From assembly GCA_021831035.1 (NCBI GenBank), contig JAKBNL010000003.1:96165-160164 (forward strand): DNA of 64,000 nucleotides, read 5' to 3'. The stretch is from Actinomycetes bacterium (GTDB taxonomy: Bacteria > Actinomycetota > Acidimicrobiia > Acidimicrobiales > RAAP-2). The notes below the pieces were generated by a model, which was given only the letters and a program-made list of their open reading frames with translations, was not told where the DNA came from and did not search any database. Of this stretch, positions 1 to 64,000 are shown in pieces (positions within the stretch are counted from its first letter, which is position 1; every line of letters begins with the position of its first letter). Both the position numbers and the translations under genes were made by a program.

Positions 1-29
1 TTCGCGGGCCACGACGGACCCGGCGTCGG

Positions 30-165
30 TCGTGTAGGGTCGGGTTGCCTCGAGGCAGCGAAGTTGGTGTGATTCCAACGCTGTCCCGCAACTGTGAGTG
101 GGGAGACCCACGAGCCAGGTCGCCTGCCGCGAGGTGATTGTGACAGTCAGCTCTCGAGGTAGGAG
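30..165 (+). promoter_or_regulatory. Cobalamin (B12) riboswitch
   Basis: Conserved core 'GGTGTGATTCCAACGCTGTCCCGCAACTGTGA...GAGCCAGGTCGCCTGCCG' directly upstream of a B12-type ABC uptake operon; boundaries approximate. Confidence 0.9.
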
Positions 166-221
166 CGGTTGTTCGGATGCCCGTCCGTCGCCACACCACT
201 TCGACGGATCGGAGGCATCTC

Positions 222-1157
222 ATGCGACGTACCCTCACCCACGCCACGCTCGGTGCGGCCCTCTTCGTAGCGGCCCTCGCGGTGCCACTGTCGGCGCCCG
301 CCGCGTCCTCGGCGTCCTCGACGGCGCGGCCGGGCTGCATCGTCTCGCTGTCGCCCACGGCCACCGAGACGCTCTACGCCATCGGCGCCGGGGCCCAGGT
401 CCAGGCGGTCGACAAGGACTCGAACTTCCCCACCCACGGCCTGCCGACCAAGCGCATCGACGCGTTCAACCCGAGCGTCGAGGCCCTCCTGGGCATCTGC
501 CGGCCCACGGCCGGCCACCCCAGCCGCAAGCCCGACCTCGTGGTGATCTCCTACGACGCGAACGACATCGCCCAGAAGCTGGCCGGCCTGGGTGTCCCCG
601 TTATTCAACAGGACGCCCCGTCCACCCTCGGCGGCGCCTACCACCAGATGCTCCAGCTGGGCCGGCTCACCGGACACCTCCGGGCGGCCCAGCGCCTCGT
701 CGCGTCGCTCAAGTCGCGCATCGCCGCCGACGTCCGTTCCGTGCCGAAGCACCCCGCCTCGGCGATCCGCGTCTACTACGAGCTCGACCCGACCTACTAC
801 TCGGCGACCAGCGCGACCTTCGTGGGGTCGCTGCTCAAGGCGCTGGGCACGACGAACATCGCGGACGCCCAGAGCACGTCGGCCGACGCCGGCTACCCGC
901 AGCTGTCGGCCGAGTACATCGTCTCGGCCAACCCGTCGCTGATCTTCCTCGCCGACACGATCTGCTGCCACCAGAGCGCCGCCACCGTGGCGGCCCGACC
1001 GGGCTTCGCCCAGGTGTCGGCCGTCGTCCACCACCGCGTCTACGCGCTCGACGACGACGTCGCCTCGCGGTGGGGGCCGCGCATCGGCCTGCTGATGGAC
1101 CAGCTGACCCGCGCCGTCATCCAGACGCTCGCCGCCTCGGCCGCGACGACGTCGTGA
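222..1157 (+). CDS. btuF: ABC transporter periplasmic substrate-binding protein (BtuF/FecB-like)
   Basis: Signal peptide MRRTLTHATLGAALFVAALAVPLSAPA; 'RIVSLSPTATETLYAIGAG'-type motif; RBS ggagg before ATG 222; behind B12 riboswitch. Confidence 0.85.
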   Translation: MRRTLTHATLGAALFVAALAVPLSAPAASSASSTARPGCIVSLSPTATETLYAIGAGAQVQAVDKDSNFPTHGLPTKRIDAFNPSVEALLGICRPTAGHPSRKPDLVVISYDANDIAQKLAGLGVPVIQQDAPSTLGGAYHQMLQLGRLTGHLRAAQRLVASLKSRIAADVRSVPKHPASAIRVYYELDPTYYSATSATFVGSLLKALGTTNIADAQSTSADAGYPQLSAEYIVSANPSLIFLADTICCHQSAATVAARPGFAQVSAVVHHRVYALDDDVASRWGPRIGLLMDQLTRAVIQTLAASAATTS

Positions 1158-2194
1158 TCGGCGCGCCGCCGTCGCGGCGTCGGGTCGCCGTCGTCACCGG
1201 CGCCGGCCTGGTGGCCCTCGTCGCGGCGGTGGCCTGCGGGCTCGGCGTCGGTCCGACGCCTATCGGACTCGGTCGGATCGCCACGTCGATCCTCGCCGAC
1301 CTCGGGCTGGGCCACCGCACGCTGAGCCCGCTCGACGCGACCATCGTCTGGCAACTGCGGGCCCCGCGCATGGTCCTGGGGCTGCTCGTGGGGGCGATGC
1401 TCGCCGTGGCCGGCGGCACCTACCAGGGGGTCTTCCGCAACCCCCTCGCCGACCCCTACCTCCTCGGGGTCGCCGCCGGCGCCGGACTGGGCGCGACGAT
1501 CGCGATCGTCGACGTGGGCGGGGGACTGGCCACGCCGACCTGGACCCCCGCGCTGGCCTTCGTCGGCGCGCTGGGCGCGGTCGCCCTCACGTGGGTCGTG
1601 GGCGGACGGGGGGCGCACGCCGGGCCCTCGACGCTCATCCTCGGCGGGGTCGCGGTGGCGGCGCTGCTCACGAGCGCCCAGACGTTCCTCCAGCAGCAGG
1701 GCTCGCCGACCTCGATCGCCCGGGTCTACATCTGGCTCCTGGGGTCGCTGGCGACGGCCTCGTGGAGCTCGGTCCTGCTGGTGCTGCCCTACGTCGCGGT
1801 GTGCGCGAGCGTCTGCGTGGCGGCCGGTCGGGCGCTCGACGTGCTGAGCGTGGGCGAGGACGAGTCGCGCTCGCTGGGGCTCCCGGTGAGCCGGGTCCGC
1901 CTGGTCGTGGTCGCGGCGTCCTCGCTCGGGACGGCGGCGGTCGTGTCGGTCGCCGGGCTCATTGGCTTCGTCGGGATCATCGTGCCCCACCTGGTGCGCC
2001 TGCTCGTGGGGACGTCGTACCGGCGGATCCTCCCCCTCTCGGTGCTGGTCGGCGCGGCGTTCCTCGTCCTGTGCGACACCGTGGCGCGCACGGTGCTGGC
2101 CCCCTCCGAGCTGCCCCTGGGGGTGGTGACCGCGGTGGTTGGCGCCCCGGCCTTCGTGGTCGTGCTGAGCCTGCGTCGTCGGACGGTCACGTGA
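1154..2194 (+). CDS. btuC: FecCD-family ABC permease (BtuC-like)
   Basis: LRAPRMVLGLLVGAMLAVAGGTYQGVFRNPLADPYLLGVAAGAGLGA; GFVGIIVPHLVRLLVG; GTG start overlaps upstream stop. Confidence 0.9.
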   Translation: MIGAPPSRRRVAVVTGAGLVALVAAVACGLGVGPTPIGLGRIATSILADLGLGHRTLSPLDATIVWQLRAPRMVLGLLVGAMLAVAGGTYQGVFRNPLADPYLLGVAAGAGLGATIAIVDVGGGLATPTWTPALAFVGALGAVALTWVVGGRGAHAGPSTLILGGVAVAALLTSAQTFLQQQGSPTSIARVYIWLLGSLATASWSSVLLVLPYVAVCASVCVAAGRALDVLSVGEDESRSLGLPVSRVRLVVVAASSLGTAAVVSVAGLIGFVGIIVPHLVRLLVGTSYRRILPLSVLVGAAFLVLCDTVARTVLAPSELPLGVVTAVVGAPAFVVVLSLRRRTVT

Positions 2195-2979
2195 GCGCGA
2201 TCGAGGTCGCGGGGCTCACGGTCCGGGCCGGCGAGGCGACGCTGCTCGCCGGCGTGGACCTCGCGATCGAGGCGGGCACGTGGTGCACGATCGTGGGCCC
2301 CAACGGCGCCGGCAAGACGACGCTGGTCGAGGCCGTGGCCGGGCTGCGCCGGCCGGCGTCGGGCACGGTGTCGATCGGGGGTCGCGAGATCCACGCGATG
2401 GGCGAGCGCGCGCGCGCCGGCTGCGTGGCCCTCGTGCCCCAGCACCCCGTCGTGCCCCCCGGGATGTCGGTCACCGCCTACGTCGAGCTGGGGCGCACGG
2501 CCTACCACGGGGTGTTGCGCGCGCCGAGCGCGCGCGACCGGGACGTCGTGGCCGACGTGCTCGAGCGGCTCGACCTGGCCCGCCTGGCCGGGCGGGACGT
2601 GGCGACCCTCTCGGGCGGGGAGCGCCAACGGGCCGTGCTCGCCCGGGCCCTGGCCCAGGCGACGCCGGTCGTCGTGCTCGACGAGCCCACGACGGGCCTG
2701 GACCTGCGCCACCAGGTGACCCTGCTCGCGCTATTGCGCCGCGAGGTGGCCGAGTGCGGGCTGACCGTGCTCGCGACGCTGCACGACCTCTCGCTCGCCG
2801 GCCAGTTCGCCGACCGCCTCGTGCTGTTGGACCGCGGGGACATCGTGCTCGACGGGGCGCCGCGCGAGGTCGTGCGCCACGAGGAGCTCGCGCGTCGCTA
2901 CGGGCTGACGCTGCGGGTGGTCGACGTCGACGGCACCGACGTCGTCGTCCCGGTGGTCCCGAGCGTTACCGCGAGGTAG
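2191..2979 (+). CDS. btuD: ABC transporter ATP-binding protein (BtuD/FecE-like)
   Basis: Walker A GPNGAGKTT, signature LSGGERQRAVLARALAQ, Walker B VVVLDEPTTGLD. Confidence 0.92.
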   Translation: MSAIEVAGLTVRAGEATLLAGVDLAIEAGTWCTIVGPNGAGKTTLVEAVAGLRRPASGTVSIGGREIHAMGERARAGCVALVPQHPVVPPGMSVTAYVELGRTAYHGVLRAPSARDRDVVADVLERLDLARLAGRDVATLSGGERQRAVLARALAQATPVVVLDEPTTGLDLRHQVTLLALLRREVAECGLTVLATLHDLSLAGQFADRLVLLDRGDIVLDGAPREVVRHEELARRYGLTLRVVDVDGTDVVVPVVPSVTAR

Positions 2980-3042
2980 CCCCCGCGCGGGGAGCGGGGG
3001 GAGGGCTCCCGTAGACTTTTGCGAAAGCCTGAAGGGAGTCCC

Positions 3043-4461
3043 GTGCGGCGCACCAAGATCGTTGCCACCGTCGGTCCGGCCTCGGAGTCCGCGGAGCGCC
3101 TGGCCGAGCTGGTAGCGGCCGGGGTGGACGTCTTTCGGCTCTCCTTCGCCCACGGCGACATCCCCTCGGGCATCGAGCGGCTGCGCCGGGTGCGCGCGGC
3201 GGCCCCCGACGTCGCGATCATGGTCGACCTGCCGGGGCCGAAGATCCGCGCGGGGTCGTTCGGCACCTCGGCCGTCGTGCTCGAGGTGGGTGAGGAGTGC
3301 GAGCTGGCCGAGGGCCTCGACGAGACCTCGACCCCCGAGCGGATCGTGGTCGAGCGCGCCGACGTGATCGGCCGCCTGCGCCAGGGCGACAAGGTCCACA
3401 TCGGCGACGGCGGGGTCACGCTCGAGGTCGTGCGCCCCGGGACGCCGGCCCTCACGCGGGTGATCTCGGGCGGGGCGGTGATGGGCAAGCCGGGCCTCAG
3501 CCTGCCGAGCTCGATCGTGAACGAGCGCCTGCCCACCGAGGGCGACCGCGCGCGGATCCAGGCCCTGCGCGACGAGGAGTTCGAGATCCTCGCCGTGAGC
3601 TTCGTGCGCTCGGCCTTCGACGTCGAGTCGGTGCGTGCGGTGCTCAGCCGCGACGACGTGATGATCATGGCCAAGATCGAGACCGGCGAGGCGATCGACA
3701 ACCTCGACGAGATCATCGAGCACGCCGACTCGATCATGGTGGCCCGCGGCGACCTCGGGGTGCGCCTACCCATCGAGGAGGTCCCGCACCTGCAGAAGGA
3801 GATCGTGCGCTCGGGCATCCGCTACGCCCGCCCGGTCGTGGTGGCGACCCAGATGCTCGAGTCGATGACCCACGCGCGCATGCCCACGCGCGCCGAGGTG
3901 ACCGACGTCGCCAACGCCGTCTTGGACGGGGCGAGCGCGGTCATGCTCTCGGCCGAGACGGCGATCGGCGACGACCCGGTCGGGGTCGTCCAGACGATGG
4001 ACCGCATCGTGCGCCGGGCCGAGCGCTCCTTCCCCTACGCCGAGTGGGGCGCGTCGCTCGGCGTCCAGCGCCTGACCGCGTCGTCGACCCAGGCGACGCG
4101 GGTGACGGCCGCGGTCACCGGGGCCGCGTGGCGCGCGGCCATGGACGAGAAGGCCGTGGCCATCGTCGCCTGCACCCGCTCGGGGCTCACCGCGCGGGCC
4201 ATCTCGCGCTTCCGCCCGCCCATGCCGATCGTGGCGATCACCCCGAGCCGGGCGACGGCCCGCCAGCTGGCGTCGTCCTGGGGCGTCCAGGAGGTCGTGC
4301 TCTCGGCGGCCAGCGACATCGACACCCTGTGCGAGGTCGCCATCAGCGAGCTCAAGCGCATCGGCCTCGCCCGCAGCGGCGACGCCGTCGTGCTCATGGC
4401 GGGCTCGTCCTCGGGCGGGGCCGCCGTCACCGACACGGTGCGCATGCTCGTCGTCCCCTAG
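3043..4461 (+). CDS. pyk: Pyruvate kinase
   Basis: RRTKIVATVGPAS; MVARGDLGVRLPIEEVPHLQKEIV; VVVATQMLESM. Confidence 0.95.
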   Translation: MRRTKIVATVGPASESAERLAELVAAGVDVFRLSFAHGDIPSGIERLRRVRAAAPDVAIMVDLPGPKIRAGSFGTSAVVLEVGEECELAEGLDETSTPERIVVERADVIGRLRQGDKVHIGDGGVTLEVVRPGTPALTRVISGGAVMGKPGLSLPSSIVNERLPTEGDRARIQALRDEEFEILAVSFVRSAFDVESVRAVLSRDDVMIMAKIETGEAIDNLDEIIEHADSIMVARGDLGVRLPIEEVPHLQKEIVRSGIRYARPVVVATQMLESMTHARMPTRAEVTDVANAVLDGASAVMLSAETAIGDDPVGVVQTMDRIVRRAERSFPYAEWGASLGVQRLTASSTQATRVTAAVTGAAWRAAMDEKAVAIVACTRSGLTARAISRFRPPMPIVAITPSRATARQLASSWGVQEVVLSAASDIDTLCEVAISELKRIGLARSGDAVVLMAGSSSGGAAVTDTVRMLVVP

Positions 4462-4547
4462 GCGCCCCACGGCGGTGGCACCGCGACGGGAGGACTCGCG
4501 AAGCGAGGGAGCGACGCCACGGTCCCGACGGGCCCGCGCCGGCCCGG

Positions 4548-5144
4548 CTACGCGACGAGGGCGGCCAGCGCCATGCGACGCAACAGGGCCGCGATCTCGG
4601 GATCGGGCCCCGTCGACGTGCTGTGCGGAGTGGAGTTGAGCAGGCCGAAGGTCGCGTGGGCCCGGACCCGGGCCTCGGCCAGTCCGAGATCGGGGCGCAC
4701 GCGGCGCAGGGCCGCGACCCACAGCTCGACGTAGGCCCGTTGCAGCGAGCGGACGTCGTGCGCGAGCGGGGCCGAGAGGTTGGCCAGGTCGCGGTCCTGC
4801 ACCCGGATGAGGTCCGCGCCGGCGAGGGCGAAGTCCGTGTGGAAGGCGACGAGGCCCTCGAGGGCGTCGCCGGGGCCCCCCGCCCCCGCCACGACGTCGC
4901 TCGCCCCCGCGAGGAGGGACTGGCTCACGCCCACCAGGAGCTCGCCCAAGACGGCGTCTTTGCTCGTGAAGTGCTTGTAGACCGCCGGGCCGCTCACGCC
5001 CACGGCCTCGCCCAGCTCCTCGATGGTGACCCCGTGGAAGCCGCGCTCGGCGAACAGCCGGGCCGCCGCCGCGAGGATCCGCTCGCGCCGGCTCCGGCCG
5101 CCGGGGTCGTGGGCGGGGGTCAGGAGGGTCGAGTCCGGGGCCAC
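4548..5144 (-). CDS. TetR-family transcriptional regulator
   Basis: RERILAAAARLFAERGFHGVTIEELGEAVGVSGPAVYKHFTSKDAVL HTH; divergent from carboxylase genes. Confidence 0.9.
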   Translation of the reverse strand: MAPDSTLLTPAHDPGGRSRRERILAAAARLFAERGFHGVTIEELGEAVGVSGPAVYKHFTSKDAVLGELLVGVSQSLLAGASDVVAGAGGPGDALEGLVAFHTDFALAGADLIRVQDRDLANLSAPLAHDVRSLQRAYVELWVAALRRVRPDLGLAEARVRAHATFGLLNSTPHSTSTGPDPEIAALLRRMALAALVA

Positions 5145-5153
5145 TAGCGAGAG

Positions 5154-5173
5154 AGGTTAGTGGTTGCTAACCT
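5154..5173. promoter_or_regulatory. Probable TetR operator
   Basis: Perfect inverted repeat AGGTTAG-TGGTTG-CTAACCT between divergent tetR and carboxylase genes. Confidence 0.7.
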
Positions 5174-5180
5174 TCCGGGG

Positions 5181-6824
5181 ATGACCGCGCCGTCCCGACC
5201 CGAGCGCCCGGCGCCGACCGCTCGCGCCGGCCACCCACTGCCCGTCGCGTCGCCCGAGGTCGCGGCGAACCGCGAGGCGAACCTCGCCCTGGTAGCCGAG
5301 CTGCGCGCCCGGCTCGCGTCGGCCCGCCTCGGCGGGCCCGAGGAGGCGCGCCGCCGCCACCTCGAGCGCGGCAAGCTCCTGCCCCGCGAGCGGGTCGAGC
5401 GCCTGCTCGACCCCGGGACGGCGTTCTTGGAGCTGTCGCCCCTGGCCGCGACGGGCCTCTACGACGACGAGGTGCCCGGGGCCGGGATCATCACCGGGGT
5501 CGGCCGCATCGCGGGGCGCACGTGCGTCGTCGTCGCCAACGACGCCACGGTGAAGGGCGGCACGTACTACCCGGTGACGGTGAAGAAGCACCTGCGGGCC
5601 CAGGAGGTGGCCATGGCCAACCGCCTGGCGTGCGTCTACCTCGTCGACTCCGGCGGGGCCTTCCTGCCCCGCCAGGACGAGGTCTTCCCCGACCGGGACC
5701 ACTTCGGGCGGATCTTCTACAACCAGGCCCGTCTGAGCGCGGCCGGCGTCGCCCAGATCGCCGGGGTGCTGGGTTCGTGCACGGCCGGGGGCGCCTACGT
5801 GCCCGCCATGAGCGACGAGGTCGTCATCGTGCGCGGGCAGGGCACGATCTTCCTTGGCGGCCCGCCGCTGGTGCGCGCGGCCACGGGCGAGGTCGTCACG
5901 GCCGAGGAGCTCGGCGGCGCCGAGCTGCACGCGACGCGCAGCGGCGTCGTCGACCACCTGGCCGACGACGACGCGGCGGCGCTGGCCACGATCCGCGCCA
6001 TCGTCGCGACGCTGCCGGTGGACCCCGCGCCGGTGTGGTCGCTCGAGCCGTCTGCGCCACCGGCCTACGACCCCGAGGAGCTCTACGGCGTGGTGCCCGC
6101 GCGCACCCGGACCCAGTACGACGTGCGCGAGGTCATCGCGCGACTCGTCGACCGATCCGAGCTGCTCGAGTTCAAGCCCGACTACGGGACCACCCTCGTC
6201 ACGGGGTTCGCGCGCCTGCACGGTCACCCGGTGGGGATCGTCGCAAACAACGGCGTCCTCTTCTCGGAGTCGGCCCTGAAGGGCGCCCACTTCGTCGAGC
6301 TGTGCGAGCAGCGGCGCGTCCCCCTGGTGTTCCTCCAGAACATCGCGGGCTTCATGGTCGGTCGGGAGTACGAGGCGGAGGGGATCGCCAAGCACGGGGC
6401 CAAGATGGTCACGGCGGTGGCCTGCGCGAACGTCCCCAAGCTGACCGTCGTCATCGGGGGCTCCTTCGGCGCCGGCAACTACTCGATGTGCGGGCGGGCC
6501 TACGGACCCCGCTTCTTGTGGATGTGGCCCAACGCCCGCATCTCGGTGATGGGCGGCGACCAGGCCGCGAGCGTGCTCGCGACCGTGCGCCGCGACGCCC
6601 TGGATCGGCGCGCGACCCCGTGGCCCCCCGAGGAGGAGACGACCTACCGAGAAGCGATCCGGGCCCAGTTCGACGAGCAGGGCGAGCCCTACTACTCGAC
6701 GGCCCGGCTCTGGGACGACGGGGTCATCGACCCCGCCGAGACGCGCACCGTGCTCGGGCTCGCCCTCGCGGCGTGCGCCGGCGCGCCGATCGAGCCGACC
6801 GCCTACGGCGTCTTTCGGATGTGA
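5181..6824 (+). CDS. Acyl-CoA carboxylase carboxyltransferase subunit, methylcrotonoyl-CoA carboxylase beta type
   Basis: [47 protein letters not shown]. Confidence 0.88.
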
Positions 6825-8860
6825 TGTTCCGCCGGGTCCTGATCGCCAACCGCGGCGAGGTGGCCGTGCGCATCGCCCGGACGCTGCGCGCGATGGGTGT
6901 GTCGGTGGCGACGCTCTACAGCGACGCGGACCGGGGGGCGCGCCACGTGCGCGACGCCGACGTGGCCGCCCACGTGGGGCGCTCGCCGGCTCCCGAGAGC
7001 TACCTCGACGTCGACAGGGTGCTCGACGCCGCGCGACGCCTCGGCGCCGACGCGCTCCACCCCGGCTACGGCTTCCTCTCGGAGAACCCCGACTTCGCCG
7101 AGGCCTGCCGGGCCCGCGGGATCGCCTTCATCGGGCCGAGCGTGTCCTCGATGCGCGCCATGGCCGACAAGCTCGAGGCCAAGGCCCGGGTCGGCGCGGC
7201 GGGGGTCCCGACGCTGCCGGGCCTGGCCCTCGAGGACGACGCCGAGGCGTCGCTGCGCGCCGCCGCCGAGCTGGTCGGCTTCCCCCTGCTCGTCAAGCCG
7301 TCGGCCGGGGGTGGGGGCAAGGGGATGCACGTCGTGCACGACCTCGAGGGCCTCGCGCACACCCTCCCGGTGGCCGCCCGGGAGGCGGCGGCCGCCTTCG
7401 GGGACCCCCGGCTCTTCGTCGAGCGCTTCCTCGGGCGCACCCGCCACATCGAGGTGCAGGTGCTCGGTGACGCGTACGGGAACCTCATCCACCTGGGCGA
7501 GCGCGAGTGCACCCTCCAGCGTCGTCACCAGAAGGTGGTCGAGGAGTGCCCGAGCACCGGCCTCGCGCCCGGGCTGCGCGAGGCCCTCCTGGACTCGGCG
7601 CTCGAGGCGGCCCGGGCGGTCGACTACGAGAGCCTGGGCACGGTCGAGTTCCTGGTGCCGGTCGGCAGCGAGGACGAGTACTACTTCATCGAGATGAACA
7701 CGCGCCTGCAGGTCGAGCACCCCGTGACCGAGTGCGTCACGGGCCTCGACCTGGTCGAAGAGCAGGTCCGGGTGGCCTGCGGCGAACGGCTGCGCCTGGG
7801 CCAGGGCGACGTGGCGCTCCGGGGTCACGCCGTCGAGGCCCGGCTCTACGCCGAGGACCCCGGACACACGTTCCTGCCCACGTCGGGGCGGGTGACCCAC
7901 GTCGCGTTCCCGGAGCGGCCCGGGGTGCGGGTGGACGCCTGGATCGAGCGCGGCACCGAGGTCTCGACCCACTACGACCCGCTGCTGGCCAAGGTCGTCG
8001 CCCACGGCGTCGACCGCGCCGAGGCGCTGGCACGGCTCGAGGCGTCCCTGCGCGCGACCCGCGTGGCCGGGCTCACGACCAACCTCGCCTACCTGCGCCG
8101 ACTCCTCGCGCGGCCCGAGGTCCTCGAGGGCCGCCTCGACACCGGGCTGCTCGACCGGGTGACCGACGAGGTGGTGCGCGAGGCCTCCGGCGGCGCGGAC
8201 CGGCCCTTCGCGGCCGTCGTCTACGCCCTGGCCGGGTTGGCGCGCGTCGCGACGCCGGGCGCGGACCCGGTGTGGGCGGGCCGGGGCGCCTGGCGTCCCG
8301 GCGGCGTCGCCGAGGACGTCGTGCGCGTCGAGGCGGGGGGGGCCGAGCTGGTCGTCACCGTGCGCGGCCCCTACGAGGGGGCCGAGGTGAGCGTGCGCGA
8401 GCCCGGCGCGGACCGGCCGCTGCTCGGGCCGCTGAGCGTGCGCGCGCGCGCCGAGGACGCCGGCGACGGGGCGACCGGCCACCTCCTCGAGGTCGACGGC
8501 GTCACGCGCCACGCCGTCACCGCGGGGGGTCCCGCGCGGACCGAGGTGTGGGTCGACGGCGAGGTCACGGTGGTGTCGCCCGCGTCCGTCGCCGGCGCGG
8601 GGCGCGCGGGGAGCGACGCCGGACCCGCGACGGACCTCGTGAGCCCCCTGCCCGGGACGGTGGCCCAGGTGCGCTGTCGACCGGGCGAGACGGTCCACGA
8701 GGGCGAGGTGCTGCTCGTGGTCGAGGCGATGAAGATGGAGCACCCGGTCGTCGCGCCACGCGACGCCCGCGTGGCCGCCGTGCTGGTGGCGCCGGGCGAC
8801 CAGGTGACCTCGGGGGCGCGGGTCGTCGAGCTGGAGCCGCCCGCGCGCGACGGGTCCTAG
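6824..8860 (+). CDS. Acetyl/propionyl/methylcrotonoyl-CoA carboxylase biotin carboxylase-BCCP subunit
   Basis: [39 protein letters not shown]; biotin attachment VVEAMKMEHPV. Confidence 0.93.
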   Translation: MFRRVLIANRGEVAVRIARTLRAMGVSVATLYSDADRGARHVRDADVAAHVGRSPAPESYLDVDRVLDAARRLGADALHPGYGFLSENPDFAEACRARGIAFIGPSVSSMRAMADKLEAKARVGAAGVPTLPGLALEDDAEASLRAAAELVGFPLLVKPSAGGGGKGMHVVHDLEGLAHTLPVAAREAAAAFGDPRLFVERFLGRTRHIEVQVLGDAYGNLIHLGERECTLQRRHQKVVEECPSTGLAPGLREALLDSALEAARAVDYESLGTVEFLVPVGSEDEYYFIEMNTRLQVEHPVTECVTGLDLVEEQVRVACGERLRLGQGDVALRGHAVEARLYAEDPGHTFLPTSGRVTHVAFPERPGVRVDAWIERGTEVSTHYDPLLAKVVAHGVDRAEALARLEASLRATRVAGLTTNLAYLRRLLARPEVLEGRLDTGLLDRVTDEVVREASGGADRPFAAVVYALAGLARVATPGADPVWAGRGAWRPGGVAEDVVRVEAGGAELVVTVRGPYEGAEVSVREPGADRPLLGPLSVRARAEDAGDGATGHLLEVDGVTRHAVTAGGPARTEVWVDGEVTVVSPASVAGAGRAGSDAGPATDLVSPLPGTVAQVRCRPGETVHEGEVLLVVEAMKMEHPVVAPRDARVAAVLVAPGDQVTSGARVVELEPPARDGS

Positions 8861-9939
8861 GGCGCCCGGCGCGCCTTGCGCCCCGCCTTCACCTGGAACA
8901 TCGCGGCGTCGGCGCGCCGGAAGAGGTCCTCGGCGCTCTCGAGGCCGTCCCAGGTCGCGGTGCCCACCGAGGCGGTGACCCCCTCGACGCTCACGGCCCC
9001 CAGGCGCGCCACGAGCTGGCGGACCTGGTCGGCGTCGGCGTCGACGACGATCGCGGCGAACTCGTCGCCGCCGAGGCGGGCGAGGAAGTCGGTGGCGCGC
9101 CGCAGGCAGGTCCGCCAGCCCTCGACGAGGCGCACCAGGGTCCGGTCGCCCGCGAGGTGGCCCCGGTGGTCGTTCACGCCCTTGAAGTCGTCGACGTCGA
9201 GGGCGACGACCGACAGCGGCGCCCGCGAGCGGCGCGCCCGCTCGATCTCCTCGGCCAGCCGCTCGTCGAAGACCCGCCGGTTGGCCACCCCGGTGAGGGG
9301 GTCCTGGCGGGCGGTGGTGCGCAGCACGGTCACGAGCGTCGAGGTCAGCGCCGCGAAGGTCGCGCAGGTGCCCACGATGGCGATCCAGGAGGCGTAGGGC
9401 CGGTCCACGGCCGGGCCGTTGAGCAGGACGAGGCCGTAGGCCAGGGCCACCAGGGCGATCTGGAGAACGGTCTGGCGCCGGGTGAAGTAGAGCGACGCGT
9501 AGAGCGCGACCCACACGTAGAAGACCGCGAAGGCGTTGTAGCCGTAGGGGGCGACCGCGAGCACCACGCTCACCAGTCCGGTCGCGAGCGCCGCGTCGAA
9601 CTGGAGTCCGTGGGGCCGGCGCTCCCCGACCAGCGCCCGGGTCGCCGCCGCCACCAGGGCGATGCCCATGACCACGAGGGTCGTCACGACGGCGTCGTGG
9701 GGCCAGTGGCTCGTGAGGAGCATGATCCCGGCGCCGACCACCCCGCCCAGCCAGAAGAACGCGGCCGCGGCCGCCGGGTCGAAGAGCAGCTCGCGCGGCG
9801 GACGGCGCAAGAACACCCTGATCACCCCCTTCGCACGCGCCCGCTCGAGCACCGAGGGGGCTCTCCGGCGCCGGGTCCGACGTGGAGGACCCTGGCGGCT
9901 GGGACCAGTGTAGGGAACGCGGCGTGACCCGCCCGACAA
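8857..9939 (-). CDS. Membrane-associated GGDEF diguanylate cyclase
   Basis: Hydrophobic N-terminal region followed by DPLTGVANRRVFDERL ... FLARLGGDEFAAIV (RXGGDEF variant LGGDEF); exact start uncertain. Confidence 0.85.
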   Translation of the reverse strand: MSGGSRRVPYTGPSRQGPPRRTRRRRAPSVLERARAKGVIRVFLRRPPRELLFDPAAAAAFFWLGGVVGAGIMLLTSHWPHDAVVTTLVVMGIALVAAATRALVGERRPHGLQFDAALATGLVSVVLAVAPYGYNAFAVFYVWVALYASLYFTRRQTVLQIALVALAYGLVLLNGPAVDRPYASWIAIVGTCATFAALTSTLVTVLRTTARQDPLTGVANRRVFDERLAEEIERARRSRAPLSVVALDVDDFKGVNDHRGHLAGDRTLVRLVEGWRTCLRRATDFLARLGGDEFAAIVVDADADQVRQLVARLGAVSVEGVTASVGTATWDGLESAEDLFRRADAAMFQVKAGRKARRAP

Positions 9940-9980
9940 TCCCCTTGACGGGCGCGCTCGCCTCGGGGAGGCTCGGGGGC

Positions 9981-10547
9981 GTGAGCGACGAGCGAGTCCC
10001 CCCGCGGCGCATGGGACCCAACGGGATGTTCGTCGCCCCCGAAGACGACCCGCGCGAGGGCCGCCCGGGGCGCGGGGAGCGCGACACCCTCGAGGGCTAC
10101 CTGCGCGCCTACCGCCAGACGCTCGAGCTCAAGTGCGCCGGTCTCGACCCCGCCGAGCTGGCCCGCCGCTCCGTCGCGCCCTCGACGATGTCGCTGCTCG
10201 GGCTCGTGCGCCACTCGGCCAACGTCGAGTGCCACTGGTTCCGCCGGGTGCTCGAGGGGCGCGAGGTCACCGGCCCCTTCGCGAGCGACGACGACCCCGA
10301 CGAGGACTTCAACGGCGCCGTCGCCGACCCCGCCTGCGTCGCCGAGGCCTTCGCCGCCTGGCGCGCGGAGGTGGCCCACGCCGAGGGGGTGCTCGCGGCG
10401 ATCGAGGACCTGGGCTCGCGCGTCCCCTGGCGTGGCGAGGAGCTCGAGGTGCGCGACGTGGTGGTGCACCTCATCGAGGAGTACGCCCGCCACTGCGGCC
10501 ACGCCGACCTGCTGCGCGAGCGCCTGGACGGTCGGGCCGGCCAGTAG
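9981..10547 (+). CDS. DinB/DUF664-family protein
   Basis: GERDTLEGYLRAYRQTLELKCAGLDPAELARRSVAPSTMSLLGLVRHSANVECHWFRRVLEG; DLLRERLDGR at C-terminus. Confidence 0.8.
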   Translation: MSDERVPPRRMGPNGMFVAPEDDPREGRPGRGERDTLEGYLRAYRQTLELKCAGLDPAELARRSVAPSTMSLLGLVRHSANVECHWFRRVLEGREVTGPFASDDDPDEDFNGAVADPACVAEAFAAWRAEVAHAEGVLAAIEDLGSRVPWRGEELEVRDVVVHLIEEYARHCGHADLLRERLDGRAGQ

Positions 10548-10590
10548 CGCGGGCCCGTGGCCCACGGGCGTCGCGCGGGGCCCGTGCGGC

Positions 10591-11364
10591 TCAGCCCCGG
10601 TCCCACCAGACGGTGGCCAGCGTGCGCGTCGCCGGGACGGGGTGCTCGTCGAGGAAGCGGCGCACCTCGTCGTCGCGGGACGCGGGCAGGCAGAGCCGCG
10701 CGCGCGCGAAGGCGACGGCCTGTTCGGGATCGACCTCTCGGGTCGAGGTCGACGCGAAGGTCTCGAGGTGCGCGTCGAGGCCCATCTCGGCGAGGACCGC
10801 GACGAGGTCGGCGGGCGTCGGCCCGTCGGGACGCTCGAGGCCCCAGAAGTGGCGCCAGGCGTCGTTCATCGCGGTGAGCGGGTGGCGGGTGGGCATCTCG
10901 ATGACCACGCGCCGGCGCGCGTGCTCGTCGAGGGCCGCCAGGAAGGGCGCGACGTCACCGACGTTGTAGAGGACGTGGTGGCACGTCACGACGTCGGCGA
11001 CCGGGGCTCGGTCGGCGACGTCGGGCCAGTCACCCTCGAGGGTGGAGGACTCGACCCCTCGCCGACGCGCGTTCTCGCTGAACATCTCGAGCATCGCCGC
11101 CTGGTGGTCGACGCCGGTCAGGCGCCGCGCCGGCGGGACGAGGGCCATGGCGGCCACGCCGCCGCCACAGCCCACGTCGAGCACGCTGGCCTCGTCGCCG
11201 AGCGCCTCGCGCGCCCGGGCGTGGCTCGGGCTGTCGGCGACGCGCTCGGGCACACCGAAGAGCGCCGGCGGGTGGATCCACGGGCTCTCGGGCGCCTGGG
11301 CCAGGATCCCCTCGGGGATGGCCCAGGCGGCGAGGGCGGCCCTCCAGTCGTCGGCGGCCGTCAT
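10591..11364 (-). CDS. Class I SAM-dependent methyltransferase
   Basis: VLDVGCGGGVAAMALVPPARRLTGVDHQAAMLEMF. Confidence 0.85.
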   Translation of the reverse strand: MTAADDWRAALAAWAIPEGILAQAPESPWIHPPALFGVPERVADSPSHARAREALGDEASVLDVGCGGGVAAMALVPPARRLTGVDHQAAMLEMFSENARRRGVESSTLEGDWPDVADRAPVADVVTCHHVLYNVGDVAPFLAALDEHARRRVVIEMPTRHPLTAMNDAWRHFWGLERPDGPTPADLVAVLAEMGLDAHLETFASTSTREVDPEQAVAFARARLCLPASRDDEVRRFLDEHPVPATRTLATVWWDRG

Positions 11365-11367
11365 CGG

Positions 11368-11535
11368 CTAGTTGCCGCGCAGGCGCGAGAAGAAGCCCCC
11401 CCGCGAGCCCGACCCGCGGTCCTCGCAGGTGCAGCGTTCGCCCTTGGGCACGCCCGCCAGGGCCTGCTCGATGTGGTTGCCACAGCCCGACCAGGTCGGG
11501 CGTCCGCACGAGCGGCAGGTTGTCCGGTGGCACAT
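11368..11535 (-). CDS. Small Cys-rich protein (55 aa), probable metal-binding
   Basis: My translation MCHRTTCRSCGRPTWSGCGNHIEQALAGVPKGERCTCEDRGSGSRGGFFSRLRGN; aaggag RBS; below the ORF-track size cutoff. Confidence 0.75.
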   Translation of the reverse strand: MCHRTTCRSCGRPTWSGCGNHIEQALAGVPKGERCTCEDRGSGSRGGFFSRLRGN

Positions 11536-11546
11536 GTGTTGTCTCC

Positions 11547-11591
11547 TTAGGGGTTAGGGGTTAGGGGTTAGGGGTTGGTGGGTGGTGGGTG
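11547..11591. repeat. Telomere-like tandem repeat (TTAGGGG)x4 followed by TTGGTGGGTGGTGGGTG
   Basis: Exact 7-bp repeats at 11547, 11554, 11561 and 11568. Confidence 0.95.
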
Positions 11592-11625
11592 ACTCGGTCG
11601 CCGCCACGACGCGGCGGGCGGTGGC

Positions 11626-13263
11626 TCAGGCGAACTCCAGGGAGCGGGCCGCCGGTGACCGGCTCCAGGTCTCGAAGCCGCCGTCGAGGTTGCGCGCGTC
11701 GAGACCGAGGGCGCGCAGGATGCGCACGGCGGTCCAGCCGCGCACGCCGACCTGGCACACGACCAGCACCTCGGCGGCGTCGATCTCGGAGGCGCGCTCG
11801 CGCAGCTCGTCGACCGGGATGTTCTGCGACCCCGGGATGTGGCCGCGGGCGAACTCGCGGGTCGTGCGCACGTCGAGCAGGAGCGTACCCTCGGACTGGA
11901 GGTCGGCGACCTCGTCCCACTGGGCCGTCGTGCCGAGCCCCGAGAGCACGTTCTCGGCGACGTAGCCGAGCATGTTGACGGGGTCCTTCGCCGAGCTGAA
12001 GGGCGGCGCGTAGGCGAGCTCGAGGTCGGCGAGCTCCTCGGCCCGCAACCCGGCGCGCAGGGCCGTCGCGATGACGTCGATGCGCTTGTCGACCCCGTCG
12101 CGGCCGACCCCCTGGGCGCCCAGGATGGCGCCACTGGTCGGGTCGACGACCAGTTTGAGGGCCATCCCCTTGGCCCCGGGGTAGTAGCCGGCGTGTGAGC
12201 TCGGGTGGGTGTGGATGGCCTGGACCGGCCGGCCGGCCGCCCGGAGGCGCTTCTCGCTCCACCCGGTCACGGCGACCGTGAGGTCGAAGACCTTGACGAT
12301 CGCCGTCCCGAGGGCGGACCGGGGCCGGACGGGGCGTCCGGCGATGTGGTCGGCGGCGACGCGTCCCTGGCGGTTGGCGATGTTGGCGAGCGGCACGAGG
12401 GTCGCCGACCCGTCGAGCGCGTCGGACTTCTCGACGGCGTCGCCGACCGCGTAGACGGCGGGGTCGCTCGTGCGCTGGTACTCGTCGACGGCGATGCCGC
12501 CCTTGGGGCCGAGGGCGAGTCCGGCGGCTCGGGCCAGGTGGACCTCGGGGCGCACGCCGATGGCGACGACCACGAGGTCGGCGCCGAGGCGCTCCCCGTT
12601 GGCCAGGGTCACGGTCCGCGCGTCGAGCGCCTCGACCCCGGTGCCGAGGTAGACCGTGACGCCGTGGCGCACGAGCTCGGCGAGCACGTGCTCGGCCATC
12701 TCGGGGTCGAGCGGGCCGAGGAGTTGCTCGGTCGCCTCGACCACCGTCGTGTCGATGCCGCGTCGGTGCAGGTTCTCGGCCACCTCGAGCCCGACGAAGC
12801 CGCCCCCGATGACCACGGCCGTGCGGGCGTCGAGCGCGGCGTCGCGCAGCCGCTCCACGTCCTCCACGGTGCGCAGCGCCAGGGCCCGCTCGATCCCGGG
12901 GATCGGCGGGACGACGGCCTGGGCGCCCGGGCTGAGCACGAGCACGTCGTAGTCGACCTCGTAGGTCGTGTCGTGGTCGAGGTCGTGCACGCGCACGCGC
13001 TTGCGGGCGGTGTCGAGGGCCGTCGCCTCGTGACGCACGCGCACGTCGAGGCGGAAGCGCTGGTAGAGGGAGTCGGGCGTCTGCAAGAGCAGGTCGTCCT
13101 GGTCCTTGATGACGCCGCCCACGTAGTAGGGCAGTCCGCAGTTGGCGTACGAGACGTGGCCGCTCTTCTCCAGCACGACGATCTCGGCGTCGTCGAGGAG
13201 GCGGCGAAGGCGGGCGGCCGCGGACATGCCGCCGGCCACGCCACCGATGATGACCGCGCGCAC
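11626..13263 (-). CDS. FAD-dependent CoA-disulfide/persulfide reductase with C-terminal rhodanese domain
   Basis: VRAVIIGGVAGGMSAAARLRR; NCGLPYYVGG; C-terminal rhodanese with CQVGVRG active-site loop. Confidence 0.88.
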   Translation of the reverse strand: MRAVIIGGVAGGMSAAARLRRLLDDAEIVVLEKSGHVSYANCGLPYYVGGVIKDQDDLLLQTPDSLYQRFRLDVRVRHEATALDTARKRVRVHDLDHDTTYEVDYDVLVLSPGAQAVVPPIPGIERALALRTVEDVERLRDAALDARTAVVIGGGFVGLEVAENLHRRGIDTTVVEATEQLLGPLDPEMAEHVLAELVRHGVTVYLGTGVEALDARTVTLANGERLGADLVVVAIGVRPEVHLARAAGLALGPKGGIAVDEYQRTSDPAVYAVGDAVEKSDALDGSATLVPLANIANRQGRVAADHIAGRPVRPRSALGTAIVKVFDLTVAVTGWSEKRLRAAGRPVQAIHTHPSSHAGYYPGAKGMALKLVVDPTSGAILGAQGVGRDGVDKRIDVIATALRAGLRAEELADLELAYAPPFSSAKDPVNMLGYVAENVLSGLGTTAQWDEVADLQSEGTLLLDVRTTREFARGHIPGSQNIPVDELRERASEIDAAEVLVVCQVGVRGWTAVRILRALGLDARNLDGGFETWSRSPAARSLEFA

Positions 13264-13268
13264 CGGTA

Positions 13269-13580
13269 TCAGGCCAGACTCAAGAAGAGCTTCTGGAAGC
13301 GGTCGGCCAGCGCCGAGGACTCGGCGGTGCTCTCGGCGAGGCACTCGCGCATGCTCGAGGTGAGCATGGTGAAGGCCGCCGTGTTCACGGCCTTGGAGAC
13401 GGCGGCGATCTGGGTCACGATCTCCTCGCAGTTGCGCCCCTCTTCGATCATGCGCACCACGGCGCCGATCTGGCCCTGGGCGCGCTTCAGTCGGGTGGCG
13501 ATGGCGCGCACCTGATCCGCGTCGCGCAGCGCGCCCGGTCCCGGGAGCACCGTCGCGGCGCTCGTCTTTCGTTCGGTCAT
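13269..13580 (-). CDS. CsoR/RcnR/CstR-family (DUF156) transcriptional regulator
   Basis: IATRLKRAQGQIGAVVRMIEEGRNCEEIVTQIAAVSKAVNTAAFTMLTSSMRECLAE. Confidence 0.9.
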   Translation of the reverse strand: MTERKTSAATVLPGPGALRDADQVRAIATRLKRAQGQIGAVVRMIEEGRNCEEIVTQIAAVSKAVNTAAFTMLTSSMRECLAESTAESSALADRFQKLFLSLA

Positions 13581-13726
13581 CAGTGGCTCCCTTTCGTGAC
13601 CATGCGGATCATGCGGAGATTGGTGGCGACGAAGCGCCACGTCTGGTAGGCGAGGTTCTGGCGCCGGCGCAGCGTGCGCGGGGTGGGCAGCGGCGCGCGG
13701 GCGATCGTGTCGGGGGAGGTGTCCAT
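13580..13726 (-). CDS. Small basic protein (48 aa), translationally coupled to the CsoR-family gene
   Basis: My translation MDTSPDTIARAPLPTPRTLRRRQNLAYQTWRFVATNLRMIRMVTKGSH; ggggagg RBS-like sequence; stop/start overlap TGATG. Confidence 0.6.
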   Translation of the reverse strand: MDTSPDTIARAPLPTPRTLRRRQNLAYQTWRFVATNLRMIRMVTKGSH

Positions 13727-13729
13727 CGA

Positions 13730-15187
13730 TTACTCCGGGATCAGGTACCAGAAGGGGCGGGCCTTCGCCTTGTAGATGAAGAGCACGTGGAGCAGGTACT
13801 TGATCCAGTGCCCGGCGAGGCCGATCTCGCCGAAGGTGTCGGGGAGCGACCGGCCGGTGCCCGGGAAGCGGACGGGGTCGGGGACGATGGGGTACATCGT
13901 CATCGCGGCCGCCGAGCCGTGGCGCAGGCCCACCCCCGCCGAGGCCACGCAGGCGGCGCCCATGTCGGCCATCGAGGCGCGCCGGGCGCGGGTGCCGGCG
14001 CCGTGGCGGACGCGGTCGGCGATGGTGAGCGCGACGGTCTTGCCCATGACGCCCGAGGGCATGCCGGTGCGCGGGGGCGCCGGGGCGATGACGGTGCCGC
14101 GCGGGCTGGTGCGCGGGGTCGAGATCGCGTGGGGCGGGGCGAAGGCGATGCCGACCGCGAAGACGTTGGGGTAGCGCGGCGACTCGTAGGTCGACGGCCA
14201 GTCGGCCGGCGACCACTCCTCGGGCGACTTCGCGCCGTAGTCGGCGTCGACGCGCATGAACCCGTTCGGGGCGAAGACCTCGTCGGTGATCTCGGCGCCG
14301 GCGCGGTCGTAGGCCGCGAGCCCGGCGCCGCGGAAGGGCGGCAGGAGCATGGCGAAGTCGAACGTGAGGGCGTTCTGCGAGCCGTCGAGCTGCTCGTAGT
14401 GGATGACGCCCTCCTCGACGCGCTCGGCGTGGGCGCCCACCACGGCCTTCACCCCGCGCTCGCGGAAGAGCGACTCGGTCCAGAGCTGGGAGGTGGTCTG
14501 GACGTCACCGTGGCCGAAGACCAGCCCGCCGACCCCGAAGTCGCCCAGCTCGGCCTCGTTGGTGAAGTAGACGACCTCCACGAGGTCGCGCACGCCCGCG
14601 AGGCGCAGCTCGTGCTCGACGTTGAACGCGTACTCGAAGGCCGCGCCCTCGCAGGTGCAGGTCCCGTGGCCCACCCCCACGACGACGCGCTGGGGCTCGC
14701 CCCGGCGCGCCCGCGCGATCACGTCCCGGAGTCGCGCGGCTGCGTCGAGGGCGTGGGCCGGCGTGCAGACCGAGGCGGTGTGGCCGTCGGGGCCGAGCCC
14801 CGGAGTGGCCCCGAAGTTCAGCTTCGGGCCGGTGGCGTTGATGAGGTAGTCGTAGGCCACGAGTGACGTCTCCCCGTCGCGCTCGGCCCCGGTGGCGACG
14901 ACCTCGACGTGGGGGCGGGGGTCGCGCTCGGACCCCTCGGGGTAGAGCGCCGTGGCGCGCGCCTGGTGGAAGGTGATCCCCCTGCGCTCGTAGATCGGGG
15001 CGAGGGGGAAGGTGACCTGCTCGGCGCTCATGCGCCCGACGCCGACCCAGATGTTCGACGGGATCCAGTTCCAGTCCCGATTCGGCGAGACGACGACCAC
15101 CTCGTGGTCCCGTCCGAGGGCCCGACGCAGGTGCAGAGCGGCGGTGTGGCCCGAGATGCCCGCTCCTAGGACGACGACGCGTGCCAC
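13730..15187 (-). CDS. sqr: Sulfide:quinone oxidoreductase-like flavoprotein
   Basis: MARVVVLGAGISGHTAALHLRRALG; NWIPSNIWVGVGRM; GHGTCTCEGAAFEYAFNVE; C-terminal FWYLIPE. Confidence 0.85.
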   Translation of the reverse strand: MARVVVLGAGISGHTAALHLRRALGRDHEVVVVSPNRDWNWIPSNIWVGVGRMSAEQVTFPLAPIYERRGITFHQARATALYPEGSERDPRPHVEVVATGAERDGETSLVAYDYLINATGPKLNFGATPGLGPDGHTASVCTPAHALDAAARLRDVIARARRGEPQRVVVGVGHGTCTCEGAAFEYAFNVEHELRLAGVRDLVEVVYFTNEAELGDFGVGGLVFGHGDVQTTSQLWTESLFRERGVKAVVGAHAERVEEGVIHYEQLDGSQNALTFDFAMLLPPFRGAGLAAYDRAGAEITDEVFAPNGFMRVDADYGAKSPEEWSPADWPSTYESPRYPNVFAVGIAFAPPHAISTPRTSPRGTVIAPAPPRTGMPSGVMGKTVALTIADRVRHGAGTRARRASMADMGAACVASAGVGLRHGSAAAMTMYPIVPDPVRFPGTGRSLPDTFGEIGLAGHWIKYLLHVLFIYKAKARPFWYLIPE

Positions 15188-15219
15188 GCTCTGCCTCTCT
15201 GGCCCCGGACCCTCCGGTG

Positions 15220-15237
15220 GATACCCCCCAGGGTATC
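15220..15237. promoter_or_regulatory. Probable CsoR-family operator
   Basis: GATACCC-CCCA-GGGTATC, 33 bp upstream of sqr; resembles ATACCC...GGGTAT CsoR-family sites. Confidence 0.75.
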
Positions 15238-15299
15238 AGGAAGCGCCGGCGGTCGCAACACCCGGTGGACGGCGCGGCGCGGCTCGGGTGACGGCGCCG

Positions 15300-16055
15300 T
15301 CAGCCCCGGGCGTCGGGTCGCGGCCGTGGGCCGGGCGGCCACTGGGCGACGAGGGAGTAGCGGTCGCCGCGGATGAGGCTGCGGCGCCACTCGAGCGGAT
15401 CGTCACCGACGAGGGCCAGCCGCTCGATCGAGAAGGCCGCGACCCGCGGGGGCAGGCGCAGCAGCCGGCGCTCGGCCGGCTCGGGCACGACCGGGCGGAT
15501 TCGCTCCTCGCCGCCGGTGATCCGCTGGGCGCAGTGCTCGACGAGCAGCTCGTAGAGACCGCCGGAGGAGAGGTCGGCCTCGAGCAGTCCGCCGGCCCGG
15601 TCCCCCCGGAGCGAGGACCGGTCCCAGGCGATCGGCTCGGCCCCGGCGAAGCGGAGCCGTTCGATGTAGACGACCTCGTCGCCGACCTCGAGGGCCAGGT
15701 GCGTGGCGTCCTCGGCCGTGGCCGGCCGACGCCGCGCCGCGAGGACCTCGCTGCGCTCCTCGATGCCCCCGGCGCGCACCGTCGTCGCGAGGCTGTAGAG
15801 GGAGTGGAGGGGCTGCTCGAGGACCGGGGGGGTGACCGACGAGCCGCGGCCCCGCTGGCGCACCACCAGCCCCTCGGCGGCCAGGTGGCGCACGGCCTCG
15901 CGCACGGTCTGGCGGCTGATCTCGTAGGCCCGCGTCAACTCCTCGTCGGTGGGGAAGCGCTCGTGGAACTCGCCGTCGAGCAGCCGACGACGCAGGTCCT
16001 CGGCCGTCTGGGCCCACAGGGGCAGCGGGCTCGACCGATCCAGTGCGCCCGCCAT
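15300..16055 (-). CDS. GntR-family regulator with UTRA domain
   Basis: RFPTDEELTRAYEISRQTVREAVRHLAAEGLVVRQRGRGSSVT; UTRA-like C-terminus. Confidence 0.88.
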   Translation of the reverse strand: MAGALDRSSPLPLWAQTAEDLRRRLLDGEFHERFPTDEELTRAYEISRQTVREAVRHLAAEGLVVRQRGRGSSVTPPVLEQPLHSLYSLATTVRAGGIEERSEVLAARRRPATAEDATHLALEVGDEVVYIERLRFAGAEPIAWDRSSLRGDRAGGLLEADLSSGGLYELLVEHCAQRITGGEERIRPVVPEPAERRLLRLPPRVAAFSIERLALVGDDPLEWRRSLIRGDRYSLVAQWPPGPRPRPDARG

Positions 16056-16567
16056 CACGCCCCCGCGAGGAAGAACGAGCCCACCAGGACGACCAGGACG
16101 AAGAGCGTGACGAGGGCCATCGGCGCGTCCTTCTCGTAGGCGAACGAGACGACGCCGACGGCCACCCGCAGCACCGGGGTCAGGATCAAGATCAAGACGC
16201 CCAGCACGACGACCCCGCGGCCCTGGTCGTGGGCCAGGGCGCGTCCGAGCGCGCCGAAGGAGTGTGGGAACGACGTGGAGGCCGAGGTGAGCGCCCGGTA
16301 GGAGAGGGGCCCGCGCAGCGCCAGGTACGACCCGTGGTGAGCGAACATCAGGCCGAGCCCGACGGCGATGACGAGCACGCTGGCCACGACACCGACCCGC
16401 AGCACGAGGCTGATCGCCAGCTCCACCCGGTGGACCTTCACGGCCATACGGCGCGCCTCGTCGGGCGTGAGCTCTCGGCGGGCGCCGGAGCGCCCGAGCG
16501 CGGCCCGAGGGATCTCGGGGGCGGGACCGGGTGCGGGCTCGACCGGGGGGCGCGACGGGCCACTCAC
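16055..16567 (-). CDS. DUF1634 membrane protein
   Basis: Three TM segments, RRMAVKVHRVELAISLVLRVGVVASVLVIAVGL; adjacent to TauE permease as is common for this family. Confidence 0.75.
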   Translation of the reverse strand: MSGPSRPPVEPAPGPAPEIPRAALGRSGARRELTPDEARRMAVKVHRVELAISLVLRVGVVASVLVIAVGLGLMFAHHGSYLALRGPLSYRALTSASTSFPHSFGALGRALAHDQGRGVVVLGVLILILTPVLRVAVGVVSFAYEKDAPMALVTLFVLVVLVGSFFLAGA

Positions 16568-17403
16568 GCGAGGACCCCCTTCTGGAGCATCTCGAGCGAG
16601 ATGACCACGAGGACCACGACAAAGAGTATCCGGATGGTCTTGCTGGCGGTCCGACCGAGGATCCGGGCGCCGACGGTCGCTCCGAGCAGGACCCCGGCCG
16701 CGACCGGGGCCGCGATGATGGGGTCGATCTGGCCCCGGATGAAGTAGACGCCGGCGCTGGCCGCGGCCGTCACCCCGATCATGAAGTTGCTCGTCGCCGA
16801 GGAGACCTTCATCGGCAGGTGCATCGCGCTGTCCATGGCCGGCACCTTGAGCGCCCCCGAGCCGATGCCGAGCAGGGCGCTCACCAGACCGGCCGCGTAC
16901 ATGATCGACAGGCCCAGCTTGGTGCCGACGACCTTGTAGGCGATCTCGCGTCCCTCGGCGAGGTCGTGGTAGGAGCCGTGCAGGTTGAAGTAGTTGGCGA
17001 TCCGGTCGTTCGACACCGTGAGCGGCGCGTCCACGTGCCGGCGCCGGAAGGTCGTGACCGAGGAGTAGGCGAGGATGAGCCCGAAGAAGACGAACAAGAA
17101 CCGCACGGGCAGGAGCGTCGTGAGGTAGGCCCCGGTCAGTGCCCCGGTCGTCGTGGCGACCTCGAGGAACATCCCGGCGCGCAGGTTGGCCATCCGGTCG
17201 CGGACGTAGGCCGCCGCCGCACCGCTCGAGGTGGCGATCACCGAGACGATGCTCGCCCCGATGGCCAGGCGGATGTCGACGTGGTAGAGCAGCGTGAGGA
17301 CCGGGACGATCACGACCCCGCCCCCGAGGCCGACGAGCGACCCCAGGACCCCCGCCGCCACCGAGATGAGGGCCAGGGAGACCACGAAGTCCAGTGGCGT
17401 CAC
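16564..17403 (-). CDS. TauE/SafE-family sulfite exporter-like permease
   Basis: GVLGSLVGLGGGVVIVPVL; GIGSGALKVPAMDSAMHLPMKVSSATSNFMIGVTA. Confidence 0.88.
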   Translation of the reverse strand: MTPLDFVVSLALISVAAGVLGSLVGLGGGVVIVPVLTLLYHVDIRLAIGASIVSVIATSSGAAAAYVRDRMANLRAGMFLEVATTTGALTGAYLTTLLPVRFLFVFFGLILAYSSVTTFRRRHVDAPLTVSNDRIANYFNLHGSYHDLAEGREIAYKVVGTKLGLSIMYAAGLVSALLGIGSGALKVPAMDSAMHLPMKVSSATSNFMIGVTAAASAGVYFIRGQIDPIIAAPVAAGVLLGATVGARILGRTASKTIRILFVVVLVVISLEMLQKGVLA

Positions 17404-17409
17404 GCGCTA

Positions 17410-17438
17410 ATTGTACGTACATTCGTCTTTACATTCAA
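17410..17438 (-). promoter_or_regulatory. Promoter TTGAAT-17-TACAAT overlapped by palindrome TGTACGTACA
   Basis: Minus-strand -35/-10 with 17-nt spacer; palindrome 17412-17421; start codon GTG 17403 about 7 nt after the -10. Confidence 0.65.
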
Positions 17439-17439
17439 T

Positions 17440-17820
17440 TCACCCCACCGCACGTCCGCGCGGAGCGGCACCGACTAACGGCCGGCGCGCCCACGACGAG
17501 CTCACCGGCGGGCAGGACGCCGCGCTCGGGTTGGTGAGGTCTCTCGCGACCCGCACGAGCCGCGCCTCGTCGCGCACGAGGTCGGGCGCGACGGCGAGGC
17601 GGGCGAGGGCCGGGCCGTCGAGCCGGGCCACCGCGGCGACGCGTCGGCCCACGCTCCAGGTGGGGAGGGCGGAGGCGGTCGCCCGTGGGCCGAAGCGTCC
17701 GTACCCACCGACGTCGCCGGGGTGCAGCGGGGGTGCTTCGTCGTCGTCCTGCCACTCGGCGAGGGCGTCGAGGACCCCGGCGAGCTCGTCGACCCCGGGT
17801 ACCGCCACGGCGATCGCCAC
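17440..17820 (-). CDS. Hypothetical protein
   Basis: ORF of 126 aa (MAIAVAVPGVDELAGVLDALAEWQDDDEAPPLHPGDVGGYGRFGPRATAS...); coherent protein-like composition only. Confidence 0.5.
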   Translation of the reverse strand: MAIAVAVPGVDELAGVLDALAEWQDDDEAPPLHPGDVGGYGRFGPRATASALPTWSVGRRVAAVARLDGPALARLAVAPDLVRDEARLVRVARDLTNPSAASCPPVSSSWARRPLVGAAPRGRAVG

Positions 17821-17910
17821 GGTCCCCTCTCACCGCGCGCGGCGGCGCGGGGCCGCACGGGCGCGCCGAGCGGTGCGCTCCGATCGGGTCGGGGGCGACC
17901 GGCGTGGTGG

Positions 17911-17982
17911 CGCCCCCGGCAGGACTCGAACCTGCGCACATGGCTCCGGAGGCCAATGCTCTATCCGCTGAGCTACGGGGGC
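17911..17982 (-). tRNA. tRNA-Arg(CCG)
   Basis: Reverse complement GCCCCCGTAGCTCAGCGGATAGAGCATTGGCCTCCGGAGCCATGTGCGCAGGTTCGAGTCCTGCCGGGGGCG; cloverleaf with CTCCGGA anticodon loop. Confidence 0.93.
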
Positions 17983-18052
17983 GGTCCGACAAGACTACCG
18001 GACCCGCTGGATCGTGGCTCGGGCGACACGGGGGCACCCGTAAGGTCGTCTC

Positions 18053-19324
18053 ATGGGAACCGGTCCCGTCCCGCTCTCGCTCCTACCCGATTCGGCCGAG
18101 GTGCGCGACGACGGCGTGTCGATCGGCGGGGTCGACCTCGCCGAGCTCGCCGACCGGTACTCGACCCCGCTGTTCGTCTACGACGAGGCCACCCTGCGCC
18201 ACCGGTGCGAGGAGGCGGCCGCCGCCTTCGACGACGGCGTGGCCTTCGCCTCCAAGTCCTTCCTGTGCGGGGCGGTCGCGCGACTGGCCCACGAGTCGGG
18301 CCTGTGCGTCGACGTCGCGACCGGTGGCGAGCTCGACCTGGTCCTGCGGGCCGGGGTCCCGGCCGACCGGGTCATCCTGCACGGCAATAACAAGTCCGAC
18401 GACGAGCTGGCCCGGGCCCTCGAGGCGGGCGTGCACCGGGTGGTCGTCGACAACGCCGAGGAGGTCGAGGCGCTCAGCCGTCTGCTCGCGGGTCGGTCGC
18501 TCGACGTCCTCGTGCGGGTCACCCCGGGCGTCGAGGCCCACACCCACGAGTACGTGCGCACCGGTCAGGAGGACACGAAGTTCGGCTTCTCGGTCGCCTC
18601 GGGCGCGGCCCGACGGGCTATCGAGCGCCTGGGCGCCCTCGCGGGGGTGCGCGTGCGCGGGGTCCACGCGCACATCGGCTCGCAGATCTTCGAGACGCGC
18701 GCCTTCGAGGAGTCGGTGCGGACCCTCGTCGAGTTCACCCGGGGCGACGACTTCGACGAGCTGTGCGTCGGCGGCGGGCTCGGGGTGCCCTACGTCGAGG
18801 GGGAGAGCGCGCCGTCGATCACCGAGTGGGCGGACGCCGTGCGCGCGGCCGCCGGCGACGCGGGCCTCGACCCCGCGGTGAGGGTCCTCGCCGAGCCCGG
18901 TCGCGCGCTCGTGGCCCAGTCCGCGGTCACCGTCTACCGGGTCGGCGTCGTCAAGGAGCTGGCCGTGCGGACCTACGTGGCGGTCGACGGGGGCATGAGC
19001 GACAACCCCCGGCCGGTCCTCTACGGCTCGGGCTACGAGGCGTTCGACCTCGCCCGTCCGCTCGCCGCGCGGCCGCGGCGGGTGCGCATCGTGGGCAAGC
19101 ACTGCGAGAGCGGTGACGTCCTGGTCGACGCCGGGTTCTTGCCGGTGGCCACGGGTCGCGGCGACCTCGTGGTGACCCCGGTCACCGGTGCCTACGGCTA
19201 CTCCATGGCCTCGAACTACAACCGCGTCCCCCGCCCGGCCGTCGTCGTGGTGCGCGACGGCGAGGCGCGGGTCATGCTGCGTCGCGAGACCTTCGACGAC
19301 CTCGCCCGCCTCGAGGTGGAGTGA
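18053..19324 (+). CDS. lysA: Diaminopimelate decarboxylase
   Basis: FASKSFLCGAVARL; CVDVATGGELDLVL; HIGSQI; PGRALVAQS. Confidence 0.93.
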   Translation: MGTGPVPLSLLPDSAEVRDDGVSIGGVDLAELADRYSTPLFVYDEATLRHRCEEAAAAFDDGVAFASKSFLCGAVARLAHESGLCVDVATGGELDLVLRAGVPADRVILHGNNKSDDELARALEAGVHRVVVDNAEEVEALSRLLAGRSLDVLVRVTPGVEAHTHEYVRTGQEDTKFGFSVASGAARRAIERLGALAGVRVRGVHAHIGSQIFETRAFEESVRTLVEFTRGDDFDELCVGGGLGVPYVEGESAPSITEWADAVRAAAGDAGLDPAVRVLAEPGRALVAQSAVTVYRVGVVKELAVRTYVAVDGGMSDNPRPVLYGSGYEAFDLARPLAARPRRVRIVGKHCESGDVLVDAGFLPVATGRGDLVVTPVTGAYGYSMASNYNRVPRPAVVVVRDGEARVMLRRETFDDLARLEVE

Positions 19325-19353
19325 TCCGAAGGGGCGTGGGTTACCCTTTCACG

Positions 19354-20649
19354 ATGGAGCGAGGGGCCGTGCGCGTCGGCGTGATCGGCGCGGGCAACAT
19401 CGGTGCGGCCCTCGTGGGGATCCTCACCGACCCGAGCCGCCGTCACGCCCTGCTCGACGGGGCGACCGCTCCGCTGGAACTCGTCGGCGTGGCGGTGCGC
19501 GACCTCACCAGGGCCCACCCCGGCGTCGAGCCGGACCTGCTCACCGACGACGTGGAAGCCCTGCTCGCTAAGGACCTCGACGTCCTGGTCGAGGTGGCCG
19601 GGGGCCTCGAGCCGGCCGGGGCGTACGTGCGCGCCGCGCTCGCGCGCGGCGTCTCGGTGGTGACGGCCAACAAGGCCCTGATGGCGGCGCAGGGCAACGC
19701 CCTGGCGCGCCTCGCCCACGACCACGGCGCCGACCTCTTCTACGAGGCGGCCGTGGGCGGCGCGATCCCGATCCTGCGCGCCCTGCGCACCTCGCTCGCC
19801 GGAGAGCGCATCGGCCGGGTCCTCGGCATCGTGAACGGGACGACGAACTTCATCCTGACCCGCATGACCCAGGGGGGCTCGGACTACGCCGGCGCGCTCG
19901 CCGAGGCCCAGGCGCTCGGCTACGCCGAGGCCGACCCGCGCGCCGACGTCGAGGGGGCCGACGCCGCGGCGAAGGTGGCGATCCTCTCGTCGCTGGCCTT
20001 CGGCACGCCCCTCGCCGGGGAGGAGGTCCCCCACGAGGGAATCACCGGCGTGCGGCCGGTCGACGTCGAGTTCGCCCGACACGCCGGCTACGTCATCAAG
20101 CTACTGGCCGTCGCCGAGCGTGTGGGGGAGAGCGGGGTCTCGCGCCGCGTGCACCCCACCCTGGTGCCCCTGGCCCACCCCCTGGCGTCGGTCAGTGGGG
20201 CCACCAACGCCGTCTTCGTCGAGGGCGCCAAGGCCGGTCCACTCATGTGGCTCGGCCAGGGCGCCGGCGGCGAGCCGTCGGCGACCGCGGTCCTGGGCGA
20301 CGTGCTCGACGCCGCGCGCAACAAGGTGAGCGGTCGCCACGACGCGCCCTTCAGCGGGGACCGCACGCTCCAGCTCGTGGAGGCCGGCGACCTCACGAGC
20401 GCCTACTACCTCTCGGTCGACGTGATCGACCGGCCGGGCGTCCTGGCCGAGGTGGCCGGGGTCTTCGGTCGCCACGGCGTCTCGATCCGCTCGATGGAGC
20501 AGTCGGGCCTCGCCGACGAGGCCCGACTCTCCTTCCTCACCCACGCGGCGCGCGACCGGGACGTGCGCGCGACCGTGGACGAGCTCGCCGCCCTCGCGGC
20601 GGTGGACCGGGTGGGCGCCTGCGTCCGGGTGCTCGGGGGTGCGGCGTGA
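19354..20649 (+). CDS. hom: Homoserine dehydrogenase
   Basis: [42 protein letters not shown]-terminal ACT domain. Confidence 0.94.
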
Positions 20650-21683
20650 TCGGCTGGCCGGGCCTCCTGCGCCACTACGCCGAGTGGCTCGACCTCGACG
20701 GCGTCGAGGACGTGGTGACCCTCTACGAGGGCAACACGCCCCTGCTCTACGCCGAGCGGGTCTCCGAGCGCGTCGGCGCCCACGTGTGGCTCAAGTTCGA
20801 CGGGATGAACCCGACCGGGTCGTTCAAGGACCGCGGGATGACGATGGCCATCACCAAGGCGCGCGCCCAGGGCGCGCGCACGGTGATCTGCGGCTCGACG
20901 GGCAACACCTCGGCCGCCGCGGCGGCCTACGCCGCGCGCGCGCAGATGGACTGCGTGGTCCTGGTCCCCGAGGGTCAGATCGCCCTGGGCAAGCTCGCCC
21001 AGGCGATGGTCTACGGCGCGCGCGTGCTGCAGATCCGCGGCAACTTCGACCAGGCCCTCGACCTGGCGCGCGAGCTGTGCCAGCACCTGCCGATCACCAT
21101 CGTGAACTCGATCAACCCCGACCGGATCGAGGGCCAGAAGACGGCGGCGTTCGAGCTCGTCGACGAGCTCGGCCGCGCGCCCGACGTCGTGGCGATCCCG
21201 GTGGGCAACGCCGGCAACATCACCGCCTACTGGCGGGGCTTCACCCAGTACCACGCGGCCCGGCGCTGCGACACCCTGCCGCGCATGTGGGGCTTCCAGG
21301 CGGCCGGCGCCGCGCCGATCGTCCTCGGCCACCCGGTGGCGAACCCCGAGACGATCGCCACGGCGATCCGCATCGGCAACCCGGCCAGCTGGGTGCGGGC
21401 CCTGGAGGTGGTCCACGAGTCCCACGGCGACATCCGGGCCGTCACCGACGAGGAGATCCTCGAGGCGTACGGCTTCGTCGCGCGCCACGAGTCCGTCTTC
21501 TGCGAGCCGGCCTCGGCGGCGTCGGTGGCGGGGCTGTTCAAGTACGGCGCCCCGGCCGGCTCGACGGTGGTCTGCGTGCTCACCGGCAACGGGCTGAAGG
21601 ACCCCGACACCGCCGTGGCCCACACGCGCGCCCCCGAGGTCGTCGACGCCACGCTGCCCGCGCTGCTCGGGGTGCTGGGCTAG
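20646..21683 (+). CDS. thrC: Threonine synthase
   Basis: [46 protein letters not shown]. Confidence 0.94.
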
Positions 21684-21694
21684 CGACGGGGGTG

Positions 21695-21723
21695 TTGGCG
21701 ACCCCTCGCCGACCCGCTACAAT
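21695..21723 (+). promoter_or_regulatory. rho promoter candidate
   Basis: TTGGCG-17 nt-TACAAT upstream of rho leader. Confidence 0.65.
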
Positions 21724-21833
21724 GGTGACGTCGTCCGCTCGGCTCCGCCGAACTGCGGTGTTCTTCCGAGACGACTTCTCGTTTTTCTCCTCGGCCCTGG
21801 CGTACCCCCGCCGGCGGTGAGAAAGGATCATGC

Positions 21834-23477
21834 ATGGCTGTCAAGCCCTCCCCAGACCGCGCGGACCTCGAATCCAAGACGCGTGAGGACCTCCAGACGA
21901 TCGCCAAGGTGAAGGGGGTCGACGTCTCGACCCGGGCCACCAAGTCGGCCCTCATCGAGGCGATCATGGGCACCGACGCGCCCGCGACGGCCAGCCGGGC
22001 GGTGCGCTCGCGGCGCACCGTGGCCACGCCCGAGGACTTCGAGACGCTCCTGGGCGAGTTCGACGCCGACGCACCGAGCGTCGGTTCGGCTCCCTCGGCC
22101 CGCGAGGCCGTCGCCGCGCCCGTCCCGGCGGGCGGGGCCCGCCCGGCCGACGGCCCGACGGAGCCCTCCGCCAACGGCGACGGGGGCGCGGGGCGCACGC
22201 ACGCCCCCAACCGGCCCGACCGCCAGCCCCGCGACTTCAACGAGTCGGGCTCGCGCAACCGGCGCAACCGGCGCAACCGTGGTCGCGAGCGCTTCGGGGG
22301 CGACGCGATGCCCAACGCCGACCAGCCCTACGCCGGTGATCTGATCGAGGTCGAGGGTCTGCTCGACCTGCGCGACGACGGTTACGGGTTCTTGCGCACG
22401 CGGGGGTATCACCCGTCGCCCAACGACGTCTACGTCTCGATCAACATGGTGCGCCGCTACGGCCTGCGCAAGGGCGACTCCGTCACCGGCGGCTTCCGGC
22501 CGGCCGCCTCGAACGAGAAGTACCCGGCGCTGCTGCGCGTGGACAAGGTCGCCGGGTTCGATCCCGAGGTCGCCAAGATGCGACCGCGCTTCGAGGACCT
22601 GACGCCGCTGTTCCCCGACGAGAAGCTCCGCCTCGAGACCAACGAGGGCAAGACCGACCTCACGCCGCGGATCGTCGACCTGCTGGCCCCGATCGGCAAG
22701 GGCCAGCGTGGCCTCATCGTCTCGCCGCCCAAGGCCGGCAAGACGACGGTCATGAAGCAGATCGCCCAGTCGATCGAGGCCAACAACCCCGAGGTGCACC
22801 TGATGGTGCTGCTCGTCGACGAGCGGCCCGAGGAGGTCACCGACCTGCGCCGCTCGGTGCACGGAGAGGTCATCTCCTCCACCTTCGACCGGCCGGCCGA
22901 GGAGCACACCCACGTCGCCGAGCTCGCGATCGAGCGGGCCAAGCGGCTCGTGGAGCAGCAGAAGGACGTCGTCATCATCCTCGACGGCATCACCCGTCTC
23001 GCCCGCGCCTACAACCTGGCCGCCCCGGCGACCGGACGCATCATGTCCGGTGGCGTGGACTCGGGCGCCCTCTACCCGCCCAAGAAGTTCTTCGGCGCCG
23101 CGCGCAACATCGAAGAGGGCGGCTCGCTGACGATCCTCGCCAGTGCGCTCGTCGAGACGGGTTCGAAGATGGACGAGGTCATCTTCGAGGAGTTCAAGGG
23201 CACCGGCAACATGGAGCTGCGCCTCGACCGGCGCCTGGCCGAGCGCCGCCTCTACCCGGCCATCGACGTGAACGGCTCGTCCACCCGCAAAGAGGAGCTC
23301 CTCTTCAGCCGCGAGGCCCTGCCCCAGGTCTGGCGGCTGCGCCGGGTCCTCAACGGACTGGCGGCCGAGGGCCGCGAGGCGGCCGGGCTGGAGCTGTTGA
23401 TCGACCGGCTGAAGACCACCCGGTCCAACGAGGAGTTCCTCGCCGAGATCGCCAAGGGCCCGTCGCCCACGAGCTGA
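21834..23477 (+). CDS. rho: Transcription termination factor Rho
   Basis: [42 protein letters not shown]-terminal [14 protein letters not shown]-rich insertion. Confidence 0.96.
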
Positions 23478-23511
23478 GCCCCGCTAGACTGTCCCTTCGC
23501 TAAGGAGCGCT

Positions 23512-23733
23512 ATGAAGTCCGACATCCACCCGCACTACGGCCCGGCGAGCGTGACCTGCTCGTGCGGCAACACCTTCACCGTGGGCTCGACCAAGTCCGA
23601 ACTGCACGTGGAGCTGTGCAACGAGTGCCACCCGTTCTTCACCGGCAAGCAGAAGCTCGTCGACACCGGTGGTCGCGTCGAGCGGTTCCAGCGCCGCTAC
23701 GCGCAAAAGGCCAAGCCGCGCACCAAGCCCTGA
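23512..23733 (+). CDS. rpmE: 50S ribosomal protein L31
   Basis: [48 protein letters not shown]. Confidence 0.96.
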
Positions 23734-23746
23734 ACGCCGTCGAGGC

Positions 23747-24826
23747 GTGCGCTCCCTGGACGAGACCCTCGACGCACTCTCCGACGAGTTGCGCGCGGTC
23801 GAAGAGGAGTTGGCCCAACCCGACGTCGCCGACGACCGCGCGCGCCTGCGCGACCTCTCGCGTCGTCACAAGGAGCTGACCGAGGTCACCACGACCTGGA
23901 GCGAGCTGCGCACGGCGCGCGAGGACCTGGTGACCGCGCGCGAGATGCTCACCGAGTCCGAGGGGGCCGAGCGCGAGCTGTGGCGCGACGAGGTCGACGA
24001 CGCCGAGTCGCGCATCGCCAGCCTCGAGGAGCGCCTCGAGACCCTCCTGCTGCCCCACGACCCCAACGAGGGTCGCAACGTGATCATGGAGATCCGCGGC
24101 GCCGAGGGCGGTGAGGAGGCCAACCTCTTCGCAGCCGACCTCGCCTCGATGTACAAGCGCTACGCGGCCCTGCGCGGGTGGCGGGTCGAGACGATCGAGG
24201 AGCGCCCGAGCGACCAGGGCGGGCTCGACGGGGCCACCTATCTCATCAAGGGCGAGGACGCCTGGAGCCGCCTGCAGTTCGAGGCCGGGGTCCACCGGGT
24301 CCAGCGCGTCCCGGTCACCGAGGCCAAGGGGCGGGTCCACACCTCGTCGGCGACGGTCACCGTGCTGCCCGAGGCCGAGGAGGTCGACGTCGAGATCAAC
24401 CCCAACGACCTCAAGATCGACGTCTACCGCTCCTCGGGCCCCGGGGGCCAGAGCGTGAACACGACCGACTCGGCGGTGCGCGTGACCCACCTGCCGACCG
24501 GCATCGTCGTGTCGATGCAGGACGAGAAGAGCCAGATCCAGAACCGGGCCAAGGCCCTCTTGGTGCTGCGCTCGCGCCTCCTCGCGGCGGCCCAGGAGGC
24601 CCAGGCGGCCGAGCTCTCGGGGATCAAGCGCTCCCAGGTCGGCGGCGGGGGGCGCAGCGAGAAGATCCGGACCTACAACTTCAAGGAGAACCGGGTGACC
24701 GACCACCGGATCAACCTCACGACCTACGCCCTCGACGCCGTCTTGAACGGTGACCTCGACCCCTACGTGGACGCCCTGCTCGCCGACAAGCGCGCCCACC
24801 AGCTCGCCGAGAGTGGCCGACGTTAG
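23747..24826 (+). CDS. prfA: Peptide chain release factor 1
   Basis: [48 protein letters not shown] (GGQ). Confidence 0.95.
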
Positions 24827-25640
24827 ACCCACCCTCGTCGAGGAGCTGGTGGCGAGCGGCGTGGCCGCGCGCGAGGCCCGCTGGATCGTCGAGGAGTACG
24901 CCGTGGGCGGCGACCCCGACGCGACCGCGGCGGTGCACGCCGCCGCGCGGCGCCGGCTCGACGGCGAGCCCCTGCAGTACGTGCTCGGCCACTGGCCGTT
25001 CCGCGGCCTCGACCTCGACCTCGACCCCCGGGTCCTGATCCCCCGGCCCGAGACCGAGGAGCTGGTCGAGCACGCGCTCGTCGAGCTCGCCCGCATCGAC
25101 GTGACGGCCCCGGTCGTGCTCGACCTCGGGTGCGGGTCGGGCGCTATCGGCCTCGCGATCGCGACGGAGCTGGTCGCGCGCGGCGTGCGCGCCCGCGTCG
25201 TGGGCGTCGACGCCTCCGAGGGGGCCCTCACGGTCGCGCGCGCCAACGCCCGCAAGCACGGTCTCGCCGAGGTCTCGTTCGTGCGCTCGGACTGGTTCGA
25301 CGGCCTCGACGCGTCCCTGCGCGGCCGGGTCCACCTCGTCGCCGCGAACCCGCCCTACGTGGGCGCCGAGGAGCTGGCCGGGCTCGACCCGGTCCTCGCC
25401 CACGAGCCCCGGCGCGCACTGGTCGCCGCCGACCACGGGGGCGTCACCGGCTTCGCCGACGTGGCCGCGATCGTTGCCGCCGCGCCGGCGTGGCTCGCCC
25501 CGGGCGGCGCGCTCGTGCTCGAGCACGGCGACCGTCAGGGCCCGGCGGCCCTCGCCGCGGCCCGCGCCGCCGGCCTCGAGGCGTTCGACCGGCGCGACCT
25601 CGCCGGGCGCGACCGCGTGCTGGTCGCGAGGCGGGCGTGA
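24813..25640 (+). CDS. prmC: Release factor glutamine methyltransferase
   Basis: [40 protein letters not shown] (NPPY). Confidence 0.93.
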
Positions 25641-26242
25641 GACGCCTCACCCTCGACGAGGCCGTCGCGGCCCTCGCGGCCGGTGCGGTGGTCGCGGTGC
25701 CCACCGACACCGTCTACGGGCTCGCCGCCCGGCTCGACCGGCCCGAGGCGATCGAGGCCGTCTTCACGCTCAAGCGTCGGCCCGAGGCGGTCGCCCTGCC
25801 GGTCCTCGTCGCGTCGACCGAGGCGCTGGGGCCACTCGGGGTCGAGCTCGGGCCCGTCGGCCGGCGCCTGGCCGAGCGCTACTGGCCCGGGGCCCTCACC
25901 CTGGTGGTGACGGCCCCCGAGGAGCTGGCCGCGCGCGTGCACGCGCGCTCTCACACCCTCGGGGTGCGCGTCCCGGCCGACCCGACCGTGGCCGCGCTGC
26001 TCGAGCGCACCGGGCCCCTCGCCGTCACCAGCGCGAACGAGCACGGCGAGCCGCCCTGCACCAGTGCGGCGGACGTCGCGGCCGTCTTCGCCGGACCTGA
26101 CGCGCTGGCCGGCGTGCTCGACGGCGGCGTGCGCGCCGCCGTCGTCTCCACCGTGGTGGACCTCTCGGAGGGCGAGGTGCGCGTCCTGCGCGCGGGGGCC
26201 CTCGGCGCCGAGGCCATCCTCGCGGCGCTCGCGGCCGACTGA
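25637..26242 (+). CDS. tsaC: Threonylcarbamoyl-AMP synthase (Sua5/YrdC family)
   Basis: AGAVVAVPTDTVYGLAARLDRPEAIEAVFTLKRRP; GPLAVTSANEHGEP. Confidence 0.92.
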   Translation: MRRLTLDEAVAALAAGAVVAVPTDTVYGLAARLDRPEAIEAVFTLKRRPEAVALPVLVASTEALGPLGVELGPVGRRLAERYWPGALTLVVTAPEELAARVHARSHTLGVRVPADPTVAALLERTGPLAVTSANEHGEPPCTSAADVAAVFAGPDALAGVLDGGVRAAVVSTVVDLSEGEVRVLRAGALGAEAILAALAAD

Positions 26243-26306
26243 GGCGCACGGCGGGACTCGACGACCGACCCCGGCGTCGGTACGCTGCGCCACGGGGGAG
26301 GTCGAG

Positions 26307-27095
26307 ATGCCAAGGGTCGTGCGCGACGGGATCGGTCTGTACTACGAGGACCGCGGCTCCGGCGACGCGGTCGTGCTGCACACCGGCGGTGGCGGGGACG
26401 GCCGGATGTGGGCGCGGGCCGGCTACGACGAGGCGCTCGGTGGCTATCGCCGGGTCGTGCTCGACCACCGGGGCCACGGCCGCAGCGACGTCCCGGGCGA
26501 CCTCGACGCGTACCGGTTCGAGGAGCACGTCGAGGACGTTCGGGCGGTCCTGGACGCGGCCGGGGTCGGCCGCGCCGCCTTCGTGGGGTACTCGGCGGGG
26601 GCGAGCGTCGGTTTCGTCCTGGCCGCGGAGCACCCCGACAGGGTGAGCGCCCTGGTCTCGATCGGTAACGTGCCCGAGCCCCCCAGTGACGACGCGCGGG
26701 CCGAGCGCGCGCGCGTGTCCGCCGCGGGTCGGCGGTTGCGCGAGGTGGGCATGCGCGCGGCGATGGAGGAGATCGCCGCGCGTGAGGGCGAGCCTCCCCC
26801 CGCGTGGCTCCTCGACAACCTCGCGGAGACCTCGGCCGAGACGTTCGCGCTGACCCTCGAGGCGTGGGTGAGCGCCCCCGACCCGTGGGTGCTCGCGCCC
26901 CGGGTGACGGCGCCGACCCTGCTCGTGGTGGGTGAGCGCGAGGTCACCCCGGACGAGGTGGACGCCGCCCGGGCTCGCCTGACCGGCGCCCGGGCGCACG
27001 TCCTCCCCGGATGGGGCCACCTGCAGACGTTCTGGCACGGCGAGGTCACCGGACCCCTGATCGCCGCGTTCTTGCGCGAGGTCCCCGACCGCTAG
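26307..27095 (+). CDS. Alpha/beta hydrolase
   Basis: VVLDHRGHGRSD; FVGYSAGASVGFVLA nucleophile elbow. Confidence 0.88.
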   Translation: MPRVVRDGIGLYYEDRGSGDAVVLHTGGGGDGRMWARAGYDEALGGYRRVVLDHRGHGRSDVPGDLDAYRFEEHVEDVRAVLDAAGVGRAAFVGYSAGASVGFVLAAEHPDRVSALVSIGNVPEPPSDDARAERARVSAAGRRLREVGMRAAMEEIAAREGEPPPAWLLDNLAETSAETFALTLEAWVSAPDPWVLAPRVTAPTLLVVGEREVTPDEVDAARARLTGARAHVLPGWGHLQTFWHGEVTGPLIAAFLREVPDR

Positions 27096-27105
27096 GAGGG
27101 GCGGT

Positions 27106-28593
27106 TCAGACGGGCTCGAGGGTCCCGCCCCGCACGCGCACCGGGGCGTGGAGGAGGTCGCGCGTCTCGGCCGACTCGGCGAGCTCGGCGTCGTCGCTGT
27201 GGGCCCACTGGCGACGGCCGTCGGCGCGGCGTCCGCACACGATGAGCCGCTCGGCGGAGCCGTCGGGGCGGTGGGTGACCGTATAGGTCTCCACCACCAT
27301 CGCGCCGTCGCCCGTGGCGACCTCGACCCGGGGCGCGCCGGCGACCGGCGCCCCAACGTCGCGCCAGCGAAAGCCGTCCGGGGGTGGGGTGGCGCTGTAC
27401 GTGCCCCAGGCGTGTTCGGTCGCGAACCAGCCGAGGCCCGTGACCAGCCCGGTCGCCGCGGGCCGCTCGCGCAGACGTTCGACCATTGTCGCGATCGCGT
27501 GGGTGACGTAGTTGTTGCCGGGTCCGCCGGCGAAGGTGAGGCCCCCGGTCACCGTCGGGGGACGCGCGGGGTCGAGCGGGTCGAGGCCGATGACCGCGGC
27601 GGCGGTCTCCACGACCGTGGGAAAGCAGCTGTAGAGGTCGATCGGGGAGAGGCCGTCGACCTCGACGCCGAAGTCCACGAGCGCGGCCCAGACGGCGGTC
27701 ATCGCCGGGGACGCGTCGAGCTCGGGCCGCTCCGAGACGAACCAGTGGTCGTCGGCCTCGGCGGCGCACTGGGGGAAGACCATCTTCTCCTCGCTCACGC
27801 CGAGCTCGCGCGCGCACCGATAGGAGGTGAGCACGAGGCTCGCGCCCATGTCGACGGGCAGGTTGGCCACGAGCAGCTTGGTGTAGGGGAAGGCGATCAT
27901 CCGGTTCGCCGGTGTGGGGGTGGCGATCGCGGCGGCGTCGGGGGCGTCGCGGCGCCAGGCGTAGGGGTTCTCGGCCGCCACGCGGGCGAAGCCGGCCCAC
28001 AGCGTCCCGAGCCGGGCCCGGTGCTCGTCGATCGTCCAGCCCCGTCGGGCCCGCCGGGCGTTCTCGAACAGCGGGTAGACCCCGACCGGCAACGCCAGTC
28101 CGTGGCGGCGCTCCTCGGGGGTGAAGGGGTCGCGGCCCTCGGTCACCGGCGCCGGCCCGACCTCGTGGCCGGGCCAGTCGACCGGGCGTCCCTCGCGGCG
28201 GGCGAGTCGGTCGGCGTACGTCGCCTCGGCGCCGACGACGGCGATCGCGTCGAGCTCGCCGGCGGCGATGCGCCGCGCCGCGGCCGCGACGAGACGCTGG
28301 GGCTGGCTGCCCCCGGTGGGGGCGAGCGCGGTGGGGCGCGGGGCGAGGCCGAGGGCCTCGAGGACGAGGCCGGCCGGGTCGCGAGCCCGCCAGACGAACG
28401 AGCGGATCGCGACGACCTCGTCGAGACGCGCGAGCAGCGCGCCACCCGCGCCCGCGTCGTCGGCGGCCGCGCGGAGCGCGTCGCCCATGAGCCCGAGCGG
28501 CGTCGGGCGCTCGTCGTAGCCCTGTCCGGCGACGGGGGGCACCGTCACCTGTCCGACCCCGACGACGACCGGCGTGCGGGGGTCGAGGGCCAC
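27106..28593 (-). CDS. Thiolase-like acetyl-CoA acetyltransferase
   Basis: [74 protein letters not shown]. Confidence 0.85.
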
Positions 28594-28650
28594 CTTGGCA
28601 GTATTGCGCCCCCTCGCCCGGGCGAGGGCCACGGGTAGGGTGGGTGCGCT

Positions 28651-29109
28651 ATGCGCATCGCGATGGGCTCCGACCACGCCGGCTTCGAGCTCAAGGCGCT
28701 CTTGGCCACCGCGATCGAGTCCTGGGGCCACGAGGTCCTCGACCTGGGCACCGACGCGCCGAGCCCGCCGGTGGACTACCCCGACTACGGGGCGGCCGTC
28801 GGCCGGGCCGTCGTCGAGGGCCGCGCCGACCTCGGGGTCGCCTGCTGCGGGTCGGGGATCGGGATCGCGATCGCGGCCAACAAGGTCGTGGGCGTGCGCG
28901 CGGCGGTGGTCACCGACGTGACGAGTGGTCACCTCGCGCGCGAGCACAACCACGCCAACGTCGTCTGCCTCGGGGGACGGCTCACCGGGCCGAGCGTCGC
29001 GCTCGAGGCCGTCGAGGCGTTCCTCGTCGCCACGCCCGAGCCCCGCCACCAGGCCCGCATCGACAAGATCGCGGCGCTCGACGCCGCCCGCGCCAAGGAG
29101 CAGCCGTGA
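28651..29109 (+). CDS. rpiB: Ribose-5-phosphate isomerase B
   Basis: [43 protein letters not shown]. Confidence 0.94.
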
Positions 29110-30392
29110 GCCCCTCGCCCCTGGACCGCTGGATCACCGACGACGAGGTGGTGGCCCTGCTGGGCCGGGAGTGGGCGCGCCAGACCACGACGCTCCAGCT
29201 GATCGCCAGTGAGAACTTCGCCTCGCCGGCGGTGCTCGCGGCGGCGGGGTCGATCCTGACCAACAAGTACGCCGAGGGCTACCCCGGCCGGCGCTACTAC
29301 GGGGGCAACCAGGTCGTCGACGAGGTCGAGGACCTCGCCCGGCGCCGACTGACCGCGCTGTTCGGGGCCGACCACGCCAACGTCCAGCCTCACAGCGGGG
29401 CCAACGCGAACGTCGCGGTCTACGAGGCGCTGCTCGAGCCGGGCGACACGATCCTGGCGATGCGCCTGGACCAGGGTGGCCACCTCACCCACGGGTCGCC
29501 GGCGTCGATCACCTCGACCTTCTGGCGCTTCGTGTCCTACGGGGTCACGCCCCGCTCGGACGACCCCGGGACCCCCGGCGAGGTGATCGACTTCGACAAC
29601 GTGCGCGACCTCGCCCTCGCCCACCGGCCGCGGCTCATCGTGGCCGGGGCCACGGCCTACTCCCGGGTCATCGACCCGGCGCCGTTCCGCGAGATCGCCG
29701 ACGAGGTCGGGGCGTACCTCATGTTCGACTCGGCCCACGTCGCCGGCCTGATCGCCGGCGGTGCGCACCCCTCGCCCGTGCCCTTCGCCGACGTGGTGAC
29801 CTTCACGACGCACAAGACCCTGCGCGGGCCCCGCGGCGGGGCCATCCTCTGCCGGGAGGAGCACGCGAAGAAGATCGACTCCGCCGTCTTCCCGGGCCAG
29901 CAGGGCGGCCCGCTCGAGCACGTCATCGCCGCCAAGGCCGTCGCGTTCAGAGAGGCCGCCCAGCCGGCCTTCGCCGACTACGCCCACCGGGTGGTCGCCA
30001 ACGCCCGCGCCTTCGCGACGGCCCTGGCCGCCCAGGGCTTCCGGCCGGTCTCGGGCGGCACCGAGAACCACATGGTGCTGGTCGACCTGCGCGACTTCGA
30101 CGCCGAGCTCACGGGCAAGGTCGCCCAGGAGGCGCTGGACCGCGCCGGGATCACCACCAACCGCAACACCATCCCCGACGACCCGCGCAGCGCGTTCATC
30201 ACCTCCGGGCTGCGCGTCGGCACGGCGGCCGAGACGACGGCCGGGCTGGGCGAGGCGGAGTTCGCCACGGTGGCCGCGCTCATGGCCCGGGCGCTGCGCG
30301 GCCGCGACGACGAGGCCGAGCTCGCCGCCGTGCGCCAGGACGTGGCGGCGCTCTGCGCGGCGTTCAACCCGTACCAGGGGTTCGTGGGCTAG
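29106..30392 (+). CDS. glyA: Serine hydroxymethyltransferase
   Basis: [57 protein letters not shown]. Confidence 0.96.
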
Positions 30393-30395
30393 GTC

Positions 30396-31547
30396 GTGGG
30401 TCGACTGGTCGCCTTCGCGGTCGTCGCCCTCGTGGCGGCGGTGGTGACGGCCATCGTCGACCGCCCGGCTCGGCGCCTCTCGATCGAGATCGGCTACACC
30501 GCCCAACCCGACGAGCGCAAGGTCCACCAGTCGGTCACGCCCTACGGGGGCGGGGCGGCGATGCTGGTCGGCCTGTGCGCCGGGCTCCTCGCGGCGCTGC
30601 TCGTCCCGTCGCTGCGCCCGGTGCTGACGACCTCGCGCGAGGGCTTCGGGGTGCTGCTCGCCGCCGGGGTGATCTTCGTGGTGGGCATGGTCGACGACTT
30701 CCGCGACATGAGCGCCCCGGCCAAGGTGGCCGGTCAGTTCCTCGCCGCCTCGATCCTCTACTTCTCGGGCGCGACGATGTACCAGCTCAAACTCCCCTTC
30801 GCCGGGTTCGTCGTCCTCGGCCCGTCGATCCTGCCGGTGATCACCGCGGTGTGGGTCGTGGCCCTGTGCAACGCCATCAACCTGATCGACGGCCTCGACG
30901 GGCTCGCCGCCGGGATCGTGGCGATCGCCTCGGGCACGCTCTGCGTGTACGGGCTGCGCCTGGAGACGCTCGGGCTCCTGCCCGTGTCCAACGTCGGACC
31001 GCTCATCGCGGCCGTCACCTTCGGCGTCTGCGTGGGCTTCCTGCGCGACAACTTCCACCCGGCGAAGCTGTTCATGGGCGACGCCGGCTCGTTGATGCTC
31101 GGACTGCTCATGAGCGCCTCGACGATGGTGATCGGCGGGCGGACCGCCCCGGCGAGCGGGGTCACCTTCTTCTTCTTCGCCCCGCTGCTCATCCCGGTCT
31201 TCATCCTCGGCGTGCCGCTCATCGACGCCGCCTGGGCCTTCATCCGGCGCACCGCGTCGGGCCAGGGCTTCGACACCCCCGACAAGAACCACATCCACCA
31301 CCGCCTGATGCGCCTGGGCCACGGCCACCGCCGCACGGTGGTGATCCTCTGGGCGTGGACGGCCCTGCTCTGCGGCTTCGTGCTCCTGCCGCTGTTCGAC
31401 AACCGGGCGAACGTCTTCATCCCCCTGGGGGTCGCGGTGCTCGCGATCGCCCTGGTGACCTGGTTCAGCCCGCTGCTCGAGTGGCTCCGGCGGGGCCGCT
31501 CGGCGCCGCGTCCGCCGGCGCCCCCGCGCCAACGGGTCGGCCGGTGA
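30396..31547 (+). CDS. MraY/WecA-family undecaprenyl-phosphate sugar-1-phosphate transferase
   Basis: VGMVDDFRDM; NAINLIDGLDGLAAGI; FMGDAGSLMLG; NHIHHRLMRLGHGHR. Confidence 0.9.
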   Translation: MGRLVAFAVVALVAAVVTAIVDRPARRLSIEIGYTAQPDERKVHQSVTPYGGGAAMLVGLCAGLLAALLVPSLRPVLTTSREGFGVLLAAGVIFVVGMVDDFRDMSAPAKVAGQFLAASILYFSGATMYQLKLPFAGFVVLGPSILPVITAVWVVALCNAINLIDGLDGLAAGIVAIASGTLCVYGLRLETLGLLPVSNVGPLIAAVTFGVCVGFLRDNFHPAKLFMGDAGSLMLGLLMSASTMVIGGRTAPASGVTFFFFAPLLIPVFILGVPLIDAAWAFIRRTASGQGFDTPDKNHIHHRLMRLGHGHRRTVVILWAWTALLCGFVLLPLFDNRANVFIPLGVAVLAIALVTWFSPLLEWLRRGRSAPRPPAPPRQRVGR

Positions 31548-31801
31548 GCGGCGGGCACGGCGACGACCAGGGCCGTGCCCCCTCGGACCAGGGTGGACGA
31601 CGCGAGGGAACGCCGTCGGTGGCGGCGGCGTTCGCGGCGTTGGGCACCTCGATCGCGATCTGCCTCGCGCTCGGGGTCGTTCTCGGGATCTACCTCGACC
31701 GGTGGTGGCACGCCTCGCCGGCCGGTCTGCTGGTCGGGATAGTGTTGGGAGCGGCAGCGGCGGTGGCGAGCGTCCTCTCACTCGTCCGGCGCTTCCTCTG
31801 A
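31544..31801 (+). CDS. AtpZ/AtpI-like ATP synthase accessory membrane protein
   Basis: AAAFAALGTSIAICLALGVVLGIYLDRWWHASPAGLLVGIVLGAAAAVASV; position ahead of atpB. Confidence 0.75.
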   Translation: MSGGHGDDQGRAPSDQGGRREGTPSVAAAFAALGTSIAICLALGVVLGIYLDRWWHASPAGLLVGIVLGAAAAVASVLSLVRRFL

Positions 31802-31812
31802 ATCGTCCGTCC

Positions 31813-32223
31813 GTGCTAGAGAACCTCCCCGCTTCGACACTCCCGCGCCTGCTACGCCGGACAGCCTTCTCGGCGCTCGCCGTCGGGGTGGTCGGCTTCT
31901 TCGTCGCCTTCTTCGTGGCCTCGGCGGTCGCGGCCCTCGGGGTCGCCCTCGGGGTCGCCCTGGCCGTAGTGAACCTGCGACTGCTGGACCGCCAGGCGGC
32001 GCGGGTCGAGGTCGGCAGCGAGGCCAAGAGCACCCGGGCGGTCCGCCGCCAGCTCGGGGGACGCACCACCGGCCGCCTGGCGCTGGTCACCGCCGTGGCC
32101 CTCGTGCTCATCTGGCTCGACGCCCCCCTGGGAGTGGGTATTGTTGTCGGGCTTGTGCTGTATCAGATCGTCTTCGTCGTGAACGTCCTGCGCGTCGTGG
32201 CGAGCCAGGGAGGAGTGGAGTAG
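31813..32223 (+). CDS. AtpI-like membrane protein
   Basis: Four hydrophobic segments, position immediately before atpB. Confidence 0.6.
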   Translation: MLENLPASTLPRLLRRTAFSALAVGVVGFFVAFFVASAVAALGVALGVALAVVNLRLLDRQAARVEVGSEAKSTRAVRRQLGGRTTGRLALVTAVALVLIWLDAPLGVGIVVGLVLYQIVFVVNVLRVVASQGGVE

Positions 32224-32228
32224 AGCCG

Positions 32229-33026
32229 ATGCTGTTCGCTGCGGCTAAGACCATTCCCGTCGGGGACCACCCCTACTGGCACCTCGCCGGACTCACGATC
32301 GACGAGGACATCGTCCTGGGCACCCTGCTGGCGGCGGCGATCTTCCTCGGGCTGGGCTTCTGGATGCGCAAGAAGCTCACCGACGGCGTGCCGAGCAAGA
32401 TCCAGATCGTCTGGGAGGTGCTCACCGAGCAGGTCACCGAGCTCGCCGACTCGGCCATCGGTCCCCAGGGCCGGCGCTTCGTGCCGGTCGGGGTCACCCT
32501 CTTCCTCTTCATCCTCATCTGCAACTGGCTCGACTTCCTGCCCTCCGCGCTGCGCCCCGGCCAGTCGGGCGACATCTTCCCGGCGCCCACCAGCGACGTG
32601 AACCTGCCCCTCGCCATGGCGCTGTTCGTCATCGTCTGGGCCCACATCGAGTCGTTCCGCGCCCGCGGCGTCCGGGGCTACTTCCGCCACTACGCCCAGC
32701 CGTTCAAGGCGCTCGCCCCGATCAACCTGATCGAGGAGATCACCAAGCCGATCACCCTGACCTTCCGTCTCTTCGGCAACATCTTCTCGGGCGGCCTGAT
32801 GGTGGTGGTGATGCTCACGCTCCTGCCGATCTACGTCACCCCACCCCTCGAGATCGTCTGGAAGTTCTTCGACACCGGCCTGCTCGGCACGATCCAGGCG
32901 TTCATCTTCACGCTCCTCACGATGCTCTACTTCGGCTTCGCGATGAGCCACGACGAGGCGCCCGAGGCGCACGAGTCGCGCGAGCCGGCGGCCCCCGCCC
33001 GGGTCGCCCACGAGGTCCTGCAGTGA
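32229..33026 (+). CDS. atpB: F0F1 ATP synthase subunit a
   Basis: LNLIEEITKPITLTFRLFGNIFSGGLMVVVML. Confidence 0.95.
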   Translation: MLFAAAKTIPVGDHPYWHLAGLTIDEDIVLGTLLAAAIFLGLGFWMRKKLTDGVPSKIQIVWEVLTEQVTELADSAIGPQGRRFVPVGVTLFLFILICNWLDFLPSALRPGQSGDIFPAPTSDVNLPLAMALFVIVWAHIESFRARGVRGYFRHYAQPFKALAPINLIEEITKPITLTFRLFGNIFSGGLMVVVMLTLLPIYVTPPLEIVWKFFDTGLLGTIQAFIFTLLTMLYFGFAMSHDEAPEAHESREPAAPARVAHEVLQ

Positions 33027-33048
33027 ACCATCCCAGGAGGAGTAGATA

Positions 33049-33318
33049 ATGGCAACGGACACCACAGCGGTCAGCGACGCCGTTCGCAACGCCGGGGCGC
33101 TCATCGGTGGCGGTCTCGCCCTCGGCGGCGGCGCCATCGGTGCGGCGATCGGTGACGGCCTGGCGGGGAGCCAGACCATCGCGGCCATCGCGCGTCAGCC
33201 CGAGATCGAGAACAAGGCGAGGACGTACTTCTTCTTGACCGTCGGCCTGGTCGAGGCGATGTACTTCATCAACCTGCTGTTCATGGTCGTCTTCGTCTAC
33301 GTGTTCCAGAAGCACTGA
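33049..33318 (+). CDS. atpE: F0F1 ATP synthase subunit c
   Basis: [46 protein letters not shown]. Confidence 0.96.
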
Positions 33319-33356
33319 CCCGGGGTCAACCCGTCCGCTAGGAAAGTCGGCCCACC

Positions 33357-33878
33357 ATGCTCGCCACTTCCATCTTCCTCCTGCCCAACGGGACGTTCAT
33401 CGTCGAGTTGGTCGTCTTCATCGTCCTCCTCCTGATCGCTCGGCGCTACTTCCTCCCGCCGATCGTCAAGGCCATGGAGAGCCGTCAGGAGAAGGTGCGC
33501 ACCTCGCTCGCCGCCGCCGAGGCCGCGCGGGCCGAGGCCGCCCAAGCCGAGGACGAGCGCGCCCGTGTGCTGGGCGAGGCCCGTGACCAGGCCCGCCAGA
33601 TCGTGGCCGCCGCCCAGGCCACGTCGGACCAGTTGAAGGCCGAGGCGACCGGACGGGCTCAGGCCGAGTACGAGCGCATCCTCGCCGGCGCCCAGGTCGA
33701 GGTCGACGCCGCCCGCCAGCGGGCCGTCGACGGCGCCTCGGCCCGGATCGGCGAGATCGTCTTCGACCTCGTCGCCAAGATCGTCGGCCGCGAGGTGGAC
33801 CAGGGCGCCCACGAGGACCTCGTGCGCGAGGCCATCGCCGCCCTGCGCGCCGAGGCCGCGCGGGGGTCGAACCGCTAG
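33357..33878 (+). CDS. atpF: F0F1 ATP synthase subunit b
   Basis: N-terminal TM then long charged Ala/Glu-rich helix; operon position. Confidence 0.93.
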   Translation: MLATSIFLLPNGTFIVELVVFIVLLLIARRYFLPPIVKAMESRQEKVRTSLAAAEAARAEAAQAEDERARVLGEARDQARQIVAAAQATSDQLKAEATGRAQAEYERILAGAQVEVDAARQRAVDGASARIGEIVFDLVAKIVGREVDQGAHEDLVREAIAALRAEAARGSNR

Positions 33879-33880
33879 TC

Positions 33881-34801
33881 ATGCTCGCCAAGCTCGAAGG
33901 CTTCGCCACCGCCCTGCTCGGACGACTGTCCGGCGACGACCTCGCGGTCGTGGTCGCCGACCTGCGCGCCCTGGTGGACACGGTGCGCGACCAGCGCACC
34001 TTCGACACGGCCCTCACCGACACCTCGATCGCGCCGCTCTCCCGCGGCGCCGTCGTGCGCGACCTGCTCACCGGCCGGGTGAGCCCCACGACGGTGCGCC
34101 TGGCGGCCTACGCCGCCGCCGAGTCGCCGGCGCCCGAGGTGCCCCGGTCCTTCGAGGAGCTGGCCCACGCCGCGCGCACCCTCGCCGAGACCGGCGCGTT
34201 CGACCTGCCCGGCCTGGGCCTGCTCGAGGCGCGCCACCGCGTCGCCGGCTACGCCGACGCCGTGCTCGAGGACGTCGCGATCGAGCGCTTCGCCCGGGTC
34301 GAGACCGAGCTCTTCGAGTGGGCCCGGACCGTCGAGGCCAGCCCCGAGCTGCGCCGGGTCCTGCTCGACCGCGACGCCCCCCTCGGATCGCGCCTCGGGC
34401 TGACCGACGACCTCCTGGGCGCGCGCGGGGACGACGTGGCCGTCGCCCTCGCGCGCTTCGTGGTGATCGGCGGGCGGCCGCGCGACGTGATCGGCACCCT
34501 CGACTTCCTCGTCGACTACGTCGCCGCCGTGCGCGAGTGGCGCGTGGCGCGCGTGCGCAGCGCCCGCCCGCTCGACGAGGCGAGTCGCGAGGCGCTGCGC
34601 GCCAGCCTGACCGCCCTGACCGGTCTCCCGGTCGAACTGCAGGTCGACGTCGAGCCCGACCTGCTCGGGGGAGTCCTCGTCCAGGTGGGGGACCTCCGCC
34701 TGGACGCCACGACGCGCGGCCGCCTCGGCACGCTGCGCGACGCCGTGGCCGCGACGCGCGGCCTCGTGTCGGCCCTCGACGGGCCGGCCGACAACGAGTA
34801 G
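33881..34801 (+). CDS. atpH: F0F1 ATP synthase subunit delta
   Basis: C-terminal [56 protein letters not shown]. Confidence 0.92.
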
Positions 34802-34811
34802 GAGACCAGCC

Positions 34812-36329
34812 ATGACCGATCTCAACATCAGCGCCAGTGACATCACCGAGGCGTTGCGGCGTCACGTCACCGAGTTCAACCCCGAGGTCTTCGCCGAGCA
34901 GGTGGGCCGCGTGGTCGAGGTCGGCGACGGCATCGCGCGCGTCTCGGGGCTGCCCGGGGCCAAGCTCAACGAACTCCTCGAGTTCGAGGACGGCACGGTG
35001 GGCCTCGCGATGAACCTCGACGAGGACACCATCGGCGCGGTCGTGCTGGGCGCCGTCGACCGCATCGAGGAGGAGCAGGTCGTGCGCGCGACCGGCCGGA
35101 TCCTGTCGATCCCGGTGGGCGACGCGCTGCTCGGCCGGGTCCTCAACCCCCTGGGCGAGCCGCTCGACGGCAAGGGGCCGATCCAGGGCGCCGGGGAGCG
35201 CCGCATGGAGATCCAGGCGCCCGGCATCACCGGCCGTCAGCCGGTCGCCGAGCCCCTCCAGACGGGCATCAAGGCCATCGACGCCATGACCCCGATCGGG
35301 CGCGGCCAGCGCGAGCTCATCATCGGCGACCGCAAGACCGGCAAGACGACCATCGCCATCGACACGATCCTGAACCAGAAGGGTCAGGGCGTGAAGTGCA
35401 TCTACGTGGCGGTGGGCCAGAAGAACTCGTCGGTCGCCCAGACCGTCAAGACCCTCGAGGACCACGGGGCCCTGGAGTACACCGTGGTCGTGGTGGCCGG
35501 CGCCGGCGACCCCGCGCCGTTCAAGTACCTGGCCCCCTACGCCGGCTGCGCGATCGGTCAGGAGTGGATGGACAACGGCGGCCACGCGCTCGTGGTCTAC
35601 GACGACCTGTCCAAGCAGGCCGAGGCCTACCGCCAGATCTCGTTGCTGCTGCGGCGCCCGCCGGGCCGCGAGGCCTACCCCGGGGACGTCTTCTACCTGC
35701 ACAGCCGCCTGCTCGAGCGCGCGGCCAAGCTCTCCGACGAGCGCGGCGGCGGCTCCCTGACGGCCCTGCCGATCATCGAGACCAAGGCCGGCGACATCTC
35801 GGCCTACATCCCGACGAACGTCATCTCGATCACCGACGGTCAGATCTTCCTCGAGTCCGACCTCTTCTACTCCGGGGTGCGCCCGGCCATCAACGTGGGC
35901 AACTCGGTGTCGCGCGTCGGCGGGGCGGCCCAGATCCGCGCCATGCGCTCGGTGTCGGGCTCGCTCAAGATCGACCTCGCCCAGTTCCGCGACCTCGAGG
36001 CCTTCGCGACCTTCGGCTCCGAGCTCGACAAGGCCTCCCAGGCCCAGCTCGACCGCGGCTACCGGCTGACCGAGCTCTTGAAGCAGGGGCTCAACGCGCC
36101 GATGCCGGTCGAAGAGCAGGTCGTGGCGATCTACGCCGGCACCCGCGGGTGGCTCGACACGATCCCGGTGGAGGACGTGCGCCGCTTCGAGGCGGAGCTC
36201 CTGACGGCGTTCCGCGCCCGTCACGGCGACCTGCTCGCCCACATCCGTGACACCCGCCAGCTGCCCGACGAGGCGGCGATGGACGCGGCGATGCGCGAAG
36301 TCGTCAACGGCTTCGCGACGAGCGACTAG
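34812..36329 (+). CDS. atpA: F0F1 ATP synthase subunit alpha
   Basis: [28 protein letters not shown]. Confidence 0.97.
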
Positions 36330-36336
36330 GAGAATC

Positions 36337-38667
<2,331 letters not shown>

Positions 38668-38668
<1 letters not shown>

Positions 38669-39099
38669 TGGCCACGCTCAGCGTCGAGGTCCTGGCCCCC
38701 GAGGCCGTCCTGTGGCGCGGGACGGCCCGCGCGCTGGTGGCCCGCTCCTCCGAGGGCGACTTCACGGTCATGGCCGGCTACGCGCCGACGGTGGGCGACG
38801 TGGTGTCGAGCGTGGTGCGCGTGGAGGGCACCGAGGAGGGCGAGGTGTCCTTCGCGGTGCACGCCGGCTTCTTCGCCGTCGGCCCGGGCGAGGCCGAGGG
38901 CGAGACGCGCGCGACCGTGCTCGCGAGCGTCGTCGAGCGGGTCGACGAGATCGACGTCGGCCGGGCCCAGGCGGCCCTCGAGCGGGCCCAGGGCGCGCTG
39001 GCCGCGGCGTCGTCCTCGGACGACCCCACGGCCTACGTCGCGGCCCTGGAGGCCGTGGCGCGCGCCGAGCTGCGCCTGCGCGCGGCCGCCGCGCGCTGA
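38668..39099 (+). CDS. atpC: F0F1 ATP synthase subunit epsilon
   Basis: LSVEVLAPEAVLWRGTARALVARSSEGDFTVMAGYAPTV; operon position. Confidence 0.92.
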
Positions 39100-39531
39100 T
39101 CAGCGCGCCGAGACGTACTCCAGCAGCTCGCGCTTCTCGCTCTCGAGCTGGTCGAGGCGGGCCTTGACGACGTCGCCGATCGACACGAGGCCGACGAGCT
39201 GTCCCCCCTCGACCACCGGGACGTGGCGGAAGCGACGTTCGGTCATGGTGGCGAGCACCCGCAGGAGGTCGGTCGAGCCCGTGCAGACCGTGACCTCGCT
39301 CGACATGTGCGCCGAGACCGGGTCGCCCAGGGCGCCGGGGCCGCCGCCGGCGAGGGCCCGCACCGCGTCGCGCTCGGAGAAGATGCCCGCGAAGGGCGGG
39401 TGCGCGCCGGTCACCACGAGCGCGCCGATGCGCCGCTCGGCGAGGATGGCCAGCGCCTCGGCGATCGTGGCGTCGCGGGCGACCGTGGCGACCTCGCGCC
39501 CCTTGGCGTCGAGGATGGCTGAGACGTTCAT
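39100..39531 (-). CDS. Tandem CBS-domain protein
   Basis: ATIAEALAILAERRIGALVVTG; RFRHVPVVEGGQLVGLVSIGDVVKARL. Confidence 0.9.
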   Translation of the reverse strand: MNVSAILDAKGREVATVARDATIAEALAILAERRIGALVVTGAHPPFAGIFSERDAVRALAGGGPGALGDPVSAHMSSEVTVCTGSTDLLRVLATMTERRFRHVPVVEGGQLVGLVSIGDVVKARLDQLESEKRELLEYVSAR

Positions 39532-39606
39532 CGCGCCCCCTTTCGTCGGCGCCGCCACCAGACGGCCCCGTGAGCGGAGGTTAACGGAGGCCGGGCCGGC
39601 GCGCCA

Positions 39607-40596
39607 CTAGAACCCCGCGGCGTTGAACTCCTGGAGCTTGTCGTGGCGGTGGAAGGTCTCGATCGTGCGCACCGTGCCGGTGCGCGAGCGCACCACCAGC
39701 GACTGGGTCGTCGCGCCGAAGTCGTAGAAGCGCACGCCGCGCAGGAAGTCGCCGTCGGTGATGGCGGTGCAGGCGAAGAAGCAGTTCTCACTCGCCACGA
39801 GGTCGTGGGTCGTGAGGACGCGGTCGAAGTCGTAGCCCTGGGCCTCGGCCTGGGCGCGGACCTCGTCGTTGTGGGCGTGCAGCACCCCCTGGATCTCGCC
39901 GCCCAGACCGTGGAGGGCGGCCGCGGCGATGACGCCCTCGGGCGTGCCACCGATCCCGAGCAGGATGTCGGCACCGGAGTTGGGCCAGCCCGTCGCGATG
40001 GCGCCGGCGACGTCGCCGTCGGTGATCGAGAGCACCCGCGCGCCGGCCTCGCGGACCTCGGCGACGAGGTCGGCGTGGCGCGGCCGGTCCAGGACGACCA
40101 CCCCGAGCTCCTGGACGGGCTTGTTCAGCCGCTTGGAGAGCTCCTTGAGGTTGTCGGTCGGCGAGGCGTTGACGTCGACGGCGCCGCGGCCCCGCGGTCC
40201 GACCGCGACCTTCTTCATGTAGAAGCAGGGGCCCGGGTCGAACATCGTGCCCCGCTCGGAGAGCGCGATCACCGCCAGCGCCCCGTTGCGGCCCTGGGCC
40301 GTCAGGGTCGTGCCGTCGATGGGGTCGACCGCCACGTCGACCTCGGGCGGGCGGCCGTCGCCGACGCGCTCGCCGTTGTAGAGCATGGGCGCGTGGTCCT
40401 TCTCGCCCTCCCCGATGACGACGATCCCGTCCATCGCCACGGCCCCCAGGACGAAGCGCATCGCGTCGACCGCGGCCCGGTCGGCCGATATCTTGTCGCC
40501 ACGGCCGGCCCAGCGCGCGGCGGCGATGGCCGCCGCCTCGGTGACCCGGGTGAGCTCGAGGGCGATGTTGCGGTCGGGCTGGGTCGGCTGACGCAT
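39607..40596 (-). CDS. glpX: Class II fructose-1,6-bisphosphatase (GlpX)
   Basis: TEAAAIAAARWAGRGDKISADRAAVDAMR; VVIGEGEKDHAPMLYNGE; DPIDGTTLTA. Confidence 0.94.
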   Translation of the reverse strand: MRQPTQPDRNIALELTRVTEAAAIAAARWAGRGDKISADRAAVDAMRFVLGAVAMDGIVVIGEGEKDHAPMLYNGERVGDGRPPEVDVAVDPIDGTTLTAQGRNGALAVIALSERGTMFDPGPCFYMKKVAVGPRGRGAVDVNASPTDNLKELSKRLNKPVQELGVVVLDRPRHADLVAEVREAGARVLSITDGDVAGAIATGWPNSGADILLGIGGTPEGVIAAAALHGLGGEIQGVLHAHNDEVRAQAEAQGYDFDRVLTTHDLVASENCFFACTAITDGDFLRGVRFYDFGATTQSLVVRSRTGTVRTIETFHRHDKLQEFNAAGF

Positions 40597-40670
40597 GGGG
40601 CCAGCGTAACCCCGCCCCCCTGACCACCCCAAATGGGGGCGGGGGGCGCGCCAGGGGCCATACTGGAGCC

Positions 40671-41936
40671 GTGCCCTCGCTCGTTTTGAAGCCCTCCGGC
40701 GCGCTCGCGGGCGAGGTGACCGCCCTCGGGGCGAAGAACGCCGTGCTGAAACAGATGGCCGCCTGCCTGCTCGCCACCGGCGAGCACCGGCTCAGCAACG
40801 TGCCCGACATCTCCGACGTCACCGTGATGGCCGAGCTGCTCGTGGCCCTCGGCTGCGCGGTGGTCCGGCCGACCGCCCACGAGCTGGTGGTGCGGGTCCC
40901 CGAGGCGAGCGAGCTCGCGCCCTACGCGCCGGCGCACCTCTTCGAGGCGATGCGGGCCTCGATCGTCGTGCTCGGCCCGCTGCTCGCGCGCTGCGGCGAG
41001 GCGCACATGGCCCTGCCCGGCGGCGACGACTTCGGCCAGCGCCCGATCAACTTCCACACCGAGGGACTGAGCGCGATGGGCGCGCGCTTCTCCAACGACC
41101 GCACCTCGATCCACGCGGTCACGACGGAGCCCCGGCTGCGCGCGACGCGCGTGGTGCTCGAGTACCCGAGCCACACCGCGACCGACAACCTGCTCATGGC
41201 CGCGGTACTGGCCCAGGGCCGCACGGTCATCGACAACGCGGCGCGGGAGCCCGAGGTCGAGGACCTCGGTCGCCAGCTGCTCGCGATGGGCGCGCGCGTC
41301 GAGGGGCTCGGCACCTCGCGGCTCACCGTCGAGGGGGTGGAGCGGCTCACCCCGGCCGTCCACGAGGTCGTCACGGACCGGGTCGTGTCGGCCACCTACC
41401 TCGCCGCCGCGGCCATCACCGGCGGCAGCGTGCGGGTGCTCGACGCCCGGGCCGACCACATGGTCATGCTCCTGCGCAAGCTCGAGGCGATGGGGGTGAT
41501 GGTCGACCGTGAGGGGACGGGCGTCGCGGCGACCGCGACCGGGCGCCTGCGCGGGGTCGACGTCGCCACCCTGCCCTACCCGGGCGTGGCCACCGACTAC
41601 AAGCCGCTGCTCACCACGATCCTGGCCGTCGCCGAGGGGGTCTCGGTCGTCACCGAGAACCTCTTCGTCGGGCGGTTCCGCTACGTCGACGAGCTGATCC
41701 GCCTGGGGGCCGACATCACGACCGAGGGCCACCACGCGGTGGTGCGCGGGGTCGAGGGCCTCACCGGCACCCAGGTGCGCGCGACCGACATCCGGGCGGC
41801 CGCGGCGCTCGCCCTGGCCGGCCTCGTGGCCGAGGGCGAGACTGTGGTGGGCGGCCTCGAGCACGTCGAGCGCGGCTACGACGACTTCGTCGGTCGCCTG
41901 CGCTCACTCGGCGCGGCCGTCGAGCGCCGCGCGTGA
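40671..41936 (+). CDS. murA: UDP-N-acetylglucosamine 1-carboxyvinyltransferase
   Basis: GALAGEVTALGAKNAVLKQMAACLL; LPGGDDFGQRPINFH; YPGVATDYKPLLTTI. The glycine/cysteine active-site loop looks diverged. Confidence 0.9.
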   Translation: MPSLVLKPSGALAGEVTALGAKNAVLKQMAACLLATGEHRLSNVPDISDVTVMAELLVALGCAVVRPTAHELVVRVPEASELAPYAPAHLFEAMRASIVVLGPLLARCGEAHMALPGGDDFGQRPINFHTEGLSAMGARFSNDRTSIHAVTTEPRLRATRVVLEYPSHTATDNLLMAAVLAQGRTVIDNAAREPEVEDLGRQLLAMGARVEGLGTSRLTVEGVERLTPAVHEVVTDRVVSATYLAAAAITGGSVRVLDARADHMVMLLRKLEAMGVMVDREGTGVAATATGRLRGVDVATLPYPGVATDYKPLLTTILAVAEGVSVVTENLFVGRFRYVDELIRLGADITTEGHHAVVRGVEGLTGTQVRATDIRAAAALALAGLVAEGETVVGGLEHVERGYDDFVGRLRSLGAAVERRA

Positions 41937-42877
41937 GGGCGCCGGAGGAGCTCCTCGAAGAGGCCCGCGCGGGCTCGCGCGCCGCGCTCGCCCGGCTGCT
42001 CAGCTACGTGGAGGCTGGAGGCGACGCCCTGCGCGCGACGGCGGCCCTGGCCTACCGCACGCCGGTGCCCTACGTGGTCGGGGTGACCGGCCCACCGGGC
42101 GCGGGCAAGTCGACGCTCACCGACCAGTACATCGCGGCCACCCTCGCGGGGCGGACCGAGGGCGAGGGCCGGCTGGGCGTGCTGTGCGTCGACCCGACCT
42201 CGCCCTTCTCCGGGGGCGCGATCCTGGGCGACCGGATCCGTATGCAGGCCCACGCCACCGACGACCGGGTCTTCATCCGCTCGATGGCCACCCGGGGCCA
42301 CCTGGGGGGCCTCTCGCTCGCCGTGCCCGACGCGGTGCGTGTCCTCGGGGCGACGGGATCGCGCCGGGTCCTCGTCGAGACGGTCGGGGTGGGTCAGATG
42401 GAGGTCGACATCGCCTCGGCCGCCGACACGACGGTGGTGGTGACCAACCCCGGCTGGGGCGACGCGATGCAGGCCAACAAGGCCGGGCTGCTCGAGGTGG
42501 CCGACGTCTTCGTGATCAACAAGGCCGACCGCGCCGGCGTGCGCGAGACCCGCCGCGACCTCGAGCAGATGCTCGACCTCGGGGGCGCGCGCGACTGGCG
42601 ACCCCCGATCGTCGAGACCGTGGCCACCACCGGCGCCGGGATCGCGGACCTCCTCGAGGCCCTCGACGCGCACCGGACGCACCTCGACGGGGCCGGGCTG
42701 GTGGCGCGCCGCCGGGCCCACGCGCGCGCCCAGCTCGAGGCGGTGGTCGCCGCGGCGCTGCGCGAGCGCGCCGCGACGCGCGCCGGCGGCGCGGCCCTGG
42801 AGGCCGCCGTGGAGCTGCTCCTCGAGGGCCGCGCCGACCCCTACGGCGCGGCCGAGACGTTACTGTCGGAGCCGTGA
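41933..42877 (+). CDS. meaB: Methylmalonyl-CoA mutase-associated GTPase (MeaB/ArgK family)
   Basis: VGVTGPPGAGKSTLTDQYI; RRVLVETVGVGQMEVDIA; INKADRAG. Confidence 0.94.
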   Translation: MRAPEELLEEARAGSRAALARLLSYVEAGGDALRATAALAYRTPVPYVVGVTGPPGAGKSTLTDQYIAATLAGRTEGEGRLGVLCVDPTSPFSGGAILGDRIRMQAHATDDRVFIRSMATRGHLGGLSLAVPDAVRVLGATGSRRVLVETVGVGQMEVDIASAADTTVVVTNPGWGDAMQANKAGLLEVADVFVINKADRAGVRETRRDLEQMLDLGGARDWRPPIVETVATTGAGIADLLEALDAHRTHLDGAGLVARRRAHARAQLEAVVAAALRERAATRAGGAALEAAVELLLEGRADPYGAAETLLSEP

Positions 42878-43326
42878 TCGCCACCTCGGTCGGCTACGAC
42901 CTCGTCTTCTTGGTCCACGTGATGACGGCGGTGGCGGTGGTGATCGTGCTCGTGGCCATGCGCACCGCCGCCGACGCGGTCGCCCGGGGCGCCGACGCCG
43001 CGACCCAGGCCCGGCGCCTGCCCACGGGCACCAACTGGGCCGCGCGGCTCGTCCACCTGCTCCCGGTGACCGGTCTCGTCATGGCCCTGACGGGCGACGC
43101 GTCGGTGTCGCTCGGCCACGCCTGGGTCGTCGCGGGGATCGTGCTCTACGTGCTGGCCGCCGGTCACCTGGAGGCGCGGGTCCTGCCGCTCGAGGCCGAG
43201 GTCGCCCGCGAGGCCGCCCGCGAGGGGCGGGCCCCGGCCGGCGAGGGCCGTCGGCTGCGGCTCTCGGTCGACACGGCCCTGGCCCTCATCGCGCTGGCCC
43301 TGATCGCGATGCTGGTCCAGTTCTAG
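42874..43326 (+). CDS. Integral membrane protein, DUF2269-like
   Basis: Four hydrophobic segments; GYDLVFLVHVMTAVAVVIVLVAM. Confidence 0.6.
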   Translation: MIATSVGYDLVFLVHVMTAVAVVIVLVAMRTAADAVARGADAATQARRLPTGTNWAARLVHLLPVTGLVMALTGDASVSLGHAWVVAGIVLYVLAAGHLEARVLPLEAEVAREAAREGRAPAGEGRRLRLSVDTALALIALALIAMLVQF

Positions 43327-44330
43327 TGGGTCTCCGCGGCCGGCGCGCGCTCGCCGCCGCCCTCCTCGGGCTCGGCGTGCTCGTCGGGTCGGCGCCGGCC
43401 GGGGCCGCGGGCGGCCTCGACGGCCCGGTGGCCCTGGCGGCCACGACCTCGGTGGTGTGGGTGGCGAGCGCCGGGAACGCCTCGCTCAGCGCCTTCAGCG
43501 TGGCGCGCCTCGCCCCGACGCTCTCGGTCGTGGCGAGTCGCGCGAACGGCCTGGCCGACCCCACGGCGCTGGCCGTGGCCGGCGACGCCCTGTGGGTCGC
43601 CGACCGGACCACCTCGACGCTCAGCGAGTTCGACGTCGCGACCGGCCAGCACCGGCGCACCGTCCACGCGCCGCGCCACGAGCTGGCCACGCCGGTCGCG
43701 CTGGCCGCCGCCCGAGGCGTCCTCTGGGTGGCCGACGCGGCGGGGACACTCGTCGCCCTCGACGCCGCGACCGGCCGGGTCGAGCACGTGGTGCGCCCGA
43801 GCCCGCGTAACGCCCTCTCGAGCCCCCGGGCGCTCGTGGTCGTCGGCGGGCGGCTGTGGGTGCTCGACGAGGGCACGGCGTCGCTCACGATCCTCGACGC
43901 GCGCACCGGGCGCCTCCTGCGCGTGGTGCGCCGGGGGGCGGCGCACCTCTCGGCGCCGGTCGCCCTCGCGGCGGCCGGGCGTCGGGTCTACGTCACCGAC
44001 GCCGGCTCGTCCTCGCTGAGCGTCTTCGACGCGCGCAGCGCGCGCCGCGTCGCGGTCGTGGCCGCGCGCCGGGACCGCCTGGACTCCCCGTGGGGGGTCG
44101 CGGCGGCGGAGGGGCGGGTCTACGTCACCGACGCCGCGGGCGACGCCCTCACGATCCTCGACGCGCGCACCGGGCGACTCCTGCGCGTGCTGCGCGGGTC
44201 GGCCTACCATCTCGACGACCCCCTCGCGGTCGCGGTCACCGGAGCGTGGGTGTGGGTCCTGAACGGCGCGGGCAACTCGATCAGCGTGATCGGGTCGCGG
44301 TCGTGGCGATTCGAGCGACTGCTCGGGTGA
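43326..44330 (+). CDS. Secreted beta-propeller (YncE/SMP-30-like) repeat protein
   Basis: Signal peptide and about 44-aa repeats (LTILDARTGRLLRV...; VYVTDAGSSSLSVFDARSARRV). Confidence 0.8.
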   Translation: MGLRGRRALAAALLGLGVLVGSAPAGAAGGLDGPVALAATTSVVWVASAGNASLSAFSVARLAPTLSVVASRANGLADPTALAVAGDALWVADRTTSTLSEFDVATGQHRRTVHAPRHELATPVALAAARGVLWVADAAGTLVALDAATGRVEHVVRPSPRNALSSPRALVVVGGRLWVLDEGTASLTILDARTGRLLRVVRRGAAHLSAPVALAAAGRRVYVTDAGSSSLSVFDARSARRVAVVAARRDRLDSPWGVAAAEGRVYVTDAAGDALTILDARTGRLLRVLRGSAYHLDDPLAVAVTGAWVWVLNGAGNSISVIGSRSWRFERLLG

Positions 44331-44341
44331 GAGGAGGAACG

Positions 44342-44629
44342 ATGGGCGCGTACGTGGTCTACGAGGCGGAGGTCACCGACCCCGAGCGCTACGAGCGCTA
44401 CAAGGAGCTCGCCGGCCCGGCCGTGGCGGCCGCCGGCGGTCGCTACCTCGCCCGCGGGGGGCGCAGCGCCTCGCTCGAGGGCGCCGCGCCCGCGGGCCGG
44501 GCGGTCGTGATCGAGTTCGACTCGCTCGAGGCGGCCGTCGCGTGGTACGAGGGCGAGGCCTACACCGCGGCGCGCGCCCTGCGCGAGGGCGCGGCCACGG
44601 CGCGGGCCTACGTCGTCGAGGGCTCCTAG
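44342..44629 (+). CDS. DUF1330-family protein
   Basis: AYVVYEAEVTDPERYERYKELAGPAVAAAGGRYLARGG...VVIEFDSLEAAVAWYEGEAYTAARALRE. Confidence 0.9.
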   Translation: MGAYVVYEAEVTDPERYERYKELAGPAVAAAGGRYLARGGRSASLEGAAPAGRAVVIEFDSLEAAVAWYEGEAYTAARALREGAATARAYVVEGS

Positions 44630-44631
44630 GG

Positions 44632-45993
44632 CTACTGGGCCGGGCCCGAGCCCAGGGTGAGCGTCGCCGAGGAGGTCGTGCCCCCGGGGGTGGTGTAGGC
44701 GACCGTCACGCTCTGACCCACGTGGAAGGTCAGGATGGCCGCCTGGAGCGAGCTGCCGTTGGTGACCGGCGTCGAGTCGATGGCGGTGATCGTGTCCCCG
44801 GCCACGAGGCCCGACTGGGCCGCCGGCCCGTTGGGCAGGACCTGGGCGATGGTGACCCCGCTCGTGGCGCTGCCCGGGCGGGCCCCGTCGACGAGGATGC
44901 CGAGGAACGGGGTGTCGCCCACGTGCACGCTCGCCGAGGCCCGACCGTCCTTGATCGCCGTCACGATCTTCATCGCGGTGTCGATGGGGATGGCGTAGCC
45001 CTGGTTGGCCGCGCCGGTGGGGGCGAAGCCGAACCCGCCGTTGGTCGAGGAGCCGGCCGTGTCCATGCCCACCACCCGGCCCCGGGCGTTCACGAGCGGC
45101 CCACCGGAGTCGCCGGGCTGGATGTCGGCGTTGATCTCGATGAGCCCCGACAGGGTCTCGGAGCCGCTCGGGTTGTTCTCGTCGCTCGCGGTGATCGTCT
45201 GGTTGAGCGAGACGACCTTGCCGGCGGCGTAGCGCGGGGTGCCGTCGAGGCCGCCCGCGTTGCCGATCCCCACGATCGTGTCGCCGACCGAGGGTCCCGA
45301 CGCGGCGATGCGCACCGTCGGCAGGTTCGACGCGCCCTGGATCTGCAGGAGGGCGACGTCGGCCGAGACGTCGTAGCCGACGACCGTCGCGGGGTAGGTC
45401 TGGCCCGAGGCGACGCTGCGCACGCTGATCGACGACGCGCCCTCGATGACGTGGTTGTTGGTCAGCACGAGGCCGCCCTTGGTGAGGATCATGCCGGTGC
45501 CCTCACCGGTCGCGCCCGCGTAGTCGTAGGTGGACACGACGTCGACCAGACCCGGGCTCACGCGGGCCGCGACCTTGGCGGCGCGGGAGTTGGACTGGGT
45601 CGCGGTGGAGCCGGGCGCGCCGGTGCCGAAGCCGAACCCCGGGAAGGGGAGGCTGCCGAAGCCCGGGACCGTGATCGAGCCGCCCGGGCCCGAGGGCGCG
45701 TAGGGGAAGGCGTAGGCCGGGGTCGCGGGGCGGTCGACCCAGTGGCCGAGCACGAAGCCCACGCCCCCGATCGAGAGCACCAGGACGGCCGCGGCCGCCG
45801 CGCGCACGAGCCAGGAGTCGCCGCGGGGCCGGGCGGGCACACTGACGGTGCCCGGACCCCACGGCGCGCCGGGGTCGGGGGAGGGGCCGGCTCCCTCGGC
45901 GGGCTCGGCGACGACGGGCTCGGCGACCGACCCGGACGCCGCGTCGGCGGGCACGCCCTCGGGGTCGCTCTCAGGGGTGTTGTCGATGGTCAT
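44632..45993 (-). CDS. Membrane-anchored S1C (HtrA/DegP-like) serine protease with PDZ domain
   Basis: GMILTKGGLVLTNNHVIEGA (His), VALLQIQG (Asp), NADIQPGDSGGPLVNARGRVVGMDTA (Ser), PDZ. Confidence 0.92.
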   Translation of the reverse strand: MTIDNTPESDPEGVPADAASGSVAEPVVAEPAEGAGPSPDPGAPWGPGTVSVPARPRGDSWLVRAAAAAVLVLSIGGVGFVLGHWVDRPATPAYAFPYAPSGPGGSITVPGFGSLPFPGFGFGTGAPGSTATQSNSRAAKVAARVSPGLVDVVSTYDYAGATGEGTGMILTKGGLVLTNNHVIEGASSISVRSVASGQTYPATVVGYDVSADVALLQIQGASNLPTVRIAASGPSVGDTIVGIGNAGGLDGTPRYAAGKVVSLNQTITASDENNPSGSETLSGLIEINADIQPGDSGGPLVNARGRVVGMDTAGSSTNGGFGFAPTGAANQGYAIPIDTAMKIVTAIKDGRASASVHVGDTPFLGILVDGARPGSATSGVTIAQVLPNGPAAQSGLVAGDTITAIDSTPVTNGSSLQAAILTFHVGQSVTVAYTTPGGTTSSATLTLGSGPAQ

Positions 45994-46191
45994 CTCACTC
46001 CCTCTCGTTCGGGAACGCCTCGACGCTAGGGCGCCAAGGTGAGGGAGCCCTTCGGTCGCGCTAAAAAGGGCCTAAGAGGCCGTCGGGGGCCTTCGCGCCA
46101 CGCCGGGAGGGACCGGTGACGAGCGGCCGAAGGCGTCGAGCGGCGCGCGGCGCCGGACGGGACCCCTCGCGGGCAGCCGCGACGACGGGCG

Positions 46192-47454
46192 TCACGCCCC
46201 CGGCGCGGGCGCCACGGCCGCCTCGAAGGCCGGCCCCAACCGCTGGGCGATCGCGGCCGCGAGGGCCATCGCCGCGGCGAAGGCCACGAGGGCCCAGCGG
46301 GCTGAGAGCCGCTCGGTCACGACCCCCGCGACCACCGGCGCGAGGGCGGCCAGGGCGGTCGTCAGCTGCATCAGGGTGTTGGTCACCCGACCGCGCAGCT
46401 CCTCGGGGGTGGCGCGGAACAGGGCGGCGAAGAGCACCGCGTTGGTGGTCGGCGCGATGATGAGCGGGAGGGCCAGGGGCGCCGCCACGAGGGGTGAGGG
46501 CATGACGAGGGCGGCGAGCGCGAGCATGGCCGTCCCGCCCACGGTGAGGAGGTTGACCGCGCGGGTGAGGGTGAGGTGGGGCTGGATCCGCGACGAGAGG
46601 ATGGCCCCGACGAGCCCGCCGGTCATGGCGAGGGCCTCGGTGAGCCCGACGACGCCCGGCGAGGCGCCGTGCAGGCGCAGCCCCAGGATCACCGTGAAGA
46701 GCGCGCCGTTGATCGCGAAGTTGATCAGCGGCGCCTGGATGACGACGGCGCGCAGGAGGGGGTTGCCCAGAGTGAAGCGCACGCCGTCGAGCGTCTCGCG
46801 CCACAGGCTGGCCCGGGCCGTGTCGCGCGCGGGGGTGAAGCGGCCCTTGAGGGCGCCCGAGGTGGCGACCGAGACGCCGTAGGAGACGGCGTCGGCGACG
46901 AAGGGGAGGGTCCGGGCTATCCCGTAGAGGACGCCGCCGAGGGCCGGTCCGAGCAGGCTCGCCCCGTACTGGCGCCCCTCGGAGGCGGCCCAGGCCGACT
47001 CCAGCTGGCTGTCGTGGACGATGGCCGGCAGGGCCGCGTTGGAGGCGGGCGTGAAGAGGGTGTCGCCGACGCGGTCGATCGTGGCCGCGACGAGCACGAC
47101 CCACCAGGTGACGTGGTGGGTCGCCACGAGCACCGCGAGCGCCGCCAGGGTCAGCGCGCGCACCGCGTCACAGACGATCATGGTGGCCCGACGGTCCCAC
47201 CGGTCGGCGAGGGCCCCGGCCGGGAGGCGAACGAGGAACGCGGCGACTGAGGTGAGGGTGGCGACCGCGCCGGCGAGCACCGCCGAGCCCGAGAGGGCGA
47301 GGATCAACAAGGGGTAGGCGAGGAAGCCGAACTCGGTGCCGAGCCCCGAGAGCACCTGGCCGATCCACACCAGGCGGAAGTTGCGGTTGCGCGAGAGCGG
47401 CGGCGGGGTCGCGACGGCCGGTGGTGGGCCGAGGACGTCGCCGGGATCGCTCAC
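46192..47454 (-). CDS. MFS transporter
   Basis: About 12 TM segments; FLVRLPAGALADRWDRRATMI. Confidence 0.9.
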   Translation of the reverse strand: MSDPGDVLGPPPAVATPPPLSRNRNFRLVWIGQVLSGLGTEFGFLAYPLLILALSGSAVLAGAVATLTSVAAFLVRLPAGALADRWDRRATMIVCDAVRALTLAALAVLVATHHVTWWVVLVAATIDRVGDTLFTPASNAALPAIVHDSQLESAWAASEGRQYGASLLGPALGGVLYGIARTLPFVADAVSYGVSVATSGALKGRFTPARDTARASLWRETLDGVRFTLGNPLLRAVVIQAPLINFAINGALFTVILGLRLHGASPGVVGLTEALAMTGGLVGAILSSRIQPHLTLTRAVNLLTVGGTAMLALAALVMPSPLVAAPLALPLIIAPTTNAVLFAALFRATPEELRGRVTNTLMQLTTALAALAPVVAGVVTERLSARWALVAFAAAMALAAAIAQRLGPAFEAAVAPAPGA

Positions 47455-47469
47455 GAGGGAGCGACGTTA

Positions 47470-48738
47470 CTACCGGCGGGCCGTGGCGAAGGGGGGCCGG
47501 CCGACCATGCCGGCGGCGACCGTGGCGTGGGTCGTGGCGTCGACCAGGACGAAGCTGCCGGTGACGCGGTCCTCGCGGTAGTCGTCCACGACCAGCGGGT
47601 CGGCGGTCGCGAGCCGGACGAGCCCGATCTCGTTGGTCGAGAGCGTCGGGGCCTCGTCGACCTCGAGCGAGCCCACGTCGAGACGCCCCTCGAGGGCGCG
47701 CACCCGCACCGGCGTGGTGCGACTCGTGTGCTTCAGCCGTAGGCGACCGCCGGTGAGCTCGAGGGGGTCGTCGCCGAACCAGCAGATCGTCGCCTCGAGC
47801 TCGCGGGTCACCCGAGGCAGGGGGGCGGTCGCGATGAGGTCGCCGCGACCCGCGTCGGTCTCGTCGTCGAGCTCCACGTCCGCGGCGAGGCCCACGGCGG
47901 CCTCGTCGAGGGCCCGACCCCCGTAGCGGATGGAGCGGATCGAGGTCGCGACCCCGGCCGGCAGGAGGGTCACGGCGTCGCCGACGCGCAGCGCCTCGCC
48001 CGAGACGAGCCCGGCGTAGGTGCGCCCGCCGCCGGGCTGGCGCAGGACCCACTGGATCGGCAGGCGCGATCCCCGGCTGCGCTCCCAGGCGCCCGCGTCG
48101 CTCGCCTCGAGGGCCTCGAGGACCGTCGGGCCCTCGTACCACGGCGCGCGCGCGGAGCGCTCGACGACGTTGTCGCCGTAGAGGGCCGACACCGGCACGG
48201 CCACGACCGACGTGGCGCCCAACGACGCCGCGAGGGTCCCGACCTCGTCGACGACCCGCTCGTAGGCGGCGCGCGACCACTCGACCGTGTCCATCTTGTT
48301 GACCGCGACGACGAGGGCCCGCACCCCGAGCAGGGCGGCGATCACGAGGTGGCGACGGGTCTGCTCCTTGAGTCCGGCCGCCACGTCGACCGCCACCAGC
48401 GCGAGGTCGGCCGTCGAGGAGCCGGTGGCCATGTTGCGCGTGTACTGGACGTGACCCGGGCAGTCGGCGATCACGAGCTTGCGCGTGGGCGTCGTCGCGT
48501 AGCGGTAGGCCACGTCGATGGTGATGCCCTGCTCGCGCTCGGCCCGCAGGCCGTCGGTGACGAAGCTGAGGTCGAGGTCGCCGATCCCGCGCCGCTCGGA
48601 GGCCGCCGCCACCGCGTCGAGGTGGTCGTCGGCGACCAGGCGGGTGTCGACGAGGAGCCGACCGATGAGGGTGGACTTGCCGTCGTCCACCGAGCCGACG
48701 GTGGCGAGGCGCAGGACGTCCTTGGTGGCGACGGGCAT
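47470..48738 (-). CDS. cysN: Sulfate adenylyltransferase subunit 1
   Basis: LRLATVGSVDDGKSTLIGRLL; DGLRAEREQGITIDVAYRYATTPTRKLVIADCPGHVQYTRNM. Confidence 0.95.
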   Translation of the reverse strand: MPVATKDVLRLATVGSVDDGKSTLIGRLLVDTRLVADDHLDAVAAASERRGIGDLDLSFVTDGLRAEREQGITIDVAYRYATTPTRKLVIADCPGHVQYTRNMATGSSTADLALVAVDVAAGLKEQTRRHLVIAALLGVRALVVAVNKMDTVEWSRAAYERVVDEVGTLAASLGATSVVAVPVSALYGDNVVERSARAPWYEGPTVLEALEASDAGAWERSRGSRLPIQWVLRQPGGGRTYAGLVSGEALRVGDAVTLLPAGVATSIRSIRYGGRALDEAAVGLAADVELDDETDAGRGDLIATAPLPRVTRELEATICWFGDDPLELTGGRLRLKHTSRTTPVRVRALEGRLDVGSLEVDEAPTLSTNEIGLVRLATADPLVVDDYREDRVTGSFVLVDATTHATVAAGMVGRPPFATARR

Positions 48739-49665
48739 CTAGAAGTAGCCCTCGCGCTTGCGGTCCTCCATCGAGGTCTCTGAGAAGCGGTCGTCGCCGC
48801 GGGTGGCGCCCCGCTCCGAGACGGTCGCCGCGGCCACCTCGGCCACGACCTCGTCGATGGTGCGCGCGCGAGAGAGCACGGCCCCGGTCCCGGTGGCGTC
48901 GCCCACGGTGCGAAAGCGCACGGTGCGCGCCTCGACCACCTCGCCGTCGCGGGGCTGGACGAACTCACCGACCGCGAGCCACATCCCGTCGCGGGCCACC
49001 ACGGGCCGCTCGTGGGCGAAGTAGATCGAGGGCAGGTCGAGGCGCTCGCGCGCCACGTACTGCCAGACGTCGAGCTCGGTCCAGTCCGAGAGGGGGAAGG
49101 CGCGCACGTGCTCGCCGGGGTTGACCCGGCCCTGGTAGAGGCGCCAGAGCTCGGGTCGCTGGCGGCGCGGGTCCCACTGGCCGAACTCGTCGCGGAAGCT
49201 CAGCACGCGCTCTTTGGCTCGGGCCTTGTCCTCGTCGCGTCGGGCCCCCCCGAAGGCGGCGTCGAAGCCGTGCTCGGCGATGGCGTCGAGCAGGGTGACC
49301 GACTGGAGCCGGTTGCGCGAGGCGAGGGCCCCGGGGTCGGCGACGCGGCCGGCGTCGATCGAGTCCTGGACCCTCGCCACGAGCAGGCGCGCCCCCCGCC
49401 GTGCCGCGGCCCGGTCACGGAAGTCGAGGACCTCGGGGAAGTTGTGTCCGGTGTCGACGTGCAGCACCGGGAAGGGCAGGCCCTGGGGGGCGAAGGCCTT
49501 GGCCGCGAGGTGCAAGAGGACGGCCGAGTCCTTGCCCCCCGAGAAGAGCAGGACGGGCCGTTCGCACTCGGCGACGACCTCGCGCAGGATGAACAGGGCG
49601 TGGGACTCCAGGGCGTCGAGGTGATCGAGTCCGGAGGCCGTCGGGGAGGGGGCGAGCGCGGTCAT
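48739..49665 (-). CDS. cysD: Sulfate adenylyltransferase subunit 2
   Basis: LLFSGGKDSAVLLHLAAKAF; HVDTGHNFPEVLDFRD; C-terminal MEDRKREGYF. Confidence 0.95.
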   Translation of the reverse strand: MTALAPSPTASGLDHLDALESHALFILREVVAECERPVLLFSGGKDSAVLLHLAAKAFAPQGLPFPVLHVDTGHNFPEVLDFRDRAAARRGARLLVARVQDSIDAGRVADPGALASRNRLQSVTLLDAIAEHGFDAAFGGARRDEDKARAKERVLSFRDEFGQWDPRRQRPELWRLYQGRVNPGEHVRAFPLSDWTELDVWQYVARERLDLPSIYFAHERPVVARDGMWLAVGEFVQPRDGEVVEARTVRFRTVGDATGTGAVLSRARTIDEVVAEVAAATVSERGATRGDDRFSETSMEDRKREGYF

Positions 49666-49677
49666 GGGCTGTCTGCC

Positions 49678-49698
49678 AGTGTATTCTACAAATACACT
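49678..49698. promoter_or_regulatory. Inverted repeat operator candidate between cysD and cysH
   Basis: AGTGTATT-CTACA-AATACACT, perfect 8-bp arms overlapping likely -10s on both strands. Confidence 0.7.
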
Positions 49699-49722
49699 AG
49701 AGAAAGTTAGGCATTAACTCCC

Positions 49723-50400
49723 ATGTCCGAGAACGCGCCCGACCGGGCCCTCCTGGCGGAGCTGGAGCGCGAGGGCGCGCGCCTGGAGACGGCCCCCCCG
49801 CTCGCCGTCGTGGACTGGGTGTTCGGCCGCTTCGGCGCCGGGGCCGTCCTCGCCTGCTCCTTCGAGGACGTGGCCCTGTTGCACATGGCCCGGTCGGTCC
49901 GGCCGTCGCTCGAGGTCGTCTTCCTCGACACCGGCGGTCACTTCGCCGAGACCCTCGAGTTCGTCGAGCGCGTGGAGCGGGAGTGGTCGTTGCGCGTGGT
50001 CCGCACGACGCCCCCGCCCGAGGCCGAGGCGTGGCCGTGCGGCACCGCGCGGTGCTGTGAGCTGCGAAAGGTGGAGCCCCTCACGCGGGTCCTGCGCGGG
50101 CGCACCGCGTGGATCACCGCCTTGAAGAGGGTCGACGCCCCCACCCGCGACGCCGCCCCGGTCGTCAGCTGGGACCAGCGCTTCTCGCTGGTGAAGGTGA
50201 ACCCCCTCGCCACGTGGACCGACGACGACGTCGCCTACTACCTCGCGAGCCACGGACTGCCCGAGCACCCCCTCTGGGCCGAGGGCTACGGGTCGATCGG
50301 GTGCGCCGCGATGACCCAGCGCCCTCGACCGGGCGAGGGTCGCCGGTCGGGTCGCTGGGTCGGGCTCGCGAAGGACGAGTGCGGCCTCCACGAGGCCTGA
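49723..50400 (+). CDS. cysH: Phosphoadenylyl-/adenylyl-sulfate reductase
   Basis: FLDTGGHFAETLEFVERVE; CGTARCCELRKVEPL; LYAEGYGSIGC-like C-terminus (WAEGYGSIGCAAMTQ). Confidence 0.92.
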   Translation: MSENAPDRALLAELEREGARLETAPPLAVVDWVFGRFGAGAVLACSFEDVALLHMARSVRPSLEVVFLDTGGHFAETLEFVERVEREWSLRVVRTTPPPEAEAWPCGTARCCELRKVEPLTRVLRGRTAWITALKRVDAPTRDAAPVVSWDQRFSLVKVNPLATWTDDDVAYYLASHGLPEHPLWAEGYGSIGCAAMTQRPRPGEGRRSGRWVGLAKDECGLHEA

Positions 50401-50473
50401 TATCCACCCGTTTTCCCGGTCCCACCGGTACATTTGGCGCAATGTCGATGGACCGCAGGAAGAGGCGACACTC

Positions 50474-51328
50474 GTGCTGCTGATCTTCCTCGCCCTCCTC
50501 TGGCTGGCGCTGCTGACGCCCATCGTCGTGCGCAAGGTCCGCGAGGTGCGCTCCGAGCGCTCGATCGAGAGTTTCCACGCCGAGCACGAGATCCTCAGTC
50601 GACAGGGCTACGCCGTCGCGCCCGTGCACCGGCTCGACGAGTACGAGGCGGCTCCGGCCCCGGCCCCGGCCGCGACCCGCGGGCCGAACGCGTACGCGCC
50701 GCGACGGCCCCGCCTCACCCTCGTTCACCCCGAGGACACGTACCGCTCACTCGAGTCGCGCGGCACGTGGGAGGAGTGGAGCGAGGACTACGACTTCGAT
50801 CGCGACGAGGGCGTCGCGGTCGGCCGCGCCGGCGCGGCGCGCTCGAGCGCGCGCGCCGAGTCACGCTCGACGAGCGCGAGCCCCTACGCGCGCGCCTACT
50901 CGACGTTCCCCACCGAGGCGTCCCTCGTCTACGACGAGCCGCCCCTGCGGCGGACCTCGACGCGCGTCCAGCGCCGGCGCATCAGCGTGGGCCTGCTCGG
51001 CTCGGCTCTCTTCTTCAGCGCGCTCACGTTCGTGACCTCGACCTCGCTCGTCGCCGACCTCGCCTACCTGTCCTGGTTCCTCGTCGTCGCCTACCTCGCG
51101 CTCGCGCTGCTCGCCGTGAGCCAGGGGTACCTGTCGGTCACGAGGACCGCGTCGCGACGCGCGTACCCGACGCCCGCCGCGTACGCGCCGGGGACCTACG
51201 ACGAGGAGCCGGCGGAGCGCGCGTCCGACGGGTGGGATCGGTGGGACGAGGAGTGGGACGAGCGCGACGAGTGGGCCGAGATCCCCTCGCGGTCCGTCTC
51301 GTACGGGGCCCGACGCGCCTTCGGGTAG
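50474..51328 (+). CDS. SepX/GlpR-like membrane protein
   Basis: LLIFLALLWLALLTPIVVRKVREVRSERSIESFHAEHEILSRQGY N-terminal TM/charged motif; central TM pair. Confidence 0.6.
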   Translation: MLLIFLALLWLALLTPIVVRKVREVRSERSIESFHAEHEILSRQGYAVAPVHRLDEYEAAPAPAPAATRGPNAYAPRRPRLTLVHPEDTYRSLESRGTWEEWSEDYDFDRDEGVAVGRAGAARSSARAESRSTSASPYARAYSTFPTEASLVYDEPPLRRTSTRVQRRRISVGLLGSALFFSALTFVTSTSLVADLAYLSWFLVVAYLALALLAVSQGYLSVTRTASRRAYPTPAAYAPGTYDEEPAERASDGWDRWDEEWDERDEWAEIPSRSVSYGARRAFG

Positions 51329-51343
51329 AATGGCCCTCTCGTT

Positions 51344-51419
51344 GGGGGTGTAGCTCAATTGGTAGAGCGCTACGTTCGCAATGTAGAGGCAGTGGGTTCG
51401 AATCCCATCACCTCCACCA
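51344..51419 (+). tRNA. tRNA-Ala(CGC), CCA encoded
   Basis: GGGGGTGTAGCTCAATTGGTAGAGCGCTACGTTCGCAATGTAGAGGCAGTGGGTTCGAATCCCATCACCTCCACCA; G3:U70 pair present. Confidence 0.95.
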
Positions 51420-51497
51420 CGAGCCCCTCGGCCTGAGGGGCGCCCCGCCGTACCGCGCGGCCCCGAGCGTTCCGACGGCGAACGCCGCCGCTAGTGT

Positions 51498-51519
51498 TAT
51501 CTGCATGACTACGCAGATA
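51498..51519. promoter_or_regulatory. ArsR-family operator candidate
   Basis: TATCTGC-ATGACTAC-GCAGATA overlapping the arsR start codon. Confidence 0.7.
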
Positions 51520-51852
51520 GTCAGAGAGCCCTCGGTGCGCCAGGTCGACGTCGCGGTCGAGACGATGCGGCTGCTGGCCGACCGGACGCGCCTGCGGATC
51601 GTCTGGGCGCTGCTGCACGGCGAGCACTCGGTCAACGAGCTCGCCGAGCACGTGGGGATGAACGCGGCGGCCGTCTCCCAGCACCTGGCCAAGCTCCGAC
51701 TCGCCCACGTCGTGACGGTCCGCCGGGACGGCACGCGCGCGTACTACTCGACCGACGACGAGCACGTCCGCACGCTCGCCGAGCAGGCGCTCTTCCACTC
51801 CGGGCACGCCGGGGCGCCGCGATCCCGCGGGCGCCGAGGGGGTGGTGCGTGA
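51505..51852 (+). CDS. ArsR/SmtB-family metal-responsive repressor
   Basis: MRLLADRTRLRIVWALLHGEHSVNELAEHVGMNAAAVSQHLAKLRLAHVVTVRRDGTRAYYS. Confidence 0.92.
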   Translation: MTTQIVREPSVRQVDVAVETMRLLADRTRLRIVWALLHGEHSVNELAEHVGMNAAAVSQHLAKLRLAHVVTVRRDGTRAYYSTDDEHVRTLAEQALFHSGHAGAPRSRGRRGGGA

Positions 51853-52784
51853 GCGTCCACGACGCCGCCTCGTGCGCCCCGTGGGGACCGGCACCGCGGA
51901 TCAACGACGGCGGTGAGTCCGCCGACCGGCGAGCGGCCCACCGCGCGATCGCCTGGTCGGCCGGCGCCCTGTTCGTGGCCGGTGCCCTGGAGCTCGTGGT
52001 GGCGGCCCTCGGTCACTCGGCGGGTCTCCTGGGCGACGCCTTCCACAACCTCGCCGACGTGGGCACCTCGGGCATCGTCTTCGTGGGGCTCCGGGTGTCG
52101 CGCCGACCCGCCACCGCGTCGCACCCCTACGGCTGGGACCGGGCCGAGGACCTCTCGGGCCTCGGGGTCGCCCTGTTGATCTGGGCGAGCGCGGCGCTCG
52201 CGCTCGTCGTCAGCGTGCGCAAGCTGGTCGACGGGGCGACGGCGTCGCACCTGGGCGTCGGCGTCGTGGTGGCGGCCCTGGCCGTCACCGCCAACCTGCT
52301 CGTCGCCCGCTACAAGCTGCGCGTCGGCCGGCGCATCAACTCGACCGCCCTCGTGGCTGACGCTCGTCACTCGTGGATCGACGCGACCTCCTCGGCCGGC
52401 GCCTTGCTCGGCCTGGCCGGGGTCGCCGCCGGTCTCTGGTGGGCCGACGGGGTGGCCGGTCTCGTGATCGCCGGGATCGTGGCGCACGTGGCCTACGACG
52501 TGACCCGCGACGTCGTGGTGCGCCTGGTCGACGGGGTGGCGCCCGAGACGCTCGACGCCGCCGCCGCCGCGGCGGGCGCGGTCGCGGGCGTCAGCCACGT
52601 CCACGCCAAGGGCCGGTGGACGGGTCGGGCCCTCATCGTGGAGGTCGAGGGCTACGTGGCGCCCGACACCCCGGTCGAGGCGTGCGAGCGCATCGGCGAC
52701 GAGGTGCGTCGCGCGGTGGCCGAGGCCGTCCCCGAGACGCGGGTCGTGACCTTCTCGGCGCGCGCCCTCTCGCGCGGGGGCTGA
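51849..52784 (+). CDS. Cation diffusion facilitator (CDF) metal exporter
   Basis: GDAFHNLADVGTSGIVFVGLRVSRRPATASHPYGWDRAEDL; DARHSWIDATSS. Confidence 0.93.
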   Translation: MSVHDAASCAPWGPAPRINDGGESADRRAAHRAIAWSAGALFVAGALELVVAALGHSAGLLGDAFHNLADVGTSGIVFVGLRVSRRPATASHPYGWDRAEDLSGLGVALLIWASAALALVVSVRKLVDGATASHLGVGVVVAALAVTANLLVARYKLRVGRRINSTALVADARHSWIDATSSAGALLGLAGVAAGLWWADGVAGLVIAGIVAHVAYDVTRDVVVRLVDGVAPETLDAAAAAAGAVAGVSHVHAKGRWTGRALIVEVEGYVAPDTPVEACERIGDEVRRAVAEAVPETRVVTFSARALSRGG

Positions 52785-52785
52785 G

Positions 52786-53862
52786 GTGAGCGAGGAAGCG
52801 AGTCCCGACACCGCCGCGCTCGACCTCGACGACGCGCGCCGGCGCTACCACTTCGCCCTGGCGCCCGAGGACCTCGACCGGCTGCCCTTCTACGCGGCGC
52901 TGCTCGCACGCCTCGAGGCGGACGAGGGGGCGCTGCGGCTGCTCGCGAGCGTGCGGGCCGAGCAGCGCAACCCCATGCTCGTTCTCGCCGCGCTCCACCG
53001 CGCCGCCCTGCTCGGCCACCCGGTGCTCGCGCCCCTCTACGACGCGATCCGCCGCGGTGCGGTGACCGACGTCGGCGTCGCGGCCGACGCGGTGCTCGAG
53101 GTGGTCCGCGACGAGCCCGAAGTGGTGCGCAGCCAGCTGTGGCGCTCGACCCAGACGAACGAGCCCGGCCGCAGCGCCGTCCTCCAGGCGGTCGTGCGCG
53201 ACCTCGTCGCGCCGGGCGAGACCATGGCCGTCATCGACGTCGGGACCTCGGCGGGCATCAACCTCTTCTTCGACCGGTTCCCGGTGAGTGCCCGCGACAC
53301 GGGCGACCCGCTCACCCTCGTCTGCGAGGACGAGGGCAGCGTCGACCGCGTGACCCCGCTGCCCTCGGTGGGCGCGCGGGTGGGGATCGACCCGAGTCCC
53401 CTCGACCTCGGCGACGTCGACGACCGGCTGTGGCTGAAGGCCTGCCTGTGGCCCGAGGAGCGTCGTCGCCACGAGCGCCTCGACGCGATCGTCGCGCACT
53501 ACCTCACGTGGCCGCCGACGACGCTGCTCGAGGGCGACGCACTCGATCGCCTCGACGACGCCCTCGCGCTGACCGCCGCCGACGACCTGCGCGTGGTGGT
53601 GAACACCTGGTCGGCCTTCTACTTCACCGAGGCCGAGCGGCGCGCCTACTACGCGGCGCTGCGCGAGCTCGGCGCGTCGAGCAACGTCGCGTGGGTCTCG
53701 GTCGAGTCGACCCTGGTCGCGTGGCCCGACCTCGCGGAGGTGGCCGACGACCGGCGACGCGGCGCGAGCCAGGTGGTGGTGTCGCGCCCCGGCGAGGCCC
53801 CGGTACGATGGGGGTGGTGCCACCCCCACGGTCGGTGGGTGGAGCGCCTGGGCGGGGCCTGA
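52786..53862 (+). CDS. DUF2332-family protein
   Basis: DVGTSAGINLFFDRF; WLKACLWPEERRRHERLDAIV; VNTWSAFYFTEAERRAYYAAL. Confidence 0.85.
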   Translation: MSEEASPDTAALDLDDARRRYHFALAPEDLDRLPFYAALLARLEADEGALRLLASVRAEQRNPMLVLAALHRAALLGHPVLAPLYDAIRRGAVTDVGVAADAVLEVVRDEPEVVRSQLWRSTQTNEPGRSAVLQAVVRDLVAPGETMAVIDVGTSAGINLFFDRFPVSARDTGDPLTLVCEDEGSVDRVTPLPSVGARVGIDPSPLDLGDVDDRLWLKACLWPEERRRHERLDAIVAHYLTWPPTTLLEGDALDRLDDALALTAADDLRVVVNTWSAFYFTEAERRAYYAALRELGASSNVAWVSVESTLVAWPDLAEVADDRRRGASQVVVSRPGEAPVRWGWCHPHGRWVERLGGA

Positions 53863-54023
53863 GCCCCGCGGGCGGTCCGCGCGAGGCTCTCGTGAGGGCA
53901 CGGTGGAGTGCGCTCGGTGTGGATAACGTGCGCCTAAGTGGTTGGTTTCTCGACCCGTCGGCCCCATTCCGGTGGAAAACGGCCCCGGAGTTGGGCAAAA
54001 CGCGATGATTTCCCCCGTGGCCC

Positions 54024-54052
54024 TTGGCGGGGCCTCGGGGCTCTGGCACAGT
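54024..54052 (+). promoter_or_regulatory. Promoter candidate upstream of structured region
   Basis: TTGGCG-17 nt-CACAGT, same -35 hexamer as the rho promoter candidate. Confidence 0.4.
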
Positions 54053-54058
54053 GACACC

Positions 54059-54312
54059 CGTAGTCCACGCAGTACCTGCCCACCGACTTCGAGCCGAGAG
54101 GTGAGAGGGAGGCGGGGGGCGAGGGACCCCGCAAGGGGGACGGAGCCCCTTGAGCGGTAGCGGAGTTCGGTCCGCGACCCGCGAGAGGCCAATGGCGTGG
54201 AGTGCATGCCGCTAGCGGTGCCCTGTCCGACACGGGGCGCCGGTGGTGTGCCTCGGAAACCCCGAGGGGCGGGTGGGCTTCGGCCCACTGGTCACTCGGG
54301 GTTTTCGACCGT
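54059..54312 (+). ncRNA. Candidate structured non-coding RNA, family not identified
   Basis: No credible CDS; multiple strong hairpins (e.g. GGTGCCCTGT/ACACGGGGCGCC) and 3' intrinsic-terminator-like stem AACCCCGAG...CTCGGGGTTTT. Confidence 0.5.
54256..54312. terminator. Intrinsic-terminator-like hairpin, could act on both strands
   Basis: GAAACCCCGAGGGGCGGGTGGGCTTCGGCCCACTGGTCACTCGGGGTTTTC. Confidence 0.65.
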
Positions 54313-54323
54313 CCGGGGTGAGT

Positions 54324-54830
54324 TCACTCGATCCAGTAGCGCCGGTCGGGGCCGCCGTCGGCGTCGACGGCGCTCAGTCGCTCGAAGCGGCCCCCGTTCT
54401 TCTCGATCACCCGACGTGACGCGTCGTTCGCGACGTCACAGGTCACGAGGATCCGCTCGACGCCGTGGGCGCGCAGGACGATCACGGCCTGGCGGAGCAT
54501 CTCGGTCGCGTAGCCCCGTCCGCGCCAGGTGGGCACCACCGCGTAGCCGACGTGGCCGCCGTGCTCGAGGAGGAACGGGTTGGTGAGGGCGAAGCGCAGC
54601 GAGACCCGTCCCACCAGGACGTCGTCGTCCACCGCGGCGAGCTGGGTGCCCGGGGGCCACTCCCCGGGCAGCGTGCGGACGTAGACGTGGTCGCGCTGGT
54701 CCTGGACGAACTCCGCCCAGGTGCGATCGGGCGCGCGCAATAAGAAGGGGAAGTCCTCGGCGCGCAGCGCCTCATCCGCGGCGACGGCCGCGGCCTCGTC
54801 ATCGAGTCGGTAGGGGCGCAGCCGGAGCAC
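54324..54830 (-). CDS. GNAT-family N-acetyltransferase
   Basis: LAAVDDDVLVGRVSLRFAL; HVGYAVVPTWRGRGYATEMLRQAVIVLRAHGVERILVTCDVANDASRRVIEKNGGRFE. Confidence 0.92.
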   Translation of the reverse strand: MLRLRPYRLDDEAAAVAADEALRAEDFPFLLRAPDRTWAEFVQDQRDHVYVRTLPGEWPPGTQLAAVDDDVLVGRVSLRFALTNPFLLEHGGHVGYAVVPTWRGRGYATEMLRQAVIVLRAHGVERILVTCDVANDASRRVIEKNGGRFERLSAVDADGGPDRRYWIE

Positions 54831-54850
54831 CCAACAAGGCTATCGACCGC

Positions 54851-54887
54851 CCCCCTTCGGCAAACTGTGTGGGTGAAGGCGTAAGGC
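54851..54887 (+). repeat. Left terminal inverted repeat
   Basis: CCCCCTTCGGCAAACTGTGTGGGTGAAGGCGTAAGGC. Confidence 0.92.
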
Positions 54888-54930
54888 AAATGACCGCCCG
54901 TCACCACCGAGTTCTATGCCGAAGTTTCTC

Positions 54931-56262
54931 CTAGGCACCGACCGGGGTCGGTGCTTCGGTTGACGCTTCTGCGGGGTGTGCCGGCTCGTCGGTGTTCTGA
55001 CGACTCGGTCTGACCTCCCCTCCACGTCCAGCCACGGAGCGTGTCCCCGCGGGGGTGGGCTTGCTGGGCCACCCGGCCAGGTTGGTCGCGGCGTTGAGGT
55101 CGCGGTCCATCACGAGGCCGCAGGCCTCGCAGTGATACTCCCGCTCGTTAAGGCCCAGCTTGGCTTTCACCGCGCCACAACGAGAACAGGTCTTGGAAGA
55201 GGGGTAGAACCGGTCGGCCTTCACGAGGGCCGATCCGTACCACTTGGTCTTGTAGTCGAGCTGGCGCACGAACTCACCCCAGGCGGCGTCGCCGATGTGC
55301 CTAGCCAGTGCGTGGTTCTTCAGCATGCCCGTCACGTTCAGGTCCTCGACGACGATGAGGTCGTAGTTCTTCGCGAGCATGGTCGTCGTCTCGTGGATCA
55401 GGTTCCTCCGCTGGTCGGCGACGTGGGCGTGGATCCGCTGGACCCGGGTGTTGGCCCGCCGCCACCGCTTCGATGGGGCGACGCCCCTGCGTGGTCCCTG
55501 GCGTCGTGACGCCACGCGCTGGGCTCGGGCCAGTCGGTCCTCGGTGACGACGAGATGATGAGGGTTGGCGACCGCGAGCACCTGTTCTCCCGAGGGGCTC
55601 GCCCCGGTGTAGAGGGCGGTGATCCCGACGTCGACCCCGATGACCCGCTCGGGCGGTCTCGTCGGTGGCAGCGGGCGCTCGACCTCGACGGTGAGTGAGA
55701 CCCACCACCGACCGCCCCGCCCGGAGAGCGTGGCCGAGAGGATCCGTCCGGTGCCGCGATCGAGGTGGCGGTAGAGCTTGCGCGTCGACTCGTAGGTCTT
55801 CACCTCACCCACGCGGCTGATCCGCACGTGGTGGGAATCAACAAGACGCACGGCCGACCCGGCGAGGGTGCACGAGTGGTGCGTGCGCCGAGACCGCGGG
55901 GTCGGGAACCGCGCGGTGCCCTTCTTCCAGTTGGCGAAGGCCCTCGCCAGGTGGACGTGGGCGTAGTTGTAGGCGGACGAGGCGTTGGCGCCCCACCACG
56001 GGGCCAGTTCGTCGCGCTTCTCGTACCAGAGCTTCTGGAGGTCGAGCTGGGCGGTGCCGAGGTAGTTCTCCTTTCGGACCTCCTCGCCGACCTCCTTGCG
56101 GGCGCGGTTCTCGTCCCAGTTCTCCTTCACCAGTGACAACAGGGCGTTGTAGGCGAAGCGCGCGCCCCCGACGTGACTGCGCAGTTGCGCGACCTGCTCG
56201 GGGGTGGGGTCGATCGCGTAGCGGTAGGCCTGGTGGATCGTCGGCGAGGGGCCCCCGGACAC
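54931..56262 (-). CDS. tnpB: TnpB/OrfB RuvC-like RNA-guided nuclease (IS605/IS1341 type)
   Basis: RuvC motifs GVDVGITAL (D), VVEDLNVTGM (E), DRDLNAATNLA (D); zinc finger CSRCGAVKAKL...YHCEACG; N-terminal HTH-like YRYAIDPTPEQVAQL. Confidence 0.95.
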   Translation of the reverse strand: MSGGPSPTIHQAYRYAIDPTPEQVAQLRSHVGGARFAYNALLSLVKENWDENRARKEVGEEVRKENYLGTAQLDLQKLWYEKRDELAPWWGANASSAYNYAHVHLARAFANWKKGTARFPTPRSRRTHHSCTLAGSAVRLVDSHHVRISRVGEVKTYESTRKLYRHLDRGTGRILSATLSGRGGRWWVSLTVEVERPLPPTRPPERVIGVDVGITALYTGASPSGEQVLAVANPHHLVVTEDRLARAQRVASRRQGPRRGVAPSKRWRRANTRVQRIHAHVADQRRNLIHETTTMLAKNYDLIVVEDLNVTGMLKNHALARHIGDAAWGEFVRQLDYKTKWYGSALVKADRFYPSSKTCSRCGAVKAKLGLNEREYHCEACGLVMDRDLNAATNLAGWPSKPTPAGTRSVAGRGGEVRPSRQNTDEPAHPAEASTEAPTPVGA

Positions 56263-56293
56263 ACCATCAGTGTCGGCTCACCGTGTGACAGCG

Positions 56294-56330
56294 GCCTTAC
56301 GCCTTCGCCCACACAGTTTGCCGAAGGGGG
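56294..56330 (-). repeat. Right terminal inverted repeat
   Basis: Reverse complement CCCCCTTCGGCAAACTGTGTGGGCGAAGGCGTAAGGC. Confidence 0.92.
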
Positions 56331-56340
56331 ACCGCCCTAC

Positions 56341-56814
56341 CTACCCCAGGGCGAGCAGTTCGTCGAGTCGCTCGCCACCGTCGACGGCGCCCTCTTCCAT
56401 GCCGGCGGCGATCATCGCGTCGCGGTCGGCGACTGAGAAGAACACGGTCGTGTTGTGCAACAGGGTGCCGCCGGCGTCGGGGCGGAACTCGAGGCGCGAC
56501 GCCAGGACGTGGCCCCGCGCGCCCTCGTACTCGAAGGTCTGAACGAGGGTCGCGCCGGGCTCGACGGTGTGGAAGAAGCCAAAGAATGAGTGGGTCACTC
56601 CGTCGCCCCCGCTCTGGACGAAGTGCCACTTCCCGCCCGGACGCGCGTCTAGGGCGACCACGACGGTGGTGAGGCGTCGCGGGCCCCACCAGCGCACGAT
56701 CTGGTGGGGATCGACGTGCGCCTCGAAGACTCGCGCCGGGGGCGCCGCGAACCGGCGCACGAGAGTGAGGTCGGGCCGTCCCGGCGGGACGTTGAAGTCG
56801 GGGGAATCGGTCAT
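56341..56814 (-). CDS. SRPBCC (AHSA1-like) domain protein
   Basis: LTLVRRFAAPPARVFEAHVDPHQIVRWWGPRRL...GGKWHFVQ...FFGFFHTVEPGATLVQTFEYEG. Confidence 0.92.
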   Translation of the reverse strand: MTDSPDFNVPPGRPDLTLVRRFAAPPARVFEAHVDPHQIVRWWGPRRLTTVVVALDARPGGKWHFVQSGGDGVTHSFFGFFHTVEPGATLVQTFEYEGARGHVLASRLEFRPDAGGTLLHNTTVFFSVADRDAMIAAGMEEGAVDGGERLDELLALG

Positions 56815-57173
56815 CGTGACCTCCTGGATCGCTGGGCGGACGGGGAAGGAGGGGGATCGTGGGCGAGCAGCTCGTCCAGTCGCTCGTACCCCTCCGTGAC
56901 GTGGGTTCGAAAGTCGAGCAGCCACTCGGTGAGCCCGGCGAGCGCCGGGCCGCAGAGACGGGCAGGGCGCCGCTGCGCCTCGCGGTCACGCTCGACGAGT
57001 CCGGCGCGGGTGAGCACCGTGAGGTGCTTGGAGACGGCCTGGAGGGTGAGGTCGAAGGGTTCGGCGAGCTCGCCGACCGTGGCCGGCCCGCGAGCGAGTC
57101 GTTGCACCATCGCCCGTCGCGTGGGGTCGGCCAGCGCTCCGAAGGCGGCGTCGAGGTCGAGGGTCGCTGTCAT
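56811..57173 (-). CDS. ArsR-family transcriptional regulator
   Basis: AFGALADPTRRAMVQRLARGPATVGELAEPFDLTLQAVSKHLTVLTRAGLVERDREAQRRPARL. Confidence 0.93.
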   Translation of the reverse strand: MTATLDLDAAFGALADPTRRAMVQRLARGPATVGELAEPFDLTLQAVSKHLTVLTRAGLVERDREAQRRPARLCGPALAGLTEWLLDFRTHVTEGYERLDELLAHDPPPSPSAQRSRRSR

Positions 57174-57188
57174 CGTCTGCTCGGTTGC

Positions 57189-57204
57189 TCAACCATTAGG
57201 TTGA
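57189..57204. promoter_or_regulatory. ArsR operator candidate
   Basis: TCAACC-ATTA-GGTTGA perfect inverted repeat 15 bp upstream of arsR. Confidence 0.7.
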
Positions 57205-57307
57205 TTAAAGCACCCCGGGGAGCGGACGTCAAGCACTCGGAGGCGCGCCGGACACCGCCCGGACGGGGCGCTGGGGCGGTGTCCGGTGCCCGATTCGACC
57301 GGATGGC

Positions 57308-58003
57308 TCAGAACAGGGTCGTCGACTCGGGTTCGATGAGCCCGGGCCCGTCGTTGCGCACCGAGCCCACGGCCTTGGGGACGGCGTGGTGGGTGAGCGT
57401 GCCCGTCGGCGCCGGGCGTAAGAGACTCTGTCGCTCGCCGGCCTCGTGACCCGCGACGTCGAGCCAGGCCTCGAGGTCGTCGGGATCGAGCACGACGGGC
57501 ATCCGGTCGTGGATCTGCTCGAGGTCGGCGCTCGGCTCGGTCGTGATCACGGTGCAGGTCCGGAGCGTCTGGTCGGTCGCGGGGTCGCGCCAGTGCTCGT
57601 AGAGCCCGGCGAGCACCAGCGGCTCACCGTCGACGCGAGTGAAGTAGTGCGGCTGGCGGTTCGCGCCCGGGCGGTGGTCCCACTCGTAGAAGCCGTCGAC
57701 GGGGATCGCGCAGGTCCGCGATTTGAAGGCCGCGCGGAAGGAGGGCTTCTCGGCGACGGTCTCGGCGCGGGCGTTGAAGAGGCGGTTGCCGATCTCGGGG
57801 CTCTTCGCCCAGGCGGGGACGAGGCCCCAGCGGTAGCGGTCGAGGACCCGGCCGTCGGGGCCCTCGGCGACGGCAAAGAGGGGGCGCTGGGGGCCGACGT
57901 TCCAGCTCGGGGTGCCCTGCGGGTCGAGCCCGGCCGCGAGGGCGGCCGAGAGGAACCGGGCCAGGTGGGCCGGCGGGGTGAAGAGGGCGACGCGGCCGCA
58001 CAT
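57308..58003 (-). CDS. SRAP (HMCES/YedK-like) abasic-site-crosslinking protein
   Basis: MCGRVALFT (catalytic Cys2); WGLVPAWAKSPEIGNRLFNARAETVAEKPSFRAAFKSRTCAIPVDGFYEWDHR. Confidence 0.94.
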   Translation of the reverse strand: MCGRVALFTPPAHLARFLSAALAAGLDPQGTPSWNVGPQRPLFAVAEGPDGRVLDRYRWGLVPAWAKSPEIGNRLFNARAETVAEKPSFRAAFKSRTCAIPVDGFYEWDHRPGANRQPHYFTRVDGEPLVLAGLYEHWRDPATDQTLRTCTVITTEPSADLEQIHDRMPVVLDPDDLEAWLDVAGHEAGERQSLLRPAPTGTLTHHAVPKAVGSVRNDGPGLIEPESTTLF

Positions 58004-58062
58004 GGCCCCAGTCTGCCCGTCGGGGCCCGGGCTGGCGGCCGTGACGCGGCCTCGCTACTGTG

Positions 58063-58078
58063 GCGAACATATGTTCGC
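58063..58078. promoter_or_regulatory. LexA/SOS box
   Basis: Perfect 16-bp palindrome GCGAACATATGTTCGC matching the actinobacterial CGAAC-N4-GTTCG consensus. Confidence 0.92.
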
Positions 58079-58730
58079 TTCCGACCTCTCCCGACCCCCG
58101 ATCCCCACGGAGCTGCGCGCGACGCTGCGCCCGGTCGCCCTGGCCTCGACCCGTCTCCTGCCGCTCGGCGAGCCGTGGCGCGGCTGGGTCCCGGGCGGGG
58201 GGCTGCGACGCGGCTCGAGCGTCGTCGTCGAGGCCCCGGCCGGCCGGGGCGGGCTGAGCCTGGCCCTCGCCCTCGTCGCTGAGTCGAGCGCGCAGGGTCA
58301 CTGGGCGGGGGTCGTCGGGGTCGACGACCCGGGGGTCGTCGCGATGCTCGAGCTCGGCCTCGACCTGCGCCGCGTGCTCTTCGTGCCCCGCCCGCGCGGG
58401 GCGTGGGCCGAGTCGACGGCCGACCTGCTCGACGGGGTCGACCTCGTCGTGGTGCGCCCGCCGGGCCGGGCGGCCCACGGGGCGGCCCGGCGTCTCGTCG
58501 ACCGCGTGCGCGAGAGCGGCGCGGTCCTGCTCGCCCTCAGCGAGCCGCGCACCCCGTGGCCGCTGCCGGCCGACCTGCTCTTCAGCGTGGTCGACGCGCA
58601 GTGGGTCACGACGAGCCGCCTCGACGCGCGTCGCCTGAGCGTGCGGGTCGGTGGGCGCGGGGCCGCCGGGCCCGTGCGCGAGCACGTCGTCGTCCTGCCC
58701 AACCGCGACGGGCGGGCCGAGGCGTCCTAG
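58071..58730 (+). CDS. imuA': ImuA'-like RecA-fold mutasome protein
   Basis: LLPLGEPWRGWVPGGGLRRGSSVVVEAPAGRGGLSLALALVAE; followed by imuB-dnaE2; SOS box at start. Confidence 0.88.
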   Translation: MFASDLSRPPIPTELRATLRPVALASTRLLPLGEPWRGWVPGGGLRRGSSVVVEAPAGRGGLSLALALVAESSAQGHWAGVVGVDDPGVVAMLELGLDLRRVLFVPRPRGAWAESTADLLDGVDLVVVRPPGRAAHGAARRLVDRVRESGAVLLALSEPRTPWPLPADLLFSVVDAQWVTTSRLDARRLSVRVGGRGAAGPVREHVVVLPNRDGRAEAS

Positions 58731-59809
58731 TGGAGCGCCTCCTCGCCGTCTGGGTCGAGTCGCTCAGCGACGAGGCGCCCGACGGGTCGACGCTGCGCGC
58801 GACCCTCGAGCTGCTCGACGCCCTTGACGCCCTCTGTCCCTTCACCGAGGCGGTGCGCCCGGGATTGTTCGCGCTGCCGCTGCGCGGGCCGAGTCGCTTC
58901 TTCGGTGGGGACGACGTGGTGCTCGGCCTCGTGCGCCGGTGCGTGCTCGAGGTCGTCGGCGTCGAGCCCGACCTCGGCGTGGCCGAGGGCCTCTTCAGCG
59001 CCGAGCTCGCGGCGCGCCAGCGCGTGGTCGTGCCGGTCGGTCGCGGCGACGCCTTCCGGCGGGCCCAGCCCCTCACCGCGCTCGGCCGGCGCGACCTCGC
59101 CACGACGGGCGAGCGGCTGGGGCTGCGCACGGTGGGCGCCTTTGCCGACCTCGACCCGGCGCGTGTCGCCGAACGCTTCGACCGCCGGGTCCTCGTCGCG
59201 CACCGCGTGGCCCGCGGGGAGCTCGCCGAGCTCGAGGGCCAGCGCGACCCCCGCCTCGAGGCACGCCTCGCGGCGCTGCGCGGTGTCGTCGCGGCGCCGG
59301 GGGAGCAGCGGGGCTTCTTCGGCCAGCGCAGCGCCGGCGACGACCGGGCCGAGGTCGCGGCCCACCGCGTGCGCCGCCGACTCGGGGCTGAGGCGGTGTG
59401 CGTGGCGCGCCTGCGCGGCGGGCGGGGGCCCGAGGACCGGGCGACCCTCGTGCCCTGGGGGGCGCCCGAGGCCGACGGTGTCGACGGCGCCCCCTGGCCG
59501 GGCCGGCTCGTGGCCCCCTCACCGGCGACGACGCTGGCCCGCCCGGTGCCCCTGCAGGTGCGCGACGAGGGGGACCGGCCGGTCGTGCTCGGCGCGCGCG
59601 GGACGCTCAGCGCCCCGCCGGCCTCGGTCGTCTTCGCCACGCCGCTGCGCCGTGCGGTCGTCTGGCACGCCGGGCCGTGGCCGCTGGTGGAGCGGTGGTG
59701 GTCGCGCCGGCGCCGCCGCGCGCACCTCCAGGTCGTGCTGGCCGGCGGCGAGGCGCTGCTCGTCGCGACCGAGGCCGGCCGGTGGTGGCTGGTGGGGATC
59801 TACGACTGA
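58730..59809 (+). CDS. imuB: ImuB, Y-family polymerase-like mutasome protein (N-terminally short)
   Basis: EAVRPGLFALPLRGPSRFFGGDDVVLGLV...DLGVAEGLFSAELAARQ; position between imuA' and dnaE2. Confidence 0.88.
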   Translation: MERLLAVWVESLSDEAPDGSTLRATLELLDALDALCPFTEAVRPGLFALPLRGPSRFFGGDDVVLGLVRRCVLEVVGVEPDLGVAEGLFSAELAARQRVVVPVGRGDAFRRAQPLTALGRRDLATTGERLGLRTVGAFADLDPARVAERFDRRVLVAHRVARGELAELEGQRDPRLEARLAALRGVVAAPGEQRGFFGQRSAGDDRAEVAAHRVRRRLGAEAVCVARLRGGRGPEDRATLVPWGAPEADGVDGAPWPGRLVAPSPATTLARPVPLQVRDEGDRPVVLGARGTLSAPPASVVFATPLRRAVVWHAGPWPLVERWWSRRRRRAHLQVVLAGGEALLVATEAGRWWLVGIYD

Positions 59810-62800
59810 TGGCGGTCTACGGTGAGCTCCACGCCCACTCGGGTTTCAGCTTCCTCGACGGCGCGAGCGACCCCGAGGAGCTCGTCGTCGAGGCGGTGCG
59901 CCTCGGTCTCTCGGGTCTCGCCCTCACCGACCACCACGGCCTCTACGGCGTGGTGCGCTTCGCCGAGGCGGCCCGGGCCCTCGGCCTCGCCACCGTCTTC
60001 GGTGCCGAACTGACCCTGGACGGCGCCGACGACCGCACGGGGATCCCCGACCCCTCGGGCGAGCACGTGGTGGTGCTCGCGCGCACGCCCGAGGGCTACG
60101 CGCGCCTCTCGCGCACGCTCGGCCTGGCCCACCTCGCACGGGGCGAGAAGGGGGCGCCGCGCCTCTCCCTCGACGACGTCGCGGCGGCCGCGCGCGACTG
60201 GCTCGTCCTCACCGGGTGCCGCAAGGGGCCGCTCGCCCGGGCGCTCGAGGCGCAGGGGCCGCGCGCGGCGGCCCGCGCCCTCGAGCGCCTCGTCGAGCGC
60301 TTCGGGCGCGACCACGTGGCCGTCGAGCTCTGGGACCACGGCGAGCCCCTCGACGTGGCGCGCAACGACGCGCTCGCCGAGATCGCGGTGCGCGCGGGCG
60401 TCGACCTCGTCGCGACGAACAACGTGCACTACGCCACGCCCCGCGACCTGCCCCGGGCCCACGTGCTCTCGGCCATTCGCGCGCGGCGCAGCCTGGAGGA
60501 GATGGAGGGGTGGCTGAGCGCCTCGCCGCTCGCGCACCTGCGCAGCGACGCCGAGCAGCGACGGCGCTTCGCGCGCTGGCCCGGCGTCGTCGACCGGGCC
60601 GGCGCGCTCACGGCCGACCTCGCCTTCGACCTGCGCCTGGTGGCGCCGCGCCTGCCGACCTTCGTCACGCCGCCGGGCCTCGACGAGCAGGCCTACCTCG
60701 AGCGTCTCGTCGCCGAGGGGGCGACGAGACGCTACGGGACCCGCGACGCCGAGCGGGTGCCCGGGGCGTGGCGCCAGATCGACCACGAGCTGGCCGTGAT
60801 CGCCCAGCTGGGCTTCGCCGGCTACTTCCTCACGGTCTGGGACATCACCGAGTTCTGCCGGGCGCGCGACATCTACTGCCAGGGTCGGGGCTCGGCCGCG
60901 AACTCGGCCGTCTGCTACGCGCTGGGGATCACCAACGCCGACGCGGTCGCCCTCAACCTCTTCTTCGAGCGGTTCCTCTCGCCGGCGCGCGACGGTCCCC
61001 CCGACATCGACGTGGACATCGAGTCGGGCCGGCGCGAGGAGGTCATCCAGTACGTCTACGAGCGCTACGGCCGGCACAACGCGGCCCAGGTCGCCGCCGT
61101 CATCACCTACCGCTCGCGCTCGGCGCTGCGCGACGTGGCGCGCGCCTTCGGCGCGAGCGAGGAGGAGGCCAACCACGTGCGCGACCACGTGGACCGCGAG
61201 ACGATGACGCCCCTCGACGACTCGGTGAGCGAGCTGGTGACGGCGCTGGCGAGGGAGCTGCGCGACCGGCCCCGCCACCTCGGACTCCACTCGGCCGGCA
61301 TGGTCATCTGCGACCGGCCGGTCCTCGACGTCTGCCCGGTCGAGTGGGCGCGTACCGAGGGGCGCAGCGTGCTGCAGTGGGACAAGGACGACTGCGCGGC
61401 GATCGGCCTGGTGAAGTTCGACCTGCTGGGGCTCGGCATGCTCGAGGCGCTGCACCGCTGCGTCGACCTGGTGGCGGGGTTCCACGGCGTCGCGCTCGAC
61501 CTCGGGGCGCTCCCCCAGGAGCCGGCCGTCTACGACCTGCTCGGCGAGGCCGACACCGTCGGGGTCTTCCAGGTCGAGTCGCGCGCCCAGATGGCGACCC
61601 TGCCGCGGGTGCGGCCCCGGTGCTTCTACGACCTGGTGATCGAGGTCGCCCTCATCCGGCCCGGTCCGATCCAGGGGCGGGCCGTCAACCCCTACCTGCG
61701 CCGACGCCGCGGCGAGGAGCCGGTCACCTATCTTCACCCACGCCTCGAGCCGATCCTCGGGCGCACCCTCGGCGTGCCCCTCTTCCAAGAGCAGCTGATG
61801 GAGATGGCCGTCGCCGTCGCCGGCTTCTCGCCGGCCGAGGCCGACGAACTGCGCCAGGCCATGGCCGCCAAGCGCTCGGAGCTGCGCATGATGCGCCTGA
61901 AGGGCCGCTTCTACGCCGGCATGGCCGCCAACGGCATCACCGGCGCGCCGGCCGACCAGCTCTTCGACGCGCTGGCGGCCTTCGCCAACTTCGGCTTCCC
62001 CGAGTCCCACGCCGTCTCCTTCGCCCACCTCGTCTACTGCTCGGCCTGGCTGAAGCTCCACTACCCGGCGGCCTTCCTCGCCTCGCTCTTGAACGCCCAG
62101 CCGATGGGCTTCTGGTCGCCCCAGAGCCTCGTGGCCGACGCCCGCCGCCACGGGGTCACGGTCGCCCGACCCCACGTGGACCGCTCGGGCGCGCTCGCCA
62201 CCGTGGAGGGCGACCGGGCCGCGCCGGTCGTGCGCCTGGGGCTCGCGAGCGTGCGCGCCCTCGGGACCGAGGCGGCCGAGCGGATCGCCCGCGGCGCGCC
62301 GTACCGGGACGTCGCCGACCTCGCCCGGCGCGCCGGGCTCTCGGCGGCCGCGCTCGAGGCGCTGGCCGCGGCGGGGGCGCTCGACGGGATGGGCGAGGAC
62401 CGGCGCGCCCTCACCTGGTCGGCCGGCGCGGCCAGCCAGGCTCGTCCCGACCGGCTCGAGGGGGTCGTCACGGGGCTCGTCGCGCCGTCCCTCGCGCCGG
62501 CGAGCGACCTGGAGCGGGTGGCCGACGACCTGTGGGCGATGGGGCTGACGACCGAGGCGACCGCGCTCGAGCTCGTGCGACCGGCCCTGGACGCGCGCGG
62601 GGTGGCCCGCGCGGCGACCCTCGCCGCGGTCGAGGGCGCCCGGGTGAGCGTGGCGGGGGTGGTGACGCACCGCCAGCGACCCGAGACCGCGAACGGCGCG
62701 GTCTTCGTCAACCTCGAGGACGAGACCGGCCACGTGAACGTGATCTTCTCGCGCGGGGCCTGGGTGCGCTGGCGGGCGGTCGCCGACCGCGCCCCGGCCC

Positions 62801-62910
62801 TGCTCGTGCGCGGGACCCTCGAGCGCGGCCAGGGGACGCTCGCCCTAGCGGCCGAGCACGTCGAGGCGCTCGCGCTGGGCGCGACGTCCCCCTCGCGGGA
62901 CTGGCACTAG
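59809..62910 (+). CDS. dnaE2: Error-prone DNA polymerase III alpha subunit
   Basis: PHP domain YGELHAHSGFSFLDGAS; GSAANSAVCYALGIT; PPDIDVDIESGRREEVIQYVYERYG. Confidence 0.96.
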   Translation: MAVYGELHAHSGFSFLDGASDPEELVVEAVRLGLSGLALTDHHGLYGVVRFAEAARALGLATVFGAELTLDGADDRTGIPDPSGEHVVVLARTPEGYARLSRTLGLAHLARGEKGAPRLSLDDVAAAARDWLVLTGCRKGPLARALEAQGPRAAARALERLVERFGRDHVAVELWDHGEPLDVARNDALAEIAVRAGVDLVATNNVHYATPRDLPRAHVLSAIRARRSLEEMEGWLSASPLAHLRSDAEQRRRFARWPGVVDRAGALTADLAFDLRLVAPRLPTFVTPPGLDEQAYLERLVAEGATRRYGTRDAERVPGAWRQIDHELAVIAQLGFAGYFLTVWDITEFCRARDIYCQGRGSAANSAVCYALGITNADAVALNLFFERFLSPARDGPPDIDVDIESGRREEVIQYVYERYGRHNAAQVAAVITYRSRSALRDVARAFGASEEEANHVRDHVDRETMTPLDDSVSELVTALARELRDRPRHLGLHSAGMVICDRPVLDVCPVEWARTEGRSVLQWDKDDCAAIGLVKFDLLGLGMLEALHRCVDLVAGFHGVALDLGALPQEPAVYDLLGEADTVGVFQVESRAQMATLPRVRPRCFYDLVIEVALIRPGPIQGRAVNPYLRRRRGEEPVTYLHPRLEPILGRTLGVPLFQEQLMEMAVAVAGFSPAEADELRQAMAAKRSELRMMRLKGRFYAGMAANGITGAPADQLFDALAAFANFGFPESHAVSFAHLVYCSAWLKLHYPAAFLASLLNAQPMGFWSPQSLVADARRHGVTVARPHVDRSGALATVEGDRAAPVVRLGLASVRALGTEAAERIARGAPYRDVADLARRAGLSAAALEALAAAGALDGMGEDRRALTWSAGAASQARPDRLEGVVTGLVAPSLAPASDLERVADDLWAMGLTTEATALELVRPALDARGVARAATLAAVEGARVSVAGVVTHRQRPETANGAVFVNLEDETGHVNVIFSRGAWVRWRAVADRAPALLVRGTLERGQGTLALAAEHVEALALGATSPSRDWH

Positions 62911-62939
62911 GACGTTCGCCGGGGCGTCGCCGCTCGGCC

Positions 62940-63728
62940 CTACAGGTCGCCCGTGGGGCTCCAGCAGCTCAGGGTGCCGGTGTAGTACACCTCCACGCCG
63001 TAGGAGGCCCAGAGGCTGAGCCCCCAGTCGGGGGAGCTGATCGTGAAGTTCGCGACGTTGACCTGGCTGGCCGCGCCGTTGGAGTTCTGCACGGTCGAGG
63101 ACGACTCGGTGAGGCCGGCGCCCACCTGGCCGACGCCGCCGTGCTGGACCTCGGCGTCCGAGACGGCGAACTGGAGGTTGAGCGAGCGGCAGCTCGAGTT
63201 CTGGGCCGTTATCGAGGCGCCCTGGCCCGGCCCGTCGTTGCCCGTCTCGGTGGCGTGCCAGGTGAAGGGCGATCCGCCCACCATGATCGTCCCGCTCCCG
63301 GCGTTGGCCACGTGGGTGCCCCGGGAGCGACTGGCGAGCTGGGTCAGGCTGACGGTGCCGTACGAGAAGACGGTCACGAGGCTGCTCCGGGCGAGGACCC
63401 GGTTCCCCTCCATCGCGAGCGCCCGGTAGACGTAGCGACCCATGCCGAGTCCGGCCGTCGTCACCTGCAGGCTGGTCCCCGCGCGCAGGCGCGCCACCGG
63501 CCGCCAGCCGCGGCGCGCCCCGAACTGGCGCTCCACCACGATCCCCGCCAGTCGGCTCACGCCGGGCGCGGACACCTCGAAGGTGATCGCCGTGCCGGCG
63601 TCGACCCGGGCGTCGGGCGTGGCGAGGGTGAGCCGGCCCTGACCGGCGGAGACCGGCGCCGCCCCGAGGGCGAGCACCGCGCCCGTCACCACGCCCGCCA
63701 CCGCCCACCGTCTCGTCGCTTGTCGCAC
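62940..63728 (-). CDS. Secreted protein of unknown function
   Basis: Signal peptide RRWAVAGVVTGAVLALGAAPVSAGQ; Ser/Thr/Gly-rich beta-type sequence. Confidence 0.7.
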   Translation of the reverse strand: MRQATRRWAVAGVVTGAVLALGAAPVSAGQGRLTLATPDARVDAGTAITFEVSAPGVSRLAGIVVERQFGARRGWRPVARLRAGTSLQVTTAGLGMGRYVYRALAMEGNRVLARSSLVTVFSYGTVSLTQLASRSRGTHVANAGSGTIMVGGSPFTWHATETGNDGPGQGASITAQNSSCRSLNLQFAVSDAEVQHGGVGQVGAGLTESSSTVQNSNGAASQVNVANFTISSPDWGLSLWASYGVEVYYTGTLSCWSPTGDL

Positions 63729-63883
63729 CGTTCCCCCCTGACGCGTCGGACCCGCCCCCGTTCCTTAGCAGAGGGGGCTCGGAGTTGGCAACCGGAACGG
63801 GTCGCTCGGTCGGGGCCCGGGCGCCCGACGCCGTCGCGGCCCGGGGTCGCTCGTCGCGGGACCCGACCGCGGACTAGGAGCCC

Positions 63884-64000
63884 GTTGAACAACGTGTCGT
63901 GAGGACGTATCTTCCGTGGTGCACGCCCGGAGATGACTGAGCCGAAGAGCTGGCGCGAAGAGGGGGCGAGTCAGCCACCCAGAAGGGGTCGATTCCCGTG
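63884..64000 (+). other. Possible left end of a mobile element, truncated by window edge
   Basis: CTAG|GAGCCCGTTGAACAACGTG then GTGCACGCCCGG... structured/ORF-like sequence (MTEPKSWREEGASQPPRRGRFPV). Confidence 0.25.

What the first reader, a model, noticed from the sequence alone, without database searches (positions are those of the whole stretch)
54846..56335. TnpB-only element bounded by 37-bp terminal inverted repeats and a 5-bp target-site-like duplication
Seen directly: CCCCCTTCGGCAAACTGTGTGGG[T/C]GAAGGCGTAAGGC occurs at 54851-54887 and, inverted, at 56294-56330 (36/37 identity), leaving only 43 bp and 31 bp to the tnpB ORF. ACCGC flanks both ends directly. Established: IS200/IS605 and IS607 elements, where TnpB normally resides, end in subterminal hairpins or no repeats and do not generate TIR plus TSD, which are hallmarks of DDE cut-and-paste elements. 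No transposase other than TnpB is encoded. Inference: either a non-autonomous TIR element (MITE-like) that captured an RNA-guided nuclease, or inverted REP-like ends. Each repeat also folds internally (CCTTCG...CGAAGG). An intact RuvC D/E/D and zinc finger suggest TnpB is under selection.
Basis: partly seen in the sequence, partly recalled or inferred. Interest (0 to 1): 0.85.

Follow-up and report, generated by a model that had tools for sequence, protein, structure and literature searches.

The report
TnpB gene inside bacterial cut-and-paste transposon
A bacterial RNA-guided DNA cutter (TnpB, the ancestor of Cas12) sits in a small jumping element whose repeats match those of a Mutator-like cut-and-paste transposon rather than its usual IS605/IS607 carriers, and the DNA beside the insertions suggests the cutter recognises the site the element jumped into, a way for such an element to spread and persist.

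Summary
A unit of about 1,478 bp (54852-56329) bounded by inverted repeats (36/37) carries an intact IS607-type tnpB and no transposase. A sister genome has the matching empty site. In the genus I collected 42 such tnpB elements; 35 have a clear duplication, 31 of them exactly 8 bp.

The same ends appear beside a divergent Mutator-like (p-MULT) transposase paired with a DEDDh exonuclease, and homologues in other families share the TTCGGCA end core. The tnpB units therefore look like non-autonomous p-MULT derivatives moved in trans. The same ends also carry other single genes.

The terminal repeat doubles as the last stem of a covarying omegaRNA. Beyond the duplication, on the tnpB 5' side only, insertions carry a conserved [A/T]A[T/C/A] (3.9 bits against 0.97; side-swap test 0 of 20,000) that tracks TnpB phylogeny, as a TAM contiguous with the empty target would. 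Transposition in trans and nuclease activity are inferred. The closest parallel is fungal Fanzor1 in MuDR-type elements without transposase. I found no report of a prokaryotic case in the open papers searched.

The parts
54845..54852 (.). left copy of the 8-bp target-site duplication GACCGCCC (last base ambiguous in a C run)
   Evidence: single copy in the empty site of G117
54852..54887 (+). left terminal inverted repeat (right end, RE, of tnpB), CCCCTTCGGCAAACTGTGTGGGTGAAGGCGTAAGGC
54855..54861 (-). 3' arm of the last predicted omegaRNA stem, inside the terminal repeat; pairs with 54918-54924
   Evidence: covariation over 37 elements
54918..54924 (-). 5' arm of the last predicted omegaRNA stem
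54936..54953 (-). covarying hairpin at the 3' end of the tnpB coding sequence, just before the stop codon (54948-54953 with 54936-54941)
54853..55061 (-). region that probably holds the omegaRNA scaffold (5' limit not determined)
   Evidence: alignment A2 and covariation
54931..56262 (-). tnpB, IS607-type RNA-guided nuclease, 443 aa, RuvC D/E/D and C4 zinc finger intact
56294..56329 (-). right terminal inverted repeat (left end, LE, of tnpB)
56330..56337 (.). right copy of the 8-bp target-site duplication GACCGCCC
56338..56340 (-). inferred TAM: TAC on +, 5'-GTA-3' on the tnpB strand, directly 5' of the duplication
54833..54852 (-). predicted guide (starts with the duplication and runs into the left flank); in the empty site of G117 it follows the TAM without a gap
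   Evidence: inference from the element edge

Best explanation
This is a non-autonomous Mutator-like (p-MULT) transposon whose only gene is tnpB. Shown: it is a mobile unit with about 36-bp terminal inverted repeats and an 8-bp target duplication, and a sister genome has the empty site. Strongly supported: its ends belong to a divergent p-MULT transposase encoded with a DEDDh exonuclease in autonomous relatives, which would excise and insert the unit in trans. Inferred: tnpB mRNA gives an omegaRNA whose last stem is the terminal repeat and whose guide is the duplication plus the adjacent flank. TnpB then cuts the empty site (TAM + duplication + flank) on the sister chromosome, on other genome copies, or after excision, so that repair from the occupied copy restores or spreads the element. 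The occupied copy is spared because the repeat end, not a TAM, precedes the guide match.
For: Empty site. 42 elements in the genus with edges at the repeats; 31 of 35 duplications are 8 bp. p-MULT elements are described with 18-39 bp repeats, a conserved terminal C and 8-9 bp duplications (PMC3942029), which fits. The same repeat lies next to a Mutator-like transposase plus exonuclease in two contigs (L137, L255), and homologues in other families have TTCGGCA-core repeats at both ends (L275 with an exact 8-bp duplication; L277 and L276 with inexact ones) or at the 5' end (L279, L280). The transposase profile matches a Mutator-like profile at E 9.6e-39, one of whose members exceeds the Pfam Transposase_mut cut-off. 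The same repeats carry other genes (L178, L158; L116 without a matching duplication). TnpB is intact in 32 of 42 elements with the RuvC triad and zinc finger conserved, and dN/dS is 0.21-0.36 in nine of ten pairs. The omegaRNA fold covaries, including the stem that uses the repeat. One-sided TAM-like motif: 3.9 against 0.97 bits, side-swap test 0 of 20,000; its first base follows the TnpB tree, 3 changes against 8.8 in shuffles.
Against: No relative of this transposase was found in the host assembly, which is about 94% complete, although the insertion is recent. The right end of the autonomous copies with this exact repeat was not found on their broken contigs, so a complete autonomous element is seen only in other families with a shorter shared core. 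There is no experiment on TnpB, omegaRNA or TAM. The one-sided motif could in principle come from asymmetric transposase targeting.
Confidence: 0.8

Rival explanations
1. The same p-MULT element, but TnpB is passive cargo; the flanking [A/T]A[T/C/A] is a transposase target preference and TnpB gives no retention or spread.
For: The repeats carry unrelated genes in other units (L178, L158, L116), so the transposase seems to move any cargo. A weak mirror of the motif exists on the other side (19 of 35 with A at position 2).
Against: The repeats are nearly symmetric, yet the motif is strongly one-sided relative to tnpB, also in elements with 33-35 of 36 identical repeats. It follows the TnpB tree. 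TnpB is under purifying selection and the omegaRNA fold covaries.
Confidence: 0.17
2. The ends belong to an ISL3-family element, and an ISL3 transposase moves the unit.
For: ISL3 elements in the genus also make 8-bp duplications and have ends such as GGGTCTTCCGGCATGAATGTGGGT, which loosely resemble these; the host has one ISL3 copy.
Against: None of the ISL3 loci scored with the repeat model. Their repeats are about 24 bp, start mostly GG, and lack the TTCGGCAAAC core that several p-MULT loci share.
Confidence: 0.04
3. A decayed IS607 or IS605 element that lost tnpA, with ends that are inverted by chance.
For: TnpB passes the IS607 TnpB model cut-off (376 against 350 bits).
Against: TnpB-only, IS607 and IS605 elements lack terminal inverted repeats and target duplications (PMC3627910). 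Here both hold in dozens of copies, an exact empty site exists, and the ends are shared with DDE transposase loci.
Confidence: 0.01

Closest known systems
Fanzor1 in MuDR-superfamily elements of fungi (ROr-4, PBl-3, MCi-4; Bao and Jurka 2013, PMC3627910)
   Same: TnpB homologue in a Mutator-type element with inverted repeats and a 9-bp duplication, without its own MuDR transposase
   Different: Eukaryotic Fanzor1; here a bacterial IS607-type TnpB, an 8-bp duplication, omegaRNA and TAM evidence, and a candidate transposase partner identified by shared ends
Prokaryotic Mutator-like (p-MULT) elements: IS256, ISH6, ISLre2, ISKra4, ISAzba1, ISMich2 (PMC3942029)
   Same: 18-39 bp repeats with a terminal C, 8-9 bp duplications, RNase H-fold DDE transposase, some with passenger genes
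   Different: The window unit has no transposase and carries tnpB; the linked transposase has no curated Pfam or NCBIfam match and is paired with a DEDDh exonuclease (the word exonuclease does not occur in that paper)
IS607 elements with TnpB (for example ISXfa1; PMC10711439)
   Same: The same TnpB subtype; a reRNA that runs past the element edge; the reRNA boundary adapts to the transposase
   Different: IS607 recombines at matching dinucleotides (serine recombinase), with no inverted repeats and no duplication
TnpB-only (IS1341-type) elements
   Same: tnpB without tnpA
   Different: Those elements lack inverted repeats and duplications (PMC3627910)
MITEs
   Same: Non-autonomous, terminal repeats, moved in trans
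   Different: 1.48 kb with an intact coding gene under selection, not a short non-coding unit

Membership tests
p-MULT (prokaryotic Mutator-like) element | terminal inverted repeats of 18-39 bp with a terminal C | tested here: met
   about 36 bp; most begin with C; criterion from PMC3942029
p-MULT (prokaryotic Mutator-like) element | 8-9 bp target duplication | tested here: met
   31 of 35 copies exactly 8 bp, 2 of 7, 2 of 6; empty site
p-MULT (prokaryotic Mutator-like) element | encodes a p-MULT transposase | tested here: not met
   only tnpB in the unit; hence described as a non-autonomous derivative, not as an autonomous member
p-MULT (prokaryotic Mutator-like) element | ends shared with transposase-bearing relatives | tested here: met
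   one end in L137 and L255; same core in L275, L276, L277, L279, L280
p-MULT (prokaryotic Mutator-like) element | transposition by that transposase | not testable with these tools
   needs a transposition assay
IS607 | serine recombinase tnpA | tested here: not met
   no other gene in the unit
IS607 | no inverted repeats, no target duplication | tested here: not met
IS607 | IS607-type TnpB | tested here: met
   NF038280, 376 bits, cut-off 350
IS200/IS605 | Y1 tnpA; no inverted repeats or duplication | tested here: not met
   no tnpA; IS200_TnpB 248 bits, cut-off 425; repeats and duplication present
RNA-guided TnpB nuclease | RuvC D/E/D and C4 zinc finger | tested here: met
   D216, E311, D393 and four Cys conserved in 31-32 of 32 intact copies (numbering of the open frame used there)
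RNA-guided TnpB nuclease | omegaRNA at the 3' end | tested here: met
   covarying helices, 93% of cells paired, covariation score 0.469 against 0.200 shuffled; no expression data
RNA-guided TnpB nuclease | TAM next to the guide-matching target | tested here: inconclusive
   one-sided conserved motif that follows the TnpB tree; no cleavage assay
RNA-guided TnpB nuclease | RNA-guided DNA cleavage | not testable with these tools
   needs a biochemical or plasmid interference assay
ISL3 | ends of the family | tested here: not met
MITE | short unit without a functional gene | tested here: not met
   1.48 kb, intact tnpB under purifying selection

The most novel reading that the evidence does not exclude
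A bacterial DDE (Mutator-like) transposon lineage has adopted TnpB as a working retention or drive module: the transposon end is also the omegaRNA's last stem, the 8-bp target duplication is the start of the guide, and a TAM just beyond the duplication lets TnpB cut only the unoccupied site. This would be a prokaryotic counterpart of Fanzor in eukaryotic cut-and-paste transposons, with a new p-MULT plus DEDDh-exonuclease transposon family as the mobiliser.
Probability: 0.6. Interest if true: 0.85.

Novelty: new variant of a known kind. Interest (0 to 1): 0.78.

Why it matters
TnpB function has been tied to Y1 and serine-recombinase elements. This case suggests that RNA-guided nucleases can serve a DDE transposon that makes a target duplication, in bacteria, as had been seen for Fanzor in eukaryotes. 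It makes the question of what TnpB is for directly testable in a system where the empty site, the TAM and the guide can all be read from sequence, and where close relatives with the same ends but other cargo act as natural controls.

Tried and rejected
ISL3 as mobiliser: 8-bp duplications but different ends. Tn3, suggested at first by a 5-bp duplication and about 38-bp repeats, was dropped when the duplication proved to be 8 bp. A search for the same ends in plasmids found nothing convincing. An exact-pattern scan of 85,488 species gave hits in this Acidimicrobiaceae group plus others (Gammaproteobacteria and others) that scored as chance. The search for the right end of the two autonomous contigs with this repeat failed. 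Single-sequence structure prediction of the transposase was poor (pLDDT 39), so no fold search was made. PDB sequence search found nothing. Rfam had no match in the element.

Full report
What was checked. The 37-bp inverted repeats, the flanking ACCGC and the lone tnpB are as described. The repeat occurs nowhere else in the window or in the host assembly of 1.90 Mb. tnpB matches OrfB_IS605, Cas12f1-like_TNB and HTH_OrfB_IS605 and passes the NCBIfam cut-off for IS607-type TnpB.

It is a mobile unit. In the same genus, G117 has both flanks at 95-96% identity joined without the element and with one copy of the duplicated bases; G001, G046 and G122 also lack it, with the two flanking genes adjacent. 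BLAST of the unit against 100 relatives gave elements of 68-89% identity whose edges fall on the repeats in many genomes. From fetched loci I collected 42 distinct units that have tnpB between a repeat pair.

Duplication length. In the window GACCGCCC is at 54845-54852 and 56330-56337; the run of C makes the left edge ambiguous, so the unit is 1,477 or 1,478 bp.

Which transposase. ISL3 elements in the genus also duplicate 8 bp, but their ends differ. Following repeats without a nearby tnpB led to contig L137 (same contig as L219, an Acidimicrobiaceae MAG), where the repeat lies about 32 nt before a 567-aa protein followed by a DEDDh exonuclease. A homologue at 73% identity, L255, has the repeat at nearly the same spacing, and similarity between the two loci starts at the repeat edge. 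Homologues in other families have the same gene pair and ends with the TTCGGCA core: L275 is a 4,176-bp element with 19/20 matching ends and an exact 8-bp duplication; L277 has ends identical over 20 bp; L276 has both ends with an inexact duplication; L279 and L280 have the 5' end. Seven of 14 loci have the heptamer upstream in the inward direction, against a mean of 0.32 in shuffles; the reverse heptamer also occurs in five, some of it in internal hairpins, so the paired ends are the stronger evidence. The protein has no curated Pfam or NCBIfam match, but its profile matches three Mutator-like transposases at E 9.6e-39 with invariant D274/D275, D346 and E469 as the likely catalytic residues, and one of those three passes the Pfam Transposase_mut cut-off. 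Published p-MULT elements have 18-39 bp repeats with a terminal C and 8-9 bp duplications (PMC3942029), as here.

Other cargo. The same ends enclose an ornithine-cyclodeaminase-like gene with an 8-bp duplication (L178), a polyketide-cyclase-like gene in another family (L158), and a weakly GNAT-like gene without a matching duplication (L116). So the ends are a general vehicle and tnpB is the common passenger.

TnpB and its RNA. 32 of 42 copies keep an open frame of at least 400 codons with the RuvC triad and zinc finger conserved, and dN/dS is 0.21-0.36 in nine of ten pairs, 0.50 in the closest pair. The 3' region folds into covarying helices. The last stem pairs a segment after the stop codon with the terminal repeat itself: with its inner extension, 33 cells changed on both sides against 8.1 in shuffles, and 2-9 when slid. 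The repeat is therefore both transposon end and, probably, omegaRNA scaffold.

TAM-like motif. Past the 8-bp duplication, on the tnpB 5' side, the first base is A or T in 35 of 35 units and the second is A in 30 and T in 5; the other side is weak (3.9 against 0.97 bits; side-swap test 0 of 20,000). The first base follows the TnpB tree (3 changes, 8.8 in shuffles, 0 of 500 as low), though related rows and repeat lineages are not independent. In the empty site this motif, the duplication and the opposite flank are contiguous, which is where a TAM and a guide target should be if TnpB recognises the empty site. The occupied copy has the repeat end in the TAM place.

What is shown and what is inferred. 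Shown: a mobile unit, an 8-bp duplication in the family, ends shared with transposase loci, purifying selection on TnpB, covariation, a one-sided motif. Inferred: movement in trans, nuclease activity, retention or drive. Known parallel: fungal Fanzor1 in MuDR-type elements that lack the transposase, with 9-bp duplications (PMC3627910). The same paper states that prokaryotic TnpB-only elements lack inverted repeats and duplications. I found no prokaryotic case in the open papers searched; subscription papers were not searchable.

Noticed in passing
L137:1097-4332, L255:2324-5577, L275:4670-8845: A transposon family that pairs a divergent Mutator-like transposase with a DEDDh exonuclease; both genes are adjacent in all homologous loci compared. 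Possibly an undescribed family.
   Followed up: partly
L279 and L280, upstream ends (both from genome G250): The 8 bp outside the two transposase-bearing ends are reverse complements (CCCTCGGC and GCCGAGGG), as if they were the two ends of one insertion with a transposase at each end.
   Followed up: no
L136:1370-1377 and L137:4400-4407: Two different element ends in genome G045 share the same outer 8 bp (GATCTGTT) but different flanks beyond it, as an intramolecular replicative event could leave.
   Followed up: no
L255:1433-2323: The element end interrupts a gene with a TOTE-type archaeo-eukaryotic primase domain (AEP-TOTE, E 9e-77).
   Followed up: no
L173:1949-2066: A 118-bp unit with these ends and an exact 8-bp duplication, a true MITE-like derivative.
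   Followed up: no
window 57912-62910: Three consecutive + strand ORFs that by eye look like an imuA-imuB-dnaE2 mutagenesis cassette; not tested against any library.
   Followed up: no
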